From Methanomicrobium antiquum (GTDB taxonomy: Archaea > Halobacteriota > Methanomicrobia > Methanomicrobiales > Methanomicrobiaceae): a DNA stretch of 64,000 nucleotides. Made by a program: the position numbers and the translations under genes. The notes under the pieces were generated by a model. It had not been told where the DNA came from and did not search any database. It worked only from the letters and a program-made list of their open reading frames with translations. Positions 1 through 64,000 of the stretch are shown here, one piece after another. The stretch covers positions 1,426,001 to 1,490,000 of the forward strand of contig NZ_CP091092.1 in assembly GCF_029633915.1 (NCBI RefSeq). The letters are read 5' to 3'. The stretch's first letter is position 1; each line of letters starts with the position of its first letter.

Positions 1-1
1 T

Positions 2-790
2 GTTAAAAGTGAATATGAACTTGGTTTAATGATAAAATCAGGAGAAATTCACAGGACTGTTACAGAAGATATTGCACCTGATATGCTTTATGAAGGAATT
101 ACTGAGGCTGAATTTGGAACAGAGCTTTTTAAGGCATTAATATCAGAAGGTCATCAGGGAATTGTCAGATTTGGAATGTTTGACAATGAAATTGTAATGG
201 GGCATATTGGATTTGGTGAAAATTCCATTTATGCCTCATATTTTAATGGAGCAAGCGGAAACTGTGGAATTGGACCTTATGCTCCTGTTCTTGGAAGTTC
301 AAAACGAAAACTAAAGAAAGGTGATTTGGTCTATCTTGATATTGGCTGCGGATATCACGGTTATCAGACAGACAAAACAATGACATATATGTATGGAAAA
401 AGTCTTTCTGAATCTGCAATAGAAATTCACAACAGATGCGTTGATATCCAAAATGAAATTTCATCAATGCTAAAACCGGGAAACATTCCATCACAGATAT
501 ACAATGACATAATAAACAGCCTTGATGATGATTTCAAAAAGAACTTTATGGGATACAAAAATAGAAAAGTCAAATTTTTAGGTCACGGAATCGGACTTTT
601 AATAGATGAAATGCCTGTAATTGCCAAAGGGTTTGATGAACCGCTAAAAGAGAATATGACAATTGCAATTGAGCCAAAACAGGGTATAAGAGGGATTGGA
701 ATGGTAGGAATTGAAAATACATTTATTGTAACAGGGTGCGGCGGCAGGTGTATCACAGGCGACAATCAGGGACTTTTACCAGTATGGTAA
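2..790 (+). CDS. M24 family (Xaa-Pro type) metallopeptidase, 5' truncated by window edge
   Basis: Predicted dinuclear-metal aminopeptidase, probably cytosolic, removing N-terminal residues next to proline. The pita-bread fold ligands are visible in order: Asp in YLDIG, Asp in YQTDKT, His in LGHGIG, Glu in IEPKQG and Glu in GIENTF. The frame is open to the window edge and reads [17 protein letters not shown], typical of the sequence just before the M24 catalytic domain, so the ATG at 29 is probably internal and an N-terminal creatinase-like domain lies outside. Specificity for proline peptides is inferred from family resemblance only. It is followed by over 400 bp without a gene and does not look co-transcribed with the archaellins. 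Confidence 0.85.
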
Positions 791-1214
791 ATCAGTATGG
801 ATAAAAACTATATTTCAACATTTTATTTTTTTTATATTTTATCCATTGTTGTTTTAAAGATAAAAATTAACTGAGTCTAATAATTTGTATTTTTATTTAT
901 CAAACCAATATTCTTGGAATTTATATCGGTCTGACAATATAAGATTCCTTCAATTTTCTAAGAAATTTTTGCTTCAAACACACATATATATTTTTAAATA
1001 AATGAATTAAGAAATATAAAACTTGACAATTTTATGGAAATTATTTTTCATAATAGGTATAAATATGACAAATAATTCACTGTCTGAAGATGCCAAATGA
1101 ATTAATTTTTTAAAGTATGCCTTTGTTAATAAGTTATGATAGATATTGGAGGGATCCAGTATTCTCTCATATTGGAAATGCTAAGCAAACAAAAATAAAA
1201 TAGGAGGAATTGTA
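791..1214 (+). promoter_or_regulatory. Archaellin upstream region and leader
   Basis: 424 bp, A+T-rich, no convincing ORF. A TATA-like stretch (TATATATTTTTAAATAAA) lies near 985-1003, which would give a leader of roughly 190 nt. Within it CCAGTAT (1156-1162) and ATATTGG (1169-1175) form a 7-bp stem with one G-U pair and a TCTCTC loop, preceded by a spare GGAGGG at 1149-1154. The archaellin ribosome binding site is AGGAGG at 1202-1207. The hairpin could affect archaellin mRNA stability or translation; no experimental support is available here. Confidence 0.4.
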
Positions 1215-1811
1215 ATGCTAAAAATAAATAAAGAAGAAGCTTTTACAGGTCTTGAGGCCGCAATTGTATTAATTGCGTTCGTCGTTGTAGCAGCCGTTTT
1301 CTCATACGTAGTATTGGGAGCCGGTTTCTTCACAACACAGAAGTCTCAGGAAGTTATCTATACAAGTGTAGATCAGGCAAGTTCAAGTGTTGAGATTTTA
1401 GGTGATGTTTATGGTATCGGCGATACTGGCGATCCAGTAACATTTATCGACCAAATCCGTTTCACTGTAGGACTTACAGCAGGTGGAAGTCCGGTTGACT
1501 TCAAGCAGACCACAATCACATATGCTGACAAAACCAATGTTACAAAACTGGAGCGTGAGGCTGATGAAGTACTTGGAGCTCCAGACGCAACAATCACAGA
1601 AGGACACTGGGCTGTAGTTCTTGCAAAGAACAATGCAAGTGCAGATCTGCTTCTTGAAAACCAGGAACAGTTCACAATCAAAGCAAATCCGATTGATGAA
1701 ATTTCCGCAAATCAGGAGTTCACATTAGATCTGCGCCCTGCAGTAGGTACTGCATATTCAATTCAAAGATCTGCACCTGCAAGAATTCTGGGAGTAAACA
1801 CCCTCTACTAA
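1215..1811 (+). CDS. flaB: Archaellin (type IV pilin-like filament protein), copy 1
   Basis: Major filament subunit of the archaellum, 198 aa. It has a short charged leader followed by the class III signal FTGLEAAIVLIAFVVVAAVFSYVVLG, which the prepilin peptidase FlaK/PibD cleaves before Phe and which then forms the filament core helix. Residue -1 is Ala here (NKEEA|FTG), whereas copies 2 and 3 have Gly. The remainder is a beta-rich surface domain ending in SAPARILGVNTLY. The start has a strong AGGAGG at 1202-1207. Copy 2 starts 4 nt after the stop codon, and the first ~100 coding bases after the leader are nearly identical to copy 2. Confidence 0.95.
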   Translation: MLKINKEEAFTGLEAAIVLIAFVVVAAVFSYVVLGAGFFTTQKSQEVIYTSVDQASSSVEILGDVYGIGDTGDPVTFIDQIRFTVGLTAGGSPVDFKQTTITYADKTNVTKLEREADEVLGAPDATITEGHWAVVLAKNNASADLLLENQEQFTIKANPIDEISANQEFTLDLRPAVGTAYSIQRSAPARILGVNTLY

Positions 1812-1815
1812 GGAG

Positions 1816-2448
1816 ATGAAAAGAATGGCAAAATTATTCAAATCAGAAGAAGGTTTTACAGGTCTTGAGGCCGCAATTGTATTGATTGCGTTCGTCGTTG
1901 TAGCAGCCGTTTTCTCATACGTAGTACTCGGAGCCGGTTTCTTCACAACACAGAAATCACAGGAAGTAGTCTACTCAAGTGTTGACATGGCAGCTTCAAG
2001 TCTTGAAGTCTTAGGTGATGTATACGGAAACAGTACTGGTGGCGAAAATGCATACATGGACGGTATCAGATTTGTTGTAGGACTTACAGCAGGAGGAAAC
2101 TCAGTTGACTTCGCAACAACAAACCTCGTGTTTACAAACACCACATCCATCAAAGATCTCAAAAACGCTTCAGCAATCTCGAGTTCATCAACAACTGTAA
2201 CATCAACCCAGACTGAAATTACAGGTGAAGGAGAATACACATGGGGTATTCTTGATATCGCAAACGCTGAACAAAACGATGCATTACTGGAAAACCAGGA
2301 GCAGTTTACAATTTACGCATATCTCTCACCAACAGCTGTAACTGCAAACGAGCGCTTCAGCTTAGAAATTAAACCGCCGATGGGCGCATCATATGCAATT
2401 AAACGCTCTGCACCGCCAAAGATTGAGAAGGTCAACCTTCTTAACTAA
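1816..2448 (+). CDS. flaB: Archaellin, copy 2
   Basis: Second archaellin, 210 aa. After a KRMAKLFKSEEG leader it carries the same class III signal with Gly at -1. The outer domain is rich in Ser/Thr/Asn, with several N-x-S/T sequons that could be N-glycosylated, as is known for other archaellins. AGGAGATG overlaps the start region; an internal ATG at 1825 (MAKLF) is an alternative start. A run of eight T (2452-2459) follows the stop and could terminate or attenuate transcription, allowing copies 1 and 2 to be made in excess over downstream genes. Confidence 0.95.
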   Translation: MKRMAKLFKSEEGFTGLEAAIVLIAFVVVAAVFSYVVLGAGFFTTQKSQEVVYSSVDMAASSLEVLGDVYGNSTGGENAYMDGIRFVVGLTAGGNSVDFATTNLVFTNTTSIKDLKNASAISSSSTTVTSTQTEITGEGEYTWGILDIANAEQNDALLENQEQFTIYAYLSPTAVTANERFSLEIKPPMGASYAIKRSAPPKIEKVNLLN

Positions 2449-2486
2449 TCATTTTTTTTATTTTGACAATTAAAGCAGGACAGAAT

Positions 2487-3113
2487 ATGATCAGATATAA
2501 CAATGATGAAGGATTTACAGGTCTTGAGGCCGCAATCGTCTTGATTGCATTTGTTGTAACAGCGTCTGTTTTTTCATATGTGGTACTTGGTGCAGGTTTC
2601 TTTGCGACACAGAAAACGCAGGAAGTCGTATATACAAGTGTCGGACAGGCATCCTCAAGTGTTGAAATATTAGGAGATGTTTATGGAAACAGTACAACAG
2701 TCGGAGGTGTGGATGCCAAAATTGATGGTATAAGATTTGTAGCAGGTCTTACAGCCGGCGGAAGTCCGGTCGATTTCTCATCGACAACACTCACCTTTGC
2801 AACAGAAAACATAGTAAAAAAGATCAACAACGTAACAGAAATAAACAGTTCATCAAAAAATGTTGTTGTCAGTCAAAGCAGCATTGGTCCTGACGAATGG
2901 GGAATCATTGATATTTCTAACGCAAATGCAGGCCAAAAAGATGCATTACTTGAAGACCAGGAACAGTTCACAATATATGTTCAGTTAAGCAGTGATACAG
3001 AAGTTGGGATGTATGAAGAACTGAGTCTTGAAATAAGGCCTGCAGAAGGTGCATCATATGCAATTAAACGCTCTGCACCACCAAAGATTGATAAAATTAA
3101 TATTCTACATTAA
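2487..3113 (+). CDS. flaB: Archaellin, copy 3
   Basis: Third archaellin. I choose ATG 2487 (MIRYNNDEG|FTGLEAA) over a TTG at 2463: the leader length then matches copies 1 and 2, and AGCAGGA lies just upstream. The hydrophobic core differs slightly (FVVTASVFSY), and the DNA has drifted more from copies 1 and 2 than they have from each other. The C-terminus SAPPKIDKINILH matches copy 2. A T-rich stretch after the stop (3118-3124) suggests another partial terminator. It may be a minor, basal or hook-like subunit as in Methanococcus FlaB3; that role is inferred. Confidence 0.92.
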   Translation: MIRYNNDEGFTGLEAAIVLIAFVVTASVFSYVVLGAGFFATQKTQEVVYTSVGQASSSVEILGDVYGNSTTVGGVDAKIDGIRFVAGLTAGGSPVDFSSTTLTFATENIVKKINNVTEINSSSKNVVVSQSSIGPDEWGIIDISNANAGQKDALLEDQEQFTIYVQLSSDTEVGMYEELSLEIRPAEGASYAIKRSAPPKIDKINILH

Positions 3114-3194
3114 TCTGTTTTTTTAATCACCCATGGAGAAAATCTCCAAAAATTAAATTTTTAAAAAATTATTTTTATAAAGATTGTTTATTTC

Positions 3195-3233
3195 ACTATC
3201 TTTTTATATAATAAAAACCTAATAACTTTAATT
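3195..3233 (+). promoter_or_regulatory. Internal promoter for the archaellum motor genes
   Basis: A TATA-like TTTTTATATAATAAA lies at about 3200-3214, some 25 nt upstream of the ATG at 3234. No Shine-Dalgarno sequence precedes that ATG, which fits a leaderless transcript starting at or near the start codon. With the T-runs after the archaellins this gives the motor genes their own transcription unit. Inferred from sequence only. Confidence 0.45.
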
Positions 3234-4085
3234 ATGGCAATTAACCAGTCGCAGGTTGACCATATTATCAGTACAGCATCTGCTGATGATCCGGAGGTTA
3301 AACTTCAAAACTTACAGGACGAAGTTGATCTTCTGAAAAAATCAGTTAAAAAACTGCTTATTGACTTAAGAGAAAGGCTCAATGAAACTGAAAACCCGTT
3401 CATTGTATCAGCCATTCTGCCACAGAGTGAACTACCTCCTGCACAGAAAAAGGAAGACGAATTAAAAGACAAAGAGCAATTACCAGCGTTACTTGAAGAA
3501 GCAGACGAAATTGATGAAGAAGAAAAATTCAGTGCGACTGAGACTGAAATGCCATCAGATAAAACCGGTCTTGAAAACCCTGCAATATCACAGGGTCTGG
3601 GAATGACCGATAAAAATGCACTCATGCTTCTTAAAAAACAACTGGAAGATATAGAAGACAGTGCATATGAAATTCCAAAGGATACAAAACCAAAAGACCG
3701 TCCAAAACTAAAAAAGCTTCACAAGCTTTTTGAATGGGTAAGCCGGATGGTAAAAAAATATGGTCACGACAGACTCCTTATAATGATTGAGTCTTACCAG
3801 AAAATGGGCTATATTACTGACGATGCCTGCACACAGGTCGAAGAAATATCCAAATTAATGCCTGAATACATAGGCGACCTTCATGAAATAAGCTCTGAAG
3901 AATTTGTAGCAGAACTCTATATATTAAACAGAATATTATCCCCTGAGGATTCATCACTTGACAGGGAAATGATTGAAGTCATGATGGACAAAAAGGAAGG
4001 AGAACAAAATATTACAGCTTTAAAAAGCACAAGCAGTGAAGAAACTTCTGAAGAAGACTGGATTGAGATGCTTGAAAAATTCTGA
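3234..4085 (+). CDS. Archaellum FlaC/FlaD/FlaE-type cytosolic protein
   Basis: 283 aa. Archaellum accessory protein of the cytosolic ring or switch complex that couples chemotaxis (via CheF) to the FlaI motor. Residues ~20-50 form a coiled coil (LQDEVDLLKKSVKKLLIDLRE). A low-complexity acidic linker covers ~70-125. From ~135 the FlaD/E domain follows, with the family block KLHKLFEWVSRMVKKYG, a GYI turn and VAELYILNRILSPED. FlaC and FlaD/E appear merged into one gene, as in other non-Methanococcus euryarchaea. It sits directly before flaG and flaF. Confidence 0.85.
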   Translation: MAINQSQVDHIISTASADDPEVKLQNLQDEVDLLKKSVKKLLIDLRERLNETENPFIVSAILPQSELPPAQKKEDELKDKEQLPALLEEADEIDEEEKFSATETEMPSDKTGLENPAISQGLGMTDKNALMLLKKQLEDIEDSAYEIPKDTKPKDRPKLKKLHKLFEWVSRMVKKYGHDRLLIMIESYQKMGYITDDACTQVEEISKLMPEYIGDLHEISSEEFVAELYILNRILSPEDSSLDREMIEVMMDKKEGEQNITALKSTSSEETSEEDWIEMLEKF

Positions 4086-4100
4086 GAAAAGTAACAGACC

Positions 4101-4607
4101 ATGTCCAGTGAAACATTTGCAACAGCCATATTTCTGATAACCGCAATCGTTGCCGCCGCAGTACTTGTAAATGCATTTTTCCCGATTGTATATCAGGCAA
4201 CCTCAACCTTTACAGAATCCTCAAGCTCAGCAGATGAACGACTACGCACCGACATTCAGATTATCAACACCTACGCAAATGCCGCATCTTCACTTGATGC
4301 AAAAATATGGATAAAAAATACAGGTTCTGCAAGAATAGGTACAAATACATTAAATATGTCTGACGTATTCATAGGAGAAGTCGGAAATTTTGACATCTCA
4401 ACACTGGTTTCCGGCACTCCGGGCGCTAATCAGTGGAGCTATACAATAATTCAGACTGAAGATAACGGTTACTGGGACCCAAGAGAAACACTGCAGATTT
4501 CAGTTAACAGTGATCTTATTCCCTCGACATCAGGAGAATATGTATATTTTAGTCTGTCACTTCCAAACGGAGTCAGCATATCGCAAACATTTACTACGAG
4601 TGGTTAG
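4101..4607 (+). CDS. flaG: Archaellum stator protein FlaG
   Basis: 168 aa with one N-terminal membrane helix (residues ~7-28) and an outer beta-sandwich domain. The line RTDIQIINTYANA followed by IWIKNTGSARI is characteristic of FlaG, a pilin-like protein that with FlaF anchors the archaellum motor to the S-layer. The ATG follows the preceding stop by 15 nt, and the stop codon abuts the next ATG exactly, so translation with the next gene is likely coupled. FlaF and FlaG are easily swapped in annotations; I assign by the TDIxIIN motif. Confidence 0.75.
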   Translation: MSSETFATAIFLITAIVAAAVLVNAFFPIVYQATSTFTESSSSADERLRTDIQIINTYANAASSLDAKIWIKNTGSARIGTNTLNMSDVFIGEVGNFDISTLVSGTPGANQWSYTIIQTEDNGYWDPRETLQISVNSDLIPSTSGEYVYFSLSLPNGVSISQTFTTSG

Positions 4608-5084
4608 ATGGGCAGCGCAACAGTGATAGCAACAGCATTTGCCCTTATCCTGTTAATGATAACAGCATACTTTTTGGTAGCGGCTGTATTAACAACAACA
4701 GAGATTGTGGCATACGCACAGCAGGAAAGATTAGACAAGCAGGAAGAGCGCATGCGAACAAGCATCAATATAAATGCAACATCTGTACAGGCACCGTCAA
4801 TTTTGTATACAGAGATAAAAAATGACGGAAGTGCAGTAATATCAGATTTTAAATATTGGGATGTTTATACTGGAGATAACACCGGCTCACCACCAGTACA
4901 TTACCAGATAGGAGACAATACTGGAGAGTGGAATATTTCATCAATTACTCCTGATATGCTAAACCCCGGTCAGCTGGACCCTCAGGAAATTATGAACATC
5001 TCAATAAAATATCCTGATACAAGACCGGGATGGGTGAAAATTGCAACCCCTAACGGAGTTTTTGCTTCATCATATGTTGAATAA
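4608..5084 (+). CDS. flaF: Archaellum stator protein FlaF
   Basis: 158 aa. N-terminal hydrophobic helix (~8-32), then a polar coil and an outer beta-sandwich with KNDGSAVISDFKYWDVYTG, the FlaF-like N-x-G-x-x-x-x-x-F-x-x-x-D-V pattern. Known FlaF binds the S-layer and is part of the stator. It starts immediately after the flaG stop with no spacer. About 100 nt of A-rich sequence separates it from flaH. Confidence 0.75.
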   Translation: MGSATVIATAFALILLMITAYFLVAAVLTTTEIVAYAQQERLDKQEERMRTSININATSVQAPSILYTEIKNDGSAVISDFKYWDVYTGDNTGSPPVHYQIGDNTGEWNISSITPDMLNPGQLDPQEIMNISIKYPDTRPGWVKIATPNGVFASSYVE

Positions 5085-5182
5085 GAGTCTGCTTTGATAA
5101 CAGTCACAATTACAGAGAATAAATTACAATAAATAAAACAGTAAAGCCCACAGCAAAAAAGAAAGCAAAAATCAGGTGAAAA

Positions 5183-5926
5183 ATGTTTGACGAGGATGAA
5201 AGTTTAGGAAATTTACTGGGCGGAGACGACAGAAAGATTCTTTCCACCGGAAACAATGAAATCGACAAAAAACTTGCCGACGGCCTTCCGCTGGAATCAC
5301 TCACACTTATTGAAGGAGAAAACGACACCGGAAAAAGTGTAATGACCCAGCAGATTATCTGGGGTGCAATGAAAGGCGGCTTTAATGTGGAATTATTCAC
5401 ATCAGAAAGCACATCTAAAAGTTTTATCTCACAGATGGACTCAATGAGTCTTGATATCTCCGATTACTATGCATGGGGCTACCTCAAGATATTTCCGATG
5501 CACACCCTTGGATTTGAATGGGGAGAAAAAGAGATGCAGGGAATATTAAAAAGAATAATTGCAAAAATCCGGGCCAGCAAAGCTGAAGTAATAGTAATTG
5601 ATTCCCTGACACTTTTAACAGAATCAACATCTCAAAGTGATCTTTTGGCATTTCTTACGAACTGTAAAAATCTCGTTGATCACGGAAAAACAATTCTCAT
5701 CACTCTTCACACATACGCATTTGAAGAAGACACACTTGTAAGGATTAGATCAATTTGTGATGCGCACCTTTTCATGAAAAAAGCCCTCGTTGGTGACAAG
5801 TACGTAATGGTTATGGAAGTAATCAAAGTGAGAGGTGCAAGAAAAACTACAGGAAACCTTGTTTCATTCGAGGTTCACCCGGGATACGGCATGAAGATAA
5901 TTCCAATGTCAAGTGCAAGAGTCTGA
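5183..5926 (+). CDS. flaH: Archaellum ATP-binding protein FlaH
   Basis: 247 aa RecA/KaiC-like protein. Walker A is GENDTGKSV (residues ~46-54) and Walker B is VIVIDSLTLL (~137-146). In studied archaea FlaH binds ATP, usually without strong hydrolysis, and forms a ring around FlaI and inside FlaC/D/E. AGGTG precedes the ATG. Its 3' end lies 13 nt before the preferred flaI start. Confidence 0.93.
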   Translation: MFDEDESLGNLLGGDDRKILSTGNNEIDKKLADGLPLESLTLIEGENDTGKSVMTQQIIWGAMKGGFNVELFTSESTSKSFISQMDSMSLDISDYYAWGYLKIFPMHTLGFEWGEKEMQGILKRIIAKIRASKAEVIVIDSLTLLTESTSQSDLLAFLTNCKNLVDHGKTILITLHTYAFEEDTLVRIRSICDAHLFMKKALVGDKYVMVMEVIKVRGARKTTGNLVSFEVHPGYGMKIIPMSSARV

Positions 5927-5939
5927 AAAGGAAAAAATT

Positions 5940-7808
5940 ATGGGTTCACTAAGTGCAAATGTCAATCTTCCGTTTCAGCCTGAAGAGGTTGATCCTGAAG
6001 ATGATATCTATTCCAACTACGAATCATCTGCTCTTTACAGGATGCTTCCTGCAAATGCAAAAGAGTACGTAGCCCAAAGTCCGCATCTCCTTGAGTATTT
6101 ACAGATGTTTCCTGTAAACCTTTATGGAATACCTCTGTTTTTCTCTGAGCTTAAAAGAGATTTAAAAGGAATGGACAATCCAAATATAATCTATCCTGTA
6201 AATGAATTTACATTCATCCATATATTTCCGGACCAGGATGATGTCCGAAATTTCTACATTCCTATTGAACCCTCATTCATGCACTCGGTAGCAGAAGCAA
6301 TGCCTCTTATCGAAAAGAAGCTTATTGACTTAATTGACGTATTAGAAGAAGATCCAATAACAGAAGAAGAAAGAAAGGAAGTTTTAAGAAGGGTCTTAAA
6401 AGAAGTGGTTTACATAAAAAAACCTGAAGAATCAATCGCCTCCCTGACCGGTGAAACTCTCGAAGGCGGTGCTTCTGTCGGAATTAAAGACAAGCTAATC
6501 AAATTTTTAAACACTGATTTTTCTGCCCAGAAAGAAACTGCCGAACTTGCAGGCGCAAATATTGCCCAGACCGATGAAGGAAAAGTAATTCTCACAATGG
6601 CTGAATACCGCTCAATTGAGTACCTTCTTATACGTGACAAGGTAGAAATGGGAATATTAAATCCATTCCTTGCAGACCCGTATAATGAAGATATCACATG
6701 CGATGGTGTAGGGCCGATATTTGTCGAGCATAAAATATTTAACGGACTTAAATCGGCCGTAGAGTTCAGATATTCTGAAGAAATTGACGATTTTGTAATA
6801 AAAATGGCTGAAAGAATCAAACGTCCTATTACATTCAGAAGCCCTATTGTCGATGCCACACTTCCTGACGGTTCACGTATAAACATAGTATATGGAACAG
6901 AAGTTTCAAAACACGGAAGTAATTTTACAATACGTAAATTTGCAGAAGAACCTTCAAGCATTCTTCAGCTTATAGAATGGAAAACCACCGATTATATGGT
7001 TGCCGGATATCTGTGGATATGTATAGAATTTGGAATGTCTCTTTTTATGAGCGGTGAAACTGCAAGTGGAAAAACAACAAGTCTGAATGCGCTTACCACA
7101 TTTATTGCACCTGAAAGCAAAATTGTAACAATTGAAGATACACCGGAACTGACTGTTCCTCATAAAAACTGGACTCGTGAAGTATCAAAGGGAAAAGGAA
7201 AGGGCGAAGGTGAGGGAGGAGAGATAACAATGTTCGATCTCCTAAGATCAGCTCTTCGTCAGCGTCCAAATTACATCCTTGTCGGTGAAATCCGTGGTTC
7301 TGAAGGATCAGTTGCATTTGGTGCCATGCAGACAGGTCACCCTGTAATGAGCACATTTCACGCATCATCTGTAGAAAAACTTATCCAGCGTCTCTGTAGT
7401 GAGCCGATAAATATTCCGCTGACACATGTGGATAACTTAAATCTTGTAATTATCCAAAGTGCTGTTAGAAGACCTTCCGGTGGCACTGTAAGACGCATGT
7501 TAAGCATCAATGAGCTTGTAGGATATGATCCTGAGACAAAGGGTTTTTCATTTGTTGGAATATTTGTATGGAATCCGATAACAGATGAATTTGATTTCCC
7601 CGGACGAGGAAGCAGTTACCTTCTTGAATCAAAGATTGCAACTCTTCTTGGTGTGCCGGACAATAAGAAATCTGAGATGTATTTTGAGGTTGAAAAAAGG
7701 GCAAAAATTCTCCAAAGGCTTCATAAAGCAGGTTATATGGGATTTTGGGATCTTTACCATATGATTACGAAGGTTAAAAAACAGGGTCTTTTAAAAATTG
7801 AATTTTAG
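5940..7808 (+). CDS. flaI: Archaellum motor ATPase FlaI
   Basis: Type II/IV secretion-type hexameric ATPase that powers archaellum assembly and rotation; 622 aa from the ATG at 5940, chosen because AAAAGGAAA lies upstream. A GTG at 5913 overlapping flaH is the alternative. Walker A is SGETASGKTTS, the Asp box is TIEDTPEL, and Walker B is YILVGEIRG, followed by the His-box region MQTGHPVMSTFHAS. A Gly/Lys-rich loop (SKGKGKGEGEGGE) sits between the Asp box and Walker B. It follows flaH and precedes its membrane partner FlaJ. Confidence 0.95.
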   Translation: MGSLSANVNLPFQPEEVDPEDDIYSNYESSALYRMLPANAKEYVAQSPHLLEYLQMFPVNLYGIPLFFSELKRDLKGMDNPNIIYPVNEFTFIHIFPDQDDVRNFYIPIEPSFMHSVAEAMPLIEKKLIDLIDVLEEDPITEEERKEVLRRVLKEVVYIKKPEESIASLTGETLEGGASVGIKDKLIKFLNTDFSAQKETAELAGANIAQTDEGKVILTMAEYRSIEYLLIRDKVEMGILNPFLADPYNEDITCDGVGPIFVEHKIFNGLKSAVEFRYSEEIDDFVIKMAERIKRPITFRSPIVDATLPDGSRINIVYGTEVSKHGSNFTIRKFAEEPSSILQLIEWKTTDYMVAGYLWICIEFGMSLFMSGETASGKTTSLNALTTFIAPESKIVTIEDTPELTVPHKNWTREVSKGKGKGEGEGGEITMFDLLRSALRQRPNYILVGEIRGSEGSVAFGAMQTGHPVMSTFHASSVEKLIQRLCSEPINIPLTHVDNLNLVIIQSAVRRPSGGTVRRMLSINELVGYDPETKGFSFVGIFVWNPITDEFDFPGRGSSYLLESKIATLLGVPDNKKSEMYFEVEKRAKILQRLHKAGYMGFWDLYHMITKVKKQGLLKIEF

Positions 7809-7817
7809 GCGCATCTT

Positions 7818-9416
7818 ATGTTTGAATCAAAGTTAAAGGAGTTAAGAGAGAAAAACGGAGGTAAACTTCCCTTTGAAGACTCCGTAAAAGAGATCAAAAA
7901 CAGACTTCTTGATATTGAGGAGAACAAAAAGATGGGCAATGATCTCTTGTTCATGATAACTTACATGGCCGCAATTACAAATGCCAACGTCTCAAGACCT
8001 GAAATTTTTGCCTACACTGCCGAAAGAAGAGAATACATTCCGACAAAGTATATGAAAAGAGTTGAATGCTTTGTCAAAAGGTGGAATTACAGTTATTCCG
8101 AAGGTTTAAGAATTGTTGCAGACAGGGTAAGAAACCCTCTTGTTGAAAGTTTATTAAACCGTTTTGGAAATTCAATTGAATCAGGTGTTCCGGATGAGGA
8201 ATTCCTTACTGAAGAGCTTGGAACTATTCGAAATGTTTACAGAAACAATTTTGAACAGGGAATAGAGATGCTAAAAAAATGGGGTGATGCATATATCGCT
8301 CTTATGCTTTCAGCAACAATTGTAAGCATCATCATCATGGTATCTGTTGCTATTTATGCACCTGATGATCTTGACTCAACACTTAACTCATCTTACTTTT
8401 TGACAATTGGTGTTTCAGCATTTGGTATTATAACAATGTACAAATCAATACCTGATGACCAGAAATGCCATAATCTGCCCTATGGAGGAAGTTATGAGCA
8501 GAATCTTATCAGAAAGTTTGAAAGGGTGCTGTTGCCTATTGCATTTTTAGTCTCAGTCATATTATTTATTGCAGGCATTAATTTTGGATTAATATGCCTT
8601 TTATTTGGGATACTTTTAGCACCGCTTGCAATATTTGGCTGGCGTGATGACAATAACATTATTGTTCGTGATGAGGATTTTACAGTATTTATCCGCGGTC
8701 TTGGTTCAATTATGGGAGGAATGGGAATGACAATCACACCTGCCATAGCAAAGGTTGACAGAAAATCCCTTCATGTTCTTGGAAAATACATCGATTCAGT
8801 ATACTCCAAGATGAATATTGGTCTTGATGAAGCTTTAGTGTGGAAAAAATTTGTAGGTGACACCGGAAGCAATCTAATCTACAAATACCTTGGAATTTTC
8901 AGGGATTCAATAGAACTTGGTGCAGATCCGGCTGAAGTATCACATATTGTAAGTACTTCCATGCTTGAACAGACACTCCTTCGGCAGAAAAGAGAAATGC
9001 TTGGAATGGGTTTTATTGTTCTCTTAATACCAATGCATGTAGCAATGATTGGAATTTTTGTATTCCTTTTTTATATTCTTCTTAAAATGGCACATGCTAT
9101 TGAAAGTGTGATGGCTACTTTTGAAGATACTGCGGCGGCACTTAGTTCAAGTACAACCTCTGTCGGAGGATCGATGATGGGAACAATTAACATTTTTGCT
9201 AATTTCCCTGAGGATAAAATGCAGATGTTTTTGATAATATCTGTATTGATAATTACAGTGGCAAATGTCATTGCCGGAAAAATAGTAAAAGGCGGAGACC
9301 GATATATGTTTTATGTATTTGGAAGCATTTTATTTATTCTGTCAGGATTAATGTATATTATTGGTCCGGTTTTTGTTGACATAATGTTTACCATTCCAGG
9401 TTTTGAGGCGATATAA
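7818..9416 (+). CDS. flaJ: Archaellum membrane platform protein FlaJ
   Basis: 532 aa polytopic membrane protein, homologous to type II secretion F/TadC proteins, that holds the FlaI motor. Hydrophobic segments cluster near residues ~155-200, ~230-275, ~395-425 and ~475-530, separated by the two large cytosolic T2SSF domains. The basic loops expected to contact FlaI are present. The stop codon overlaps the ATG of the next gene by one base, so the next protein is translationally coupled to the motor platform. Confidence 0.93.
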   Translation: MFESKLKELREKNGGKLPFEDSVKEIKNRLLDIEENKKMGNDLLFMITYMAAITNANVSRPEIFAYTAERREYIPTKYMKRVECFVKRWNYSYSEGLRIVADRVRNPLVESLLNRFGNSIESGVPDEEFLTEELGTIRNVYRNNFEQGIEMLKKWGDAYIALMLSATIVSIIIMVSVAIYAPDDLDSTLNSSYFLTIGVSAFGIITMYKSIPDDQKCHNLPYGGSYEQNLIRKFERVLLPIAFLVSVILFIAGINFGLICLLFGILLAPLAIFGWRDDNNIIVRDEDFTVFIRGLGSIMGGMGMTITPAIAKVDRKSLHVLGKYIDSVYSKMNIGLDEALVWKKFVGDTGSNLIYKYLGIFRDSIELGADPAEVSHIVSTSMLEQTLLRQKREMLGMGFIVLLIPMHVAMIGIFVFLFYILLKMAHAIESVMATFEDTAAALSSSTTSVGGSMMGTINIFANFPEDKMQMFLIISVLIITVANVIAGKIVKGGDRYMFYVFGSILFILSGLMYIIGPVFVDIMFTIPGFEAI

Positions 9417-10819
9417 TGACAGAAGAAAACGGCGACAGAAAGAGACGACTACTTATGATGCTGACCATCGTTCTTGCCGGGTCAGCAATTACATTTATAG
9501 ACCTGAGTCCGGCTATTGCAATCCTTATTGCTCTGGGAGTAGGAATTGTAATGCTTTTTGCATTGCAGATGGTTACTTTTGATGAATTAAAAATTGGATT
9601 TTCTAATCTAAAAGATAAGCTAAACCAGCCAATAAGCATAAAAAAAGACAAATCAAAAGAGTCTGCTTCAAAAGATACACCTGCTATAAAAACAGAAAAA
9701 CCAGAAATTAAAGATAAAAAGGCAGGCAAAAAAAGAGAGATTCCTTTTGCATCCTATCTTCAAAAGATTCCTTTCATCAAAGACAAAATTGGTACTAAAT
9801 CTTCAGATATTAACAAACCAGAAAAAAAAGATGACAAAACTGATGATAAAAGAAAAGATGATTCTTCAAAAAAGTCATTATTCCCAACATTTTCATCTGC
9901 CTTTGGCTTTTTAAAAGGAAAAACAGAAAAAAAGGATAAAGCAAAAAAAATTGATGAACTCCTTGACAAAACTGTAAAAGGAGAATTTCCTTCTGAATCG
10001 TCTGAAACTGAAGATATTCAGGGTGGCGAGAGTATAGATTCATCCGAAGAGGATGAGTTCTCTGATTTTGACGATTTAGACCTCGGACTCGAAGAGGATG
10101 AAGATATTTCAGTTGAAAATAGTGATTCAAAACCAGCCGGTTTTGAAGAAGAGATACCTGAATCAACAATTGCTGATATTTTATTAAAAGAAGGTATAGA
10201 ACTTGAACTTGATGACGAGGAGTTCCCGGCGGCTGATTCTCAAAATGAAGATGAGGAAACTACAGATTCAGATGTTTCATCATCAGGGCTGAGTGAATTT
10301 GATGAACTCGATGATGATGTCTCAGGCCTTGATTTGGATGATGAAGAACTGGATGAATTTGATGACATCGATTTGGATGAAATTGAAACTGAAGATGAGA
10401 TAGATCTTGGAGAAGAGGAGGAGACAGAGGAGATTGAAATCGGAGTTTCCGATGAAGAAATGCCTGAACCAGTCGAACCTGAAGAAGACATTATATCTGC
10501 ACCACCCAAAGAATGGACTCAGACAAGACAAACAAGTGTCTCTTCAGATGATGACAATCTCTACGAAACTCCCATGTCACTTGCACTCGGAGGAGGCGAT
10601 GACGATGATCTCTTTGCTATGCTCAAATCTGATACAAAAAAAGCTGTATCAGTTCAGGAATTAAGTCTAGTTCGTGATTTAAAAGATATCAAAGTTGAAA
10701 GTGAAGAGCTTGTCGGCGAACTTGAAGATATTTTAGTCCAGTTTGGAATTGAAAAGGAAATTAAAAAAGATATAAATGAAAATAATAATGAAGCAAATAT
10801 AAATAAGCAGAATCAATAA
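9416..10819 (+). CDS. Uncharacterised acidic membrane-anchored protein in the archaellum operon
   Basis: 467 aa, family not recognised. Two adjacent N-terminal membrane helices (~12-30 and ~32-52) are followed by a Lys/Asp/Ser-rich stretch (~75-185) and then a strongly acidic, disordered region (~195-370) made of Asp/Glu/Ser runs. A short C-terminal segment (~415-450, LSLVRDLKDIKVESEELVGELEDIL) looks helical and could be a docking site. It overlaps the flaJ stop codon by one base and ends 18 nt before cheF, so it is almost certainly made with them. A tether or regulator at the motor base is plausible but unproven. Confidence 0.8.
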   Translation: MTEENGDRKRRLLMMLTIVLAGSAITFIDLSPAIAILIALGVGIVMLFALQMVTFDELKIGFSNLKDKLNQPISIKKDKSKESASKDTPAIKTEKPEIKDKKAGKKREIPFASYLQKIPFIKDKIGTKSSDINKPEKKDDKTDDKRKDDSSKKSLFPTFSSAFGFLKGKTEKKDKAKKIDELLDKTVKGEFPSESSETEDIQGGESIDSSEEDEFSDFDDLDLGLEEDEDISVENSDSKPAGFEEEIPESTIADILLKEGIELELDDEEFPAADSQNEDEETTDSDVSSSGLSEFDELDDDVSGLDLDDEELDEFDDIDLDEIETEDEIDLGEEEETEEIEIGVSDEEMPEPVEPEEDIISAPPKEWTQTRQTSVSSDDDNLYETPMSLALGGGDDDDLFAMLKSDTKKAVSVQELSLVRDLKDIKVESEELVGELEDILVQFGIEKEIKKDINENNNEANINKQNQ

Positions 10820-10837
10820 TTAGGAGGTTTATTTGAT

Positions 10838-11632
10838 ATGACACAGTTGCCGGTAAAACTTGAACATGAGGGAAAATGGGTCTCATTAAAAATCGATCTT
10901 GACGAAGAAAAAATAACTATTCCCGGACCTGTTTCAACTGAAATAAAAATAAAAGCAGTTGATGATCTCGAAGAGAAGAAAAATATCCTGATTATTAACA
11001 CAAAAAAAGGCGAATCTGTCAAACTGGCCTCAGTTCCAAAAGTATTGCAAATCTTAAAACGTGCAATAATTATGGGATGCACTGCTTATCGTCTTTCAGC
11101 ATATTTTATGTCACCGGCAATCAGGGGAGGTGTAATGGTAAAAAATACCAAATGGGAAAAAGGTGCAATTGCCGTTTTAAAGACAGGAATCTGGTGTGTC
11201 AGCAAGGAAAAGCAGGTATGCATCCCTCTTGATGAAGTATCAGGAATTGATCTTACAAAAAGGGAAATTTCCGGCAAAGAAAATGATGTTGTACAAATTA
11301 ACCATATCGAGTCCGGAGAAGTCGTAACAAGTTTTGTATTATGCCCCCTTACAACTCTTCAAATTTTATTCAACTATCTAAAAGATGCAACAAAGTATCT
11401 TGATGTTTCTTCAGGAGAACTTGATGGTGTATCAAGTCAGGTTGCAATGCTTGTTTACAGTGGAATGGACACTCATGCTATTGAAAACATGATAAATATT
11501 TCGAATAAACAGATAGAATCTATATATGACAAATTAATTGAGAAAGGCCTTGTGGAAGTGGTTATGATAAGACGGGAAGTAAAACTCACCACAAAAGGTG
11601 TCAGATTTGTGAACGAATCTGTAAAAACTTAA
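10838..11632 (+). CDS. cheF: Taxis adaptor CheF (DUF439 family)
   Basis: 264 aa. CheF proteins are archaeal adaptors that bind CheY (and, in Halobacterium, CheC/CheD) and the archaellum FlaC/E ring to change motor rotation. The N-terminal ~165 residues are beta-rich, including CTAYRLSAYFMSPAIRGG, CIPLDEVSGIDL and VVTSFVLCPLTTLQILFNYL. The C-terminal ~60 residues look like a winged helix (IENMINISNKQIESIYDKLIEKGLVE). The ATG has TAGGAGG 13 nt upstream. It is the last gene of the archaellum unit before a ~200-nt gap. Confidence 0.85.
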   Translation: MTQLPVKLEHEGKWVSLKIDLDEEKITIPGPVSTEIKIKAVDDLEEKKNILIINTKKGESVKLASVPKVLQILKRAIIMGCTAYRLSAYFMSPAIRGGVMVKNTKWEKGAIAVLKTGIWCVSKEKQVCIPLDEVSGIDLTKREISGKENDVVQINHIESGEVVTSFVLCPLTTLQILFNYLKDATKYLDVSSGELDGVSSQVAMLVYSGMDTHAIENMINISNKQIESIYDKLIEKGLVEVVMIRREVKLTTKGVRFVNESVKT

Positions 11633-11838
11633 AAAAATTAGCTGAAACATAAAAATTAATCATCTTACAGTATTTTTAAAATATATTTTATAAATAAAGA
11701 ATCATTTTATGAAGCTTTTTTTTCCAAATATTTCAAATGAGCAATTTTATTTCTTTTTTTTCAAAAAAAATCCATAATATTTTTGATTACATTCGATAAC
11801 CTTAATAGGATTCATATAAGAATAAATAACGATTGACA
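11633..11838 (+). promoter_or_regulatory. Break between archaellum and che units: terminator-like T run and che promoter region
   Basis: A run of eight T (11719-11726, CTTTTTTTTCC) and another at 11752-11760 follow cheF and may end the archaellum transcript. The A+T-rich stretch up to the cheY start (for example TTCATATAAGAATAAATA near 11811-11828) probably carries the che promoter. No clear Shine-Dalgarno sequence precedes the cheY ATG at 11839. Confidence 0.4.
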
Positions 11839-12201
11839 ATGGGAAGGATCCTTGTTGTAGACGATACAATGTTTATGAGAACTCTTCTGAAAAATATTTT
11901 ATTTTCAGGCTCACATGATATCGTTGGAGAAGCAGAAGACGGTGAAGATGCCGTTGAAAAGTACAAGGCATTAAAACCAGACCTTGTTACTATGGATGTA
12001 GTAATGCCAAAAATGAACGGTATAGAAGCACTTAAAGCAATTATGGCCTTAGATCCAAATGCGAAGGTTGTCATGTGCACTGCCGTTGGCCAGGAACAAA
12101 TGGTAAAACTGGCAATCAAAACAGGAGCAAAAGGGTACATTGTTAAACCATTCCAGGCCCCAAAGGTCCTTGAAGAGGTAAATAACGTTTTAAGTTCCTG
12201 A
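11839..12201 (+). CDS. cheY: Chemotaxis response regulator CheY
   Basis: Single receiver domain, 120 aa from ATG 11839; a TTG at 11833 is an alternative start. The acidic pair is VVDDTMF, the phospho-acceptor Asp is in VTMDVVMPKMNG, the switch Thr/Ser region is VVMCTAVGQ, and the conserved Lys is in IVKPF. CheA phosphorylates it; in archaea it reaches the archaellum through CheF. The next gene starts 4 nt after its stop. Confidence 0.95.
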   Translation: MGRILVVDDTMFMRTLLKNILFSGSHDIVGEAEDGEDAVEKYKALKPDLVTMDVVMPKMNGIEALKAIMALDPNAKVVMCTAVGQEQMVKLAIKTGAKGYIVKPFQAPKVLEEVNNVLSS

Positions 12202-12205
12202 TAAA

Positions 12206-13228
12206 ATGATCAGAGTTCTGATTATTGATGACTCTGTTTTCATGCGTACGGTTCTGACCGATATTCTGAAAAAAGATCCATCAATAGAAATAGCAGGCAC
12301 AGCAGAAGACGGATTAAAGGGTCTTAAGAAGATAGAAGAGCTATCTCCTGATGTAATAACCCTTGACATTCAGATGCCAAACATGGACGGTATTGAAATG
12401 CTTGAGCGTATGCAGTCGCTTGAAAATCCGCCAAAAATTCTGCTTCTTAGTACTCTCACCTCAAAAGATGCCGAATTAACCAAACGTGCTCTCGATTTAG
12501 GTGCAGATGACTTTATGCTAAAGCCAAGAAACCTTGGCAAAATCAGGGGTATTCAGTCAGAACTTATTACAAAAATAAAGCATCTGATAACAATACCGTC
12601 TGTTCAAAAAAAGGTAAAAGTCGAAAGTGTCCCGGCTGACAAAGTTGTTCTGATAGGATCATCGGCAGGTGGTCCACCTATGCTTGACATGCTTGTTTCA
12701 TCTTTAAAACCGGAGTTAAATGCCGCAGTTGTAATCACACAGCATATGCCTGCAGGCTTTACCGCATCTCTTGCTGAAAGATTGAACAGAATTTCACCTT
12801 TGGATGTAAAAGAAACAGAGAATGGAGATATTCTTCAGAAAGGGAAAATTTTCGTCTCAAAAGGTGGATTTCATACAATTATTTCCGCAACACTTGACAA
12901 CGCAGGAAAAGTCGGAGGTAAAATAACTCTTTCAAAAGCACCTCCTGTCCATGCTGTAAGACCTGCAGTTGACAAGACATTCAGCTCTGCCGCAAAAGTC
13001 TACGGTCCTAAAATTGTCGCTTCCATATTAAGCGGCATGGGCAGTGACGGAGGAGAAGGTATGGCCGCCATAAAAGAAGCAGGTGGTAAAACATTAGTTG
13101 TCCGTGAGGAGGACTGCCTTGTCTATGGTATGGCACGTTCTGCACTGGAGAGAAACTGCGTTGACAGAGTTCTGCCTTTAAAATCAATACCAAGGGAAAT
13201 CATGAGATCAGTTTCTGAAATGGAGTGA
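12206..13228 (+). CDS. cheB: Chemotaxis protein-glutamate methylesterase/deamidase CheB
   Basis: 340 aa with an N-terminal receiver domain (acceptor Asp in ITLDIQMPNMDG) and a C-terminal methylesterase domain. The catalytic triad is visible: Ser in GSSAGG (~150), His in ITQHMPAGFT and Asp in SGMGSDGGEG. It removes methyl groups from receptor glutamates to adapt signalling. The matching CheR methyltransferase and the receptors are not in this window and must lie elsewhere. Confidence 0.95.
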   Translation: MIRVLIIDDSVFMRTVLTDILKKDPSIEIAGTAEDGLKGLKKIEELSPDVITLDIQMPNMDGIEMLERMQSLENPPKILLLSTLTSKDAELTKRALDLGADDFMLKPRNLGKIRGIQSELITKIKHLITIPSVQKKVKVESVPADKVVLIGSSAGGPPMLDMLVSSLKPELNAAVVITQHMPAGFTASLAERLNRISPLDVKETENGDILQKGKIFVSKGGFHTIISATLDNAGKVGGKITLSKAPPVHAVRPAVDKTFSSAAKVYGPKIVASILSGMGSDGGEGMAAIKEAGGKTLVVREEDCLVYGMARSALERNCVDRVLPLKSIPREIMRSVSEME

Positions 13229-13237
13229 GTTATTCAA

Positions 13238-15658
13238 ATGTCAGAGCAGGATTCATACAGAAAATTATTTGTCGCAGAATCTATCGAAAATCATGAGAAT
13301 ATTGTCAACAATATTCTTATTCTCGAAGAAGGTTCTGATTCGAATGCAATTGATGAGATTTTCAGATCTGCACATACTTTGAAGGGAATGTCTGCATCCA
13401 TGGGATATTCCGAGATGGAACACCTCTGTCATAAGATGGAGGATGTATTCAGCCTTATTAGAAGTGGCCATAATGAAATATCTCCTGAATTGACAGATCT
13501 TCTTCTTGCCTGTACAGACAGAATAGAGGAGATGATCGATGATATCGAAAACGGCGGTGACAGCTCAGCAGTAGAATCAAAGGATTTGATTGCCAAATTA
13601 AAAAAATACGAAGAATCTGATGAATCCGAAACTTCTGCAATAAAAGAAGATAACTCTTTTGATAAAACTTCAGACGATTTAAGCGGGATGTTCTCTTTGG
13701 ATTTGGATGAACAAACCGATATTTACTCAGACACCAGCAAAGATGCAGAATCCTTCATTGAAGATGAAAATGGAAAAGAACCAGGGTTTTTGTCAAATAT
13801 TCCAAAATATAAAATAAAAGTTACTGTCGCACCTGAATGTGGAATGAAAGACGTAAGAGCAATTATCGTTCTTCAAAACCTGGAAGATTTAGGAACCATA
13901 ATCTCAAGCACTCCCACAATGGATGAGCTTGATGAAGGAATAATCGAAGATTCTCTTGAGATAATAATTGAGAGTGATTCCGGAGAAGAAGCATTAAAAA
14001 GTGCGGCAACTGTCACCGATATTTCAAATATTGAGATTGAACCTTTTTCAGAGGGAGCAGAAAAAACCGGTATTTCTGCAAGTCTTCCATCATATCTGCT
14101 TAAAATTGAAATTTCGCCTGAATGCACAATGAAAGATATCAGGGCTATGATTGTCCTGAATAATCTTGAAAAATCAGGAAATATAATTTCATCAACTCCT
14201 ACTGCCGAACAGATAGATGCAGGAGAAATTGGTGATTTCTTCGAAGTTGTAATTGAAAGTGAATTATCTGAAGATGAACTTGTCAGTGCATCTTCAGGCC
14301 CTGACATAAAACAGGTAACTATCTCTTCTTCATCTGAATCAAAAAAGCCGGGTGCAACACAAGACCTTTCAGAAGGTGAAACACCAAAACCAGGTGATGA
14401 TGATTTGAAAGATAAAAAATCATCAGAACAAAAGGATGCATCAGCTGATGATTCCAAATCCATTCCTTCAGACAAGGATGAACCCTCAGCCAGAAAAGAG
14501 AAAAGTTCTGAAAGCGGCAGAAAAAAAGAAGTCAAAAACATAAGAGTTGACATCCAGCGTCTTGATCAGATGATGAACCTCGTCGAAGACCTGGTGATAA
14601 ACGGCGGAAGACTCAAACAGATTGCAAAAGACCATCAGATAAAGGAGATGGATGAAGCCTTAAACATGGTGAGCAGATCAATATCAGATCTTCAGAATCT
14701 CATGATGAATATAAGGATGATTCCTTTAAGCCAGATATTCAACCGTTTTCCCCGTGTTGTAAGAGACGTTGCCCATCATGACGGAAAAGAAGTTGAATTC
14801 GTAATGACCGGCAGTGAAACCGAACTTGACAGAAGTGTAATTGATAATCTTGGAGATCCTCTATTGCACCTCATCAGAAACGGAGTAAATCACGGAATTG
14901 AAACTCCTGATAAAAGAGTTGCCGCAGGAAAGCCAGGTAAAGGAAAACTTGTTCTTTCTGCAAGAGCTGAACAGGGCAATGTTATAATAGAGCTTACTGA
15001 TGACGGTGGCGGAATAAACAGATCAAAAGTTCTTGAAACTGCTATTAAAAGAGGTCTTATATCAAAGGAGGACTCAGTTGGATATCCTGAAGAAGATATT
15101 CCAAACTTCCTCTTCCAGGCAGGATTCTCAACTGCTGAAGTCATCACAGATATCAGTGGAAGAGGTGTCGGCCTTGATGTTGTCAAAGGTGCAATCGAAT
15201 CATTAAAAGGATCAATTAAAGTTGATTCAACAGAAGGCAAAGGAACAAAATTCATATTGACTTTGCCGCCCACTATGGCAATCATTGAAGTAATGATGGT
15301 CAGAATAAATGACAGAAGATGTGCAATACCTATAAACACAGTTGTTGAAGTAGCCAAAGTTGACTTTGAAAAAGTCACACGTATTGGCAAAAGTGAAGCG
15401 ATTCTGCTCAGGGATGAAGTTTTGCAGATAAACAGACTTGATCAGATGTTCGGAAAGGTAAAAGACAGCGGTGTTGTAGTAATTGTTCAGTATAAAGGAA
15501 CAAAATGCTGTATCCCTGTTGATGTAGTAGAAGGTCAGCAGGAAGTGGTAGTAAAACCGGTAAGCAATATTATCGGCAACTGCCCCGGAGTAAGCGGTGT
15601 TACAATACCCGGAGACGGAGATGTTTTGCCTATTCTGGATGTCAATACAATGATTTAA
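13238..15658 (+). CDS. cheA: Chemotaxis histidine kinase CheA with two tandem P2-like domains
   Basis: 806 aa. P1 (~1-110) carries the phospho-acceptor His46 in FRSAHTLKGMSA. Two consecutive, clearly related blocks follow at about 187-265 and 283-360, each with a KxxVxxxPECxMKDxRAxIVLxNLE core, read as duplicated P2 (CheY/CheB-binding) domains. An acidic linker (~365-430) leads to the dimerisation helices (IRVDIQRLDQMMNLVEDLV), the HATPase (N box LIRNGVNHGIE, G1 TDDGGGI, G2 GRGVGLDVV) and a CheW-like P5. No separate cheW gene is nearby. An acidic spacer of ~55 residues also separates P1 from the first P2. Confidence 0.95.
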   Translation: MSEQDSYRKLFVAESIENHENIVNNILILEEGSDSNAIDEIFRSAHTLKGMSASMGYSEMEHLCHKMEDVFSLIRSGHNEISPELTDLLLACTDRIEEMIDDIENGGDSSAVESKDLIAKLKKYEESDESETSAIKEDNSFDKTSDDLSGMFSLDLDEQTDIYSDTSKDAESFIEDENGKEPGFLSNIPKYKIKVTVAPECGMKDVRAIIVLQNLEDLGTIISSTPTMDELDEGIIEDSLEIIIESDSGEEALKSAATVTDISNIEIEPFSEGAEKTGISASLPSYLLKIEISPECTMKDIRAMIVLNNLEKSGNIISSTPTAEQIDAGEIGDFFEVVIESELSEDELVSASSGPDIKQVTISSSSESKKPGATQDLSEGETPKPGDDDLKDKKSSEQKDASADDSKSIPSDKDEPSARKEKSSESGRKKEVKNIRVDIQRLDQMMNLVEDLVINGGRLKQIAKDHQIKEMDEALNMVSRSISDLQNLMMNIRMIPLSQIFNRFPRVVRDVAHHDGKEVEFVMTGSETELDRSVIDNLGDPLLHLIRNGVNHGIETPDKRVAAGKPGKGKLVLSARAEQGNVIIELTDDGGGINRSKVLETAIKRGLISKEDSVGYPEEDIPNFLFQAGFSTAEVITDISGRGVGLDVVKGAIESLKGSIKVDSTEGKGTKFILTLPPTMAIIEVMMVRINDRRCAIPINTVVEVAKVDFEKVTRIGKSEAILLRDEVLQINRLDQMFGKVKDSGVVVIVQYKGTKCCIPVDVVEGQQEVVVKPVSNIIGNCPGVSGVTIPGDGDVLPILDVNTMI

Positions 15659-15685
15659 AATAATTAAAAACAAGAGGAGCAAAAA

Positions 15686-16300
15686 ATGGAATTAAATGCG
15701 AAACAGCTTGATGCTATGAAAGAGCTTGGAAATATTGGAGCATCCCACGCGGCCACATCACTTTCCACAATGCTTATGTGCGAGATTGATATGACTGTTC
15801 CTGAAGCAATGGTTGTAGATATCTCATCGATATCTGATTATTTTGGTGATGAAATATCAGCACTGGTTGTATTTGAGATACAAGGCGAGCTTCATCCGGG
15901 AGGATACGTTGTTCTCCATCTTCCAAAGAGCTCGGCAATAAAACTTACCAATACAATGCTTGGCTCAAACGATGAAGAGCGGGAATTCAATGAAATGGAT
16001 GAGAGCGCCCTTTTGGAAGTTGGAAATATTATGGTTTCACAATTTCTTGATGCAACAGCAACTCTTCTTGGTATTGTGATGCTTCCGTCACCTCCGGCAA
16101 TAGCTATTGATATGGCACATGCGGCATTTGCAAACGTAGTTTCAATGATTGCAGGTGATATAAATGAAATTATTCTTTTCAGAACAGAACTTACATCAAA
16201 GATGCATGATATAGAAAGCACAATTGTAATGCTTCCATATGATGACACCTTAGGTCAGATTCTTGATCTTTTAGATAAACTTGTCAGAATTCACGAATAA
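15686..16300 (+). CDS. cheC: CheY-P phosphatase CheC
   Basis: 204 aa. Two phosphatase signatures are present: MKELGNIGASHAATSL at the N-terminus and LLEVGNIMVSQFLDA near residue 110, both with the E-x-x-N pair that attacks CheY-P. It forms a complex with CheD, encoded next. AGAGGAG precedes the ATG. Confidence 0.93.
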   Translation: MELNAKQLDAMKELGNIGASHAATSLSTMLMCEIDMTVPEAMVVDISSISDYFGDEISALVVFEIQGELHPGGYVVLHLPKSSAIKLTNTMLGSNDEEREFNEMDESALLEVGNIMVSQFLDATATLLGIVMLPSPPAIAIDMAHAAFANVVSMIAGDINEIILFRTELTSKMHDIESTIVMLPYDDTLGQILDLLDKLVRIHE

Positions 16301-16336
16301 AAAAAGCGATTTACAATTATAACTCCGGTAAAGATA

Positions 16337-16825
16337 ATGGCAGAAAAAACTCAGGGAGATAAAGGAACAAATGTTGGTATCGGAGAATACCATGTCGGCA
16401 ATTTCCTGATGACGTCAATAGGTCTTGGTTCATGTGTTGCTGTAATTTTGCATGACAAAAGAAGATCTACAGGGGCTGTAGCACATGTCATGCTTCCTGA
16501 GAGCAATGGAAAAACAGAAAGGCCAGGAAAATTTGCAGATACAGCAATTCCCACAATGTATGATGAATTAATAAAATCCGGAAGCAATAAAAGAGATATT
16601 ACTGCAAAAATTGCAGGCGGTTCCAGCATGTTCAAACAGTTCAAAGGAAATCTTGACATTGGAGGAAGAAATGTCGAAGCAATTAAAACTGCTCTTGAAA
16701 CCTGCCATATTAAACTTGACGGAGAAGATGTTGGCGGAAATTTTGGACGTTCAATCACATACAATCCCACGCAAAACGGTATCGTGCAGATAAGACGGGC
16801 TGATGGTTCATGTACAGAAATTTAA
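16337..16825 (+). CDS. cheD: Chemoreceptor glutamine deamidase CheD
   Basis: 162 aa. The catalytic Cys lies in LGSCVAVI and the His in VAHVMLP, with the Thr/Ser region AKIAGGSSMF; all CheD hallmarks. It deamidates receptor Gln residues and stimulates CheC. The last 16 nt overlap the start of the next gene, an exported propeller protein. Confidence 0.93.
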   Translation: MAEKTQGDKGTNVGIGEYHVGNFLMTSIGLGSCVAVILHDKRRSTGAVAHVMLPESNGKTERPGKFADTAIPTMYDELIKSGSNKRDITAKIAGGSSMFKQFKGNLDIGGRNVEAIKTALETCHIKLDGEDVGGNFGRSITYNPTQNGIVQIRRADGSCTEI

Positions 16826-17868
16826 TAGTTTTTTTTATTTTTTTCCTTTTTGTTTCTCCCGTATGTGCAGGCATTTCAGGATTGAATATTTTCTGGCCCG
16901 GAGATACCAATTCTATTGGCACCACTGATGTTTCAGATATTGCCGCCGGAAAAGACGGTTCTGTATTTTTTGCAACTTCAAACGGCCTTTCTTTATTTAA
17001 CAACGGGAAATGGACAATTATTCATTCAAAAGCAAGTGGAAATATCGGCTACCTTGACGGAATCCCAAAAAGAAATGACATAAAATGTGTTGAATTTGAC
17101 AGCTTTGGAAATCTCTGGCTTGGTTATAATGACGGACTGCAAATTTACAACGGTTATTCATCTCCGGTAAACATCATAAAAGAATATCCAAAGGGAACTC
17201 TTCAGGAATATCAGATAAACGATCTGCAGGTATTAGGAGAGCAGATGTGGATTGCCACAGGAAGTTCGGGTGTTTACTGCTACCAAAACGGTGAATGGAA
17301 ATGGTTTAAGCCTTATGGAATGTCAGGGCCTGATGCAACAAGAATTGTCAGTATGGCAGTTGATTATGCAGAAGGAAACCTTTACTTAGCATCCGAAAAA
17401 AAGCCTTTTAATAGTCAGGGAAATTTTATTCTCATAAATGATGATGTAAAAGGAGCTCATTTTAAAAAAATATCTGATTATTTGATTGTAAATGATATGG
17501 AAAATGTCCGCACAAACAGGCTTGGCGGAGTTTATTTTTTCAACAAAACTGATATTGTATCATACAGCTTAAAGGGTGGATCATCACATATCCTAAACAT
17601 TCGTGAAGTCTTAAAATCAGATGATACGGAAATCTCAGATATTGCTTCTTTAAGTGATGGAAAAATACTAATCGGTACAAATTCCGGACTTTTTTCCTAT
17701 AAAAACGGAGATATAATAACTTCTTTTTCAGGAAAAGAGATATTTGACAGTCAGATTTCAAAAGTTTTTGTTGATTCTGATGAAAGATGGTGGTTTACAA
17801 ACAAAAAAATTGCCGGTTATTATCAGGAGAACAAATTCAGTCCTGTTATATCAATAGAAATACCCTAA
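16810..17868 (+). CDS. Exported beta-propeller protein in the chemotaxis operon
   Basis: 352 aa. An N-terminal signal peptide (~1-20, hydrophobic IVFFIFFLFVSPVCA) precedes about six blades of the two-component-regulator-propeller (Reg_prop) type, with repeated patterns such as DIAAGKDGSVFFATSNGLSLF, NLWLGYNDGLQIYNG, MWIATGSSGVYCYQNG and ILIGTNSGLFSYKNG. No transmembrane helix or kinase follows, so only the sensory module is present. The 16-nt overlap with cheD argues for co-expression with the taxis genes. It may be a periplasmic or S-layer-associated ligand sensor or stator contact; its function is unknown. Confidence 0.8.
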   Translation: MYRNLIVFFIFFLFVSPVCAGISGLNIFWPGDTNSIGTTDVSDIAAGKDGSVFFATSNGLSLFNNGKWTIIHSKASGNIGYLDGIPKRNDIKCVEFDSFGNLWLGYNDGLQIYNGYSSPVNIIKEYPKGTLQEYQINDLQVLGEQMWIATGSSGVYCYQNGEWKWFKPYGMSGPDATRIVSMAVDYAEGNLYLASEKKPFNSQGNFILINDDVKGAHFKKISDYLIVNDMENVRTNRLGGVYFFNKTDIVSYSLKGGSSHILNIREVLKSDDTEISDIASLSDGKILIGTNSGLFSYKNGDIITSFSGKEIFDSQISKVFVDSDERWWFTNKKIAGYYQENKFSPVISIEIP

Positions 17869-17987
17869 AAAATCAGATTGTCTCTACATTTTTTATATTC
17901 TTTTATTATTTTTCCATCAAAGGTTATCTGCAACTCATATGGATTTATAGCTTAATGTTATAATTTGATTTTTTTAAAACGTATCTT

Positions 17988-19184
17988 TCATTCCTGTATC
18001 TTTATGACCTGCATAGCATACTTGTCAATTGATTCGAAAAAAATATTCTTTGCATATTTTTTTCTTAACTCATCGTCTGAAAAGATGTCCTTTAAAAGAT
18101 ACTCAATTAAAACAAGATAAAAACCTAATGATTTAAATCTCTTCTTAAGCTCCTTAAACTGAATATCTGCCTCAGGCTTTTCATCACGCATTACATATAA
18201 TGCAAGATCAAACAACTGAATAAGATACTGCGGGACTCCTTCTTTTAACGCGACACTCCTGAATTCTGCATATGATTTTTTACTGTTTGAAAGAAGCGAC
18301 AGTTTAATCCCATAATAAACAGGTTCAGGACTACCCGGATTTTGCTGGGTCATCTGTTTGACAACGCCGGCCGCACCTGTCCCGTCACGCTTCTCAAGTT
18401 TTAAGTAAAAATTTTCCCTTAAAAAATCCTGATCATTGTAAAATTTGGATATTGCATAACCTAAAAGCTCTTCACGCTTGTCGTCGTTTTTGTCAATCTT
18501 GGCTTTCTGAATTCCAATCTTAACAAACCATCTTTCATTGGGAAACCACTCTGCCGTTTTTTTTATAATGACCCAGAATGCTCTTTCTAAAACATCATTA
18601 TCACTAATATCCAGCTGTTTAAGGCGGGAAACTGACGGCTGAACCTCCAAAAGCTCAAGGAGAATTTCTCTCGCCTTAAGTTCATATTCAGAAGGAGTAT
18701 AACTTCCCTTTGAAGCATTGTTCTTCTTAGCTTCTAATTCAGACAGGCAATAATAGCAGTAGGAGATATATATCCCGATTCTTGCATCATATTTCCAATA
18801 TTCACCAAAATAATTTATTGCAACCTCATATCGTCCGATATCCATCATCTTTATACCGGATAAAATTTTCAGAGTGGATTTGCCTGCCTTTTTCCTTTTG
18901 CACCTTAAAGCATTCTTAATAATATTTTCAACAAAATCAGTCTTTTCTGCCTTTTTGCTGGACATCATCAGACGATATGCCATAGCGTCGATGAATTCAT
19001 CATATGTATTATTATCAATATCGGGAAAGGCATTGTCGAGGGCCGCCATTACATGTCCAAAAAAAACCGGCAGATTGGATTCTATCTTTTCAGGACTGTT
19101 GTCAATGTACGAAAAAAGGTCTGATTTTAAAGAATCAACCTTGTCATAGAGTATTGCATCTGTTAGTTTTTCCCCTCGTGGCAT
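17988..19184 (-). CDS. TPR-like alpha-helical protein of unknown function
   Basis: 398 aa, family not recognised. No signal peptide or membrane segment is seen. The pattern of paired amphipathic helices (for example GRYEVAINYFGEYWKYDARIGIYISYCYYCLSELEAKK) resembles tetratricopeptide repeats. It ends convergently against the propeller gene with ~120 nt between them. ABCE1 lies upstream on the same strand, its stop 54 nt away, so the two may be co-transcribed. Its location next to motility and ribosome genes does not decide its role. Confidence 0.65.
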   Translation of the reverse strand: MPRGEKLTDAILYDKVDSLKSDLFSYIDNSPEKIESNLPVFFGHVMAALDNAFPDIDNNTYDEFIDAMAYRLMMSSKKAEKTDFVENIIKNALRCKRKKAGKSTLKILSGIKMMDIGRYEVAINYFGEYWKYDARIGIYISYCYYCLSELEAKKNNASKGSYTPSEYELKAREILLELLEVQPSVSRLKQLDISDNDVLERAFWVIIKKTAEWFPNERWFVKIGIQKAKIDKNDDKREELLGYAISKFYNDQDFLRENFYLKLEKRDGTGAAGVVKQMTQQNPGSPEPVYYGIKLSLLSNSKKSYAEFRSVALKEGVPQYLIQLFDLALYVMRDEKPEADIQFKELKKRFKSLGFYLVLIEYLLKDIFSDDELRKKYAKNIFFESIDKYAMQVIKIQE

Positions 19185-19238
19185 TAATTTACCCCTTGCA
19201 GTGATTAAACTATTTTCTCTTCTTAAACGTGTTAAATA

Positions 19239-21017
19239 TTATGATTTGCTAATATCTGAATAATAATAACTGCCAATAGAACGCTGTTCCCTGTCAAGAT
19301 AACTCCCTGGTTTATTGATTCTTGGCCTTCCACTTTTATCTCTTCTAAACGTTATCTCAAGCTCCTTTAGGAAATAATTCATTCCCTCATGCATGTCAAA
19401 CGGCCCGACTGCTTCACCACTGACTCCGGGCGTTCCGTCAAACACCAAAAGACGTTCACTTATCATATCGATCACATAAATATCATGATCAATTACCAAA
19501 ACACCTGAGCCACTGCTTTCAGCATGTCTCCTAAGAACACGAGCAAGTTTTACACGCTGTTCTACATCAAGATGGGCACTTGGTTCGTCAAGTATATACA
19601 AGTCGGCATCCTGTGCAAGACACAGTGCTATTGCAACCCTTTGAAGTTCTCCACCAGACAACTGACTTACACTTGACTGAAGAATCGGTTCAAGTGACAG
19701 AGGCTCAATTATCTCATGTAAGAAATATGATGTATCAAAACGGCTTGTTGTCCTTCGAAGCATGAATTCCACAGTATCTGTAGAATCAGTCTTTATGTAC
19801 TGCGGTTTGAAAGCAATTTTTACAGTCGAGGAAAGTTTTCCTTCGTCAGGCACTTCGACGCCTGCAAGGAGTTTTGCAAAAGTACTTTTTCCAATACCGT
19901 TTGCACCAACAACACCCAAAACCTCTCCGGCTTTTATTGTTCCGCCCTTGACATTAAGCCGGAATGAATCACCATAGCTTTTCTTAAATGCCGGAAATTC
20001 AAACAGTGTCTCTCTGTCAGTGTCAGACCGGTGTGCCCTTGTTTCAAAAGTTACAGAATAGTCCCTGAATCTTACATTCTCTTCTGCTAAAAATCCTTCA
20101 AGATACTGGTTTATTCCGACACGGACACCCTTTGTCCTTGTAATAATGCCAAAGACAGACGGCTTTCCATATGCAACATGAACATTGTCTGCAAGCATAT
20201 CAAGAATAGCAAGATCGTGTTCGACAATCATAACCGGACTTATCTGTGAAATATCACGGATAATCTTCGCCGCTGCCATTCTCTGATAGATATCAAGGTA
20301 AGGCGTTATTTCATCAAGGAAATAGAAATCAGCTTTTCTGCACAGGCATGCCGCAATCGCAACACGCTGAAGTTCTCCTCCTGATATTGTGTCTATATCC
20401 CTGTCAAGAATCGGGCCCAGTTTCAGTTCATTTATGTAAGTATCAAGAACATTTCTCTCATCAGTTGACTTAAGAAGACTGATTACCTTTCCCTTGAAAA
20501 CTTTTGGAATAAAATCAATATACTGTGGTTTTACTGCAACTTTCACATTGCCGGAAGATACTTTTGTCAGATAATCATGGAGCTCTGTTCCACTGTACTC
20601 TTCCAAAACAGAATCCCATGATGACTCTTTTTCATCAGTATTTCCAAGATTGGGAATCAGCTGTCCGGATAAAATACTGACAGCTGTACTCTTTCCAATA
20701 CCATTTTCTCCCAAAATTCCGGTTACTTTTCCTTCGACAGGTGCAGCCATACCATAAAGTGCAAAACCATTTACGCCATACCGGTGAGTCGGATATTCAA
20801 GCTCTTCAGGAAGAGTAATTATATCAATTGCATCAAAGGGGCATTTTTTTATGCAGATGCCACATCCGACACAAAGCTCTTCAGATATTATGGCTTTTCC
20901 GTTCTCACCTATAACTATAGTTTCGTCACCGGTTCGCACACGCGGACAGTAGATAATACATTCCCTGCCGCACTTTTTTGAATGGCATCTGTCCTTATGA
21001 ACTACAGCTATTCGCAT
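19239..21017 (-). CDS. Ribosome recycling ATPase ABCE1 (Rli1)
   Basis: 592 aa. N-terminal iron-sulphur domain with CHSKKCGRECIIYCP and CVGCGICIKKCP motifs for two [4Fe-4S] clusters, followed by two ABC domains: Walker A GENGIGKST and GANGIGKST, signatures ISGGELQRVAIA and LSGGELQRVAIA. ABCE1 splits ribosomes after termination or Pelota-mediated rescue and links to initiation. It is near-universal in archaea and its length is normal. Pelota and an Rqc2-like gene lie within 3 kb on the other strand. Confidence 0.97.
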   Translation of the reverse strand: MRIAVVHKDRCHSKKCGRECIIYCPRVRTGDETIVIGENGKAIISEELCVGCGICIKKCPFDAIDIITLPEELEYPTHRYGVNGFALYGMAAPVEGKVTGILGENGIGKSTAVSILSGQLIPNLGNTDEKESSWDSVLEEYSGTELHDYLTKVSSGNVKVAVKPQYIDFIPKVFKGKVISLLKSTDERNVLDTYINELKLGPILDRDIDTISGGELQRVAIAACLCRKADFYFLDEITPYLDIYQRMAAAKIIRDISQISPVMIVEHDLAILDMLADNVHVAYGKPSVFGIITRTKGVRVGINQYLEGFLAEENVRFRDYSVTFETRAHRSDTDRETLFEFPAFKKSYGDSFRLNVKGGTIKAGEVLGVVGANGIGKSTFAKLLAGVEVPDEGKLSSTVKIAFKPQYIKTDSTDTVEFMLRRTTSRFDTSYFLHEIIEPLSLEPILQSSVSQLSGGELQRVAIALCLAQDADLYILDEPSAHLDVEQRVKLARVLRRHAESSGSGVLVIDHDIYVIDMISERLLVFDGTPGVSGEAVGPFDMHEGMNYFLKELEITFRRDKSGRPRINKPGSYLDREQRSIGSYYYSDISKS

Positions 21018-21321
21018 ATAATCATCCTAAAATTAAATTCAGAGCAACAAACTGCTTTATATTCATATATTCCAAAAACCTTTGCCCGCATTTTCCATCA
21101 GAATATAACGAGTCAGGCTTTTTTCATATTTTTTCAAGTAAATCTTTTTCATGAAAGTTAACACTTAACTCACATGAAATTGTGCATGAAATTTTGATTT
21201 CATGAACGTTTTAAATGAAATATTTTTGAAATATTTTTTTTCATGAGCATTTTAAAAGGAGTGCTTTTTTTTAAATGAGCACCTCTTTTGTGCATCAGAC
21301 ATTACTACATTTACTGTAAAT
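21018..21321. other. Intergenic region with repeated CATGAA motifs
   Basis: About 300 nt without a gene, upstream of ABCE1. It holds a perfect TTTCATGAAA palindrome (21147-21156), TTTCATGAAC (21198-21207), ACATGAAAT and GCATGAAAT between them, and TTCATGAG near 21240. A GAGTGC/GAGCAC pair around 21260-21281 with a T8 loop could be a terminator for the EMC6-like gene reading leftward. See the finding on dispersed CATGAA repeats. Confidence 0.4.
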
Positions 21322-21690
21322 TTATAGAGTCAGAAGAATTGTCCATGATATGAACCAGAATGCAAATGCCATGAATGACTGATAAAACCAGTCTTTTCCG
21401 CCAAGCTTCGAGTAATCAATTCTTAATGCCATAAAAACATGTTTTTGAAAAACAATTCCTGCCAATAGCAAAAGAAGACCCAGAATAGAGCGCGGTTCTC
21501 CTGCAGGTGTTGTTGGATCACCAATTACAAGATAAGAGATAACTCCGGTTGCAATACCCATGAAGCACGCAACACCTGTTCTTATCATGCGTTCACGATG
21601 CTCTGTCATCTTATCATTAGGTGTTTTTTTAACCTCTTTTGCCTCTGCAACAGGTTGTATTTTTTCTTCTGAATTACTTCCCTCACTCAT
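21322..21690 (-). CDS. EMC6-like small membrane protein
   Basis: 122 aa. After a polar, charged N-terminus (~1-35) it has three hydrophobic helices (~37-57, ~68-86, ~103-121) and ends WFISWTILLTL. This layout and the KDWFYQSFMAFAFWFISW block match the archaeal EMC6-like family, relatives of the EMC6/Rab5-interacting subunit of the eukaryotic ER membrane insertase. A role in membrane protein insertion is suggested for the family but not proven in archaea. It is divergent from the Rqc2-like gene with 53 nt between starts. Confidence 0.7.
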   Translation of the reverse strand: MSEGSNSEEKIQPVAEAKEVKKTPNDKMTEHRERMIRTGVACFMGIATGVISYLVIGDPTTPAGEPRSILGLLLLLAGIVFQKHVFMALRIDYSKLGGKDWFYQSFMAFAFWFISWTILLTL

Positions 21691-21743
21691 TGAACACCAG
21701 TCATTATTTTTTGGTTTTCAGACAATATGTAGTTTGGTATATA

Positions 21744-23660
21744 ATGGCGACACAAAAAGGAATGAGCGGCATTGATTTTTATGCCATGCTCTCTGAACTA
21801 AAATCCTGCCTTCCTTTATGGATTGGCAAAGTTTACCAGTACAATATCAATACTTTCGGGTTTAAGTTCAACGGAGATGACCGCCAGAAATACAGCTTTA
21901 TTGCTGAGTGCGGACGGCGCGCCCATATGACAGGCGCTCTTCCACAGGCACCAAAGAATCCTTCAGGCTATTCGATGTTTTTAAGAAAATACATCTCCGG
22001 AGGACGCATTCTTGACATCCGGCAGTTTGGAATCCAGAGAATTATTGATTTTACTATAGGAAAAACAGAAAAGAAGTACCACCTCATTTTTGAATTTTTT
22101 GATGACGGAAATGTGATTTTATGCGATGAAAATTATGAGATAATAAATCCTTTAAAAAATCACAGATTCAAAGACAGGGATGTACTTCCGGGAGTTATGT
22201 ATGTATTCCCCGGTGAAAATTCAGGAATATCAGAACCTTTGGATATAGAAAAAATTCTTAATGACAGCGGTAAGGATTTGGTAAGGACTCTTGCCGGAGA
22301 TCTTATGCTTGGCGGGGAGTATGCAGAAGAATTATGTCTTATTGCAGGCCTTGATAAAAACTCAGACGCATCAGATGCAGATCATTTAGTAGTCTATAAT
22401 GCTTTTAATGAGATTTTGAAGAGATGCACAGAAGAGAAAAGACCTGTCATAACAAATTTTGCCTGCAGACCATTTTTACTTGAGACTGAATCAGAATATG
22501 CAGTTATTGATGAATTTGAATCATACAATTCCGCACTTGAAACCTACTATCCGCTACCTGATTTCAAACCTGAAGAAAAAAAACCGAAACTCTCAAAGGA
22601 AGAAATCATAAGAAACAGACAAAAACAGGCAATTGTCGGGTTTGAGAAAAAAATTGCAGAAGCTCAGGTAAAAGCCGACCTGCTTTATTCAAATTATCAG
22701 CTGGTATCGGAAGTTATCAAAACTCTTGATGAGGCCAGCAAAACCCATTCGTGGCAGGAGATAGAGGATATTCTCAAAAACAGCAGTATGCCTGCGGCAA
22801 AATCGATTATGAAAGTTTACCCGGAAAATGCTTCTGTTGATATTTCTATTGACAATTTTGTTCTAAGAGTCTTTGTTCATGAGGGAATAGAACAAAACGC
22901 CAACCGCTATTACAATGAGATTAAAAAATACAAAAAGAAGAAGACCGGTGCTATAAAGGCAATGGAGAGATTTATTCCATCAGAAAAAACAGGAAAATCA
23001 GAGACTAAAAATGAGTATTCTCTTCTTAAACCAAAATGGTATCACAGATTCAGATGGTTTTATACAAGTGACGGTGTCCTGGTGATAGGCGGTCGTGATG
23101 CGGCAACAAACGAAGAAATCGTTAAGAAATATATGGAAGGAAATGATGTCTTTGTTCACGCCGATGTTCACGGAGGAAGCGTTGTAATTGTAAAAGGCGA
23201 TACAAAATGCTGGGATGAGGTTTCTCAGTTTGCAGTATCATATTCCAATATCTGGAAATCAGGGCATTTTTCAGGCGATGCATATGCCGCAGAGCGGACA
23301 CAGGTAAGCAAAACTGCAGAATCAGGTGAATATGTCTCAAGAGGTGCATTTGTAATCAGAGGTGAGAGAAGATATTTCAAAGACGTTTCTGTAGGAGTTG
23401 CAATTGGTCTTCAGTACGAGCCTGCAATTGCCGTTATCGGAGGCCCGGTATCAACCATTAAGCATCGTGCAAAATATTATGTTGTGCTAAATCCCGGAAC
23501 TTTTGAACCTAATGACTCTGCAAAGAAAGTGCTTAAAAAATTAAAGGATATGATTCCAAAAGAAGATCTAAGAGTTCTTAAAAATGTTTTAAATACAGAA
23601 AAGGTCGCCGCCTTTGTTCCACCGGGAGGATCTGACATTTCTGATTTTTCCGGAGAATAA
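21744..23660 (+). CDS. Rqc2/NEMF/RqcH-family ribosome quality control protein with altered DR motif
   Basis: 638 aa from ATG 21744; upstream in-frame starts would overlap the divergent EMC6-like gene. The NFACT-N domain (~8-200) includes NPSGYSMFLRKYISGGRI; a coiled-coil stretch (~295-420) follows, then NFACT-R with DVFVHADVHGGSVVIVKG. Family members bind 60S/50S subunits carrying stalled nascent chains and can add C-terminal Ala/Thr tails. The usual Asp-Arg pair needed for tailing is Gln98-Arg99 here (RQFGIQRII), while the early Asp (Asp11) is kept. Pelota starts 4 nt after the stop. Confidence 0.92.
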   Translation: MATQKGMSGIDFYAMLSELKSCLPLWIGKVYQYNINTFGFKFNGDDRQKYSFIAECGRRAHMTGALPQAPKNPSGYSMFLRKYISGGRILDIRQFGIQRIIDFTIGKTEKKYHLIFEFFDDGNVILCDENYEIINPLKNHRFKDRDVLPGVMYVFPGENSGISEPLDIEKILNDSGKDLVRTLAGDLMLGGEYAEELCLIAGLDKNSDASDADHLVVYNAFNEILKRCTEEKRPVITNFACRPFLLETESEYAVIDEFESYNSALETYYPLPDFKPEEKKPKLSKEEIIRNRQKQAIVGFEKKIAEAQVKADLLYSNYQLVSEVIKTLDEASKTHSWQEIEDILKNSSMPAAKSIMKVYPENASVDISIDNFVLRVFVHEGIEQNANRYYNEIKKYKKKKTGAIKAMERFIPSEKTGKSETKNEYSLLKPKWYHRFRWFYTSDGVLVIGGRDAATNEEIVKKYMEGNDVFVHADVHGGSVVIVKGDTKCWDEVSQFAVSYSNIWKSGHFSGDAYAAERTQVSKTAESGEYVSRGAFVIRGERRYFKDVSVGVAIGLQYEPAIAVIGGPVSTIKHRAKYYVVLNPGTFEPNDSAKKVLKKLKDMIPKEDLRVLKNVLNTEKVAAFVPPGGSDISDFSGE

Positions 23661-23664
23661 ACAG

Positions 23665-24687
23665 ATGAAAGCAGATTATAAAGAACTCAAAAAGTCCTTT
23701 GGAGAGATTAAATTATTTCCGGAAAATACCGATGATCTCTGGCATCTTGAACATCTGATTACTCCGCAGAGCCTAGTTTATGCAACAACGTTTAGAAGTT
23801 CTGAAAATGCAACCGATAAAAAAAGACCGGAAAAGATGGAAAAAATCCCGGTCCGTCTTGGTATAAGAGTTGAAAAAGTTGAATTTCATCATAACTCAAA
23901 CAGGCTTCGTGTGGCCGGAATTATAGAATACGGGCCGGACATTGGCTTTTATCACACTCTCAATGTTGAATCAGGTTATGAAATATCTGTCATAAAAAAG
24001 TGGAGCAACACTGATCTTGAAAGAGTCGAAAGAGCTGTCAGGTCATCATCTGTCGGCGTAATTCATATAATCACTCTTGAAGAAGGTGAATGCGAAATTT
24101 ACAGAATAAGGCAGTTTGGCCCGGAATTTGTCAAATCAATCTTAAGCGGATCTGGAAAAAGTGATGGAACAGATAAAAGGCAGGCATTTTTTGACGAGAT
24201 ATTAGAGATAGCATCACTGACAACCGGACCTTTGGTTATATCCGGACCAGGTTTTATCAAGGATGATTTCATGAATTATCTCAAAACAAAAGATAAAGAC
24301 ACTGCCAAAAGATGTATTACAGCCGATACAAGAAGATCAGGACGCGGTTCTGTTCAGGAGGTAATAGGTCAGGGTATTCTTGACAAAATAACAGAGGATC
24401 TTCAGCTCAAACATGAGGTACTGGCTATGGATGAGCTTATTAAACGGATATCTTCCAATGGAAATGCCACATACGGATTAAAAGAGACAGAATCGTCAAT
24501 TGATTTCGGTGCCGCAGAAACTATTCTTGTATGCGACAATCTGATAAGAGATGCTGTAATTACACAACTGCTTGAAAAAGCAGAGAATATGCGTGCAGAA
24601 ATAATTGTCTTATCAACTGAATTTGAACCAGGCAAACAGCTTTCAGCTCTTGGAGGTATTGCCGCATTACTTCGTTTCAGAATATAA
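23665..24687 (+). CDS. pelA: Translation rescue factor Pelota (Dom34)
   Basis: 340 aa from ATG 23665, close to the family norm. The N-terminal Sm-like domain ends in the VRLGIRVEKVEFH block; the eRF1-like middle (VGVIHIITLEEGECEIYRI) and C-terminal domains (LVCDNLIRD) follow. With aEF1A and ABCE1, Pelota dissociates ribosomes stalled without a stop codon. It is 4 nt downstream of the Rqc2-like gene, so both rescue steps are likely expressed together. Confidence 0.93.
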   Translation: MKADYKELKKSFGEIKLFPENTDDLWHLEHLITPQSLVYATTFRSSENATDKKRPEKMEKIPVRLGIRVEKVEFHHNSNRLRVAGIIEYGPDIGFYHTLNVESGYEISVIKKWSNTDLERVERAVRSSSVGVIHIITLEEGECEIYRIRQFGPEFVKSILSGSGKSDGTDKRQAFFDEILEIASLTTGPLVISGPGFIKDDFMNYLKTKDKDTAKRCITADTRRSGRGSVQEVIGQGILDKITEDLQLKHEVLAMDELIKRISSNGNATYGLKETESSIDFGAAETILVCDNLIRDAVITQLLEKAENMRAEIIVLSTEFEPGKQLSALGGIAALLRFRI

Positions 24688-24843
24688 CAAGCATGAAAAT
24701 GAAAATGTGACAACTGCTTAAATGCATTGTCGCTAAAATACGCCGTCTCATCTAAATCTCATGTGAAAGATTTACATGAAATAAATATTTCATGCAACAG
24801 TTACCATGCAAACAAATTCTTTGTTTACATGAAAAAAATATAT
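24688..24843. repeat. Two adjacent CATG-capped inverted repeats
   Basis: Between the convergent pelA and FKBP genes. CATGAAAT (24775-24782) and ATTTCATG (24787-24794) are perfect inverted arms with a 4-nt loop. Ten nt later CATGCAAACAAA (24805-24816) and TTTGTTTACATG (24820-24831) form a second stem, one mismatch, loop TTC. Both could act as bidirectional terminators, since T and A runs flank them, but the shared CATG caps match motifs in other gaps of this window. Confidence 0.55.
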
Positions 24844-25575
24844 TTATTCTTCTGATTTTTCTGCTTCTTCTTCTGCTTCTTCTTCTGCTTCTTCTACAGG
24901 CTCTTGAGTTTCATCCTCAGGCTTTTTAAAGGACTCTTTTAAGACGACCTCTTCAATTCCGTCAATGAACTCAAAAATCTGATAAACTGCCATTCCTTTA
25001 CCCATCATCCAGCGCTGATCGTATGAGATTCCTGCAGGAAGCATGATTGTAAGAATGCCGTCATTTAACTCCATTTCAAAGTCGCGGCTGATGAAAAGAT
25101 TAAAGATTGCCTTAGCCTGTTCGACCGGATCTTCAATTTTTCCTTCAATACTGTACTTGTAGTCAAGAGTTTTTCCTGCAAGCATATGGTTAAAGTCAAT
25201 TACCGCACGCTTTCCAATTACATTTACAACAACGCCCTGGCGCCCGTCTGCAGATACACGCATACCTACTGTTGGTTTTTCCTTGAATTCCTTTACAGGA
25301 ACTGACTTTACAAGTGTGTTGTCACGTCCTCCATATGCCTTTTCCGGAGAAATTGTAACTTCGTACTCTGTTCCAATCTCTTTTCCTGTCAGATCTTCAT
25401 CAAGTCCTGGAATTACGTGTGTACCACCAATGCGGATGACGATTGGCTCATATTTTTTTCCTTCGGAAAAACTTCCGTCCTCTTTTGCAACTTCCTCATA
25501 GGTAGTGTCAAAAATTATACCATCAGCAGAACCTGTATAGTTCAGTTTTACAAAGTCTCCTTCTTTAATTGCCAT
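24844..25575 (-). CDS. FKBP-type peptidyl-prolyl isomerase, long archaeal type
   Basis: 243 aa from the ATG at 25575 (MAIKEGDFVKLNYTG), which has AGGTG upstream; longer in-frame extensions look spurious. The FKBP domain has the inserted IF chaperone domain typical of SlyD-like long archaeal FKBPs (~80-140), then a C-terminal domain and a Glu-rich tail (EEAEEEAEEEAEKSEE). It catalyses proline cis-trans isomerisation and helps fold new proteins in the cytosol. It converges on pelA. Confidence 0.92.
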   Translation of the reverse strand: MAIKEGDFVKLNYTGSADGIIFDTTYEEVAKEDGSFSEGKKYEPIVIRIGGTHVIPGLDEDLTGKEIGTEYEVTISPEKAYGGRDNTLVKSVPVKEFKEKPTVGMRVSADGRQGVVVNVIGKRAVIDFNHMLAGKTLDYKYSIEGKIEDPVEQAKAIFNLFISRDFEMELNDGILTIMLPAGISYDQRWMMGKGMAVYQIFEFIDGIEEVVLKESFKKPEDETQEPVEEAEEEAEEEAEKSEE

Positions 25576-25630
25576 AAAATTACACCTGTCTATATTACTT
25601 AGTTGAGTTAACCTATATATGTGATGCAGA

Positions 25631-26155
25631 ATGCTTGAAGTCGAAGCCAAAATAAAATTGGACTCAATTGATGAGATTAAAGCAATTCTCAAAGAAAAAA
25701 AAGCCCGTTTTATTAGTAAAAGTATCCAGAAAGATACATATTTCAATTCAAACCAGCGTGATTTTGCAAAAACTGATGAAGCATTGAGAATCAGGGATAA
25801 CGAAGGAAAATATGAACTTACTTACAAAGGGCCAAAGGTAAAAGGAACAGATGCAAAAGCGCGTGAAGAGTTCAATGTAGATATAAATTCTGCAGAAAAT
25901 CTTGAAGAGATTTTTATTCGTCTTGGTTTTTTCAAAAGCAGTAATGTTTTTAAGACAAGAGAAGAGTATTCATACAAAAATACAACAATTGCACTTGATG
26001 TTTTGGAAGGGCTTGGACATTTTATAGAGATAGAAGTTGTAAGCGATGATAAAGAAGAAGCTATTGAACTAATTGACAGTGTAAAATCAGATCTTGGCAT
26101 CAAAGGCGAAAATATTAGAGAATCATACCTTGAAATGCTTTTAAACAAAAAATAA
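25631..26155 (+). CDS. CYTH domain protein (CyaB / thiamine triphosphatase-like)
   Basis: 174 aa covering a whole CYTH triphosphate tunnel domain: N-terminal MLEVEAKIKLD (ExExK motif), RIRDNEGKYELTYKGP, and late FIEIEVVSDD. Family members hydrolyse or cyclise triphosphates using acidic metal ligands and a basic tunnel; class IV adenylate cyclase (CyaB) is the closest named type, but archaeal substrates are unknown. A TATA-like CCTATATATG lies about 20 nt before the start. Confidence 0.85.
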   Translation: MLEVEAKIKLDSIDEIKAILKEKKARFISKSIQKDTYFNSNQRDFAKTDEALRIRDNEGKYELTYKGPKVKGTDAKAREEFNVDINSAENLEEIFIRLGFFKSSNVFKTREEYSYKNTTIALDVLEGLGHFIEIEVVSDDKEEAIELIDSVKSDLGIKGENIRESYLEMLLNKK

Positions 26156-26281
26156 TTTCTAACGGATTATATCAAGAGATATATCCTGAATATTCCCTCT
26201 AAACATTTATTAAAACCAATAAAATGGATTATTCATTAATACCATCCATGAAATTATATCTCATGAAAAAACATTTTTATC

Positions 26282-26327
26282 AAAAAAATCTTTCAGGCCC
26301 TTAACAGGGCCTGTCTCCGGCGGTTTT
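26282..26327. terminator. Bidirectional terminator hairpin
   Basis: CAGGCCC (26294-26300) and GGGCCTG (26307-26313) form a 7-bp GC-rich stem in an A+T-rich gap between convergent genes. T6 follows on the plus strand (26322-26327) and T7 follows on the minus strand (A7 at 26282-26288), so it suits both the CYTH gene and the phosphoesterase operon. Archaeal termination is normally T-tract based, so the hairpin itself may serve RNA stability. Confidence 0.6.
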
Positions 26328-26352
26328 TTATCTCCGAATCTTTCGTGAATTT

Positions 26353-26994
26353 TTATAATTTCAAAAGTTCAACCCTTATCTCCTTAGGCTCCTCGCCTAA
26401 AGTTATCAAAGCACATCTTCCCTCAGATGCAGGACCGGGATTTACTACGATTGTTCCTTCAACTTCCTTTACACCTGACTGGTCGTGGATATGACCACAA
26501 CATACAAGATCATATTTTTTCATATGTTCCTTTAAGGACTGACTTCCGACATTGTTTCCACCGACATCATCAAGCGTTCCATACGGTGGTGCATGACAGA
26601 GAAGAATGTTGTGGACATTTTGCCTGACCCTACCTTCGGCATCTTTTAAGATACTGTCAATCTCCTCTTCTTCCAACTCAAATGGTGTCTTAAAAGGTGT
26701 CGGATTTGAGCCGCCAATACCAACAATTGTAATTTTACCAATATCAATTGAAGCGCCGTGAAGTGACACTGCACCAGACTCTTCAAGAGTTTGCAAAATT
26801 TCTTTTGGATCGCAGTTACCCGGAATTGCAAAGCACGGAACATTAATTTCATCAATCAGCTGAATTACTGGTTCGCAAGGCCCCATGTCAGTAAGATCAC
26901 CTGATATAAGAACCAAATCCGGGTCTAATTCCAAAAAAGAACCCATCCTGCCATACTGACCATGAAGATCAGAGAGCAATAGAACTTTCATCAT
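26353..26994 (-). CDS. Calcineurin-like metallophosphoesterase
   Basis: 213 aa. Metal-binding motifs of the superfamily in order: LLSDLHGQ, LISGDLTD, IPGNCD, LLCHAPP and CCGHIHDQ. The substrate is unknown; similar small archaeal enzymes act on phosphodiesters. It starts 3 nt downstream of the radical SAM gene's stop on the same strand, so it is the last gene of that operon. Confidence 0.9.
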   Translation of the reverse strand: MMKVLLLSDLHGQYGRMGSFLELDPDLVLISGDLTDMGPCEPVIQLIDEINVPCFAIPGNCDPKEILQTLEESGAVSLHGASIDIGKITIVGIGGSNPTPFKTPFELEEEEIDSILKDAEGRVRQNVHNILLCHAPPYGTLDDVGGNNVGSQSLKEHMKKYDLVCCGHIHDQSGVKEVEGTIVVNPGPASEGRCALITLGEEPKEIRVELLKL

Positions 26995-26997
26995 TCT

Positions 26998-28140
26998 TTA
27001 TTCATTTTTGTTCTTTCTAAAAAACCTTAACTCTGTATTCATCCATGAACCTGTAACACGCCCCGATAAAGCAAGTTTTCCAAGGGTTTTTTCAACCTCC
27101 GGAATAAGTGGTGCAGGTTTTTTTTGATGCAAAGGAGTGCCGGGAAGAGGTGTGAAATAGTGCGCATGAACTTTTCCTGTCCGGCAAACCCACTTTATCT
27201 GATTTAAAGTATGTATTTGATCTTCTTCTGATTCACCAGGAAGGCCTACAATATAATCTACAACCGGCATTATTCCATTGTCGCGGCAAAGCTCAACGGC
27301 ATCAAGAACATCTTCTGCCGAATGTCCGCGATTAATCCGTTTTAAGACACTGTTGCTTGCGGACTGTGCGCCAAAATGAATTTTTTTGTTTGAACAAAAT
27401 TTTAAAATTATGTCTATTGATTTCTGAGTTATAAACTCAGGTCTGACTTCGCTTGGAAAAGTTCCAAAATAAAGATTTTTATCCTTTTCAAAGCCGGAGA
27501 GAAGTCTTGTAATTTTATCATATGCAGGAGACCTGCCATCTCCTCCATATGAAAGAGCATTTGGTGTTAAAAATCTGACATCAGTATATGCCTTTGATGC
27601 GCAGATTATTGAATCAATTGAACGGTGACGCATGCATCCCCCGAATAGATGCGGAGTCTGGCAGTATGCACACTTAAAAGGGCATCCTCTCGATATCTCA
27701 AGATAACCTTTGACTTTTGAAAAAGGAGGATATGAATCAAGAAGAACACAGGTGTCATTTTTTATGTAACCTTCCTTTGTTGCAACACCTTTTGGAAGAA
27801 AAGCCCGGCTATTTTCAAATTTATTCTCAGATTTATTCTCAATATATCTTATCAGTGCAGGAAGTGTGTACTCTCCTTCTCCAACAATAACATAATCTGC
27901 ATATTTCAAAACCTCGTTTCTCATAGCTGATGGATGAGGACCGCCTGCGATTGTAATACAGGAGGCCTCTTTCATCTCCTCCAAGTAATGCGGAGCGTTT
28001 ATTGAATTAAGACTATAAAGAGTAATGTCATCTTCAGGAGATTCAACCGGATTTAAAATTATATCATTTTTCTCACATGCAGAGTATAACGCGGCATATG
28101 AATTTTTTGCGGCCTTTATTAACCTCCAGTTCACCCTCAT
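26998..28140 (-). CDS. B12-binding/radical SAM protein, MJ1487-like family
   Basis: 380 aa. A short N-terminal cobalamin-binding-like fold (TIAGGPHPSAM, YADYVIVGEGE) precedes the radical SAM core with SRGCPFKCAYCQT supplying the CxxxCxxC [4Fe-4S] site (~150-157). This arrangement matches the methanogen B12-SAM family typified by MJ1487. The reaction is unknown. The N-terminal domain lacks an obvious DxHxxG cobalamin motif, so B12 binding is uncertain. Adjacent genes on the same strand suggest co-expression with a second radical SAM enzyme and a phosphoesterase. Confidence 0.82.
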   Translation of the reverse strand: MRVNWRLIKAAKNSYAALYSACEKNDIILNPVESPEDDITLYSLNSINAPHYLEEMKEASCITIAGGPHPSAMRNEVLKYADYVIVGEGEYTLPALIRYIENKSENKFENSRAFLPKGVATKEGYIKNDTCVLLDSYPPFSKVKGYLEISRGCPFKCAYCQTPHLFGGCMRHRSIDSIICASKAYTDVRFLTPNALSYGGDGRSPAYDKITRLLSGFEKDKNLYFGTFPSEVRPEFITQKSIDIILKFCSNKKIHFGAQSASNSVLKRINRGHSAEDVLDAVELCRDNGIMPVVDYIVGLPGESEEDQIHTLNQIKWVCRTGKVHAHYFTPLPGTPLHQKKPAPLIPEVEKTLGKLALSGRVTGSWMNTELRFFRKNKNE

Positions 28141-28181
28141 TGCAAAAAAGATTTAGATTGAAACTTAATTTTATTATCCCA

Positions 28182-29306
28182 TCAGGGTATTATTTCACAG
28201 CCGTTGTATTTCTGATGCTCAAACTGATTTAATGAAACAATTCCTTCATCAATCATTTCCTTAACAAATACTGAATTTTTTTCTATAGCGAACTTTAGAT
28301 TTCGGACTGTTTCATATACAGCTCTTCTTCCCTCAGGCGGCCAGGGTTGTGTCAGATTTGAATAAAGACATCTGCCTCCGCAAAAATTCAGGATGTCACA
28401 GTTAATGCAATCACCGGCAATCTCTATTTTTTTAAGTGACTGCGGTGTATCGGAGTTTATGTGCCCGCAGTAGTAGTCCCTCATTCCCGCCATACAAGGA
28501 CACGGGGCTAAGTTTCCGTCCTGAAGAATACTGTAAGAATTAACTCCACATCCGCACCTGAGCGGAGAGCTACCATTTTTTAATAATACATCCTGCATCG
28601 TGCCAACAAAAGGATACCATCTCATAACACGACCTTCTTTTTTCATAGTGTCAGTCCATAAATCAACAAGACGTCTTATTCCGGGATTATAACTGTTTTT
28701 TACCCAGCCACAAAAGTTCTCGCGCAGTTTAAAATCGCTCCAGAAATTTGAGTCCATCTGCCAGTGAATTGAATCAAAAGAAAAATCGGGATTGTCTGAG
28801 AGGTATCTGACAGATTCATAGATATCGGTTTTTTCGGTCACAGTCATTCTGGCAATTATTTCATTCCCATAGCCGTTATTAATAATCTTTTTTAAATTTT
28901 TGATAACTTTGTCATATGTTCCAAAACCCCTGCAGTTATCTGTTGTTTCCCTGTCACCGTCAATTGATGCAAAAATTGATTTGAATTTATTTAAATAATC
29001 GCTCTCTAACAAATACAAAAGAGTTGCATTTGTCTGAATTGCAAAATCTTTTACAGGGGCGTTATCCATAATCTCCCTAATCAGATCACTTCTCATCAGG
29101 GGTTCTCCCCCATAAAATGTCAACACTGCATCTTTGTCTTTTGAGAGAAAGCTATAAAGGTGTTTTAGTGACAAACCAAAATCACATGGAAGTGTGTCAT
29201 CTATTGTTACCTTGTCCGGACTTTCGTCAGACATGAAAAACATCTTTCCGCGGCAATATGTACAGCATAGATTGCACTCATCGGTCAAAAGAATGAAATA
29301 ATTCAT
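28182..29306 (-). CDS. Radical SAM/SPASM enzyme, putative peptide-modifying (AF0577/Mhun-type)
   Basis: 374 aa. Radical SAM motif TDECNLCCTYCRGK (CxxxCxxC) at the extreme N-terminus; LTFYGGEPLMR and FASIDGDRETTD are standard core motifs. A SPASM region for extra clusters follows (CGCGVNSYSILQDGNLAPCPC ... DCINCDILNFCGGRC). Sequence style fits the archaeal putative peptide-modifying families of the AF0577/Mhun type. I found no small precursor gene in the 82 nt upstream or 41 nt downstream, so the substrate may be elsewhere or be a host protein. Confidence 0.85.
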   Translation of the reverse strand: MNYFILLTDECNLCCTYCRGKMFFMSDESPDKVTIDDTLPCDFGLSLKHLYSFLSKDKDAVLTFYGGEPLMRSDLIREIMDNAPVKDFAIQTNATLLYLLESDYLNKFKSIFASIDGDRETTDNCRGFGTYDKVIKNLKKIINNGYGNEIIARMTVTEKTDIYESVRYLSDNPDFSFDSIHWQMDSNFWSDFKLRENFCGWVKNSYNPGIRRLVDLWTDTMKKEGRVMRWYPFVGTMQDVLLKNGSSPLRCGCGVNSYSILQDGNLAPCPCMAGMRDYYCGHINSDTPQSLKKIEIAGDCINCDILNFCGGRCLYSNLTQPWPPEGRRAVYETVRNLKFAIEKNSVFVKEMIDEGIVSLNQFEHQKYNGCEIIP

Positions 29307-29388
29307 CTTATAGTCTCATCCCTGAAAACGTTTTTGAAATGTATGATTATGAAAAGAAAATTTCGAGAACAATTTACTAATATCCAAA

Positions 29389-29793
29389 TTATTGCTCAAT
29401 TATTGCAGTGCCCAGATCACCATCAACTATGATATTTGTTCCGTCATCAACATCAAAAATATTCTTTTCCAGTCTGTCAATCATTGGAATGTCGGCAATT
29501 ATCGCCCCAACAGCAATTATAGTCTCAGCATCAATGTTTATTATTGCCACAGGAGATTTTTCATTTCTTTTCAGGGCATATATAACATATGAACCAACTG
29601 TTGATCCTTTCCCATATGGAAATGCAAGTACTTTTCCTGCAATTGATTTTCCCTGCAGAGGGTGCCCGTTTTCTACTACAACGCCGGTCTGCGGATCAAC
29701 GCCGGATAAAAAGGAGATGGGTTCACTGCTTTTTAACAATTCACCACTCCCCTGTCCTTTAGAAATACCTCTGCCCTGAATTGTAAAAGACAT
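29389..29793 (-). CDS. Phosphomevalonate dehydratase small subunit (AcnX swivel domain)
   Basis: 134 aa from ATG 29793 (MSFTIQGRGISKG). The DUF126/AcnX swivel signature is seen in PLQGKSIAGKVLAFPYGKGSTVGSYVIYAL. In the archaeal modified mevalonate pathway, the small and large subunits together dehydrate 5-phosphomevalonate to the anhydromevalonate phosphate used for isoprenoid lipids. The large subunit is not in this window, although the pair is often adjacent. It is divergent from pan with only 37 nt between start codons, so the two promoters must overlap. Confidence 0.88.
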   Translation of the reverse strand: MSFTIQGRGISKGQGSGELLKSSEPISFLSGVDPQTGVVVENGHPLQGKSIAGKVLAFPYGKGSTVGSYVIYALKRNEKSPVAIINIDAETIIAVGAIIADIPMIDRLEKNIFDVDDGTNIIVDGDLGTAIIEQ

Positions 29794-29830
29794 ATCTAAT
29801 AAATGTTGTAAGATTAAGATATAAAGTAAC

Positions 29831-31006
29831 ATGGATGAGACCATCTACAATACTCCGGAAGACAGTGATATGTCAAAACTCCGGTTACAGGAACTATATG
29901 ATCAGGTTGAAGAACTGAGCATGAAGGTCGAATTCCTCAACAGAGAGAACGGGCGCCTTGAGAAAGAGGTTGCTCAGCTCAAAAAAGAGAATAACCAGTT
30001 AAAACGCCCACCACTCTTTGTTGCGGCAGTGATCGATGTAATGGACAGCGGAGAAGTATACCTAAGACAGCAGGGAAACAACCAGGAATACATAACACAT
30101 TATATTGATACACTGGAGGGAAAATTAAAGCCCGGAATGAAGGTTGCTGTAAATAATGCTCTTTCAATAGTCAGGACTGTTGACAATACATTTGATTCAA
30201 GAGTCCGAGTAATGGAGCTTGAAGAATCTCCAAATGTCACGTTTGCACAGATAGGAGGACTTAAAGAGGAGATAGAAGAAGTCAGGGAAGCTGTTGAATA
30301 TCCGCTGACACGTCCTGAAATTTTTGAAAAGGTAGGTGTTGAGCCGCCAAAGGGAATTTTACTCTACGGACCACCGGGAACGGGAAAAACACTTATTGCA
30401 AAGGCTGTCGCAAATCAGGCTAAAGCAACATTCATCAGAATGTCTGGAAGTGAACTTGTCCACAAATTCATCGGCGAAGGTGCACAGATGGTAAGAGAGC
30501 TTTTTTCACTGGCCCGTGAGAAAAGTCCGTCTATTGTATTCATAGATGAAATAGATTCTATCGGAAGCATGCGCACACAGGACGGCACATCAGGAAGCGC
30601 TGAAGTTCAAAGAACTTTAATGCAGCTTCTCGCCGAAATGGACGGTTTTGACAACCGCGGGAATGTAAGGCTTATGGCGGCAACAAACCGTGTGGATATG
30701 CTTGACCCTGCCCTTTTAAGGCCTGGAAGATTTGACAGGATTTTGGAAGTCTCTCTTCCGGATGAAAAATCAAGGCTTGAAATATTAAAAATACACTCTG
30801 CAAAGCTGAACATGAAGGATGTGGAGATAAACAGTCTTCTAAAAATTACCGAGAATGCAACAGGTGCTGAAATTCAGGCAATATGCCGTGAGGCCGGAAT
30901 GAATGCTGTTCGAAACAACTCAGATTACGTAACAATGAAAAACTTTACTGATGCCGTATTTAAGGTACGAAGAAAAACAAGATCAGAAGATATAATGTAC
31001 ATCTGA
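29831..31006 (+). CDS. pan: Proteasome-activating nucleotidase PAN, copy 1
   Basis: 391 aa AAA+ ATPase. N-terminal coiled coil (~18-60), OB domain (~60-125), Walker A GPPGTGKT, Walker B VFIDEID and sensor/arginine region [17 protein letters not shown]. It ends in MYI, a HbYX motif that opens the 20S proteasome gate. PAN unfolds substrates for the proteasome. A second paralogue lies 600 nt away on the opposite strand. The next gene begins 4 nt after this stop. Confidence 0.95.
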   Translation: MDETIYNTPEDSDMSKLRLQELYDQVEELSMKVEFLNRENGRLEKEVAQLKKENNQLKRPPLFVAAVIDVMDSGEVYLRQQGNNQEYITHYIDTLEGKLKPGMKVAVNNALSIVRTVDNTFDSRVRVMELEESPNVTFAQIGGLKEEIEEVREAVEYPLTRPEIFEKVGVEPPKGILLYGPPGTGKTLIAKAVANQAKATFIRMSGSELVHKFIGEGAQMVRELFSLAREKSPSIVFIDEIDSIGSMRTQDGTSGSAEVQRTLMQLLAEMDGFDNRGNVRLMAATNRVDMLDPALLRPGRFDRILEVSLPDEKSRLEILKIHSAKLNMKDVEINSLLKITENATGAEIQAICREAGMNAVRNNSDYVTMKNFTDAVFKVRRKTRSEDIMYI

Positions 31007-31010
31007 TAAA

Positions 31011-31463
31011 ATGAACCTTCTTTTTATTCAAAAACAGGGAATTGACCTATACAACACTCTTTTGTCATCTGAAACCAGCAGAGGCATACTTAGATTTTAC
31101 CGTCCTGTAAAAACAGATTACGGCGTAATAATTGAAAACGCAACGCTTGGAAATGCTCTTTCATTAACCTCTGAGCTAAACTGGTACAAAAGACGCTATA
31201 TTTCAGATGTACTCTTTGAGATTTCTCCTGATTTATTCTGTACACATGAATTCGCGCTTGATATCTACAGCCGCGACAAGAAGATGAAAGAGACCTGGAA
31301 TTATACGAAACTTATAGGAGTGAATTTAGGTTTTACATCAAATGTCATGTTTATACAGCCTCATTCCTCAAAAGAAGATCATCCTGAATTTGGGGAGGAT
31401 ATGAGCTTTGTGTTTGAGGTCTGGTGCAGTGAAGAGGAATGGACTGAGGGCTTTAATGAATAA
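31011..31463 (+). CDS. Conserved hypothetical protein downstream of pan
   Basis: 150 aa, family not recognised. No membrane helices or signal. It is a mixed alpha/beta sequence with aromatic patches (LNWYKRRYISDVLFEISPDLF, VFEVWCSEEEW). It starts 4 nt after the pan stop and is probably translated with it, hinting at a link with proteasome or chaperone function. No catalytic motif is visible. Confidence 0.75.
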   Translation: MNLLFIQKQGIDLYNTLLSSETSRGILRFYRPVKTDYGVIIENATLGNALSLTSELNWYKRRYISDVLFEISPDLFCTHEFALDIYSRDKKMKETWNYTKLIGVNLGFTSNVMFIQPHSSKEDHPEFGEDMSFVFEVWCSEEEWTEGFNE

Positions 31464-31614
31464 GATAACTTTCATAAGTTCAGATTTTTTTATTTAACTC
31501 GTATTTTAAATTCCCTCAAATAAGGTTGAAAAAAATGACATTGATATAACAAAACTTTGAAAAAAAGATGAAAATTGAATGTAAATGGATTTTATCAGAT
31601 TCGATTTATTTTTT

Positions 31615-32853
31615 TCAGGCAAACATTGCACCGTCAATTAATTCACCGGCGCCGTTTCTGTGATCAAATCCTACCTTTTCTATAGCTTTTATGAAATCAT
31701 TTTTGGATACTTTCTCTCTTTCAGAGCGTATAGCAAACATTCCGGCCTCTGTACATATCGCTTTTATGTCAGATCCCTTCATGCCTGCTGTAAGTATCGC
31801 GATTTCATTTAAGTCAATATCATCATCAACACTCATATCCTTTGTATGAATTTTGAATATTGAAAGGCGGCCTTCAATATCAGGCTCAGGTATCTCTATT
31901 ATCCTGTCAAATCTTCCGGGTCTTAACAGCGCAGGATCTAAGATATCAATCCTGTTTGTAGCACCTATAATCTTTACATTTCCTCTGTCCTTAAAACCGT
32001 CAAGGTCAGCGAGAAGCTGCATTAAAGTTCTCTGAACTTCCCTGTCGCCTGATGTGATGCTTTCAGAACGGTGTGCGCCGATTGCATCTATCTCATCAAT
32101 GAAAATTATTGAAGGTGCATCTTTTTTGGCATGCTCAAAAAGCTCTCTTACAAGCCGTGCTCCTTCTCCAATGTATTTTTGAACAAGTTCAGAGCCCACA
32201 ACCCTTAAGAATTTGGCGTTGGTCTCATGCGCAACGGCTCTTGCAAGAAGAGTCTTGCCTGTGCCCGGCGGTCCGTAGAGTAAAACACCTCTTGGAGGAG
32301 ATATCCCAACCTTTTTGAAAAGTTCGGGTTTTGTAAGCGGCAGTTCAACAGCTTCCCTTATCTCTGTTATCTGCTCCTCAAGTCCGCCGACATCTGCATA
32401 AGTTTCATTTGGAGCATCATCTATCTCCATTCCATAAATCTGCGAATCAAACGACTGCGGAAGTATATCAACGATTGTAAGAGACTGCTGATTTAATGTG
32501 CATCTTGCACCCGCTTTTAAGTCTTCAGTTTCTATAAAACCTGAAGCACGCACCATAAATTTAGGGCCTGCGCTGGACTGAACAACTACTCTGTTGTCAG
32601 CAGATACGTCAGTTATTGTGCCGATGATTAACGGAGGGCTTCTTAATTTCTCAACTTCGGTTTTAAGTTTTCTAATTTCCCTCTCATAGCGTATTTTCTG
32701 GCTTTCAATGAAACGCTTTTCGGATTCCACCTGCCTAATCTCTTCTCTAAGCTCAAGATTTCGGCTTTCCAGACCGGAAATTCTATCAAGGAGGTATCTG
32801 GTGATATCTTCCTCGGAACGGGAATCAGGATTGTATGTCTGGCTGTCTGCCAT
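31615..32853 (-). CDS. pan: Proteasome-activating nucleotidase PAN, copy 2
   Basis: 412 aa from ATG 32853; a TTG 12 nt upstream is less likely. It has the same architecture as copy 1: coiled coil (~25-70), OB domain, [15 protein letters not shown] and [17 protein letters not shown]. The C-terminus is AMFA, hydrophobic-Phe-X rather than hydrophobic-Tyr-X, so gate opening may be weaker or selective. A TATA-like CTATATAAC about 22-25 nt before the ATG suggests a leaderless mRNA. Confidence 0.93.
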
Positions 32854-32910
32854 AGGCACTCTCAAATAGTTATATAGGGGTAGTTCAATATATAGATATT
32901 TACGATTAAT
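32854..32910. promoter_or_regulatory. Divergent promoters of pan copy 2 and the MBF1 gene
   Basis: 57 nt separate the two start codons. On the minus strand CCTATATAAC lies ~22-25 nt before the pan ATG; on the plus strand CAATATATAGATATTT lies ~20-25 nt before the MBF1 ATG. Neither start has a Shine-Dalgarno sequence, so both mRNAs are probably leaderless, and TBP sites face each other back to back. Confidence 0.55.
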
Positions 32911-33414
32911 ATGTCAGAATGTGAGGTTTGCGGGGAAGTTATCCGTGGAAAGCCTGTTCTGGTTTCAATTGGCGGAACAAAGATGTCTGTTTGCCCCAAA
33001 TGCTCAAAGTTAGGTACTCCTGTTGAGCAGCCGGGAAGTGAGATTAGAAACCAGTTATCAGGAAAAATAAGAACAGTATCTCCAAAAGGTCAGCCGGTAG
33101 TCACAAAAAAAAGGACGCGCGATGTTTTTGACCTTATGGGTGGCGAAATTGTCGAGGATTTTAGTGAGAAGATACGTGAGGCAAGAATAGAAAAAGGTCT
33201 TTCCCCAAAAGATCTGGCTTTTGAACTTAAAGAAAAAGAGGGCCTGATTAAAAAAATAGAGAAGGGAATGATTCCTGAAGATGATGTCAGAAAAAAACTG
33301 GAAGAAGCTCTTGGAATAAGCCTTCTGGATTCTTTTGACGCGTCACAAAATACCGGAAAAGCAGGTCATATCACACCTACACTTGGAGATGTGATGAAAT
33401 TTAAGAAAAAGTAA
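32911..33414 (+). CDS. MBF1-like transcription factor
   Basis: 167 aa. N-terminal zinc ribbon (CEVCGEVI ... CPKCSKLG), a basic linker (~55-75) and a C-terminal Xre-type HTH ([32 protein letters not shown]). Matches archaeal multiprotein bridging factor 1, which binds the ribosome and/or the transcription apparatus. It is followed 35 nt later by tpiA in the same direction. Confidence 0.9.
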
Positions 33415-33449
33415 TATTTAAGGAAGATTACAAAAATGAGGATTTATTA

Positions 33450-34124
33450 ATGCCTGGAATATATCCAAAAATAATAATCAATTTCAAGGCTTACAACGAA
33501 GGTTTTGGTCATTCTGCTCATAATATTGCAAAGGCATCAGAGTTTGTATCAGAGCAGTCCGGAGTTTTGATAGGAGTTGCTCCATCATATATGGAAATTC
33601 ACCCAATCTCAAAGCATTACGAAATTCCTGTGTATGCCCAGCACGTTGATGCAATTGAACCTGGTGCCCACACAGGACACATCCTTGCAGATGCTGTGCG
33701 CCACGCTGGTGCGATTGGAACCCTTATCAATCACTCTGAAAGAAGGCTGACACTTGCAGATGTTTCAGGCGCGGTTGATGCGGCAAAAAAGGCGAACCTT
33801 CAAACCGTTGTCTGCACAAACAATATCCCGACCAGTGCCGCCGCCGCGGCTTTTTCACCGGATTTTATTGCAATTGAACCGCCGGAGTTAATAGGAAGCG
33901 GCATTTCTGTAGCAACAGCAGATCCGGCAATAATTGAAGATTCTGTAAAAGCTGTGAAAAATATTAATTCAAATGTAAGAGTTCTTGCAGGAGCCGGCAT
34001 CAGCACGGGAGATTGTGTAAAAAGAGCTCTTGAACTTGGCGCTGACGGTGTTTTGCTTGCATCAGGCGTTGTTAAAGCTAAAGATCCTGAAGAAGTTCTT
34101 TTCAATCTTGTATCAAAAATATAG
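33450..34124 (+). CDS. tpiA: Triosephosphate isomerase
   Basis: 224 aa, the short archaeal tetrameric type. Catalytic residues: Lys in IINFKAYN, His in LINHSERR and Glu in AIEPPELIG. It interconverts glyceraldehyde 3-phosphate and dihydroxyacetone phosphate, mainly for gluconeogenesis in methanogens. GAGGA lies upstream of the ATG. A T-rich stretch at the stop (34127-34139) probably terminates transcription. Confidence 0.95.
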
Positions 34125-34170
34125 ATTTTTTTTACTTTTTCCACTTTCTATTTTTTAAATGTCACACTTT

Positions 34171-34728
34171 CTATTTTGTGATCATTCCAATCAGGTCATG
34201 TTTTGTGATTACACCAACGACCTTTCCTTTTTCTGATACAAGAATTGCATGGTGATTGTGAAGAAGATGAATAATTGTATCCATTGACGTTGATTTGGGA
34301 ATTGTTGGAAATCCATCCTCCATAAAATCCTCAACAATATGTGACTGAATCTTTTGGATTCTTCCTTCATCCATTGCATTAATAATTGCAGATTCAGAAA
34401 TACACCCGATTGCCACTCCGTTTTCAATAACCGGAATCTGTGATATCCCAAAATTCTCCATAATTGAGACTGTTTTTGCAAGAGTTTCATCTGCCAGGAC
34501 ACTTATCACCGGACAGTGCATCATATCACCGGCGGTAATTATAGAAATTTCTTCATGATTTAAAACATCAACAATTTTTTTAATTGTACTTACTCTTGGA
34601 TCAACTGTACCGGACTCAATTCTTGCAATCATTGACTGACTAAGACCTGATTTTTCTGCAATTTCAGATTGTGTCAGTCCAAGTTCTATACGCTTCTCCC
34701 TAATTTCTGCAGAATCCGGTATGTGCAT
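34171..34728 (-). CDS. Xre-type HTH regulator with paired CBS domains
   Basis: 185 aa from ATG 34728 (MHIPDSAEIREKR). N-terminal HTH (~8-65: LTQSEIAEKSGLSQSMIARIESG), then two CBS domains (~72-125 and ~130-185: FGISQIPVIENGVAIG, HHAILVSEKGKVVGVITKHDLIG). CBS pairs bind adenine nucleotides or SAM, suggesting an energy- or metabolite-sensing regulator. Targets are unknown; it lies convergent with tpiA. Confidence 0.9.
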   Translation of the reverse strand: MHIPDSAEIREKRIELGLTQSEIAEKSGLSQSMIARIESGTVDPRVSTIKKIVDVLNHEEISIITAGDMMHCPVISVLADETLAKTVSIMENFGISQIPVIENGVAIGCISESAIINAMDEGRIQKIQSHIVEDFMEDGFPTIPKSTSMDTIIHLLHNHHAILVSEKGKVVGVITKHDLIGMITK

Positions 34729-34909
34729 TGTGATTACTGATAGTAATTTAGAGAATATAAAATATTTCAACAATTAAATTAAAGAGAGCTTATCTGATAT
34801 ATCACAAATTTATGTTTAGCAGATGCTTTAATAAAAATTCTAAAATTACAGACGTTTTTATAAAAAGTTGCTGAAACTTTTTTCATTAATTCTTTTTTTT
34901 AGAATAACT

Positions 34910-35229
34910 GAGTGGGAGTAGTAAGCCCCATTCTGTTTTTATGCGGCATTCAGCTGTCGCGCCATACCCGAAGCCGGCCCGGAAATGCCGTTATGCTTCT
35001 GTTCTGGCTTGCACCCGCAGGGATTCACCGTTCCATCGTGTCCTAAAACCTAAATAAGCGCTTCAGCAGCTTTTAATCTGCATCATAAACATCAGTTAAA
35101 GGCCGTATCGTTTCTGTGTCAGAGCCGTGACTCTCGCCACCCGCACTTGAATGCGGCTGCGTAACCGGACGGAGTGGGGACTTTCCTCAGCGGCAAATAG
35201 ATGCCACCGTCAGCCGCACTCTCCCTCTC
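34910..35229 (-). ncRNA. rnpB: RNase P RNA, archaeal type A
   Basis: About 320 nt. The ends pair as P1: GAG-A-GGGAG at the 5' end (35229 leftward) with CTCCC-A-CTC at the 3' end (34910 rightward). Conserved blocks are seen on the minus strand: GAGGAAAGTC (35179-35188) and the 3' AGAATGGGGCTTA (34922-34934), with a GTGCAAGCCAG-like segment between. RNase P removes tRNA 5' leaders with protein partners. A TATA-like TGTATATATTG lies ~27 nt upstream (around 35250-35260). Exact ends are inferred from P1. Confidence 0.92.
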
Positions 35230-35265
35230 AATCTTATTATTGTCAGCACACAATATATACAGGTA

Positions 35266-35835
35266 ATGATACTGCTGGATGAGGATGAAGGAAAAAATGC
35301 ATTGTGTCTTGCAAAACAGACGTTAGTGGAATCCATTGCAAAAAAAGGTGTTGAATGCCCAAAGCTTTCTGCAATATTCAATGAAAAACGAGGCATATTT
35401 GTAACACTTACAAAATCGGGCGAACTAAGAGGGTGTATAGGTTATATCCATCCTGTTCTTCCGCTTTCATCAGCAATTCGTGATGCGGCAGTTTCTGCCG
35501 CTTTAAAAGATCCACGATTTCCACCGGTAAGAGCTGAAGAGCTGGAAGAAATAAAAATTGAAGTAACCATCCTTACACCTCCAAAACCTCTATTGTGTCC
35601 TGCATCTGAAAGGAGCAAAAATATTGAGGTCGGGCGGCATGGACTAATCATTCAGGGAAAAGGTCACGCAGGACTTCTTCTGCCACAGGTAGCAGTTGAA
35701 TATAACTGGAGTCCTGAAGAATTTTTAAGCCATACTTGCATAAAAGCAGGACTTTTAAAAGACTGCTGGAAGGATGGTAATTACGAACTCCTTACATTTG
35801 AAGGGCAGATTTTTTCAGAAACGGAGATAATATGA
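35266..35835 (+). CDS. AMMECR1 family protein
   Basis: 189 aa. The diagnostic [10 protein letters not shown] motif is present, with [20 protein letters not shown] and [15 protein letters not shown]. The family occurs in archaea and eukaryotes and is often found near radical SAM AmmeMemoRadiSam partners; its activity is not settled. The stop overlaps the tgtA start by 4 nt (ATGA), so it is co-translated with archaeosine genes here. Confidence 0.92.
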
Positions 35836-37283
35836 GCATTAGTTTTGAAGTAATCCACAAAGACATCATGGGAAGAGCCGGAAAATTAAAAGTCGGCGAT
35901 AAAACAATAAAAACACCACTTCTTCTTCCGGTTATAAATCCGCATATCCAGCTTATTAAACCGGAAGAGATGGAGAAACTCGGCGTAGAAGCACTTATCA
36001 CAAACGCATATATATTCAGCAAAAGCGAGGAGTTTCGTGAGCGTGCCTTAAAAGAGGGGCTTCACAAAGTCCTCAATTTCAACGGCGTTATAATGACCGA
36101 CTCCGGCGCCTTTCAGCAGTCTGTTTATGGTGATGTCGGCTTTACCAATACTGAAACAGTAAAATTTCAAAGATCAATAGGAAGCGAAATTATTGTTCCA
36201 ATGGATATTGCAACATCGCCTGACAAGACCTTTGAAGAAGCGAAAGAAGAACTCTCAATCACAATCGAGCGCATAAAAGAGGCTTTTACAATAATTGATG
36301 ACGGCCACCTCTGCGCACCGGTCCAGGGTGGAATCCACACAGATCTTAGAGAGAAAGCAGGGGAAGAAGTAAAAAATTTAAATGTTGTATTCTGCCCAAT
36401 TGGTGCTGTGGTACCTCTGATGGAGAGCTACAGATATAAAGAACTGGTAAATGTTGTAATGGCGGCAAAATCAAAACTTTCCCCTTCTTCATGCATCCAT
36501 CTTTTTGGCGCAGGACACCCTTCCATGTTTGCACTTGCCGCGGCAATGGGATGTGATGTCTTTGACTCCGCCGCATATGCTCTTTATGCACGGGAAGGAA
36601 GATATATGACACCTCAGGGAAGCTACAAGCTAAATGAGGTTAATGAACTTCCGTGTGCATGCGAGGTATGCAGAACCCACACTGCAGAAGAACTTAAGAA
36701 ATCACCTGACAGAGAGAGACTTCTTGCATATCACAACCTTTACGTAACACTTGCTGAAATTTCAAGAATCAGGCAGTCGATTCTTGACGGAACACTCTGG
36801 GAGCTTGTCGATGAAAGATGCAGGAACCACCCAAGACTTCTTGATGGATACCGTGAACTCTTAAAATACACAGAACAGCTTGAAAAATCTGACAGAATCA
36901 CAAAAAGACGCTTTTTTTACAGAGGAAGTGAGAGTTGTCTGCGAACCGAGGTCAGCCGCTATCATGAGATGGTTAAAAGACTTTCTGCCAGCGGAAAAGT
37001 TTTGATTTCATTTGACGATAAGAAAAGGGCAGGTTATGACACAGTTTATTTATTCAAACCTCCTTTCGGCCCATATCTGCCTGAACTTAAAGAGACTTTT
37101 CCTGTTGGACAAAGTGAAATTCCTGATTGGGATAATGAAATGATAAAATCAGGTTGTATCGGTATTTTAAATCTGATTCAGTCAAATAAAAATTCAGAAT
37201 TTTATATTGCATGCGATGATGAGTTAAAAGAAGCAGTATCAAATGAGCTTAAAGACGTAAAAGACAGGTTTTCATATGTTTGA
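35832..37283 (+). CDS. tgtA: tRNA-guanine(15) transglycosylase
   Basis: 483 aa. Swaps guanine 15 of tRNA for preQ0, the first step of archaeosine formation in the D-loop. Nucleophile region [10 protein letters not shown] and second Asp region PMDIATSPD are present; zinc ligands are CACEVC with the His in LAYHNLY. No C-terminal PUA domain is evident; the PUA domain is on the next protein. It overlaps arcS by 8 nt. Confidence 0.95.
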
Positions 37284-38904
37284 AGCATTAAAAAGAGACG
37301 GCCTTGCAAGAACCGGCATATATTCAAAAGATTCAGGGGAATCAATTGAGACACCGTCAGCAATAGACGCTGATTCGTTTTTCCCTGATCTAAAAGAGCA
37401 TGAATTTTCCAACATACCACTTTTTGCAAACAAAAAGTTTGTTGATAAAAATTCTCCTGAATACAAAGAACTAATCTTTATTCATCCGGAATCAGAAAAC
37501 AAAGGAGTCTTTGGGGATTGCCTTATTCTTTCAAACTGGCATACAGTTCTTGAAAACCCAAAATATTATGTTAAAATGCTTTTGAAGATGAAGGGGAATC
37601 ATCCGTCTGATACGGCATGGTACACTCCTGCCTGCGCACTTCCATCAAACGTTGCAACACTTATCAATTCAGGATTTGACATATTTGACTACAGGGCTGT
37701 TGACTTAAAATCCGCAAAAGGCATATTCTGTACATCTGACGGTGAATTTTTAGCTGAAGAATGGTTTGATAAAGGACTTTGCAGATGCAGTGGATGTGAA
37801 AACAAAAATCTTTTTGAGCACAACAGAAATGCACTTGATACAGAGATAGAGACTGTAAAGAACTTTTTAAAAGACGGACATCTAAGAGAGCTACTTGAAC
37901 GCCGGTGTAGAAATTCCGCATCACAGGTTTCAATACTTCGCCTGTTTGATATGTCGTATGATTTCATTGAACCCCGCGTTGCTATTGCACGAAGTACACG
38001 ACTTTATGCAAATTCCGGTGAATCACTAAAAAGACCGGAGGTCAAAAGGTTTGTTGAACGCGTTATTGAAAGGTTTGTCCCTTCAAGAACAGATACTGCA
38101 GTTTTAATTCCATGTTCAGCAAAAAAGCCCTATTCCTCTTCACAAAGTCACATGAAATTTCAGTCAGCTATTCAGAACAGGGCACATGAAATAATAATTA
38201 CATCTCCTCTTGGAATTGTTCCAAGAGAACTTGAAAGAATGTATCCGGCAGGACATTATGATGTTCCTGTGACAGGATACTGGGACGGGGAGGAGAGAGC
38301 ATTTATTACAGATGCTATTGCGCGTTATTTTGAGAAGAACAGATATGAAAAAGTATTTGTTCACCTTGACGGCGACTCTTTTGAAATCGCAAAGGCCGCG
38401 CTTGAACGATCTAATACAGATTACGAATGCACTGCAACTGATAAGCTCACATCTTCTGAATCCCTTAAAAAACTTGAATCTGCACTTAAATATGGCAGAA
38501 AAAAAGGTCCGAATCTCATAAAAGGAACACTTTCATATCAGTTTGGCTTTGATGCTGATACCTCAAAACTTCAGCTCAAAGGAAAATTCATGCGTGAAAA
38601 AGTTCTAATGGGAAAAAAACAGGTTTTTTCAATTGATACAGGAACAGGCCTTATGCGACCTACTTTTGAAGGCTGGGATTTAATTGAATCCGGATACAGA
38701 GTATATATTGATAATTTCATTCCTCAGGGAGATATTCTCGCGCCCGGTGTTTTAAACTGCGATCCTGATATTCGAGAGGGCGATGAGGTTTTCGTTGTAG
38801 GTGAAGGAGCTGTTGCCACAGGACGTGCCGCAATGGGTGCAGCAGAGATGTGCTCTTCTAAGAGAGGAGTGGCTGTACGGGTGCGTAAAGTAAAGAAGTT
38901 GTAA
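37276..38904 (+). CDS. arcS: Archaeosine synthase ArcS
   Basis: 542 aa TGT paralogue that has lost transglycosylase residues. It has the ArcS motif [14 protein letters not shown] (PCx3KPYx2Sx2H, ~275-290), a CRCSGC zinc-like site and a C-terminal PUA domain (~460-540, [16 protein letters not shown]). ArcS adds lysine to preQ0-tRNA; the partner RaSEA converts it to archaeosine in many euryarchaea. RaSEA is not in this window. Confidence 0.93.
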
Positions 38905-38946
38905 GACCAAATTATAATCACAAATTTTGTTTTTGGAGTGACTCTA

Positions 38947-39801
38947 TTGGCATATAAAATTGAGAAGGCATCAGAGATTGCCGATAATATTTTTGAATTC
39001 TGGATTAAAGCCCCGCATGTTTCAAAAAATGCTCAGGCAGGCCAGTTTGTTGTAATAAGAATTGATGAAAAGGGAGAAAGAATACCCCTTACAATTTCAG
39101 CCGCGAAAGATGATCTAATAAGAATCGTCTTCATGGCTGTTGGAAAAACCACAAAGTTTCTCTCTTCATTAAAAGAAGGCGAATCGGTTTTGGATGTCGC
39201 AGGTCCTCTCGGCCAGCCCGGCGAACTTAAAAAATGGGGCAATTGTGTTTTGATAGGCGGCGGTGTTGGTATCGCATGTCTTCCAATTCTTGCCAAAGCA
39301 CTAAAGGAACAAGGAAACCAGGTCACAGGAATTATTGGCGCAAGAAATGAAAATCTGCTTTTACTCTCAGACGAACTTGAACAGGACTGTGATGAGCTCG
39401 TTATCTGTACAGATGACGGAAGCCGTGGATTTCACGGATTTCCGGCAGACATTTTAAAGAAAAAATTAGAAGATGAAAAAATTGACTGTGTCTGGATTAT
39501 CGGCCCTGCAATTATGATGAAAATTACATCAATGGCAACAATCCCCAGCAAAACAAAAACATTTGTGAGCTTAAATCCAATAATGGTCGATGGAACAGGA
39601 ATGTGCGGGTCCTGTAGGGTCAGTGTTGGTGGCGAGACTAAGTTTGCATGCGTTGACGGCCCGGAATTTGATGCACACCTTGTTGACTGGGATGAGCTTA
39701 TGAACAGGCAGAGAATTTATCCGTCACAGGAGAAGGAATCGTTAGATAATTTCAACGAACACCACCACCATTGCAGATGCGGAGAACACCATCATGAGTA
39801 A
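38947..39801 (+). CDS. FAD/NAD-binding [2Fe-2S] subunit, NfnA/SudB/PyrK-like
   Basis: 284 aa from TTG 38947, chosen because GGAG (38935-38938) is 8 nt upstream; GTG 38938 is the alternative. An N-terminal ferredoxin reductase barrel binds FAD (ERIPLTIS). The NAD domain has LIGGGVGIA. A C-terminal [2Fe-2S] site is DGTGMCGSCRV with the last Cys in KFACVDG. It is a partner of the next gene, together resembling NADH-dependent ferredoxin:NADP oxidoreductase or sulfide dehydrogenase. Unusual: a His/Cys-rich tail (HHHHCRCGEHHH) after the folded part. Confidence 0.88.
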   Translation: MAYKIEKASEIADNIFEFWIKAPHVSKNAQAGQFVVIRIDEKGERIPLTISAAKDDLIRIVFMAVGKTTKFLSSLKEGESVLDVAGPLGQPGELKKWGNCVLIGGGVGIACLPILAKALKEQGNQVTGIIGARNENLLLLSDELEQDCDELVICTDDGSRGFHGFPADILKKKLEDEKIDCVWIIGPAIMMKITSMATIPSKTKTFVSLNPIMVDGTGMCGSCRVSVGGETKFACVDGPEFDAHLVDWDELMNRQRIYPSQEKESLDNFNEHHHHCRCGEHHHE

Positions 39802-41140
39802 ACGGGATGCGGCTGAGAGAATTCTCGACTTTTTGGAAGTCGATGAAGGATTATCCGAAGTAAACGCGGTTTTAGAAGCAACAAGGTGCATGGAGTGTGT
39901 GCGTCCGGCCTGTGTCAAAGGATGCCCCGTTAATATCGACATCCCCGGATTTATTTCAGCAATAGCAAAGCAGGATTTTAAGAAAGCCGCTGAAATCATA
40001 AAGTCAGACAATATGCTTCCGGCAATATGCGGTCGTGTCTGTCCACAGGAGACCCAGTGCGAAGGAAAATGTGTCCTTGGTGTTAAGGAAAAACCTGTAC
40101 GAATTGGCGCTTTGGAAAGATTTATTGCAGACTGGGAACGCAAAAACGAAATAGTCACACCAAAAACAAAAAAGCCAACCGGAAAGCGAATCGCAGTTGT
40201 CGGTTCAGGACCTGCCGGAATAACAGCGGCAGCAGAGCTTTCACGCTCAGGGCATTCTGTTACAATATTTGAATCACTTCATGCACCTGGTGGTGTTTTA
40301 ACATATGGCATTCCGTCATTTCGCCTTCCGAAAGATATTGTAAAAACAGAAATAGATCAGGTACTTTCTCTTGGTGCTGAACTTAAGCTCAATCACATTG
40401 TTGGAAGAAGTGTTTCTGTAGACAATTTTTTGGCATACGATGCTGTATTTCTTGGAACAGGTGCCGGACTTCCATCTTTCATGGGAATTGAGGGTGAGAA
40501 TCTAAATGGTGTTTACTCTGCAAATGAATTTTTAACACGGGTAAACTTAATGCATGCAGACAGATTCCCTGATTATGATACTCCGGTTTTAAAAGGGCAA
40601 AAGGTTGCAGTTGTTGGCGGAGGAAACGTTGCAATGGATTCTGCACGTGTTGCAAGACGTATGGGCGCTGAAGTATATCTTATTTACAGACGCCGTGAAG
40701 AAGATCTTCCTGCAAGAGAAGCAGAAGTTGCAAATGCAGTTGAAGAAGGAATAAGTTTTTACTGCTGTGCAAATCCTGTCCGAATCATAGGAGGACCATC
40801 AGTTACAGGTATCGAATGTGTCAGGATGAATATGGGTGTTCTGGATGAGAGTAAAAGACCATGCCCTGTGCCAATGACAGGCGATGATGCAAAATTTACA
40901 CTTGATGTGGATGTTGTTGTAGAAGCAATTGGCCAGAGTCCTAATCCTCTTTTGGTATCACTCATACCTTCACTTAAAAGAGGAAAAAGAGGCAATGTAA
41001 TTGTAGATGAGAACGGCCAGACATCAATTCCAAATGTCTTTGCCGGAGGAGATATTGCAACCGGTGCGGCAACTGTAATTGAAGCCATGGGAAACGCTAA
41101 AAAAGCCTCATCTGCAATTAACGAATATCTGAACCAATAA
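39794..41140 (+). CDS. gltA: NADPH-dependent glutamate synthase-like flavoprotein (GltA/NfnB/SudA)
   Basis: 448 aa. N-terminal cluster-binding region (CMECVRPACVKGCP, CGRVCPQETQCEGKC) carries two [4Fe-4S] sites. FAD motif AVVGSGPAGITAA and NADPH motif AVVGGGNVAMDSARVARR follow. Often annotated as homotetrameric glutamate synthase, but the immediate NfnA-like partner, overlapping by 8 nt, favours an NfnAB/SudAB transhydrogenase-type complex. Direct assay is needed to choose between them. Confidence 0.9.
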   Translation: MSKRDAAERILDFLEVDEGLSEVNAVLEATRCMECVRPACVKGCPVNIDIPGFISAIAKQDFKKAAEIIKSDNMLPAICGRVCPQETQCEGKCVLGVKEKPVRIGALERFIADWERKNEIVTPKTKKPTGKRIAVVGSGPAGITAAAELSRSGHSVTIFESLHAPGGVLTYGIPSFRLPKDIVKTEIDQVLSLGAELKLNHIVGRSVSVDNFLAYDAVFLGTGAGLPSFMGIEGENLNGVYSANEFLTRVNLMHADRFPDYDTPVLKGQKVAVVGGGNVAMDSARVARRMGAEVYLIYRRREEDLPAREAEVANAVEEGISFYCCANPVRIIGGPSVTGIECVRMNMGVLDESKRPCPVPMTGDDAKFTLDVDVVVEAIGQSPNPLLVSLIPSLKRGKRGNVIVDENGQTSIPNVFAGGDIATGAATVIEAMGNAKKASSAINEYLNQ

Positions 41141-41396
41141 TTCCAAATATTTGAAAATTAACGATTTGGAAAAATTAAATTGTCTATAAATTAAATCTCT
41201 TTTTTCTTTTTTAGCGTTTTTATGCTTTTAAAAAATACACTGACTTTTTCAGTTTGTTTTGCAAAGTGCAGTATTCCCCATAAATTCATTAGAAATAGTC
41301 CTCTGAAAATATTTGGAAAATTTTTATGAATCTTATTATACAGAATTTTAAAGATATGAAAAAAATAGAAAAAAAATATTTTAATGTTTGCTGTTT
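41141..41396 (+). terminator. T-rich terminator region between convergent genes
   Basis: 256 nt, no gene. CTCTTTTTTCTTTTTTAGCGTTTTT at about 41198-41222 is a strong T-tract terminator for the gltA operon. A-runs at 41359-41377 read as T-runs on the minus strand and could end the CetZ operon, though its last gene stops 20-40 nt further right. Nothing else was recognised. Confidence 0.5.
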
Positions 41397-42518
41397 TTAT
41401 CCAAGTTCATCCCAGGATGTCTTTTTCCTGTAAATTACAATTCCTACAACTGCAATTACAACAATTATTCCAATTATGACAAATATTCCCACACCACCAA
41501 CATCAGGAATTATACCTTTGCTTACTTCAGCGTATAACTCCTCTGCAATAGCCAGTGTTTCATCAGCTTTGGTGTTTGAAGTCTCTGCAAGAGTATAAGC
41601 CTGAGGATAATTCTCCTGATTCATAAGTGTCTTTGCTGAATTAAGAGAAGACTGCGCAGATTCAACTTTTGTCTCAATATTGATTACTCTGGCATCATTT
41701 GTCATACTGCGATTTACTTTAAAGTCTGTTATATAAAACGAGATGCTGTCAATTGTTGCCTGAGCTCTGTCTATTGATTTCTGAGCCCATGCCTGATTTA
41801 GGAGTTTTTCTCCTTCAGCAATCAGTGTCTGAGCATCCTCTAAAAGAGTATGAGCATCAGAGTATGAAGCAGTTGCAGACTGAACAAACTTTGTCCTTGC
41901 ATCATCATATTTGGCCTGTGCCAAAGATGTATCAACACCGGTTTTGAGCTTGTCCTGAAGCTGTGTATTGAAGTCATTAAGACTTGTCTCAACAATATCT
42001 CTCAATTTATCAATATCATCAGGATTTACTACAAGCCTGGATGTAGGGTTTATTTCAGTCTCCTGACCAACCACTTCATTTCCGCTTCCATCAAGCTGGG
42101 TTATCTGGAAAAAGATCAAATCTCCTGTACTTGACACCTCAGGAACTGTTGCTTCAAGAGTATAGCTTATACTAACACTGTTTCCGCTTGAAGGATAATC
42201 CAGAAGAAAACCTGACAGGGTTACTGATCTTTTAGTTACTGTCTTCTCCTCACCATGACCATTGATTTTGATTGTGTAATACCACTGTGGATCATCAAGT
42301 TCAGTTAAAACTCTAAGAGAATGTGCGGCAGGAAAAGTTGAGTCTCCTGTACTTGCAAGAGGAACATCAGCACTTAAAATAATACTGTCACCAGGAGAAT
42401 ATGAGCTCTTGTCAGGTGTTATTTTTATTACAGGATCATCGTAGTTTGCCGCCGATACTGAATTGACCAAACAAAATGTCAAAATTATAAATGCCAAAAA
42501 GATTATTTGTTTTCTCAT
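41397..42518 (-). CDS. Surface-exposed coiled-coil protein with C-terminal membrane anchor
   Basis: 373 aa, family not recognised. A signal peptide (~1-24, ending NSVSA/A) is followed by a beta-sandwich-like domain (~28-165), then a long helical coiled-coil region (~165-325, rich in Ala/Gln/Asp/Ser), and one C-terminal membrane helix (~342-362) with short cytosolic tail RKKTSWDELG. GAGGGAAAT precedes the ATG. It begins 9 nt after the cetZ stop, so it is co-transcribed with a tubulin-like protein and may connect it to the envelope; that role is inferred. Confidence 0.75.
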   Translation of the reverse strand: MRKQIIFLAFIILTFCLVNSVSAANYDDPVIKITPDKSSYSPGDSIILSADVPLASTGDSTFPAAHSLRVLTELDDPQWYYTIKINGHGEEKTVTKRSVTLSGFLLDYPSSGNSVSISYTLEATVPEVSSTGDLIFFQITQLDGSGNEVVGQETEINPTSRLVVNPDDIDKLRDIVETSLNDFNTQLQDKLKTGVDTSLAQAKYDDARTKFVQSATASYSDAHTLLEDAQTLIAEGEKLLNQAWAQKSIDRAQATIDSISFYITDFKVNRSMTNDARVINIETKVESAQSSLNSAKTLMNQENYPQAYTLAETSNTKADETLAIAEELYAEVSKGIIPDVGGVGIFVIIGIIVVIAVVGIVIYRKKTSWDELG

Positions 42519-42527
42519 ATTTCCCTC

Positions 42528-43700
42528 TCACTCGAACAAAGGATCAATTTCTTCGTTGTCAAACATTGTGACACGGCGCTCCTTGGATTTTATAACATCA
42601 TCCTTTGTTTCTTTTGCAATTTCCAAAAGTTCTCGTATGCGCGGAGCATCACCAATTGATGCAAGAACAACAACAGCCGCAATCTTAGAGCTTTCTGTGG
42701 GATAATCTCCACCTCTTACCTCAACTCCGGCAATATTCTCTTCAACCCAGGATTTTGACTTTTCAACGCCTTTTCGGTCCATCTCATCAGGCGGACCTGC
42801 TATAAGAACAAGTGCACGTTCAGCTGTTGTATAATCACACGGAAGAGTAAGACGTCCAAGCATTGCGCGCCTTACAAGACCAATTACCTTTGCAGACTTA
42901 TCTTCACCCGTAAGAACTTCTTCTGAGGCGTCCTTTTTCTTAACAGAGAAGCCGCCAAGGAAGCCTTTTTTGTTTTTTACGCTTTCGGTTACCTTTTCGC
43001 TTATTGCATAACCAACAGAAGTTACACCACCGCCACGAAGAGTGTTTATAATCTCACTTGAATCTACAACCATCTCTCCGACACCGGTTTTACTTACCTC
43101 ACCGGCACGGAACAAAACACCAAATCTGCGAACAATTTCGTTGTTTAAACGCTCATATGCGGATCTAACGCTTTCACCCTCATTTTTCCAGGCACTATTA
43201 TCAAATATAAATGTATTATCTGCCTCATTTACGAGTGTTGAAAGACTCCTTGCTGCATTATATGAATATAATCTGCCTTCTTCAGGTGCCGGAAGAATAC
43301 CAAGCGCATATACCGGTTCACGGTAAATACGTTTTAAATGGCGACAAAGAACCGGTGAACCACCAGAACCTGTACCTCCTCCAAGACCTGCACAAACAAC
43401 GAACGCATCAATATCATGAGTACCTCTTGTATCAACTGTATTGATGATACTGTCAATTTCATCCGCTGTAATTTTAGCGCCGGTTACATTATCTGTACCA
43501 ACACCATGACCTTTAACAACAGTCTGACCAATCAGAATGCGATCACGCAATTCTATATGTTTCAGACCCATGAGATCAGTTCTTGCAGTATTGACTGCAA
43601 TACCTCTAAAGCTTCGGACAGGGGCTCTTTTATCCTGTTCTATGAACATATCTACTATTTTGCCCCCGGCCTGGCCAAATCCAATGAAAAAGACTCTCAT
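42528..43700 (-). CDS. cetZ: Tubulin-like GTPase CetZ
   Basis: 390 aa. N-terminal FIGFGQAGGKIVD and tubulin signature AGLGGGTGSGGSPV bind GTP; VDSSEIINTLRGGGVTSVGYA is a CetZ-family block. In haloarchaea CetZ1 controls cell shape and swimming-cell morphology and CetZ2 is less defined. This is not FtsZ, whose GGGTGTG variant and C-terminal tail differ. An insertion (~245-270, KKGFLGGFSVKKKDASEEVL) sits before the C-terminal domain. Confidence 0.92.
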   Translation of the reverse strand: MRVFFIGFGQAGGKIVDMFIEQDKRAPVRSFRGIAVNTARTDLMGLKHIELRDRILIGQTVVKGHGVGTDNVTGAKITADEIDSIINTVDTRGTHDIDAFVVCAGLGGGTGSGGSPVLCRHLKRIYREPVYALGILPAPEEGRLYSYNAARSLSTLVNEADNTFIFDNSAWKNEGESVRSAYERLNNEIVRRFGVLFRAGEVSKTGVGEMVVDSSEIINTLRGGGVTSVGYAISEKVTESVKNKKGFLGGFSVKKKDASEEVLTGEDKSAKVIGLVRRAMLGRLTLPCDYTTAERALVLIAGPPDEMDRKGVEKSKSWVEENIAGVEVRGGDYPTESSKIAAVVVLASIGDAPRIRELLEIAKETKDDVIKSKERRVTMFDNEEIDPLFE

Positions 43701-44505
43701 TTAACAAAACACCATCCAGTGGAGTGAAGATTTATTTTCCCGTTACTTCAGGATATAAAGATCTATTAATTCATTACTTCAAAAACTTTCTTATGTTTCC
43801 ACATAAAAATGCAATAAAAATTATGCAACTTCCATTTTTATCAAAAATCATTTCATCAATTTATAAATCAATTTTTGATTTTAACAACTGATTAACCACA
43901 ATAAAGTGTACAATTGTATTAATTAATACAGAAATTATATCAATTTTTACCGGACGAAACATCTTTTCCAAACTGCATTTTTTAAGACCAAATCACACAT
44001 TAAATTTTCAAAGCAGTTTGGTGTGAAGACCAAATCTGGCAATCTGGTTTTAATTTTTAAAGTGCACAAAATCTTTGTTTTATGAACCTTTACATGTAGT
44101 TTTTTTGCATCTCATTTTGCATATCATGTAGTCACTATAACGATTCTTTGAAGAATTTGAATTTGATCATTAATCACTTCAATTGCATTTCAATATTCTT
44201 TTATAAGCATATATGCATTCGCCCCTAATTTTTAAAAAAAAGTTTATAGAAAATGTCTCATTAAAAAAATGCAATAATTCATAATTTCATGAAACCCTGA
44301 ATGAACCTGCATGATAGTCAATTTCCATCACAAAAAACCAATTGAAGTGTTTTTGGAATTTTAACTTTCATAGCAGATATGAAGAATTACATGCGCAGTT
44401 AAGATAAGTGTCTGCCTAAAATATCATGTAATTTTTTTTATTTCTTCAAAGAGTCTTTTTCTCAATCAAAAGCATAAAATGCTTTAGATTAAAAATATAA
44501 TATTA
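43701..44505. other. Large A+T-rich intergenic region
   Basis: 805 nt between divergent cetZ and the surface-glycan operon, no credible ORF. It contains an 11-bp direct repeat AAGACCAAATC (43984-43994 and 44026-44036), a tandem AATCTGG pair just after it, and a TTTCATGAAA palindrome (44285-44294). Promoters for both directions must lie here: GGTGTT before cetZ looks like its ribosome binding site, and TTTAGATTAAAAATATAATATTA before 44506 looks like a TATA region for a leaderless transcript. No RNA gene was recognised. Confidence 0.4.
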
Positions 44506-45735
44506 ATGGATATCTGCATAATAGGTGGAGGATTAAGCGGTCTTTCCGCGGCATACAGTCTCAGAGAAAAAGCAGATATTACTATTCTTGAAGAAAAGGA
44601 AAAGCTTGGAGGGTGCCTGTCATCTTCAAAAGCAAAAAACGGATGTATTGAGGATTTTTATCATCACTGTTTTTCAGGCGACAATAATTTGTTTGAGCTT
44701 TCAGATTCTCTTGGAATTTCAGACAATCTTGAATGGCTCTCCGGAAGCACAGGTTATTATGCAAACGATAAAATCTATCCCTTAACTACACCTATAGAGA
44801 TTCTAAGATATCCGCTTTTATCCATATTAGATAAATTTCGACTTGCTATTCTTACAATTAAGTCAAAAAATTACAATTTGTCATCTCTTGATGAAATTTC
44901 CGCTAAGGACTTTATTATTGAAAAATGCGGAATTAGTGTTTATAATTCATTTTTTGAACCACTTTTAAACAGTAAATATGGAAACTTTAAAGAATCAGTA
45001 TCTGCCGCATGGCTAATATCACGAATTGCAATCAGATCTGACAGAAAAACAGGTGGAGAAAAATTAGGATACTTCAGGGACGGTTATAACCTGCTTATAA
45101 AATCCCTTGAAACTGAATTAGAAAATTCAGGCTGTATAATCAAAAAAGGAACAAAAGCTGAACTTATTAATTTCAACGGCTCAAAATGGGAAGTTAACGG
45201 AGCGGCATATGACGCTTTGATATCTACTATAAATCCAAGATGCCTGACAAAAATCGGCGGGCCTGAATTTCCAGAAATTCCCTATCAGGGTGCCGCCTGT
45301 ATGACAATAGGCCTGAAAAGAGAGGTCACAAAAGGCATATACTGGCTCAATATGAAAGATAAAGCACCTTATGGTGCAGTAATAGGTCATACAAATTTTA
45401 TACCGCCCGAAAATTATGGTGAACATATTGTATATCTTGCATCTTATTTTAAAGACAAACCAGAGGAAAATTTAGAAGAGATAATGATAAAGGACTTTTG
45501 CAATCGTTTTGATGTAAAAGACGATGAAATCAACTGGTACAGACTCAATATCGAAAAATTTGCAGGCCCTGTTTATATAAAAGGTTACCAAAAAATGGTA
45601 CCGGAATATGAAAAAGAGGGAATATTTCTGGCAGGGATGTTTTCCCAATCAAATTATCCGGAAAGAAGTATGGAAGGCTCAATTATTGCCGGAAAAAAAG
45701 TAGCATCAGAAATATGCAGGAAATACAATATATGA
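44506..45735 (+). CDS. FAD-dependent oxidoreductase, amine oxidase/UDP-galactopyranose mutase-like
   Basis: 409 aa. N-terminal dinucleotide motif ICIIGGGLSGLSAAYSL and following ILEEKEKLGGCLSS bind FAD; the late FLAGMFSQSNYPERSMEGSIIAGKKVA is the C-terminal FAD region of the amine oxidase superfamily. It belongs with protoporphyrinogen-oxidase-like proteins found beside glycosyltransferases in archaeal sugar operons. Substrate unknown. Its stop overlaps the glycosyltransferase start (ATGA). Confidence 0.82.
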   Translation: MDICIIGGGLSGLSAAYSLREKADITILEEKEKLGGCLSSSKAKNGCIEDFYHHCFSGDNNLFELSDSLGISDNLEWLSGSTGYYANDKIYPLTTPIEILRYPLLSILDKFRLAILTIKSKNYNLSSLDEISAKDFIIEKCGISVYNSFFEPLLNSKYGNFKESVSAAWLISRIAIRSDRKTGGEKLGYFRDGYNLLIKSLETELENSGCIIKKGTKAELINFNGSKWEVNGAAYDALISTINPRCLTKIGGPEFPEIPYQGAACMTIGLKREVTKGIYWLNMKDKAPYGAVIGHTNFIPPENYGEHIVYLASYFKDKPEENLEEIMIKDFCNRFDVKDDEINWYRLNIEKFAGPVYIKGYQKMVPEYEKEGIFLAGMFSQSNYPERSMEGSIIAGKKVASEICRKYNI

Positions 45736-46445
45736 ATATTCATGAGAATCCGGAAATAAGTGTAGTAATCCCGGTATACAATGATAAAAAATCTCTTGAA
45801 AAGGCAATCCCTGAATCAATCTCAGCACTTGAAAAGATAACATCCTCATTTGAACTGATAATTGCCGAAGACAACAGCAACGACAAAAGCAAAGAATTTG
45901 TAGAAAATTACGAAAAAACAGACTCAAGAGTCAAACTACTTCACAGTGATGAACGGCAGGGACGGGGAAAAGCGTTAAAAAATGCATTTTCAGAGGCAAA
46001 GGGCGATATTGTCTGTTACTATGATGTCGATCTTGCAACAGATCTGGATCATCTAAAAGAGCTTATTGATTCAATAAGAAACGGTGCCGACATAGCTACC
46101 GGTTCGCGGCTGATGAAAAACAGTGATATTGTAAGAACTACTGACAGAGAAATTGCAAGCAGAGGATATAATCTTCTGGTCAGACTTATATTAAAAAGCA
46201 GGCTCTGTGATCATCAATGCGGATTTAAGGCTTTCAACAAAAAACAGCTACTAAAACTTCTACCTTTTGTATACTCACTTCACTGGTTCTGGGATACGGA
46301 AGTTTTGGTAAGAGGGCAGAGAGCCGGATACAAAATAAAAGAATTTCCGGTCAGATGGCGGACTGGAACAGGAACTACTGTAAAATTCAACGACATATTT
46401 TCAATGGGAACAGACATCCTGAAATTATGGTGGCAGCTTAGATGA
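45732..46445 (+). CDS. Family 2 glycosyltransferase, dolichyl-phosphate glycosyltransferase-like
   Basis: About 237 aa from ATG 45732 (ATGA overlap with the upstream stop; AGGAAA upstream), 45714 being an alternative. GT-A motifs: SVVIPVYNDKKSL, AEDNSNDKS, CYYDVDLATD (metal-binding DxD-type) and the acceptor region HQCGFKAF. Similar to enzymes that make dolichol-phosphate mannose or glucose. Overlaps the next gene by 4 nt. Confidence 0.88.
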   Translation: MNIHENPEISVVIPVYNDKKSLEKAIPESISALEKITSSFELIIAEDNSNDKSKEFVENYEKTDSRVKLLHSDERQGRGKALKNAFSEAKGDIVCYYDVDLATDLDHLKELIDSIRNGADIATGSRLMKNSDIVRTTDREIASRGYNLLVRLILKSRLCDHQCGFKAFNKKQLLKLLPFVYSLHWFWDTEVLVRGQRAGYKIKEFPVRWRTGTGTTVKFNDIFSMGTDILKLWWQLR

Positions 46446-47410
46446 ATTACAAAAAAGCAGGTGCTGTTTTAATTCCAACGATAATCGCTGTTGGAATTAT
46501 TGTATATATGCTCTGGAGGGTTTTTGACGATCTTTTAACAGCCCTTAAAACTGCAGTTCCGTCATTTCTTTTAATTGCAGTTTTAATCTGTGTTTTTGCC
46601 TGGTTTCTACGCGGGTTCAGATACCAGTATATTCTTAAAAAACTGGTTATTTCAGTCAGTATTCTGACATCTACAGCCTGTATATATGTATCACAGACTG
46701 CAAACCTCATTATTCCTGCAAGACTTGGAGATTTGGTGCGACTTTTCATCTTAAAGCATATCGCAGGTGCAACATATTCACAGGGTCTTTCATCAGTTGT
46801 TGTAGAAAGATTCTTTGATATTGTAACTATTGCACTTTTAGGTGCTATTGTTCTCCCTTTTGCACTTGATATGCCGGAATGGTTCTCAACTGTGATTTCT
46901 ATAGCCCTTTTATTGTGCTTTGCATTTCTTGTGTTCATTGGATTATTTGGAAATTTCAGATCAGAGAACAAATATATCCAAATTCTATTAAACCTCATAT
47001 CAGAGATAAAACAGGCATCACTTAGTATTTCCGCACTACTTGTACTTGGAGTCACCTCAGTTATTATCTGGATAATGGACTGTCTCATCTGTCTGGTAAT
47101 TGCATTGATGTTCAATACAAATATTCCCTTTTTTGTAATTGTTATTGCAATAGTTATTGGAAATCTGGTGAAAGCGGTTCCCATAACTCCGGGAGGCGTT
47201 GGTACATACGAACTTGCAGTTGCACTGACTCTTGAGGTTTCCGGAACTCCGGCGGCAATTGCAACACTGATTGCAGTAATAGACCACCTGGTCAAAAATC
47301 TGGTTACTTTAATTGGAGGAGTAATATCTCTGTATGTTTTTGGAGACTGGGCAGTAAGTCTTATGAAACGCGCCTTTTCAAGGGGAATTAACAAAGAGGA
47401 TATTGTTTGA
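46442..47410 (+). CDS. Flippase-like integral membrane protein (UPF0104 / LPG synthase TM-type)
   Basis: 322 aa with about eight hydrophobic helices. Signature blocks: WFLRGFRYQYIL, QTANLIIPARLGDLVRLFIL, VVVERFFDIVTI and VKAVPITPGGVGTYE. The family (AglD C-terminal-like, YbhN) is placed next to glycosyltransferases, and has been proposed to move lipid-linked sugars or phospholipids. It overlaps neighbours on both sides by 4 nt. Confidence 0.87.
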   Translation: MNYKKAGAVLIPTIIAVGIIVYMLWRVFDDLLTALKTAVPSFLLIAVLICVFAWFLRGFRYQYILKKLVISVSILTSTACIYVSQTANLIIPARLGDLVRLFILKHIAGATYSQGLSSVVVERFFDIVTIALLGAIVLPFALDMPEWFSTVISIALLLCFAFLVFIGLFGNFRSENKYIQILLNLISEIKQASLSISALLVLGVTSVIIWIMDCLICLVIALMFNTNIPFFVIVIAIVIGNLVKAVPITPGGVGTYELAVALTLEVSGTPAAIATLIAVIDHLVKNLVTLIGGVISLYVFGDWAVSLMKRAFSRGINKEDIV

Positions 47411-49533
47411 CACCGGAGATGCAGATTTTTTCAGTTATTATCTGGATAATAATTCTCAAGTTTATCCAGATGTCAATCTGGCCGCTTTTGAAATCACCTT
47501 TGGGAAGGTTCTCATACGGGATTTCATATCCTGCATCATTAATTGTTTTTGCACTTCTGTCATGGTACTGTGGACTTTTTCATCTGCCTGTTCATTTTGC
47601 ACTTGTTTTTTTTGTAGTACTCTTATTCTATTATTTTTATAAGGGAGAATATACAAAGAAGGAAATTTTTGAAAATATCAGATGGGATATTGTTTTCTTC
47701 CTTTTCTTTTTATTCATGCTTGAAGTCAGATACTTAAACCCCTCCATCTCTTATGCCGAAAAATTTATGGATCATGCATTTTTGGCATCAATCATAAACA
47801 ATCCAACTGTTCCTCCTGTCGATCCGTGGTATTCAGGAGGAAATCTTGACATCTATTATTATCTCGGTCACTGGATCTTTGGATCACTTGGAGTAATTTC
47901 AGGAATAAAATCAACAATAGTATTCAATCTTATTCTTCCAACCGTCTTTGCAAATACTGCCGTTTCGCTTTATGCCATAGGAAGACTTTTATTAAACAGA
48001 TATGAATGGCTTTTGCTTTTCCCCCTTTTCATAGTAAATCCTGCATTTATATATCACTTAATTCTTGGAAAAAGCATACAGACTGTTATCTGGGATAGTA
48101 CAAGAACTATTGACGCCGCAATTACGGAATATCCTGTATTTTCAATGCTCTGGGGTGATCCACACGCACATGTAATTTCTTTTTTAAACCAGGCACTATT
48201 CCTGTTCCTTTTAATATTCTGCTATATGAAATGGAATGAATCAGATGAGAAGACAAAATGGATTCTTGCAGTGCTTCTTTCAATCAGTCTTGGCTCAATG
48301 CCGCTTTTAAACACATGGGATGTTTTGATATATGCTCCGGTACTTTTGTTGACAGGTATTCTGATCTTTTTCAGAAACAAAAATAGAAATGAAGATAAAC
48401 ACAAGATCACTCCTGATAAGTCCTTTCTAAAATCAGATCTTTATTTATACCTGACAAAGGCCCTGCCGCTTAAAATTTTTATTATTGTACCTGTATTATC
48501 AGTAATCATATACCTCCCATATTATCTGATGCTGAATACTAGCGGAGTAGAAGGTATTGGAATTGTACATGCTCCAACAAGTCCTTTCGCGTTTATTCTG
48601 GTATACGGGTTTTTTCTGGCAGTTCTATACTTAGAATGCCTAAATGATCTCAAAAAAAGACCATGGATTTTAGCATTCTTAATTCCATTTGGATTTTTTG
48701 GATACATTGGAGCAGGTCTTTGTGTAGTTCCTGCTTTGGCGCTTGTTTTAAGGAAAAACAGGACTGCTCAGGATATTTTGGGATCGCTTGGACTTTTAAT
48801 AATTATTTTTACAGAGATCATATATTTAAAAGACAATATGGGCGATGACTATTTCAGGATGAACACTGTCTTTAAATTTTCACTCATTGCCTGGATGATG
48901 CTTGGAATATCATGCTTTACGTTCATCGGGAAATATCTTGACAAAAAGTTCCCCGAAAATTCCAAAACTGAAATAAGTCAGAAAATGATTTGTCAAAATC
49001 AGACCTGGCCTGGCAAAATCAAATTGCCGGAAAACAAAAAATGTGCGTATCTGCTGGGAATAGCAATATGTATAATATTAATCCTGCCAGTACTCCTCCC
49101 TGACATGAATTACGGATATGGAGGAAAGACACTTGACGGAATGGACTGGATAAAAACACACCATCCATATGACTATGAAGCAATTGAATTTTTAAGAAGC
49201 CTGAATGGTACTGTAAACATCGTTGAGGCTGAAAACAATGATTACACCTACTACTCAAGAGTTTCCTCAATGACCGGCTATCCAACAATTATAGGAATGC
49301 CATTTCATGAACAGATGTGGAGAGGAGATTTGGGACTTGTTGGTGAGAGAATGTCTGATGTCAGAAAAATATATGAAAATCCGGATGACTGCATATCTCT
49401 TATGAAAAAATATGGAATGACCCATATATTTGTTGGTAAATCAGAAGATGAAATTTATAATGTCAATCTTCCATACAACCAGTTTAAAGAAATTTTCAGG
49501 AATGAAGGTGCGACAATTTATGCGCTTTATTAA
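47407..49533 (+). CDS. DUF2298 multi-pass membrane protein
   Basis: 708 aa from TTG 47407 (TTGA overlap with the preceding stop). At least twelve hydrophobic helices. The YYY-type signature region is MDHAFLASIINNPTVPPVDPWYSGGNLDIYYYLGHW, and there is a WGDPHAHVISFLNQ block. Architecture resembles GT-C membrane glycosyltransferases. With the FAD enzyme, GT2 and flippase it forms a four-gene unit, plausibly making or transferring a lipid-linked glycan to surface proteins. Confidence 0.85.
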   Translation: MTPEMQIFSVIIWIIILKFIQMSIWPLLKSPLGRFSYGISYPASLIVFALLSWYCGLFHLPVHFALVFFVVLLFYYFYKGEYTKKEIFENIRWDIVFFLFFLFMLEVRYLNPSISYAEKFMDHAFLASIINNPTVPPVDPWYSGGNLDIYYYLGHWIFGSLGVISGIKSTIVFNLILPTVFANTAVSLYAIGRLLLNRYEWLLLFPLFIVNPAFIYHLILGKSIQTVIWDSTRTIDAAITEYPVFSMLWGDPHAHVISFLNQALFLFLLIFCYMKWNESDEKTKWILAVLLSISLGSMPLLNTWDVLIYAPVLLLTGILIFFRNKNRNEDKHKITPDKSFLKSDLYLYLTKALPLKIFIIVPVLSVIIYLPYYLMLNTSGVEGIGIVHAPTSPFAFILVYGFFLAVLYLECLNDLKKRPWILAFLIPFGFFGYIGAGLCVVPALALVLRKNRTAQDILGSLGLLIIIFTEIIYLKDNMGDDYFRMNTVFKFSLIAWMMLGISCFTFIGKYLDKKFPENSKTEISQKMICQNQTWPGKIKLPENKKCAYLLGIAICIILILPVLLPDMNYGYGGKTLDGMDWIKTHHPYDYEAIEFLRSLNGTVNIVEAENNDYTYYSRVSSMTGYPTIIGMPFHEQMWRGDLGLVGERMSDVRKIYENPDDCISLMKKYGMTHIFVGKSEDEIYNVNLPYNQFKEIFRNEGATIYALY

Positions 49534-49592
49534 CAGTTATTTTACTTTTACTTCGATTTCAGACTTCAAATTCTATTGCTGGAACTAAAATT

Positions 49593-49775
49593 CTGATAAT
49601 AATTCAAAAACCTTTATCACTCTTTATGATGAATTAATATAGCTACATCAATCGCTGACTGATGAGTGATGAAGGAGTAACTCAAAACCAATATAACCGG
49701 AAGAGCATTGAAAAAACGGTCTTCAGACGTTTTTGCAGATGATTTCAGAAATATCTGAATGAATTTTTTTCTGCT
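49593..49775 (+). ncRNA. Candidate structured RNA / leader upstream of L7Ae
   Basis: No ORF. CCTTTATCACTC (49611-49622) pairs with GAGTGATGAAGG (49664-49675) as a 12-bp stem with one G-U pair. Inside are a C-box-like ATGATGA (49626-49632) and CTGA/CTGATGA (49655-49665). A second hairpin follows (AAAAAC 49712-49717 with GTTTTT 49729-49734), then TTCAGA (49744-49749) with TCTGAA (49754-49759) and seven T (49764-49770). GATAATAATTC near 49594-49604 may be the TATA box, putting the RNA 5' end near the first stem. Either an attenuating leader of L7Ae or a separate small RNA. Confidence 0.5.
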
Positions 49776-49808
49776 CTTTTGGCTCTTTGCTCCTGAATGA
49801 GGTGAGTT

Positions 49809-50177
49809 ATGTCAAAAGTTTACGCAAAATTTGAAGTTCCTGACGAAATTCAGAACAAAGCACTTGAAGTTCTTGAAGTTTCAAGGGACACAGGAAAGAT
49901 TAAGAAAGGATCAAACGAAGCCACAAAGGCTGTCGAGAGAGGAATCGCACAGCTTGTATTAATCGGCGGCGACGTTGAGCCTGAAGAGATTGTTATGCAC
50001 CTTCCGGCACTTTGTGACGAGAAACAGTGCCCATACGTTATTATCAACCAGCAAAACGATGTTGGTGCGGCAAGCGGCCTTGAAGTAGGTTCTGCAGCAG
50101 CAGCGATTGTCAAACCCGGCAAGGCAAAAGAACTCCTTGATGAAGTTCTTGGTCAGATAGGCGAACTTAAGCAGTGA
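49809..50177 (+). CDS. rpl7ae: Ribosomal protein L7Ae
   Basis: 122 aa. L7Ae/L30e fold with [26 protein letters not shown], the RNA-binding block that recognises kink-turns in rRNA, C/D and H/ACA sRNAs and RNase P RNA. A strong GAGGTGA precedes the ATG and is partly enclosed by a small CCT-GAATG-AGG hairpin (49792-49802). First gene of the classical archaeal L7Ae-S28e-L24e-Ndk cluster. Confidence 0.97.
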
Positions 50178-50188
50178 GGTGACCATTT

Positions 50189-50395
50189 ATGGCAGATGCA
50201 ACGCCGGCAGAAGTTATTGAGATTATCGGTCCGACAGGAATGCACGGAGAAGCTTTCCAGGTCAAATGCCGTATTCTCGATGGCTCAAACAAAGGAAGGA
50301 TTATAACCCGCAACACAGTCGGGCCAATCCGCGAGGGCGATGTGCTTATGCTCATCGAGACCGAACGTGAAGCTAAGAAATTATCGAGGCGCTAA
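50189..50395 (+). CDS. rps28e: Ribosomal protein S28e
   Basis: 68 aa. Typical beta-barrel sequence with [11 protein letters not shown], and [27 protein letters not shown] near the C-terminus. Small-subunit protein. GAGGTGA precedes the ATG, and L24e starts 2 nt after its stop. Confidence 0.96.
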
Positions 50396-50397
50396 AA

Positions 50398-50589
50398 ATG
50401 GTGGAGAAATTTGTATGTTCATTCTGCGGAGAACAGATTGAGCCTGGAACAGGAAAGATGTATGTTAAAAAAGATGGTTCAATCTTTTATTTCTGCAGCT
50501 CAAAGTGCCAGAACAACTACCGCCTAAAAAGAGTTCCACGCCGTGTGACCTGGACCGCAGCAGGCAGAAAAGCGCTCGGCAAGGAGTGA
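50398..50589 (+). CDS. rpl24e: Ribosomal protein L24e
   Basis: 63 aa. Zinc-binding [29 protein letters not shown] arrangement (shown in part) of the L24e family, then [13 protein letters not shown]. The gene lies 2 nt after S28e and 6 nt before ndk, indicating tight co-transcription. Confidence 0.96.
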
Positions 50590-50595
50590 TCCTTA

Positions 50596-51045
50596 ATGGA
50601 TCAGACATTCTTAATGATCAAACCTGACGGTGTCCAGCGCGGACTCGTTGGTGAGATTGTTGCACGCTTTGAAAAGAAAGGTCTCAAACTTGTTGCGGCA
50701 AAATTTGAGTCACTTCCAGAAGAGCGTGTAATGGAACATTACTCCGAACACAAAGACAAACCGTTCTTCCCGGGACTCAAATCATACATCATGAGCGGAC
50801 CGTGCTTTTTGATGGTTTGGGAAGGCAAAAATGTCGTTTCAATTACCCGCCAGATGATTGGCGCAACCAATCCTGCAGAGGCACTTCCGGGCACAATCCG
50901 TGGAGACTTTGCTCTTGAGATTGGAATGAATGTAATACACGGTTCAGACTCAGACGAGACTGCAAAACGTGAGATTGCAATTCACTTCAAAAAAGAAGAA
51001 ATCACCTCCTATGAAAGAGTAGATGAGAAATACCTCTACGAGTAA
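50596..51045 (+). CDS. ndk: Nucleoside diphosphate kinase
   Basis: 149 aa. Transfers gamma-phosphate between nucleotides through the catalytic His in [10 protein letters not shown]. Other blocks: [13 protein letters not shown] and [10 protein letters not shown]. In many euryarchaea infB (aIF5B) follows ndk; here it does not, and a perfect palindrome lies 19 nt past the stop. Confidence 0.96.
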
Positions 51046-51416
51046 ACCCTTTCATCATTAATGGATGAAAACAAATTTGTTTTCATATACTTTTTTTCTC
51101 ATGTTTTAATCCTGACTTTATCAGTCGAAATTTTATCCCTCATAAAAGAAGCTGTCCACATTTTTCTATTCGATTATATTATATTTAGTCAGCAAATGAA
51201 AATAATGTCAATACCGGTTTAATTTTTGTCCTCTTTATCTAAACATCCCATAATATGATTGCTCAATTCCTAATCGGCAATATTGCATATGTTCTTTGAG
51301 TTCATTTTAAATTCAAATCTTTTTGAAAAAAACGTTCATGAAACAAATTTTTTATGGACTGTTTCATGAAAATCATGATTTGATTTTCAGGGTAAATTAC
51401 TGATTAAACAGGACAA
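51046..51416. repeat. Palindrome-rich gap between ndk and trkH
   Basis: ATGAAAACAAATTTGTTTTCAT (51065-51086) is a perfect 22-bp palindrome. Its left part also pairs with TTTCATC at 51050-51056 (7 bp), so two hairpins compete. Near the other end TTCATGAAAC (51335-51344) and GTTTCATGAA (51361-51370) are perfect 10-bp arms with a 16-nt spacer. The genes converge, so these may be terminators or stabilisers for each, but arms share the CATGAA motif seen elsewhere. The middle (51110-51330) is A+T-rich with nothing recognised. Confidence 0.6.
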
Positions 51417-52874
51417 TCAGTCAAAACCCTTGATTAATCCCATGAAAAAGACAATAACTGCCATAATCTCAAGACGTCCTATCCACATTGCAAAAATAAA
51501 TACACTCTTGCTGAAAGGTGTTAAATCAGGCGTTGCAAAACCAGTACTTATACCATTATTACACGTTGCTGAGACAACTTCAAAAATCACATGACTTGTA
51601 TCAACCAAAGGCGACTCAAAATGCATTATAGCAATCGCCGAGAAAAAAATAACCATGAGATATAAGATGATGATAAGCATATTTTTAGAAACTTCTGCTT
51701 CAGCTTCTGCTTTTTGAACAATTTTCCCGCCATACCTGAATGGAATAATTACTTTTGAGCTAACAAAAGATCTTTTAAACCACCAGATAATTCCCCTGAA
51801 TGCCAAAGCCGCCCTTGAAAGCTTGATACCACCGGATGTACTTCCGGAAGAACCGCCTACAAGCATCAGGAGAAGGAGAAATAAAACAGTAACAGGCGCC
51901 CATGTGTTAGGAGATGATGTCTGAAATCCTGTACTTGTAACACCTGCAACAGACATGAAAATTCCCTCCCTGATTGCAGTAGCACCTTCAAGTCCATTGA
52001 ACAGTAAAAGGTCTGCTGTAATTACCACAAATCCAAGCATTATAAAAAAGAACAAAAGCCATGCCTGTTCATCACGGAAAAGACTCAGCTTCTTTTTATA
52101 GTACATTAAAAAATAGATTTTAAACGGAAGAGCACCCGCAATCATCACAGGGATTATAAGCATCTCAAGAAGCGGGCTGTTGTAATAAGGAATGCCTGCA
52201 GAATGCACTGTAAAACCACCTGTTGCAATCGCAACCATTGCGATATTTACAGCATCCCACAAGGGTATTCCTGACAAAAGGATGAAAAGAACAGATGCAA
52301 CAGTAAGAATCAGATAAATCTTCCACATCTGAAGACCCTGCTGAACAACGCTTGGCATAAACGCCTCACTTCTTGCTTCAGAGCGGTAAAAACGGGATGG
52401 ATTCAGTCCGGTTCTGGAAAGCATGACAATTGTAAATGCAACAATTCCAAGACCACCAAACCACTGCATAAGTGAACGCCAGAAAAGTAATGTGTAAGAC
52501 GTTGAATCTACATCACGAATCATTGTAATGCCTGTATCAGTCCATCCTGACATGGCCTCAAAGACCGCATCAATATATGGCATTCCCATACCAAGCCAGA
52601 AAGGAATTGCCCCGACAAATGCACAGATTAACCAGATAAGAGCAACTGAAAAAAGAGCCTGACTTAATTTGGCCTCCCTTTTATTTTCGGGAAACATCAG
52701 AAACACTGTTCCTATCAGGTATAATATCAAAGGAACAAGGGCCATTGGAGCAATCATATCCCATTCGCTGTAGATGATGGCGACAATCAGAGGAACACAT
52801 GTGCCAAAACTAATAAAATGCAGGACATTTCCAAGATCATCAGCAATGATTGAAAACTGTTCAATACGTTTCAT
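51417..52874 (-). CDS. trkH: TrkH-type potassium uptake membrane subunit
   Basis: 485 aa, about ten hydrophobic helices and four pore loops: MSGWTDTGITM, ATGGFTVHSAG, AGVTSTGFQTSS and SATCNNGISTGFA, supplying the selectivity filter glycines. Imports K+, driven by membrane potential, with cytosolic TrkA NAD/ATP-binding regulators. No trkA gene is in the window, so it is apart from its regulator. It stands alone. Confidence 0.95.
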   Translation of the reverse strand: MKRIEQFSIIADDLGNVLHFISFGTCVPLIVAIIYSEWDMIAPMALVPLILYLIGTVFLMFPENKREAKLSQALFSVALIWLICAFVGAIPFWLGMGMPYIDAVFEAMSGWTDTGITMIRDVDSTSYTLLFWRSLMQWFGGLGIVAFTIVMLSRTGLNPSRFYRSEARSEAFMPSVVQQGLQMWKIYLILTVASVLFILLSGIPLWDAVNIAMVAIATGGFTVHSAGIPYYNSPLLEMLIIPVMIAGALPFKIYFLMYYKKKLSLFRDEQAWLLFFFIMLGFVVITADLLLFNGLEGATAIREGIFMSVAGVTSTGFQTSSPNTWAPVTVLFLLLLMLVGGSSGSTSGGIKLSRAALAFRGIIWWFKRSFVSSKVIIPFRYGGKIVQKAEAEAEVSKNMLIIILYLMVIFFSAIAIMHFESPLVDTSHVIFEVVSATCNNGISTGFATPDLTPFSKSVFIFAMWIGRLEIMAVIVFFMGLIKGFD

Positions 52875-52972
52875 CTGTAAACCCTGTAATACTACCTGAT
52901 AGGTAAACTATCTGATAATATATGTTTTTGCATAATCTTCGATAATTTCAATGATTTAAGAAAAAAAAAGAA
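52875..52972 (-). promoter_or_regulatory. trkH upstream inverted repeat
   Basis: GATAG-GTAAA-CTATC (52898-52912) is an inverted repeat in a stretch that also reads TACCT-GAT-AGGTA (52892-52904), located ~20-40 nt before the trkH ATG. On the minus strand a TATA-like CATATATTAT lies just upstream (about 52914-52925), so the repeat overlaps the expected transcription start. Possible operator or leader hairpin. The rest of the stretch is A+T-rich. Confidence 0.4.
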
Positions 52973-53353
52973 TTATTGTTTGTTTGTCCACAGATTGTGA
53001 ATATTGCAGTATTCTATTGCCTTAACATCCTCATTCTGGCACGGGAAGTGGGCAACAGGCTCATCTCCGGGTGAAAGCCAGTGAACCATTAAATCATCAC
53101 CGTCAATTACCCCAATCATCACGATATGGTGTTCAGGCAACATCGGATGAAGTGTTGAACCAACTGTTACTTTGATTCCGTCATCGGTTTTTTCAACAAT
53201 CGGAACGTGCTTTTCGTTTTTAAAATCTGCACTCTGCTCTGATAAAAGTTTCATTGGCTCATCACAACAGACCATCTGTCCTTTTCCTGAATCCAACAGA
53301 AGAGTTGTATTACCACATTTGTCGCATTTGTATATCTCAATTTTTTTTCCCAT
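52973..53353 (-). CDS. Superoxide reductase, desulfoferrodoxin class (2Fe)
   Basis: 126 aa from ATG 53353 with GGAGG 8 nt upstream. An N-terminal desulforedoxin centre (YKCDKC ... MVCC) is followed by the SOR iron site (KHVP, HPMLPEHH and YCNIHNLW with Cys and His ligands). It reduces superoxide to H2O2 without making O2. Electrons come from rubredoxin, encoded twice in the same operon. Last gene of the Rd-Rd-FprA-SOR set. Confidence 0.94.
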   Translation of the reverse strand: MGKKIEIYKCDKCGNTTLLLDSGKGQMVCCDEPMKLLSEQSADFKNEKHVPIVEKTDDGIKVTVGSTLHPMLPEHHIVMIGVIDGDDLMVHWLSPGDEPVAHFPCQNEDVKAIEYCNIHNLWTNKQ

Positions 53354-53378
53354 TTTATAAACCTCCATGATACTTTTT

Positions 53379-54566
53379 TTAAAGAATATTGTATTCCTTA
53401 TGTTTATTTAAGATTTCATCAGCTAATTTTTCAATCCCCGCATAGGCTTCTTCGTCAGGAAGACCTTTTATGTAGACAGGGTCAAGCACCTCTACATCAA
53501 GTTTTCCAATCATTGCAGAAAGAGAGTTTACAGTCTTTCCTCCCCATCCATATGAACCGATTATTCCAACAAGTCTCGCCTTTGGTTTTAGTATGTTTGC
53601 AAGAAATGCAATGTTTGCTGCTTTTGGATGCGGACCGAAAAGAACTGTCGGTGATGCAACGATTATTGTTGCGGCATCCAAAAGATCCATTGCAATTCGT
53701 CCAATATCCGCATTTGCAAGATTAAAAGGGCGTACTTCAATTCCTCTTGAAAGCAATGCCTCTGTTAAGTACTTAACCATCTTTTCAGTGCTTCCATGCA
53801 TTGATATATAAGGAATAATTACCCTGTTTCTAACCTTATCCGAACTCCATTCAGTGTATGCGTCAATTATGTAATTAGTGTCTTTGTAAAGTGGTCCGTG
53901 ACTTGGTGCAATAATCTCTAACTCATATCCTGAAAGCCTGTCCAGGTAATCTTTGACCTTTCCTCTGAAAGGCATCATTATTCCTGCAAAATACCTTTTT
54001 GCAAGGACATAATGCATTTCCCTGTCATCATCAACAAACAGATTTCCTGTTGCGTAATGTGATCCGAAAAAGTCACATGAGAATAAAATTTTGTCCTCAC
54101 GAAGATAGGTCATCATGGTATCAGGCCAGTGTACCCACGGAGTAATTAAAAATTCAAGGGTCTTGTCACCAAGTGAGATTGTCTCACCATCTCCGACAAC
54201 AATAATCCTAAAGTCAGGAATATTGTGAAATATTTTTAAAAACTCTTTGCATTTTTCAGAAGTTACCACTTTAGCACCGGGGAAAAGCTCCAAAAATACA
54301 GGAATTGCACCGGAATGATCCTGTTCTGAATGATTTACAACTATATAGTCAATCTTTGAGACACCAGATCGTGCAAGATTTGTTATGAACTCTTCTTCAA
54401 ATCCAAAGTCTACACCATCTATTAGAACTGTTTTTTCACTTCCCTCGATTAGATAGGAATTATAAGTTGTACCTTCCGGAATTGGCAACAGATTGTCAAA
54501 GACTTCTCTGTCCCAGTCAATAACTCCAACCGAATATACTCCTTTGCAAATCTCCCTGACTGCCAT
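53379..54566 (-). CDS. fprA: F420H2 oxidase / flavodiiron protein FprA
   Basis: About 395 aa from ATG 54566 (TTG 54572 alternative). The beta-lactamase-like diiron domain has NHSEQDHSG, PWVHWPD, FSCDFFGSH and APSHGPLY; the C-terminal flavodoxin domain (YISMHGSTEKM, SPTVLFGPHP) carries FMN. In methanogens FprA reduces O2 to water with reduced F420; NO reduction occurs in related proteins. The rubredoxin gene ahead of it ends 2 nt before. Confidence 0.94.
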   Translation of the reverse strand: MAVREICKGVYSVGVIDWDREVFDNLLPIPEGTTYNSYLIEGSEKTVLIDGVDFGFEEEFITNLARSGVSKIDYIVVNHSEQDHSGAIPVFLELFPGAKVVTSEKCKEFLKIFHNIPDFRIIVVGDGETISLGDKTLEFLITPWVHWPDTMMTYLREDKILFSCDFFGSHYATGNLFVDDDREMHYVLAKRYFAGIMMPFRGKVKDYLDRLSGYELEIIAPSHGPLYKDTNYIIDAYTEWSSDKVRNRVIIPYISMHGSTEKMVKYLTEALLSRGIEVRPFNLANADIGRIAMDLLDAATIIVASPTVLFGPHPKAANIAFLANILKPKARLVGIIGSYGWGGKTVNSLSAMIGKLDVEVLDPVYIKGLPDEEAYAGIEKLADEILNKHKEYNIL

Positions 54567-54568
54567 TT

Positions 54569-54727
54569 TCAAATCTCTTTAAAACTTGCTTTCTGAGCAC
54601 CACATACAGGACATTTCCATCCTGCAGGAATGTCAGAAAAAATTGTTCCTGCATCTACATCTCTATCCCCTTTATCAGGATCATATACATGGCCACAGAC
54701 CATACATTTCATCTTTTTTCCTGTCAT
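54569..54727 (-). CDS. Rubredoxin, small second copy
   Basis: 52 aa; too short for typical ORF calls but clearly a rubredoxin. CMVCGHVYD and CPVCGAQK give the CxxC...CxxC iron site, with the conserved GWKCPVCGA and PAGW region. ATG 54727, or ATG 54712 with AGGAAAAAAG just upstream, are both possible starts; the shorter gives 47 aa. It is 8 nt after the other rubredoxin and 2 nt before fprA. One-electron carrier for FprA and/or superoxide reductase. Confidence 0.93.
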   Translation of the reverse strand: MTGKKMKCMVCGHVYDPDKGDRDVDAGTIFSDIPAGWKCPVCGAQKASFKEI

Positions 54728-54735
54728 TTTACCAA

Positions 54736-54906
54736 TCATCCCTCGATTTCTATCGACTCAAATTTATCTTTTTTTGCCGCACACCTTGGACATCTCCAGT
54801 CGTCAGGAATATCTTCAAAGGCTGTTCCTGCCTTTATTCCTGAGCCTGCATCACCAATACGTGAATCATAGATATATCCACATTTTTTACATTTCCATAC
54901 TTTCAT
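54736..54906 (-). CDS. Rubredoxin, first copy
   Basis: 56 aa from ATG 54906 with GGAGGATATT directly upstream. [11 protein letters not shown] and [14 protein letters not shown] form the four-Cys iron site. First gene of the oxygen-defence operon. The two rubredoxins differ enough to serve different partners, but which pairs with which enzyme is unknown. Confidence 0.95.
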
Positions 54907-55158
54907 AATATCCTCCAATTTAAACAAAACCGAATCAAATCGCTACTTTGAAGCAGTGACATCACAGTCACAGCCATGCCTGTTTTCAGTTTTATTTGTA
55001 TTTAGAACAATCTTACATAATAACTTTCTCTAAAGTGACATTTTATTACACAAAAGAAAGAACTAAAAATAAAAAAAAAGGATAATCAGAATTTAAAAAA
55101 ATATTAAAAATTATGCATTTATTATGCATTTATTCAGCGCAATTCCGGCTGATTTGAT
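54907..55158 (-). promoter_or_regulatory. Promoter and candidate operator of the rubredoxin-FprA-SOR operon
   Basis: GTGAC-ATCACA-GTCAC (54956-54971) is an inverted repeat about 50 nt ahead of the rubredoxin ATG, between it and a TATA-like CTAAATACAAATAAA on the minus strand (about 54990-55004). A repressor bound there would block transcription start; oxygen or metal control would make sense but is unproven. The TATA-like sequence shares TTTGTATTTAG with the 13-bp tandem repeat to the right. The remainder (55010-55158) is A+T-rich with direct ATTATGCATTT repeats near 55110-55135. Confidence 0.4.
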
Positions 55159-55327
55159 ATTTAGGTTTTGTATTTAGATTTTGTATTTAGATTTTGTATT
55201 TAGATTTTGTATTTAGATTTTGTATTTAGATTTTGTATTTAGATTTTGTATTTAGATTTTGTATTTAGATTTTGTATTTAGGTTTTGTATTTAGGTTTTG
55301 TATTTAGGTTTTGTATTTAGGTTTTTG
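55159..55327. repeat. 13-bp tandem repeat, 13 copies
   Basis: Twelve head-to-tail units of 13 bp (ATTTAGATTTTGT or ATTTAGGTTTTGT) fill 55159-55314, followed by a thirteenth slightly altered unit to 55327. Base 7 differs by block: unit 1 has G, units 2-9 have A, units 10-13 have G, a pattern that suggests slippage. It sits directly after the helicase stop (55333 is the 3' end of that minus-strand gene) and before the divergent-side oxygen-defence promoter. Copy number is likely to vary between strains. Confidence 0.95.
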
Positions 55328-55332
55328 TTTTT

Positions 55333-57357
55333 TTAGCGTTTTGAACTGGCTGATTCCTCTATTGGTTCACAATCGAGTTCTGCAACAATCTCGACAGGAT
55401 TTTTAACCTTTTTTGTAAGACGGCGTATCCTTCTTAGTCTTTCAATTCCAATGAAATGCTCTGCCATCACTTTAGCAAAAGGAGACAATGTTACTTTTCC
55501 GTTGCTCAAAGAAATATATCCCTCTTTTTTCAGAACCGGATACACATCAGACATCTCTCCAACCATCTTTTCACACATCTGATGAAGGCCTGCCTCATCA
55601 CCTTTACATACAACTGCGTGCGATACAAACTCTTCTGATGATTCCTCATCATCATATACAGGCGCAACCTCCTCCATTTCACCTTTAAGAAGGCTTATTG
55701 CAACCTCTTCCTCAGTAAGTCTGCTCTCACGTGAATAACCTGCACCAGGCTCGGCTAAAATTACAACTTTCCCAAGATCATGATAATCCGGCCTTCCGGC
55801 ACGACCCATCATCTGGTAAAAATCCTGAACGGTAAGCCATTTAATCCCCATTGCAAGTGCATCAAATATGACCTGGGATGCAGGAAAATCAACGCCTGCC
55901 GCAAGTGCAGCTGTAGTAACCACAGCTGAAATTTCTCCTTTTTCAAACTTTTCCTCAACGAAACGCCTTTCTTTTGCACTCAGACCTGCATGATAAGCCT
56001 GTGCTTTTCCTCCAATTGCATCCGCAATCTCATGGCATCTGGCTCTTGAAAAAGTAAAAACAATCGACTGCCCCTTATACCCTTTTGATGATTTATTGCG
56101 ATATTCTCTTGTAACAAGACTTTTAATTGCATCAATTTTTTGTTTTCGATCAACAAAAATCAAATGACGTTCAAGTGGAACAGGTCTTTCATTGTATGTA
56201 ACCAGATTTGCTCCTAATTTCTCTGCCAGAAGGTGCGGCATTCCAATTGTAGCGCTAAGATACAAAAACTGCGCATTTGGTGCTACATATTTTAGCCTTG
56301 AAATAAGCCCGTCAAGCCTGTGGCCGCGTTCAGAATCTTCAAGCGTCTGAACTTCATCAATAACTACAGTTCCAATATTTGGAATTGTTCTTCCTCTTCT
56401 TAAGATATTGTCAATCCCTTCATACGTTCCTACAATTATATTTGCCTTAAGAGTCCTTTTTGCTTTAACCTTTGTTTCAGGCAAATTTATTCTTGAAACA
56501 CCTGTCTGCAAAGCCACATCCAAAAACGCATACCTCTCTGAAAAACGGTTGTACTTCTGGTTTGCAAGAGCTACAAGAGGAACTAAAAAAAGCATATTCC
56601 CACGACCTTCTGACTGGTTTTTAACTCCTGCCAGCTCACCAATGAAAGTCTTTCCACTCGCGGTTGCGGCAACAACAAGCTGATCTTTTCCTTCCAAAAG
56701 GCCTGCTTTTACACAAAGCTCCTGAACAGGCATCAGTCTTTCAACGCCGGATGCATCCTTAAAAGCCTGCGGAAGAGACAGATCTTTTAAATAAGTAGTC
56801 CTTGGAACCTTGTGCGACTCAAGAATATCAAAAACAGTATCCTTTAAATTCACCCTTTCAGGCTGAACCATTGAAAGCACTTTGTCAAGATCCATGTACA
56901 GACTAAGAAGCCTTTCAAGATGTGCAGTAGAGATTCCACCCATCTTTCCAAGAAAACCAATCTCACGCCTCAGCTCTTTTTCAGCACAGTCCAGACAGAT
57001 ATACTCTTTTCCATATTTTACCGCGTTTTTATTCTTTAGAGGTGTTATTCTGTTCTCTAATATGCAGGTGCGGCATGCACGAAGATAACTGAAATTTATC
57101 TGGAGATCGTTTAAAAACGCCTCAAAATTTTTGCTCTCACCAGTCAGTCTGACATCAGCGTTTCTAAGTCTTGATATCAAATCCTTTGTCGGTGTATTTG
57201 AATACTGACGTTTTCCGGGAGTCCTCAGTCGGTAATTTTTCGGCCTGAACCCTTTTGATGTTTTGGATAGTTCAACAGCACCTTCAGCTTCAACAAAATG
57301 CCGATCATAAAAAAAGAGTTTATAATCTCCGCGTTGCGGATGGACAATGATTTTCAT
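55333..57357 (-). CDS. Ski2/Hel308-like DEAD/DEAH-box helicase with N-terminal extra domain
   Basis: 674 aa. Residues 1-180 form an archaeal N-terminal domain (DUF5814-like) with a possible zinc site (CRTCIL ... CLDCA). Motifs: Walker A ATASGKT (~234), DEVQ instead of DEAD/DEAH (~335), SATIG, and motif VI QMMGRAGR. Closest in style to Ski2-type RNA or Hel308-type DNA helicases. Its start overlaps the upstream regulator by 4 nt. Substrate not known. Confidence 0.88.
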   Translation of the reverse strand: MKIIVHPQRGDYKLFFYDRHFVEAEGAVELSKTSKGFRPKNYRLRTPGKRQYSNTPTKDLISRLRNADVRLTGESKNFEAFLNDLQINFSYLRACRTCILENRITPLKNKNAVKYGKEYICLDCAEKELRREIGFLGKMGGISTAHLERLLSLYMDLDKVLSMVQPERVNLKDTVFDILESHKVPRTTYLKDLSLPQAFKDASGVERLMPVQELCVKAGLLEGKDQLVVAATASGKTFIGELAGVKNQSEGRGNMLFLVPLVALANQKYNRFSERYAFLDVALQTGVSRINLPETKVKAKRTLKANIIVGTYEGIDNILRRGRTIPNIGTVVIDEVQTLEDSERGHRLDGLISRLKYVAPNAQFLYLSATIGMPHLLAEKLGANLVTYNERPVPLERHLIFVDRKQKIDAIKSLVTREYRNKSSKGYKGQSIVFTFSRARCHEIADAIGGKAQAYHAGLSAKERRFVEEKFEKGEISAVVTTAALAAGVDFPASQVIFDALAMGIKWLTVQDFYQMMGRAGRPDYHDLGKVVILAEPGAGYSRESRLTEEEVAISLLKGEMEEVAPVYDDEESSEEFVSHAVVCKGDEAGLHQMCEKMVGEMSDVYPVLKKEGYISLSNGKVTLSPFAKVMAEHFIGIERLRRIRRLTKKVKNPVEIVAELDCEPIEESASSKR

Positions 57358-58166
57358 GGAGATATCAAATCGTGAATTATATAGCGGAGACCTGAAGATT
57401 CCAGCCTTTTTAGAAAGTCTGTAAAATCTTCATCAACAATCACTATTGCACTTTCAAGACCATGTATTCCGGCTTCAATTACTCCTTCCGCCGCACCAAA
57501 GAATGTGTTTGCCTTCATACCCGAATTTTTTATCGCAATATCGGCCTCTATCCCGACTGCTCCAACAAAATCTACTTTCTCAAGTATATCACGAAGAATC
57601 TCAGTAGAGACTTTACCTGAGCCTCCTCTTTGGATACGCGGAACTTTACATACATGCACAATACCATAGGAATGGTCAATAATTCCTGTGAGATCTGAAA
57701 TTCCAATGTCCATGCCGCTTTTGGCATCTGCTACTGCAATTCCGGTTGCACTCGCATTCTTATATGAGGCATGCAAAAAACCGTCTTTCATATACACGCC
57801 AACTTTTTCGCCTGCAAGAATATTACAGTCTGCAATAGCGGTCCAAACAGAGACCTGCTGTACAATATCTCTGGTGATATGCTTAGCGTATGACTCAAGC
57901 GCTTCTGCATTGTTTATAACCCACTCAACGCCTTTTGGAGTGATAACATAGCTTCCGCGACCCTGTGATTTCACCATCTCGTCATCTACAAGTTCGCGAA
58001 TATATTCAGATACTGCCTGAGGCGTTACGCCCATTTTTACAGCAATCTCCTGCTGTCTTATTGAAGGCTGGTGCTCTGCAACCTCAACCAGAATCTGAAA
58101 CTTTGTTGCTTCTCTTTTACTTCTAAGAATTATATAGAGTGGATCATTATCCCTTATCTTCAACAA
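57354..58166 (-). CDS. Winged-helix regulator with unusual C-terminal domain
   Basis: 270 aa. A winged HTH (~20-80, HQPSIRQQEIAVKMGVTPQAVSEYIREL) is followed by an uncharacterised alpha/beta domain (~105-270) with repeated Gly-rich strands (AVADAKSGMDIGISDLTG, AVGIEADIAI). Conserved with the helicase in methanogens as far as I can recall; the effector is not known. It overlaps the helicase by 4 nt and the upstream HTH gene by 20 nt. Confidence 0.75.
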   Translation of the reverse strand: MLKIRDNDPLYIILRSKREATKFQILVEVAEHQPSIRQQEIAVKMGVTPQAVSEYIRELVDDEMVKSQGRGSYVITPKGVEWVINNAEALESYAKHITRDIVQQVSVWTAIADCNILAGEKVGVYMKDGFLHASYKNASATGIAVADAKSGMDIGISDLTGIIDHSYGIVHVCKVPRIQRGGSGKVSTEILRDILEKVDFVGAVGIEADIAIKNSGMKANTFFGAAEGVIEAGIHGLESAIVIVDEDFTDFLKRLESSGLRYIIHDLISP

Positions 58167-58659
58167 AAACCAGCCCCTGTCCTTTTACATCAAGTATCGG
58201 CAGGCGTTTTGCAAGACCCTTTACGAAAACAGGACTTACACTGTATTTCCTCGCAAGATCATTAACAGATGAATTACCTGCTCTTACATCCTTTTCAATA
58301 TCATCTACAAGATCTCTTAAGGATTCGTCAGCAGATATTGAAATATTGATTATATCTCCCAAATCATCCATTGTACACTGGAAATTGGCACGGAATTTAC
58401 TATAAGTTGTTTTGTATTCCTTGGATGGTTTTTCTCCAGGTTTTGGCATTCTCCACTGTTCTTCAACGAGATTGCCTTTTTTAAGGATAGCAATACAGTC
58501 TTTTACTTTACCAATTTCATAATCCGCTGAAAGCTCCTCTTCAGTCATCCAGTTTTTGCTGAGCTGAGTATATATGCTCTTAAATTCTGAGTTGCTGAAT
58601 GTTATCAGAAGCGGAACAAGATCAAGAGGATCATTAACAATTCTAATATGCCCCGTCAA
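58147..58659 (-). CDS. ArsR-like HTH protein
   Basis: 170 aa from TTG 58659; no nearer ATG exists and a TATA-like CATATATTTAA lies ~22 nt upstream. The N-terminal part resembles a winged HTH (FKSIYTQLSKNWMTEEELSADYEIGKVKDCIAILKKGNLVEEQW); a second helical segment (~120-160, SVNDLARKYSVSPVFVKGLAKRLPIL) looks like another HTH. First gene of the regulator-regulator-helicase operon. No function can be named. Confidence 0.7.
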   Translation of the reverse strand: MTGHIRIVNDPLDLVPLLITFSNSEFKSIYTQLSKNWMTEEELSADYEIGKVKDCIAILKKGNLVEEQWRMPKPGEKPSKEYKTTYSKFRANFQCTMDDLGDIINISISADESLRDLVDDIEKDVRAGNSSVNDLARKYSVSPVFVKGLAKRLPILDVKGQGLVFVEDKG

Positions 58660-59156
58660 AGTAAAAACCCATTAAATATATGTAGTATAATGAAATAAAC
58701 TTATTTCAAATTCACATACGATTTTTGAGGACTTTTTTTATGCACATTTAATGATTTACCCCATATTATACGTTATCATCAGATTTCTGTAGATTAAATG
58801 CTCTTTTAAAAGCAGTTTGAAAAATTAATGATTTTTAAGTTATCAACAACTCATAACTAAATTGCATTACAAAATAAATCAGCCTGTTTGATTTATTTAA
58901 TTGGTATTGACTTTCTTCATCAGGTTTTCTTCATTAAGTTATAGTTCCAACAGTTTAGATACAACAAACACCTTTTAAATTCCCAAATCATAACTTCAAT
59001 CAGACAATTAAAAGATCTGATAAATGCCATAAAAAAAGAGAATTAAGATCGAATTGATAAACTGACATTGAAATATTAAAACTGATATCAAAGTGAAATT
59101 TTTACGATTTCAAAATTCAATATAGCTGATTTGTTTCAGAAAGGATAGACATACTC
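58660..59156. other. Divergent intergenic region before hypF
   Basis: 497 nt, A+T-rich, no credible ORF or RNA. It must contain the promoters of the ArsR-like gene (leftward) and hypF (rightward). AAAGGAT at 59138-59144 may be the hypF ribosome binding site. AAATAAATCAG and TTGATTTATTT (58870-58900) form a weak inverted repeat. Nothing more is recognised. Confidence 0.4.
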
Positions 59157-61376
59157 ATGCGAAAAAGCGGGATAATAATTATCAAAGGAATTGTTCAGGG
59201 AGTAGGATTCCGGCCTTTTGTATATGCACAGGCAGAAAAATACAAAATTTGTGGAAGTGTAAAAAATTTTGGCAGTGAAGTAAGGATCAATGCTTATGGC
59301 GATAATTTTGAAGATTTTCTAATCGCACTTTCAAAAGGAACACCTCTTTCAAAGATTGACAGTATAACAATTGAAGAAACAGATTTCAACCCTCCAAACG
59401 GTTTTTTTATTGAGAAAAGTTCTTCTGGTTCCCTCTCAGGATTCATCCCGCAGGATGTTGCAATCTGTGATGAGTGTATTGATGATATCTTCAGAAATAA
59501 ATCAAGATACAAAGATTACTGGGCAACATCCTGTGTTAACTGCGGTCCAAGATACAGCATAATTACAGATGTTCCATATGACAGGGAAAGAACTACAATT
59601 GATGAATTTCCAATGTGCCGGGAATGCACACAGGAATATGAAAGCCCTGCCTCAAGAAGGCACCATGCGCAGACAATTGCCTGCAGTGTATGCGGACCGG
59701 AATTATTCCTTCTTGACAAAGAAGGAAACCCTGTTTCATGCAATGATCCAATAAAACATACAGCGAAGCTTCTTGATGATGGATTTATTGTATCAATAAA
59801 AGGAATCGGAGGATTTCATATTGCATGCACGGAAATTTCCGCACAAAAACTAAAAGAGTGTCTCGGAAGAACTCAGCAGGCTCTTGCAATAATGGCAGAA
59901 GATAAGACAATTCTTGAAATTGCAGATGCAGAGCCGTTAGACATAGAATTACTAAAAAGCCCCCAACATCCAATTGTAGTTTTATACAAAAAAAACAGGA
60001 ATTCACATCCAAAAATAAGCAATCTTGATACAATCGGCTGTATGCTTCCATATACAGGTCTTCACCACCTTCTCTTTGCAGAACTTAAAAGTCCGCTTCT
60101 TATTATGACAAGTGCCAATGCGCCCGGAAATCCGATGATTACCAAAACATCTACTGCAGTATCAAAATTAAAAAATTGTGTTGACTTTCACCTGACACAT
60201 AACAGGCATATTGAAAATCGCTGTGATGACTCTGTTGTAAGAGAAGGATATATCATTAGGTTGTCAAGAGGATATGCACCAAAAAGAACAAAGATAGACC
60301 TGGGCAAAAACTGTATTCTTGGTACAGGACCTGAGCTTTATTCAAATATTTCAATATACAAAGATGGTTTTTCCTATACATCTCCTCATATTGGAAACAT
60401 TAAAAATCCACAGACACTGGATTATCTTGAGAATACTGTTTCAAAATTCAAAAAACTTACAGATGCAGAATTTGACATAATTGCACATGACATGCATCCG
60501 CAGTTTCTCTCTACAAGATATGCCATGCGGCTTTCAGAGGAATTGGGTGTTGAGACAATTCCCGTCCAGCACCACAAGGCACATATTGCAGCGGCATTTG
60601 AAAAAAGAGATGAACCCTGCGTTGGAATTGCACTTGACGGCGTAGGTCTTGGAGATGACGGAGCAATATGGGGTGGAGAAATCTTTGCCGGCCAGATTAA
60701 CAGCCTGAGTCGTGTCGGACATCTGGAATATATCGACATGCCAGGAGGAGATCTGGCAACACGTTTTCCTGAAAGGATGCTTTTCAGCTTTTTGCCTGAG
60801 GATAATATTTCAGAACTTTTGCTTTCACGAGGCTGGAAAGATAATGAAGTTTCTATTCTTGAAAGGCAGATTAAAACCGGCTTTAATGTTTTTAAGACAA
60901 GCAGTGCAGGAAGAGTGCTTGATTCAGCATCGGCGCTTCTAGGAATATGCAAAGAAAGGACATATGATGGTGAGCCTGCAATGAAACTTGAATCCGTTGC
61001 TTCTGCAGGAACTCCTGAAGAATGGAATTTAAATATTTACGAAAAAGATCATTGCAGTGTTTTATCAACAAAAGATTTGCTTAAACATACATTTTCAAGC
61101 ATTGGCAGGCTTTCTGTTCCTGACATTGCCGCATCTGTTCAGTACAATCTTTCAAGGAATTTTGCAAAAATTGCAATTTCAAAGGCAGAAAATTTAGGGA
61201 TTCCTGACATTTGTTTATCAGGCGGCGTCTTCATCAACCATGCTATAAGAGAAACCATCAGGGATGAAATTCAAAAAGCAGGATTGAATCTCATAATAAA
61301 CAGGGAATATCCATTTGGAGACGGGTGTATTTCATACGGACAGTGTATCTATGCCGGTATTTTAAGCGATAATTAA
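59157..61376 (+). CDS. hypF: [NiFe]-hydrogenase maturation carbamoyltransferase HypF
   Basis: 739 aa. N-terminal acylphosphatase domain (GIVQGVGFRPFVYAQA), two zinc fingers (CDECIDDIF ... CVNCGP and CRECTQEYE ... CSVCGP), a YrdC-like domain (~195-370) and a Kae1-like domain (VQHHKAHIAAAF). It makes carbamoyl-AMP and passes it to HypE to form the CN- ligands of the hydrogenase metal site. Supports hydrogenotrophic life. HypE and other maturation genes are not in the window. Confidence 0.96.
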   Translation: MRKSGIIIIKGIVQGVGFRPFVYAQAEKYKICGSVKNFGSEVRINAYGDNFEDFLIALSKGTPLSKIDSITIEETDFNPPNGFFIEKSSSGSLSGFIPQDVAICDECIDDIFRNKSRYKDYWATSCVNCGPRYSIITDVPYDRERTTIDEFPMCRECTQEYESPASRRHHAQTIACSVCGPELFLLDKEGNPVSCNDPIKHTAKLLDDGFIVSIKGIGGFHIACTEISAQKLKECLGRTQQALAIMAEDKTILEIADAEPLDIELLKSPQHPIVVLYKKNRNSHPKISNLDTIGCMLPYTGLHHLLFAELKSPLLIMTSANAPGNPMITKTSTAVSKLKNCVDFHLTHNRHIENRCDDSVVREGYIIRLSRGYAPKRTKIDLGKNCILGTGPELYSNISIYKDGFSYTSPHIGNIKNPQTLDYLENTVSKFKKLTDAEFDIIAHDMHPQFLSTRYAMRLSEELGVETIPVQHHKAHIAAAFEKRDEPCVGIALDGVGLGDDGAIWGGEIFAGQINSLSRVGHLEYIDMPGGDLATRFPERMLFSFLPEDNISELLLSRGWKDNEVSILERQIKTGFNVFKTSSAGRVLDSASALLGICKERTYDGEPAMKLESVASAGTPEEWNLNIYEKDHCSVLSTKDLLKHTFSSIGRLSVPDIAASVQYNLSRNFAKIAISKAENLGIPDICLSGGVFINHAIRETIRDEIQKAGLNLIINREYPFGDGCISYGQCIYAGILSDN

Positions 61377-61570
61377 AACGAAGATATTTGGCTTTTTATT
61401 AAGTGAACTCTTATTTTTTTAGTTCATTTCAAATCTTTCCGGTTATTTGAAATAATTTGAAACTGTTTTCAATTATATACATTTTTTTGGATTGTATCTC
61501 TTCTTATTTTTTTAGCTTTTTGGATTTTGTTTAAATTTTTTCTTCGTTTGCTTTTATAAAGAATGTATTA
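61377..61570. terminator. T-rich gap between hypF and a response regulator
   Basis: 194 nt, no gene. TGAACT (61404-61409) and AGTTCA (61421-61426) can pair around CTTATTTTTTT, whose T7 (61414-61420) is a likely hypF terminator. Further T/A runs continue to 61560; the convergent response regulator ends at 61571. Confidence 0.45.
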
Positions 61571-61954
61571 TTAATCTTTCAAAACTTCTTTTACAATCTC
61601 AATAAGTTCTGTTGAGCGGAATGGTTTTTTAAGCGAGCCTGAAAAACCAAATTTTAAGGGATCATCCATTGCGCCCTGCACTGAATCGCCGCTTGTGATT
61701 ATTACACAAATGTCTGGATCAATCTCTCTCATAGGTTCCAGAATTTCTTTTGCCCCAATATCTCCGGGTATTGAAACATCAAGGATAGCAAGGTCAATTT
61801 TTTTTTGTGAAGAGTATTCTTCCCTAAAAACTGAAAGTGCATCTGAACCGGACTGTGAACAGACTACATCGTAACCGTTTCTTTTTAGGAATAACGACAT
61901 TATATCAAGAATAGGTGCCTCGTCATCAAGCAGAAGAATTCTTGAACGTGTCAT
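61571..61954 (-). CDS. Stand-alone response regulator receiver
   Basis: 127 aa from ATG 61954 with GGAGG upstream. Receiver domain only: LLDDEAP acidic pair, phospho-acceptor in LAILDVSIPGD, Thr/Ser switch VIITSGDS and KKPF lysine. No output domain; no kinase nearby. Probably accepts phosphate from a histidine kinase elsewhere and acts by binding a partner. Confidence 0.9.
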   Translation of the reverse strand: MTRSRILLLDDEAPILDIMSLFLKRNGYDVVCSQSGSDALSVFREEYSSQKKIDLAILDVSIPGDIGAKEILEPMREIDPDICVIITSGDSVQGAMDDPLKFGFSGSLKKPFRSTELIEIVKEVLKD

Positions 61955-62073
61955 AACGGGTACCTCCATTTCAATCTGAAACTTGTATTCTTCTGCATAT
62001 TAAATTAACACAATATTAGCAAATGATATCGAATAATATTCATTTAAAAGAGAAAAAATGATTTTTTTTTGAA

Positions 62074-62748
62074 TTAGTTCTTTCTTACAAAAAAAACAAA
62101 ACCTGCTGCAACAAGACCCATTACTACAACAAATATTGATACAGGTGCAGGAGTCGGATTTGTGGAAGGTGTTAGTGAAGCATGAAGCTTTACGATTTCA
62201 CCCTTTGCAGGATAGTCAGTTATCTGTCCTGTAAATGTATCATATCCCTGCATCTTAACCTGATATGTTGAGTAAGGTGTTCCGGTTGTATAAACACTTA
62301 CAGTAAGCTCACCGTTTGAGATGGTTCCTTTATAGTCGCTGTCGAAATAAACAGATGCACCATCAACATTGCAATATACAGTGTAAAATCCCATATCCCC
62401 GCCAATCATTGTCGGAACAGGTGTAGGAACAGGATTTATTGTTGCATATACATCAAGTGTGTCTCCCATCTCAGGGTATCCTGATATGTCATCTGTCCAT
62501 GTAGTATAACCATCCATCTCAACAGTAATTGTCTTGTAAGGAGTTGCTGTTGTATAAACAGGCACTGTCAGAATTTTGTCAAAGGTTACTCCCTTGTAAT
62601 CACCGTCAAAATAGACCGCCGCTCCATCCACATTGCAGTGAACATTAAACCATGCCTGATCTCCTCCAATCGTTGCCGCAACCGCTGATGAAGGTAGAAG
62701 CATTAAAAGAAGTCCGAAACTTAATAAAACTGTTATAATTTTTTTCAT
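62074..62748 (-). CDS. Secreted two-repeat PEGA domain protein with C-terminal anchor
   Basis: About 224 aa from ATG 62748 (GGTGAT upstream). A signal peptide (~1-24) ends SSAVA/A. Two PEGA-type repeats follow (~30-110 and ~115-195), each with a NVDGAxVYFDxDYKG core, separated by a Pro-rich PVPTPVPT linker. After a second Thr/Pro linker a single membrane helix (~201-220) ends in RKN, likely an outward-facing anchored surface protein. PEGA domains are surface-layer-associated; no ligand is known. It is flanked by two response regulators. Confidence 0.85.
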   Translation of the reverse strand: MKKIITVLLSFGLLLMLLPSSAVAATIGGDQAWFNVHCNVDGAAVYFDGDYKGVTFDKILTVPVYTTATPYKTITVEMDGYTTWTDDISGYPEMGDTLDVYATINPVPTPVPTMIGGDMGFYTVYCNVDGASVYFDSDYKGTISNGELTVSVYTTGTPYSTYQVKMQGYDTFTGQITDYPAKGEIVKLHASLTPSTNPTPAPVSIFVVVMGLVAAGFVFFVRKN

Positions 62749-62830
62749 AAAATCACCCAAAAATGTGATAAAAGCTATTGAATTTTTTTAATTTATAAGT
62801 TTATCTGTATATGAATATCAAAAGGGCATA

Positions 62831-63589
62831 CTAAATAATTCTTATTGAGAGAATCGTCACCTTTTTTTCAGGAATATATACAGCGTTTGCTGAAACAGGC
62901 AGTTTCTCTTTGCCATCCCTGCAAAGATTAAATTCAATCTTTTCTCTTTCACTTCTCCTGTACCCACAATTTTTGCGCATTCCGGATAAAAATTCAGCAA
63001 ATGATTCAAGATTTTCTTTGCACACAAAAATGTCCGGTTTTACAGGTACAGATTCCTCTTTTTCATCGGGTTTTGATATTCCAAGAACTTCATACATCTG
63101 CATGTTCATCCTTATGACATTGTTTTCATCATCAAGAATTACCATACATGTTCCGGTATTTTCAAAAGCGGCATCCATTATTTCCTCATTACATCTGCGG
63201 TTTACAATATCCTCTATTTTGTGTGTGAGTTCCAACAGCTGACCTCTTGGATCATTTCCCTTTTGAAGATAAAAATCAGCGCCGCAGTTCAAAGCCTCTA
63301 TTACAACGCATTCATCACCTTTTCCTGTGAATATAATAAAAGGAATCTCAGGACAGGGGGAATTTATTCCAGGATATATCCCCCTTACTGCTTTTAAAAA
63401 TGAGATTCCATCTATTTCATCCATATCATAATCACAGATTACAGCATCATATTTTTCAGAAAGAAGTTTTTCCATTCCTTTTGATGCTGATGAAACACAA
63501 TCCACAGAAATATTGCCCTGACGCTCCAGAAAAAGTTTTGATACATCCAAAACAACCTCTTCATCATCAATCATCAGCACCTTCATCAT
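62831..63589 (-). CDS. Response regulator with PAS domain (REC-PAS)
   Basis: 252 aa from ATG 63589 (GGGGG upstream; ATG 63586 equally possible). The receiver domain (~1-120) has MIDDEEV, acceptor Asp in AVICDYDMDEIDG, and FTGKGD. A PAS domain (~140-250) follows (AFENTGTCMVILDDENNVIRMN). This REC-PAS arrangement without a kinase is common in Methanomicrobiales. No cognate kinase is seen nearby. Confidence 0.88.
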   Translation of the reverse strand: MMKVLMIDDEEVVLDVSKLFLERQGNISVDCVSSASKGMEKLLSEKYDAVICDYDMDEIDGISFLKAVRGIYPGINSPCPEIPFIIFTGKGDECVVIEALNCGADFYLQKGNDPRGQLLELTHKIEDIVNRRCNEEIMDAAFENTGTCMVILDDENNVIRMNMQMYEVLGISKPDEKEESVPVKPDIFVCKENLESFAEFLSGMRKNCGYRRSEREKIEFNLCRDGKEKLPVSANAVYIPEKKVTILSIRII

Positions 63590-63833
63590 ATTTTCCCCCG
63601 AAATTTTCCCCTTGATTAAAGTCCGTTTGTTATATAATTTTAAAAAGCTTGTTAAATACTGCTTGCAAAATTGCATAACAATAAAAAGTCAATAGTAAGA
63701 GTGAAAAAGTAAAAGTGAAAAAACATCAGGTTTGAAGAATCTTAAAAAAAAATCGAAAATGTATCTCAACCGAATTTATAACCCTGTAATCCCAGGCGAT
63801 TTTTATCAAATAAGCGTATTTAAAAAAAAAGGT

Positions 63834-64000
63834 TTATCCGAAGAGTGCTCCGAGACCGGCCATGCCGCCCTCTTCGTCTTTTTCCTCTTCTTCAGGTGCT
63901 GCTTCCTCTTCTGCGGCGGCTGCTGCCGGTGCTGCTGCTGCCGGTGCTGCTGCTACTGCCGCTACTGCGGATTTCTCAATTGCTTCTGCAATGTCAACAC
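63834..64000 (-). CDS. rpl12: Ribosomal protein P1/L12, C-terminal part (cut by window edge)
   Basis: 55 codons plus two bases remain. The reading is VDIAEAIEKSAV, then an Ala/Pro-rich hinge, an acidic run and the conserved stalk end GGMAGLGALFG that recruits translation factors. The first half is outside the window. Genes for L10 and L1 often lie upstream in archaea and may follow beyond the edge. Confidence 0.95.
   Translation of the reverse strand, partial: VDIAEAIEKSAVAAVAAAPAAAAPAAAAAEEEAAPEEEEKDEEGGMAGLGALFG

Follow-up and report, generated by a model that had tools for sequence, protein, structure and literature searches.

The window analysed here is a stretch of 64,000 nt comprising bases 1426001–1490000 of the 2.44 Mb single-contig genome of Methanomicrobium antiquum. 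In it, the gene for L7Ae (eL8) is followed by genes for S28e, L24e and nucleoside-diphosphate kinase in a presumed operon, and preceded by a gene for a chlor_Arch_YYY protein that ends at 49533. The initial annotation had named the gene 3' of the leader L7Ae, and this identity was confirmed by TIGR03677 (174 bits, cut-off 134.6); the nearest relatives of the protein are L7Ae of Methanomicrobium and other Methanomicrobiaceae. The leader element under study sits in the l7ae 5' UTR, from the promoter to the start codon, and takes the same place in relatives. The region folds strongly, and better than shuffled sequences (z -3.4). No Rfam family reached its cut-off in the leader, where all matches were far below the cut-offs, and the sole match to reach cut-off in the whole window was archaeal RNase P RNA (RF00373, 190.8 bits; 34910–35229, minus strand). 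This RNA is itself a client of L7Ae and, judged by eye, reads UAU-GA-U-GCAG...CUGC-U-GA, a kink-turn (k-turn) laid out as k-turn B in the list below. The features assigned to the locus are as follows.

49606–49617 (+): putative BRE/TATA promoter element (AAAAACCTTTAT), including most of the 5' arm of the initially annotated stem; AAACCTTTAT at near-fixed distance in relatives
49641–49645 (+): predicted transcription start region, about 26 nt 3' of the TATA centre
49658–49660 (+): ACU, candidate C-helix 5' strand of k-turn A, with GGU 49801–49803 as partner
49661–49665 (+): candidate bulged strand of k-turn A, GAU bulge 49661–49663 and GA 49664–49665; GAU in 106 of 109 leaders
49666–49667 (+): GU, 2-nt link between the k-turns, G-U with U49798 and U-A with A49797
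49668–49672 (+): bulged strand of k-turn B, GAU bulge 49668–49670 and GA 49671–49672; box C-like UGAUGA at 49667–49672
49673–49680 (+): 3b (A49673) and P2 5' arm GGAGUAA (49674–49680), NC helix of k-turn B; covariation
49681–49786 (+): P2 loop, 106 nt here, with hairpins of its own and a T7 tract inside
49787–49794 (+): P2 3' arm UUGCUCC (49787–49793) and 3n (U49794); covariation
49795–49796 (+): GA, non-bulged strand of k-turn B; box D-like CUGA at 49793–49796; GA in all parsed leaders, as required by the parse
49799–49805 (+): Shine-Dalgarno GAGGUGA, assigned by sequence and conservation; GA 49799–49800 would be the non-bulged strand of k-turn A and GGU 49801–49803 its C-helix strand
49809–50177 (+): L7Ae (eL8) gene, the regulated gene and presumed source of the ligand; TIGR03677 above cut-off
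50189–51045 (+): downstream genes of the presumed operon, S28e (50189–50395), L24e (50398–50589) and nucleoside-diphosphate kinase (50596–51045); NCBIfam equivalogs

We collected 177 leaders from Methanomicrobiales, 109 of them distinct. The initial annotation had drawn the leader around a 12-bp stem. The complementarity between 49611–49622 (CCTTTATCACTC) and 49664–49675 (GAGTGATGAAGG), with one G-U pair, does exist, but it did not hold up as a conserved RNA stem. Its 5' arm, 49611–49622, falls on the TATA/BRE element, where nearly all relatives carry AAACCTTTAT, and in the aligned leaders of relatives AAACCTTTAT mostly lies 47–54 nt 5' of the core. The archaeal consensus suggests a promoter at 49606–49617, and archaeal promoter spacing would place the transcript start near 49641–49645. 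Because the 5' arm is a TATA box with the start about 26 nt downstream, it should be untranscribed. Of its last (inner) five pairs, relatives retain a mean of 2.75, with about 1.9 expected at random. The 12-bp stem was thus rejected as a structure, one arm being a TATA box and the remainder not conserved. As for the box-like motifs within it, CTGACTGATGA was found where it had been described, while ATGATGA (49626–49632) is not a conserved box: of the 109 leaders, only that of the window has it. The GUGAUGA box proved to pair not as in the drawn stem but with a CUGA that lies next to the Shine-Dalgarno, some 120 nt further 3'.

The conserved core of the leader is (A/G)CU-[GAU]GA-NN-[GAU]GA-N, P2, N-GA-NN-GA-(G/A)GUGAG and the start codon, a layout common to the 109 distinct Methanomicrobiales leaders with two deviants (L051 and L111). 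The leader parse demanded parts of the motif, which in part accounts for the invariance of these letters. L051 and L111 failed this parse; in them, P2 and at least one GAUGA repeat are damaged, and a promoter-like element and a Shine-Dalgarno are still present. Across the alignment, columns of the CUGAUGA...RAUGA block mostly hold about 2 bits each, whereas upstream of it, where the leaders were not gap-aligned, most positions remain below 0.5. The last GA and the GGU of the core's 3' strand lie inside the Shine-Dalgarno, which starts 2 nt 3' of the non-bulged GA of k-turn B. The element has the 3-nt bulge, the tandem G:A/A:G pairs (GA/GA) and the paired NC helix (P2) of a k-turn. It departs from a single-k-turn model in that both strands are duplicated in the 109 distinct leaders. 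The core can be read as a pair of k-turns separated by 2 bp, in which P2 serves as NC helix and the Shine-Dalgarno belongs to the outer k-turn.

Pairing in relatives bears on this layout. Over the whole structure, 92.8% of cells were paired, compared to 40–55% in slid versions, and the covariation score of the structure was reached by 0 of 500 shuffles. Pairs of P2 changed between GC and AU, AU and GC, and among GC, UG and UA. Plain folding of the window predicted P2 only weakly (0.14). When the second bulged strand was combined with the first non-bulged strand (b2-n1), all four pairs were present in 97 of 109 leaders, whereas each of the three remaining combinations gave four pairs in 0 of 109. 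Because b2-n1 alone of the four strand pairings yields a helix, k-turn B is fixed, and the remaining strands consequently fall into register as k-turn A with a 2-bp link. A GAU, AAU or UAU bulge followed by GA was found for k-turn B in every parsed leader, letters that were partly demanded by the parse. On comparative evidence the inner k-turn (B) is near certain. Of the 109 leaders, 102 have U:A as the -1 pair of the link and 7 have C:G; the change from U:A to C:G is seen in the clade L131–L142, where the adjacent -1' pair changes from U-G to U-A. The -2 position showed no covariation (87 of 109 paired, 89.8 in shuffles). A further helix can be drawn in the window, in which UAACUC/GAGUUA (49678–49683 with 49804–49809) would form a 6-bp helix that crosses P2 and takes in part of the Shine-Dalgarno and the start codon. 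A helix of the same type is also possible in L002 and L005, and may represent a lineage-specific alternative fold.

For the outer k-turn (A), the C helix is paired at -1' and -2' in 109 of 109 Methanomicrobiales leaders and at -3' in 105 of 109, in positions that are mostly invariant and hence weak evidence. Coupling between its strands has little independent support, because its non-bulged GA lies in the Shine-Dalgarno and would be conserved anyway. What supports k-turn A is the near-perfect CUGAUGA 5' of k-turn B, the exact spacing and the distribution, and the outer k-turn is likely. A different reading is that only k-turn B works, the upstream GAUGA being an alternative bulged strand, or part of a hairpin or k-loop (CUGA-CUGAUGA, 49655–49665) that competes with B. 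The published models of l7ae leaders draw a single k-turn (PMC6298567), and the Archaeoglobus fulgidus construct used for FRET, GCC-GAU-GA-AUGA followed by added sequence, holds only one GAUGA (PMC6298567). In many leaders, moreover, a hairpin upstream (for instance AUCAC/GUGAU) is preferred in plain folding, and the mean pairing of site 2 with upstream sequence was 0.61. This upstream pairing shifts register among families, however, without consistent covariation, and many leaders have no upstream GA partner. The upstream GAUGA was also tried as partner of the first GA and rejected: with the first bulged strand set against the first non-bulged one, none of 109 Methanomicrobiales leaders and none of 29 others had all four pairs. 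Furthermore, the 7-nt period of the bulged strands and the 2-nt spacing opposite are kept in Methanomicrobiales and 12 further families. We consider it unlikely that k-turn B works alone. The k-loop hairpin itself (CUGA-CUGAUGA, closed by AUCAC/GUGAU) forms in silico in some lineages, with varying register and partners, and no consistent preference emerged when it was put to a swap test. It was set aside as a general structure and is possible as a competing fold.

Two extra hairpins and a T7 tract had been described between the boxes and the L7Ae ribosome-binding site. They lie inside the P2 loop and outside the core, and since this loop is only 6–15 nt in most relatives (47–112 nt between four-pair arms in some Methanomicrobiaceae) they represent a local insertion. 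A strong hairpin with the T7 tract spans 49697–49778 of the window, within the P2 loop, and is missing from most relatives. The tract had also raised the possibility of a stand-alone small RNA, C/D-like or other, that derives from the leader and ends at the T run (~49765–49771). Such an RNA would fit the box-like motifs and the strong regional fold, and snoRNA candidates derived from leaders were described in Thermococcus kodakarensis, some of which may be cis elements according to the authors (PMC4247193). Against it, the T-run segment is missing from most relatives, guide spacers and an Rfam family at cut-off are lacking, and conservation continues through the Shine-Dalgarno up to the start codon; a stand-alone RNA is therefore very improbable. 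That a guide RNA was the less likely option, as initially judged, agrees with boxes that abut the hairpin and leave no guide spacers, at odds with the box C/D layout. The CCT-GAATG-AGG hairpin proposed around the ribosome-binding site is present as a stretch where it had been placed, but it competes with P2, its CCT belonging to the P2 3' arm and the adjoining 3n position. Some lineages have lost it, among them L131–L135, which read CUCUCGAGUGAAG.

We ran a covariance model, R1, on 295 genomes of the phylum (E up to 0.05). It matched 65 genomes with one match each, 54 of them Methanomicrobiales and 11 others. In Methanomicrobiales, the matches stop no more than a few bases from the L7Ae start, and the 11 matches outside the order, which have weak scores, are all immediately 5' of the L7Ae gene in their respective genomes (11 of 11). 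The window itself scored poorly because of its 106-nt P2 loop. Direct inspection of l7ae leaders extended the tandem bulged strand together with GA-NN-GA to 12 further families (f7, f8, f9, f11, f12, f14, f15, f16, f18, f19, f22 and f31), where 41 of 43 genomes carry it; in the shuffle control for the tandem, 0.5% of shuffled leaders contained the bulged-strand motif. P2 pairs 4 to 7 were paired in 27, 28, 26 and 23 of 29 leaders of the tandem-bearing families, compared to 22, 22, 18 and 16 in shuffles, and for each pair 0 of 1000 shuffles reached the observed value. A single k-turn-like element was seen in families f25 and f26 (one genome each). Among the l7ae leaders inspected, the tandem was missing from five GC-rich families (f13, f17, f21, f23 and f27) and from f10, where motif-like strings fall at the start codon. 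GC-rich l7ae leaders (f13, f23, f27; L262, L270, L280, L282, L291 and others) have a different conserved stretch in common, GATGATGCTCCTAGCCG...GGCAGGGGAGC or a variant, 5' of the start, which may be another design for L7Ae binding. In L264 and L268 (f9), the NC helix of k-turn B is unusually small, a single C-G pair closing a GGAA/GCAA tetraloop. A second copy of the element was also sought in the same genome: among the other CTGATGANNNATGA matches, inspection covered the two nearest to the tandem pattern (CTGATGAATGATGA and CTGATGATTGATGA), and both lie at or in coding sequence. The CTGATGATTGATGA match, at 63564–63577 of the window (minus strand), is close to the beginning of a coding sequence that resembles a response regulator and reflects coincidental codons (VLMIDDE). 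Comparison between genomes shows the promoter position, P2, the strand motifs, the register, the spacing and the distribution.

Ribosomal operons are frequently autoregulated by one of their own products. The genes for S28e and L24e follow that of L7Ae, and one of these proteins could in principle be the ligand. The bulge, the GA pairs and the position of the element match the published L7Ae k-turn, and the motif lies upstream of L7Ae in every outside genome matched by R1, which leaves a ligand other than L7Ae scarcely credible. The initial annotation had found it plausible that L7Ae binds its own leader and represses its own synthesis. This idea is strengthened by the conservation, by the covarying hairpin with flanking UGAUGA and CUGA, by the fusion of the motif with the Shine-Dalgarno and by published archaeal l7ae leaders (PMC5539422, PMC6298567). 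We consider it probable, at roughly 0.8, that the element is a translational autoregulation element of the l7ae mRNA made of two tandem k-turns. By analogy with other archaeal leaders, it is very probably an OFF switch operated by L7Ae, and we infer that L7Ae binds to it, throws the switch and could occupy it in two copies.

The switch would work as follows. A TATA promoter at ~49606–49617 would start the leader near 49641. The inner k-turn B would be formed by UGAUGA (49667–49672) and GA (49795–49796) with P2 as NC helix, and the outer k-turn A, 2 bp away, by GAUGA (49661–49665) and the GA of the Shine-Dalgarno (49799–49800) with the short C helix ACU/GGU. In the free RNA, the bulged strands would be open or paired elsewhere and the Shine-Dalgarno would be usable. 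In many lineages, these strands are predicted to pair upstream, in differing register; that such pairing helps to keep the Shine-Dalgarno free is a speculative extension of the folding models. L7Ae in excess of its ribosomal, RNase P and sRNP targets would then bind and fold one or both k-turns. Bound L7Ae would tie the Shine-Dalgarno into the outer k-turn and block translation of l7ae, perhaps also of S28e-L24e-ndk. Since the Shine-Dalgarno forms one strand of the outer k-turn, binding would occlude it directly. Two k-turns only 2 bp apart may be unable to hold two L7Ae simultaneously.

Feedback via the l7ae leader is already known. L7Ae of Sulfolobus acidocaldarius binds RNA and represses a reporter via the l7ae leader, and repression was also reported via the leaders of A. 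fulgidus, Methanosarcina acetivorans, Methanococcus maripaludis, T. kodakaraensis and others (PMC5539422). The A. fulgidus leader folds on L7Ae binding, a crystal structure of its k-turn with L7Ae is available, and its ribosome-binding site becomes protected (PMC6298567). The published l7ae leader k-turn (Daume et al., 2017, PMC5539422; Huang et al., 2019, PMC6298567) resembles the element described here in gene, protein, GAU bulge, tandem G:A pairs, the short C helix and a Shine-Dalgarno at or in the k-turn, and the A. fulgidus k-turn has the same A:U pair at 3b:3n. In contrast to the one k-turn of the published models, both strands are doubled here at a fixed 2-nt spacing, P2 sets the register and the second GA lies inside the Shine-Dalgarno. 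Two possible Kt-b locations were noted for Haloferax volcanii, the only such species (PMC5539422). Furthermore, high leader conservation was described for Sulfolobales only (PMC5539422), whereas the Methanomicrobiales leaders are also highly conserved.

The main texts of PMC5539422 and PMC6298567 make no mention of two k-turns in a natural l7ae leader, and no tandem k-turns in l7ae leaders were found in a literature search that covered main texts, largely of open-access papers. The two-site layout, which most of the sampled related families share, thus appears to be undescribed so far. A 'double kink-turn module' in euryarchaeal RNase P RNA is named in the title of Lai et al., 2017 (ref. 44 of PMC6565675); going by that title, it is alike in placing two neighbouring k-turns in an archaeal L7Ae-binding RNA, but would be part of a ribozyme subunit whereas the leader would be an mRNA switch. 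The strand motifs and spacing of the leader fit two adjacent k-turns. The k-turn or k-loop of box C/D sRNAs is similar in that UGAUGA and CUGA boxes form a k-turn recognised by L7Ae; unlike these RNAs, the leader has no guide spacers, its box C is directly followed by the hairpin and the motif is fused to the Shine-Dalgarno. On a broader reading, the tandem k-turn of the leader, with the Shine-Dalgarno in its outer half, would be of ancient origin, would bind two L7Ae molecules cooperatively and would be ancestral to most of the sampled phylum, the published single-k-turn models being half of the design; we hold this tentatively, at somewhat below even odds.

L7Ae serves the ribosome and RNase P as well as the C/D and H/ACA sRNPs, and since it is shared among them the amount of L7Ae determines how much each can draw on. 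The analysis provides a covariance model for a leader family without an Rfam entry and fixes its pairing register. A tandem predicts two L7Ae per mRNA, and weaker repression if the upstream GA alone is mutated. It would also give synthetic biology, which makes wide use of L7Ae/k-turn pairs, a tandem switch of natural origin. For the cell, a two-site leader could yield steeper, cooperative feedback on L7Ae synthesis than a single site.
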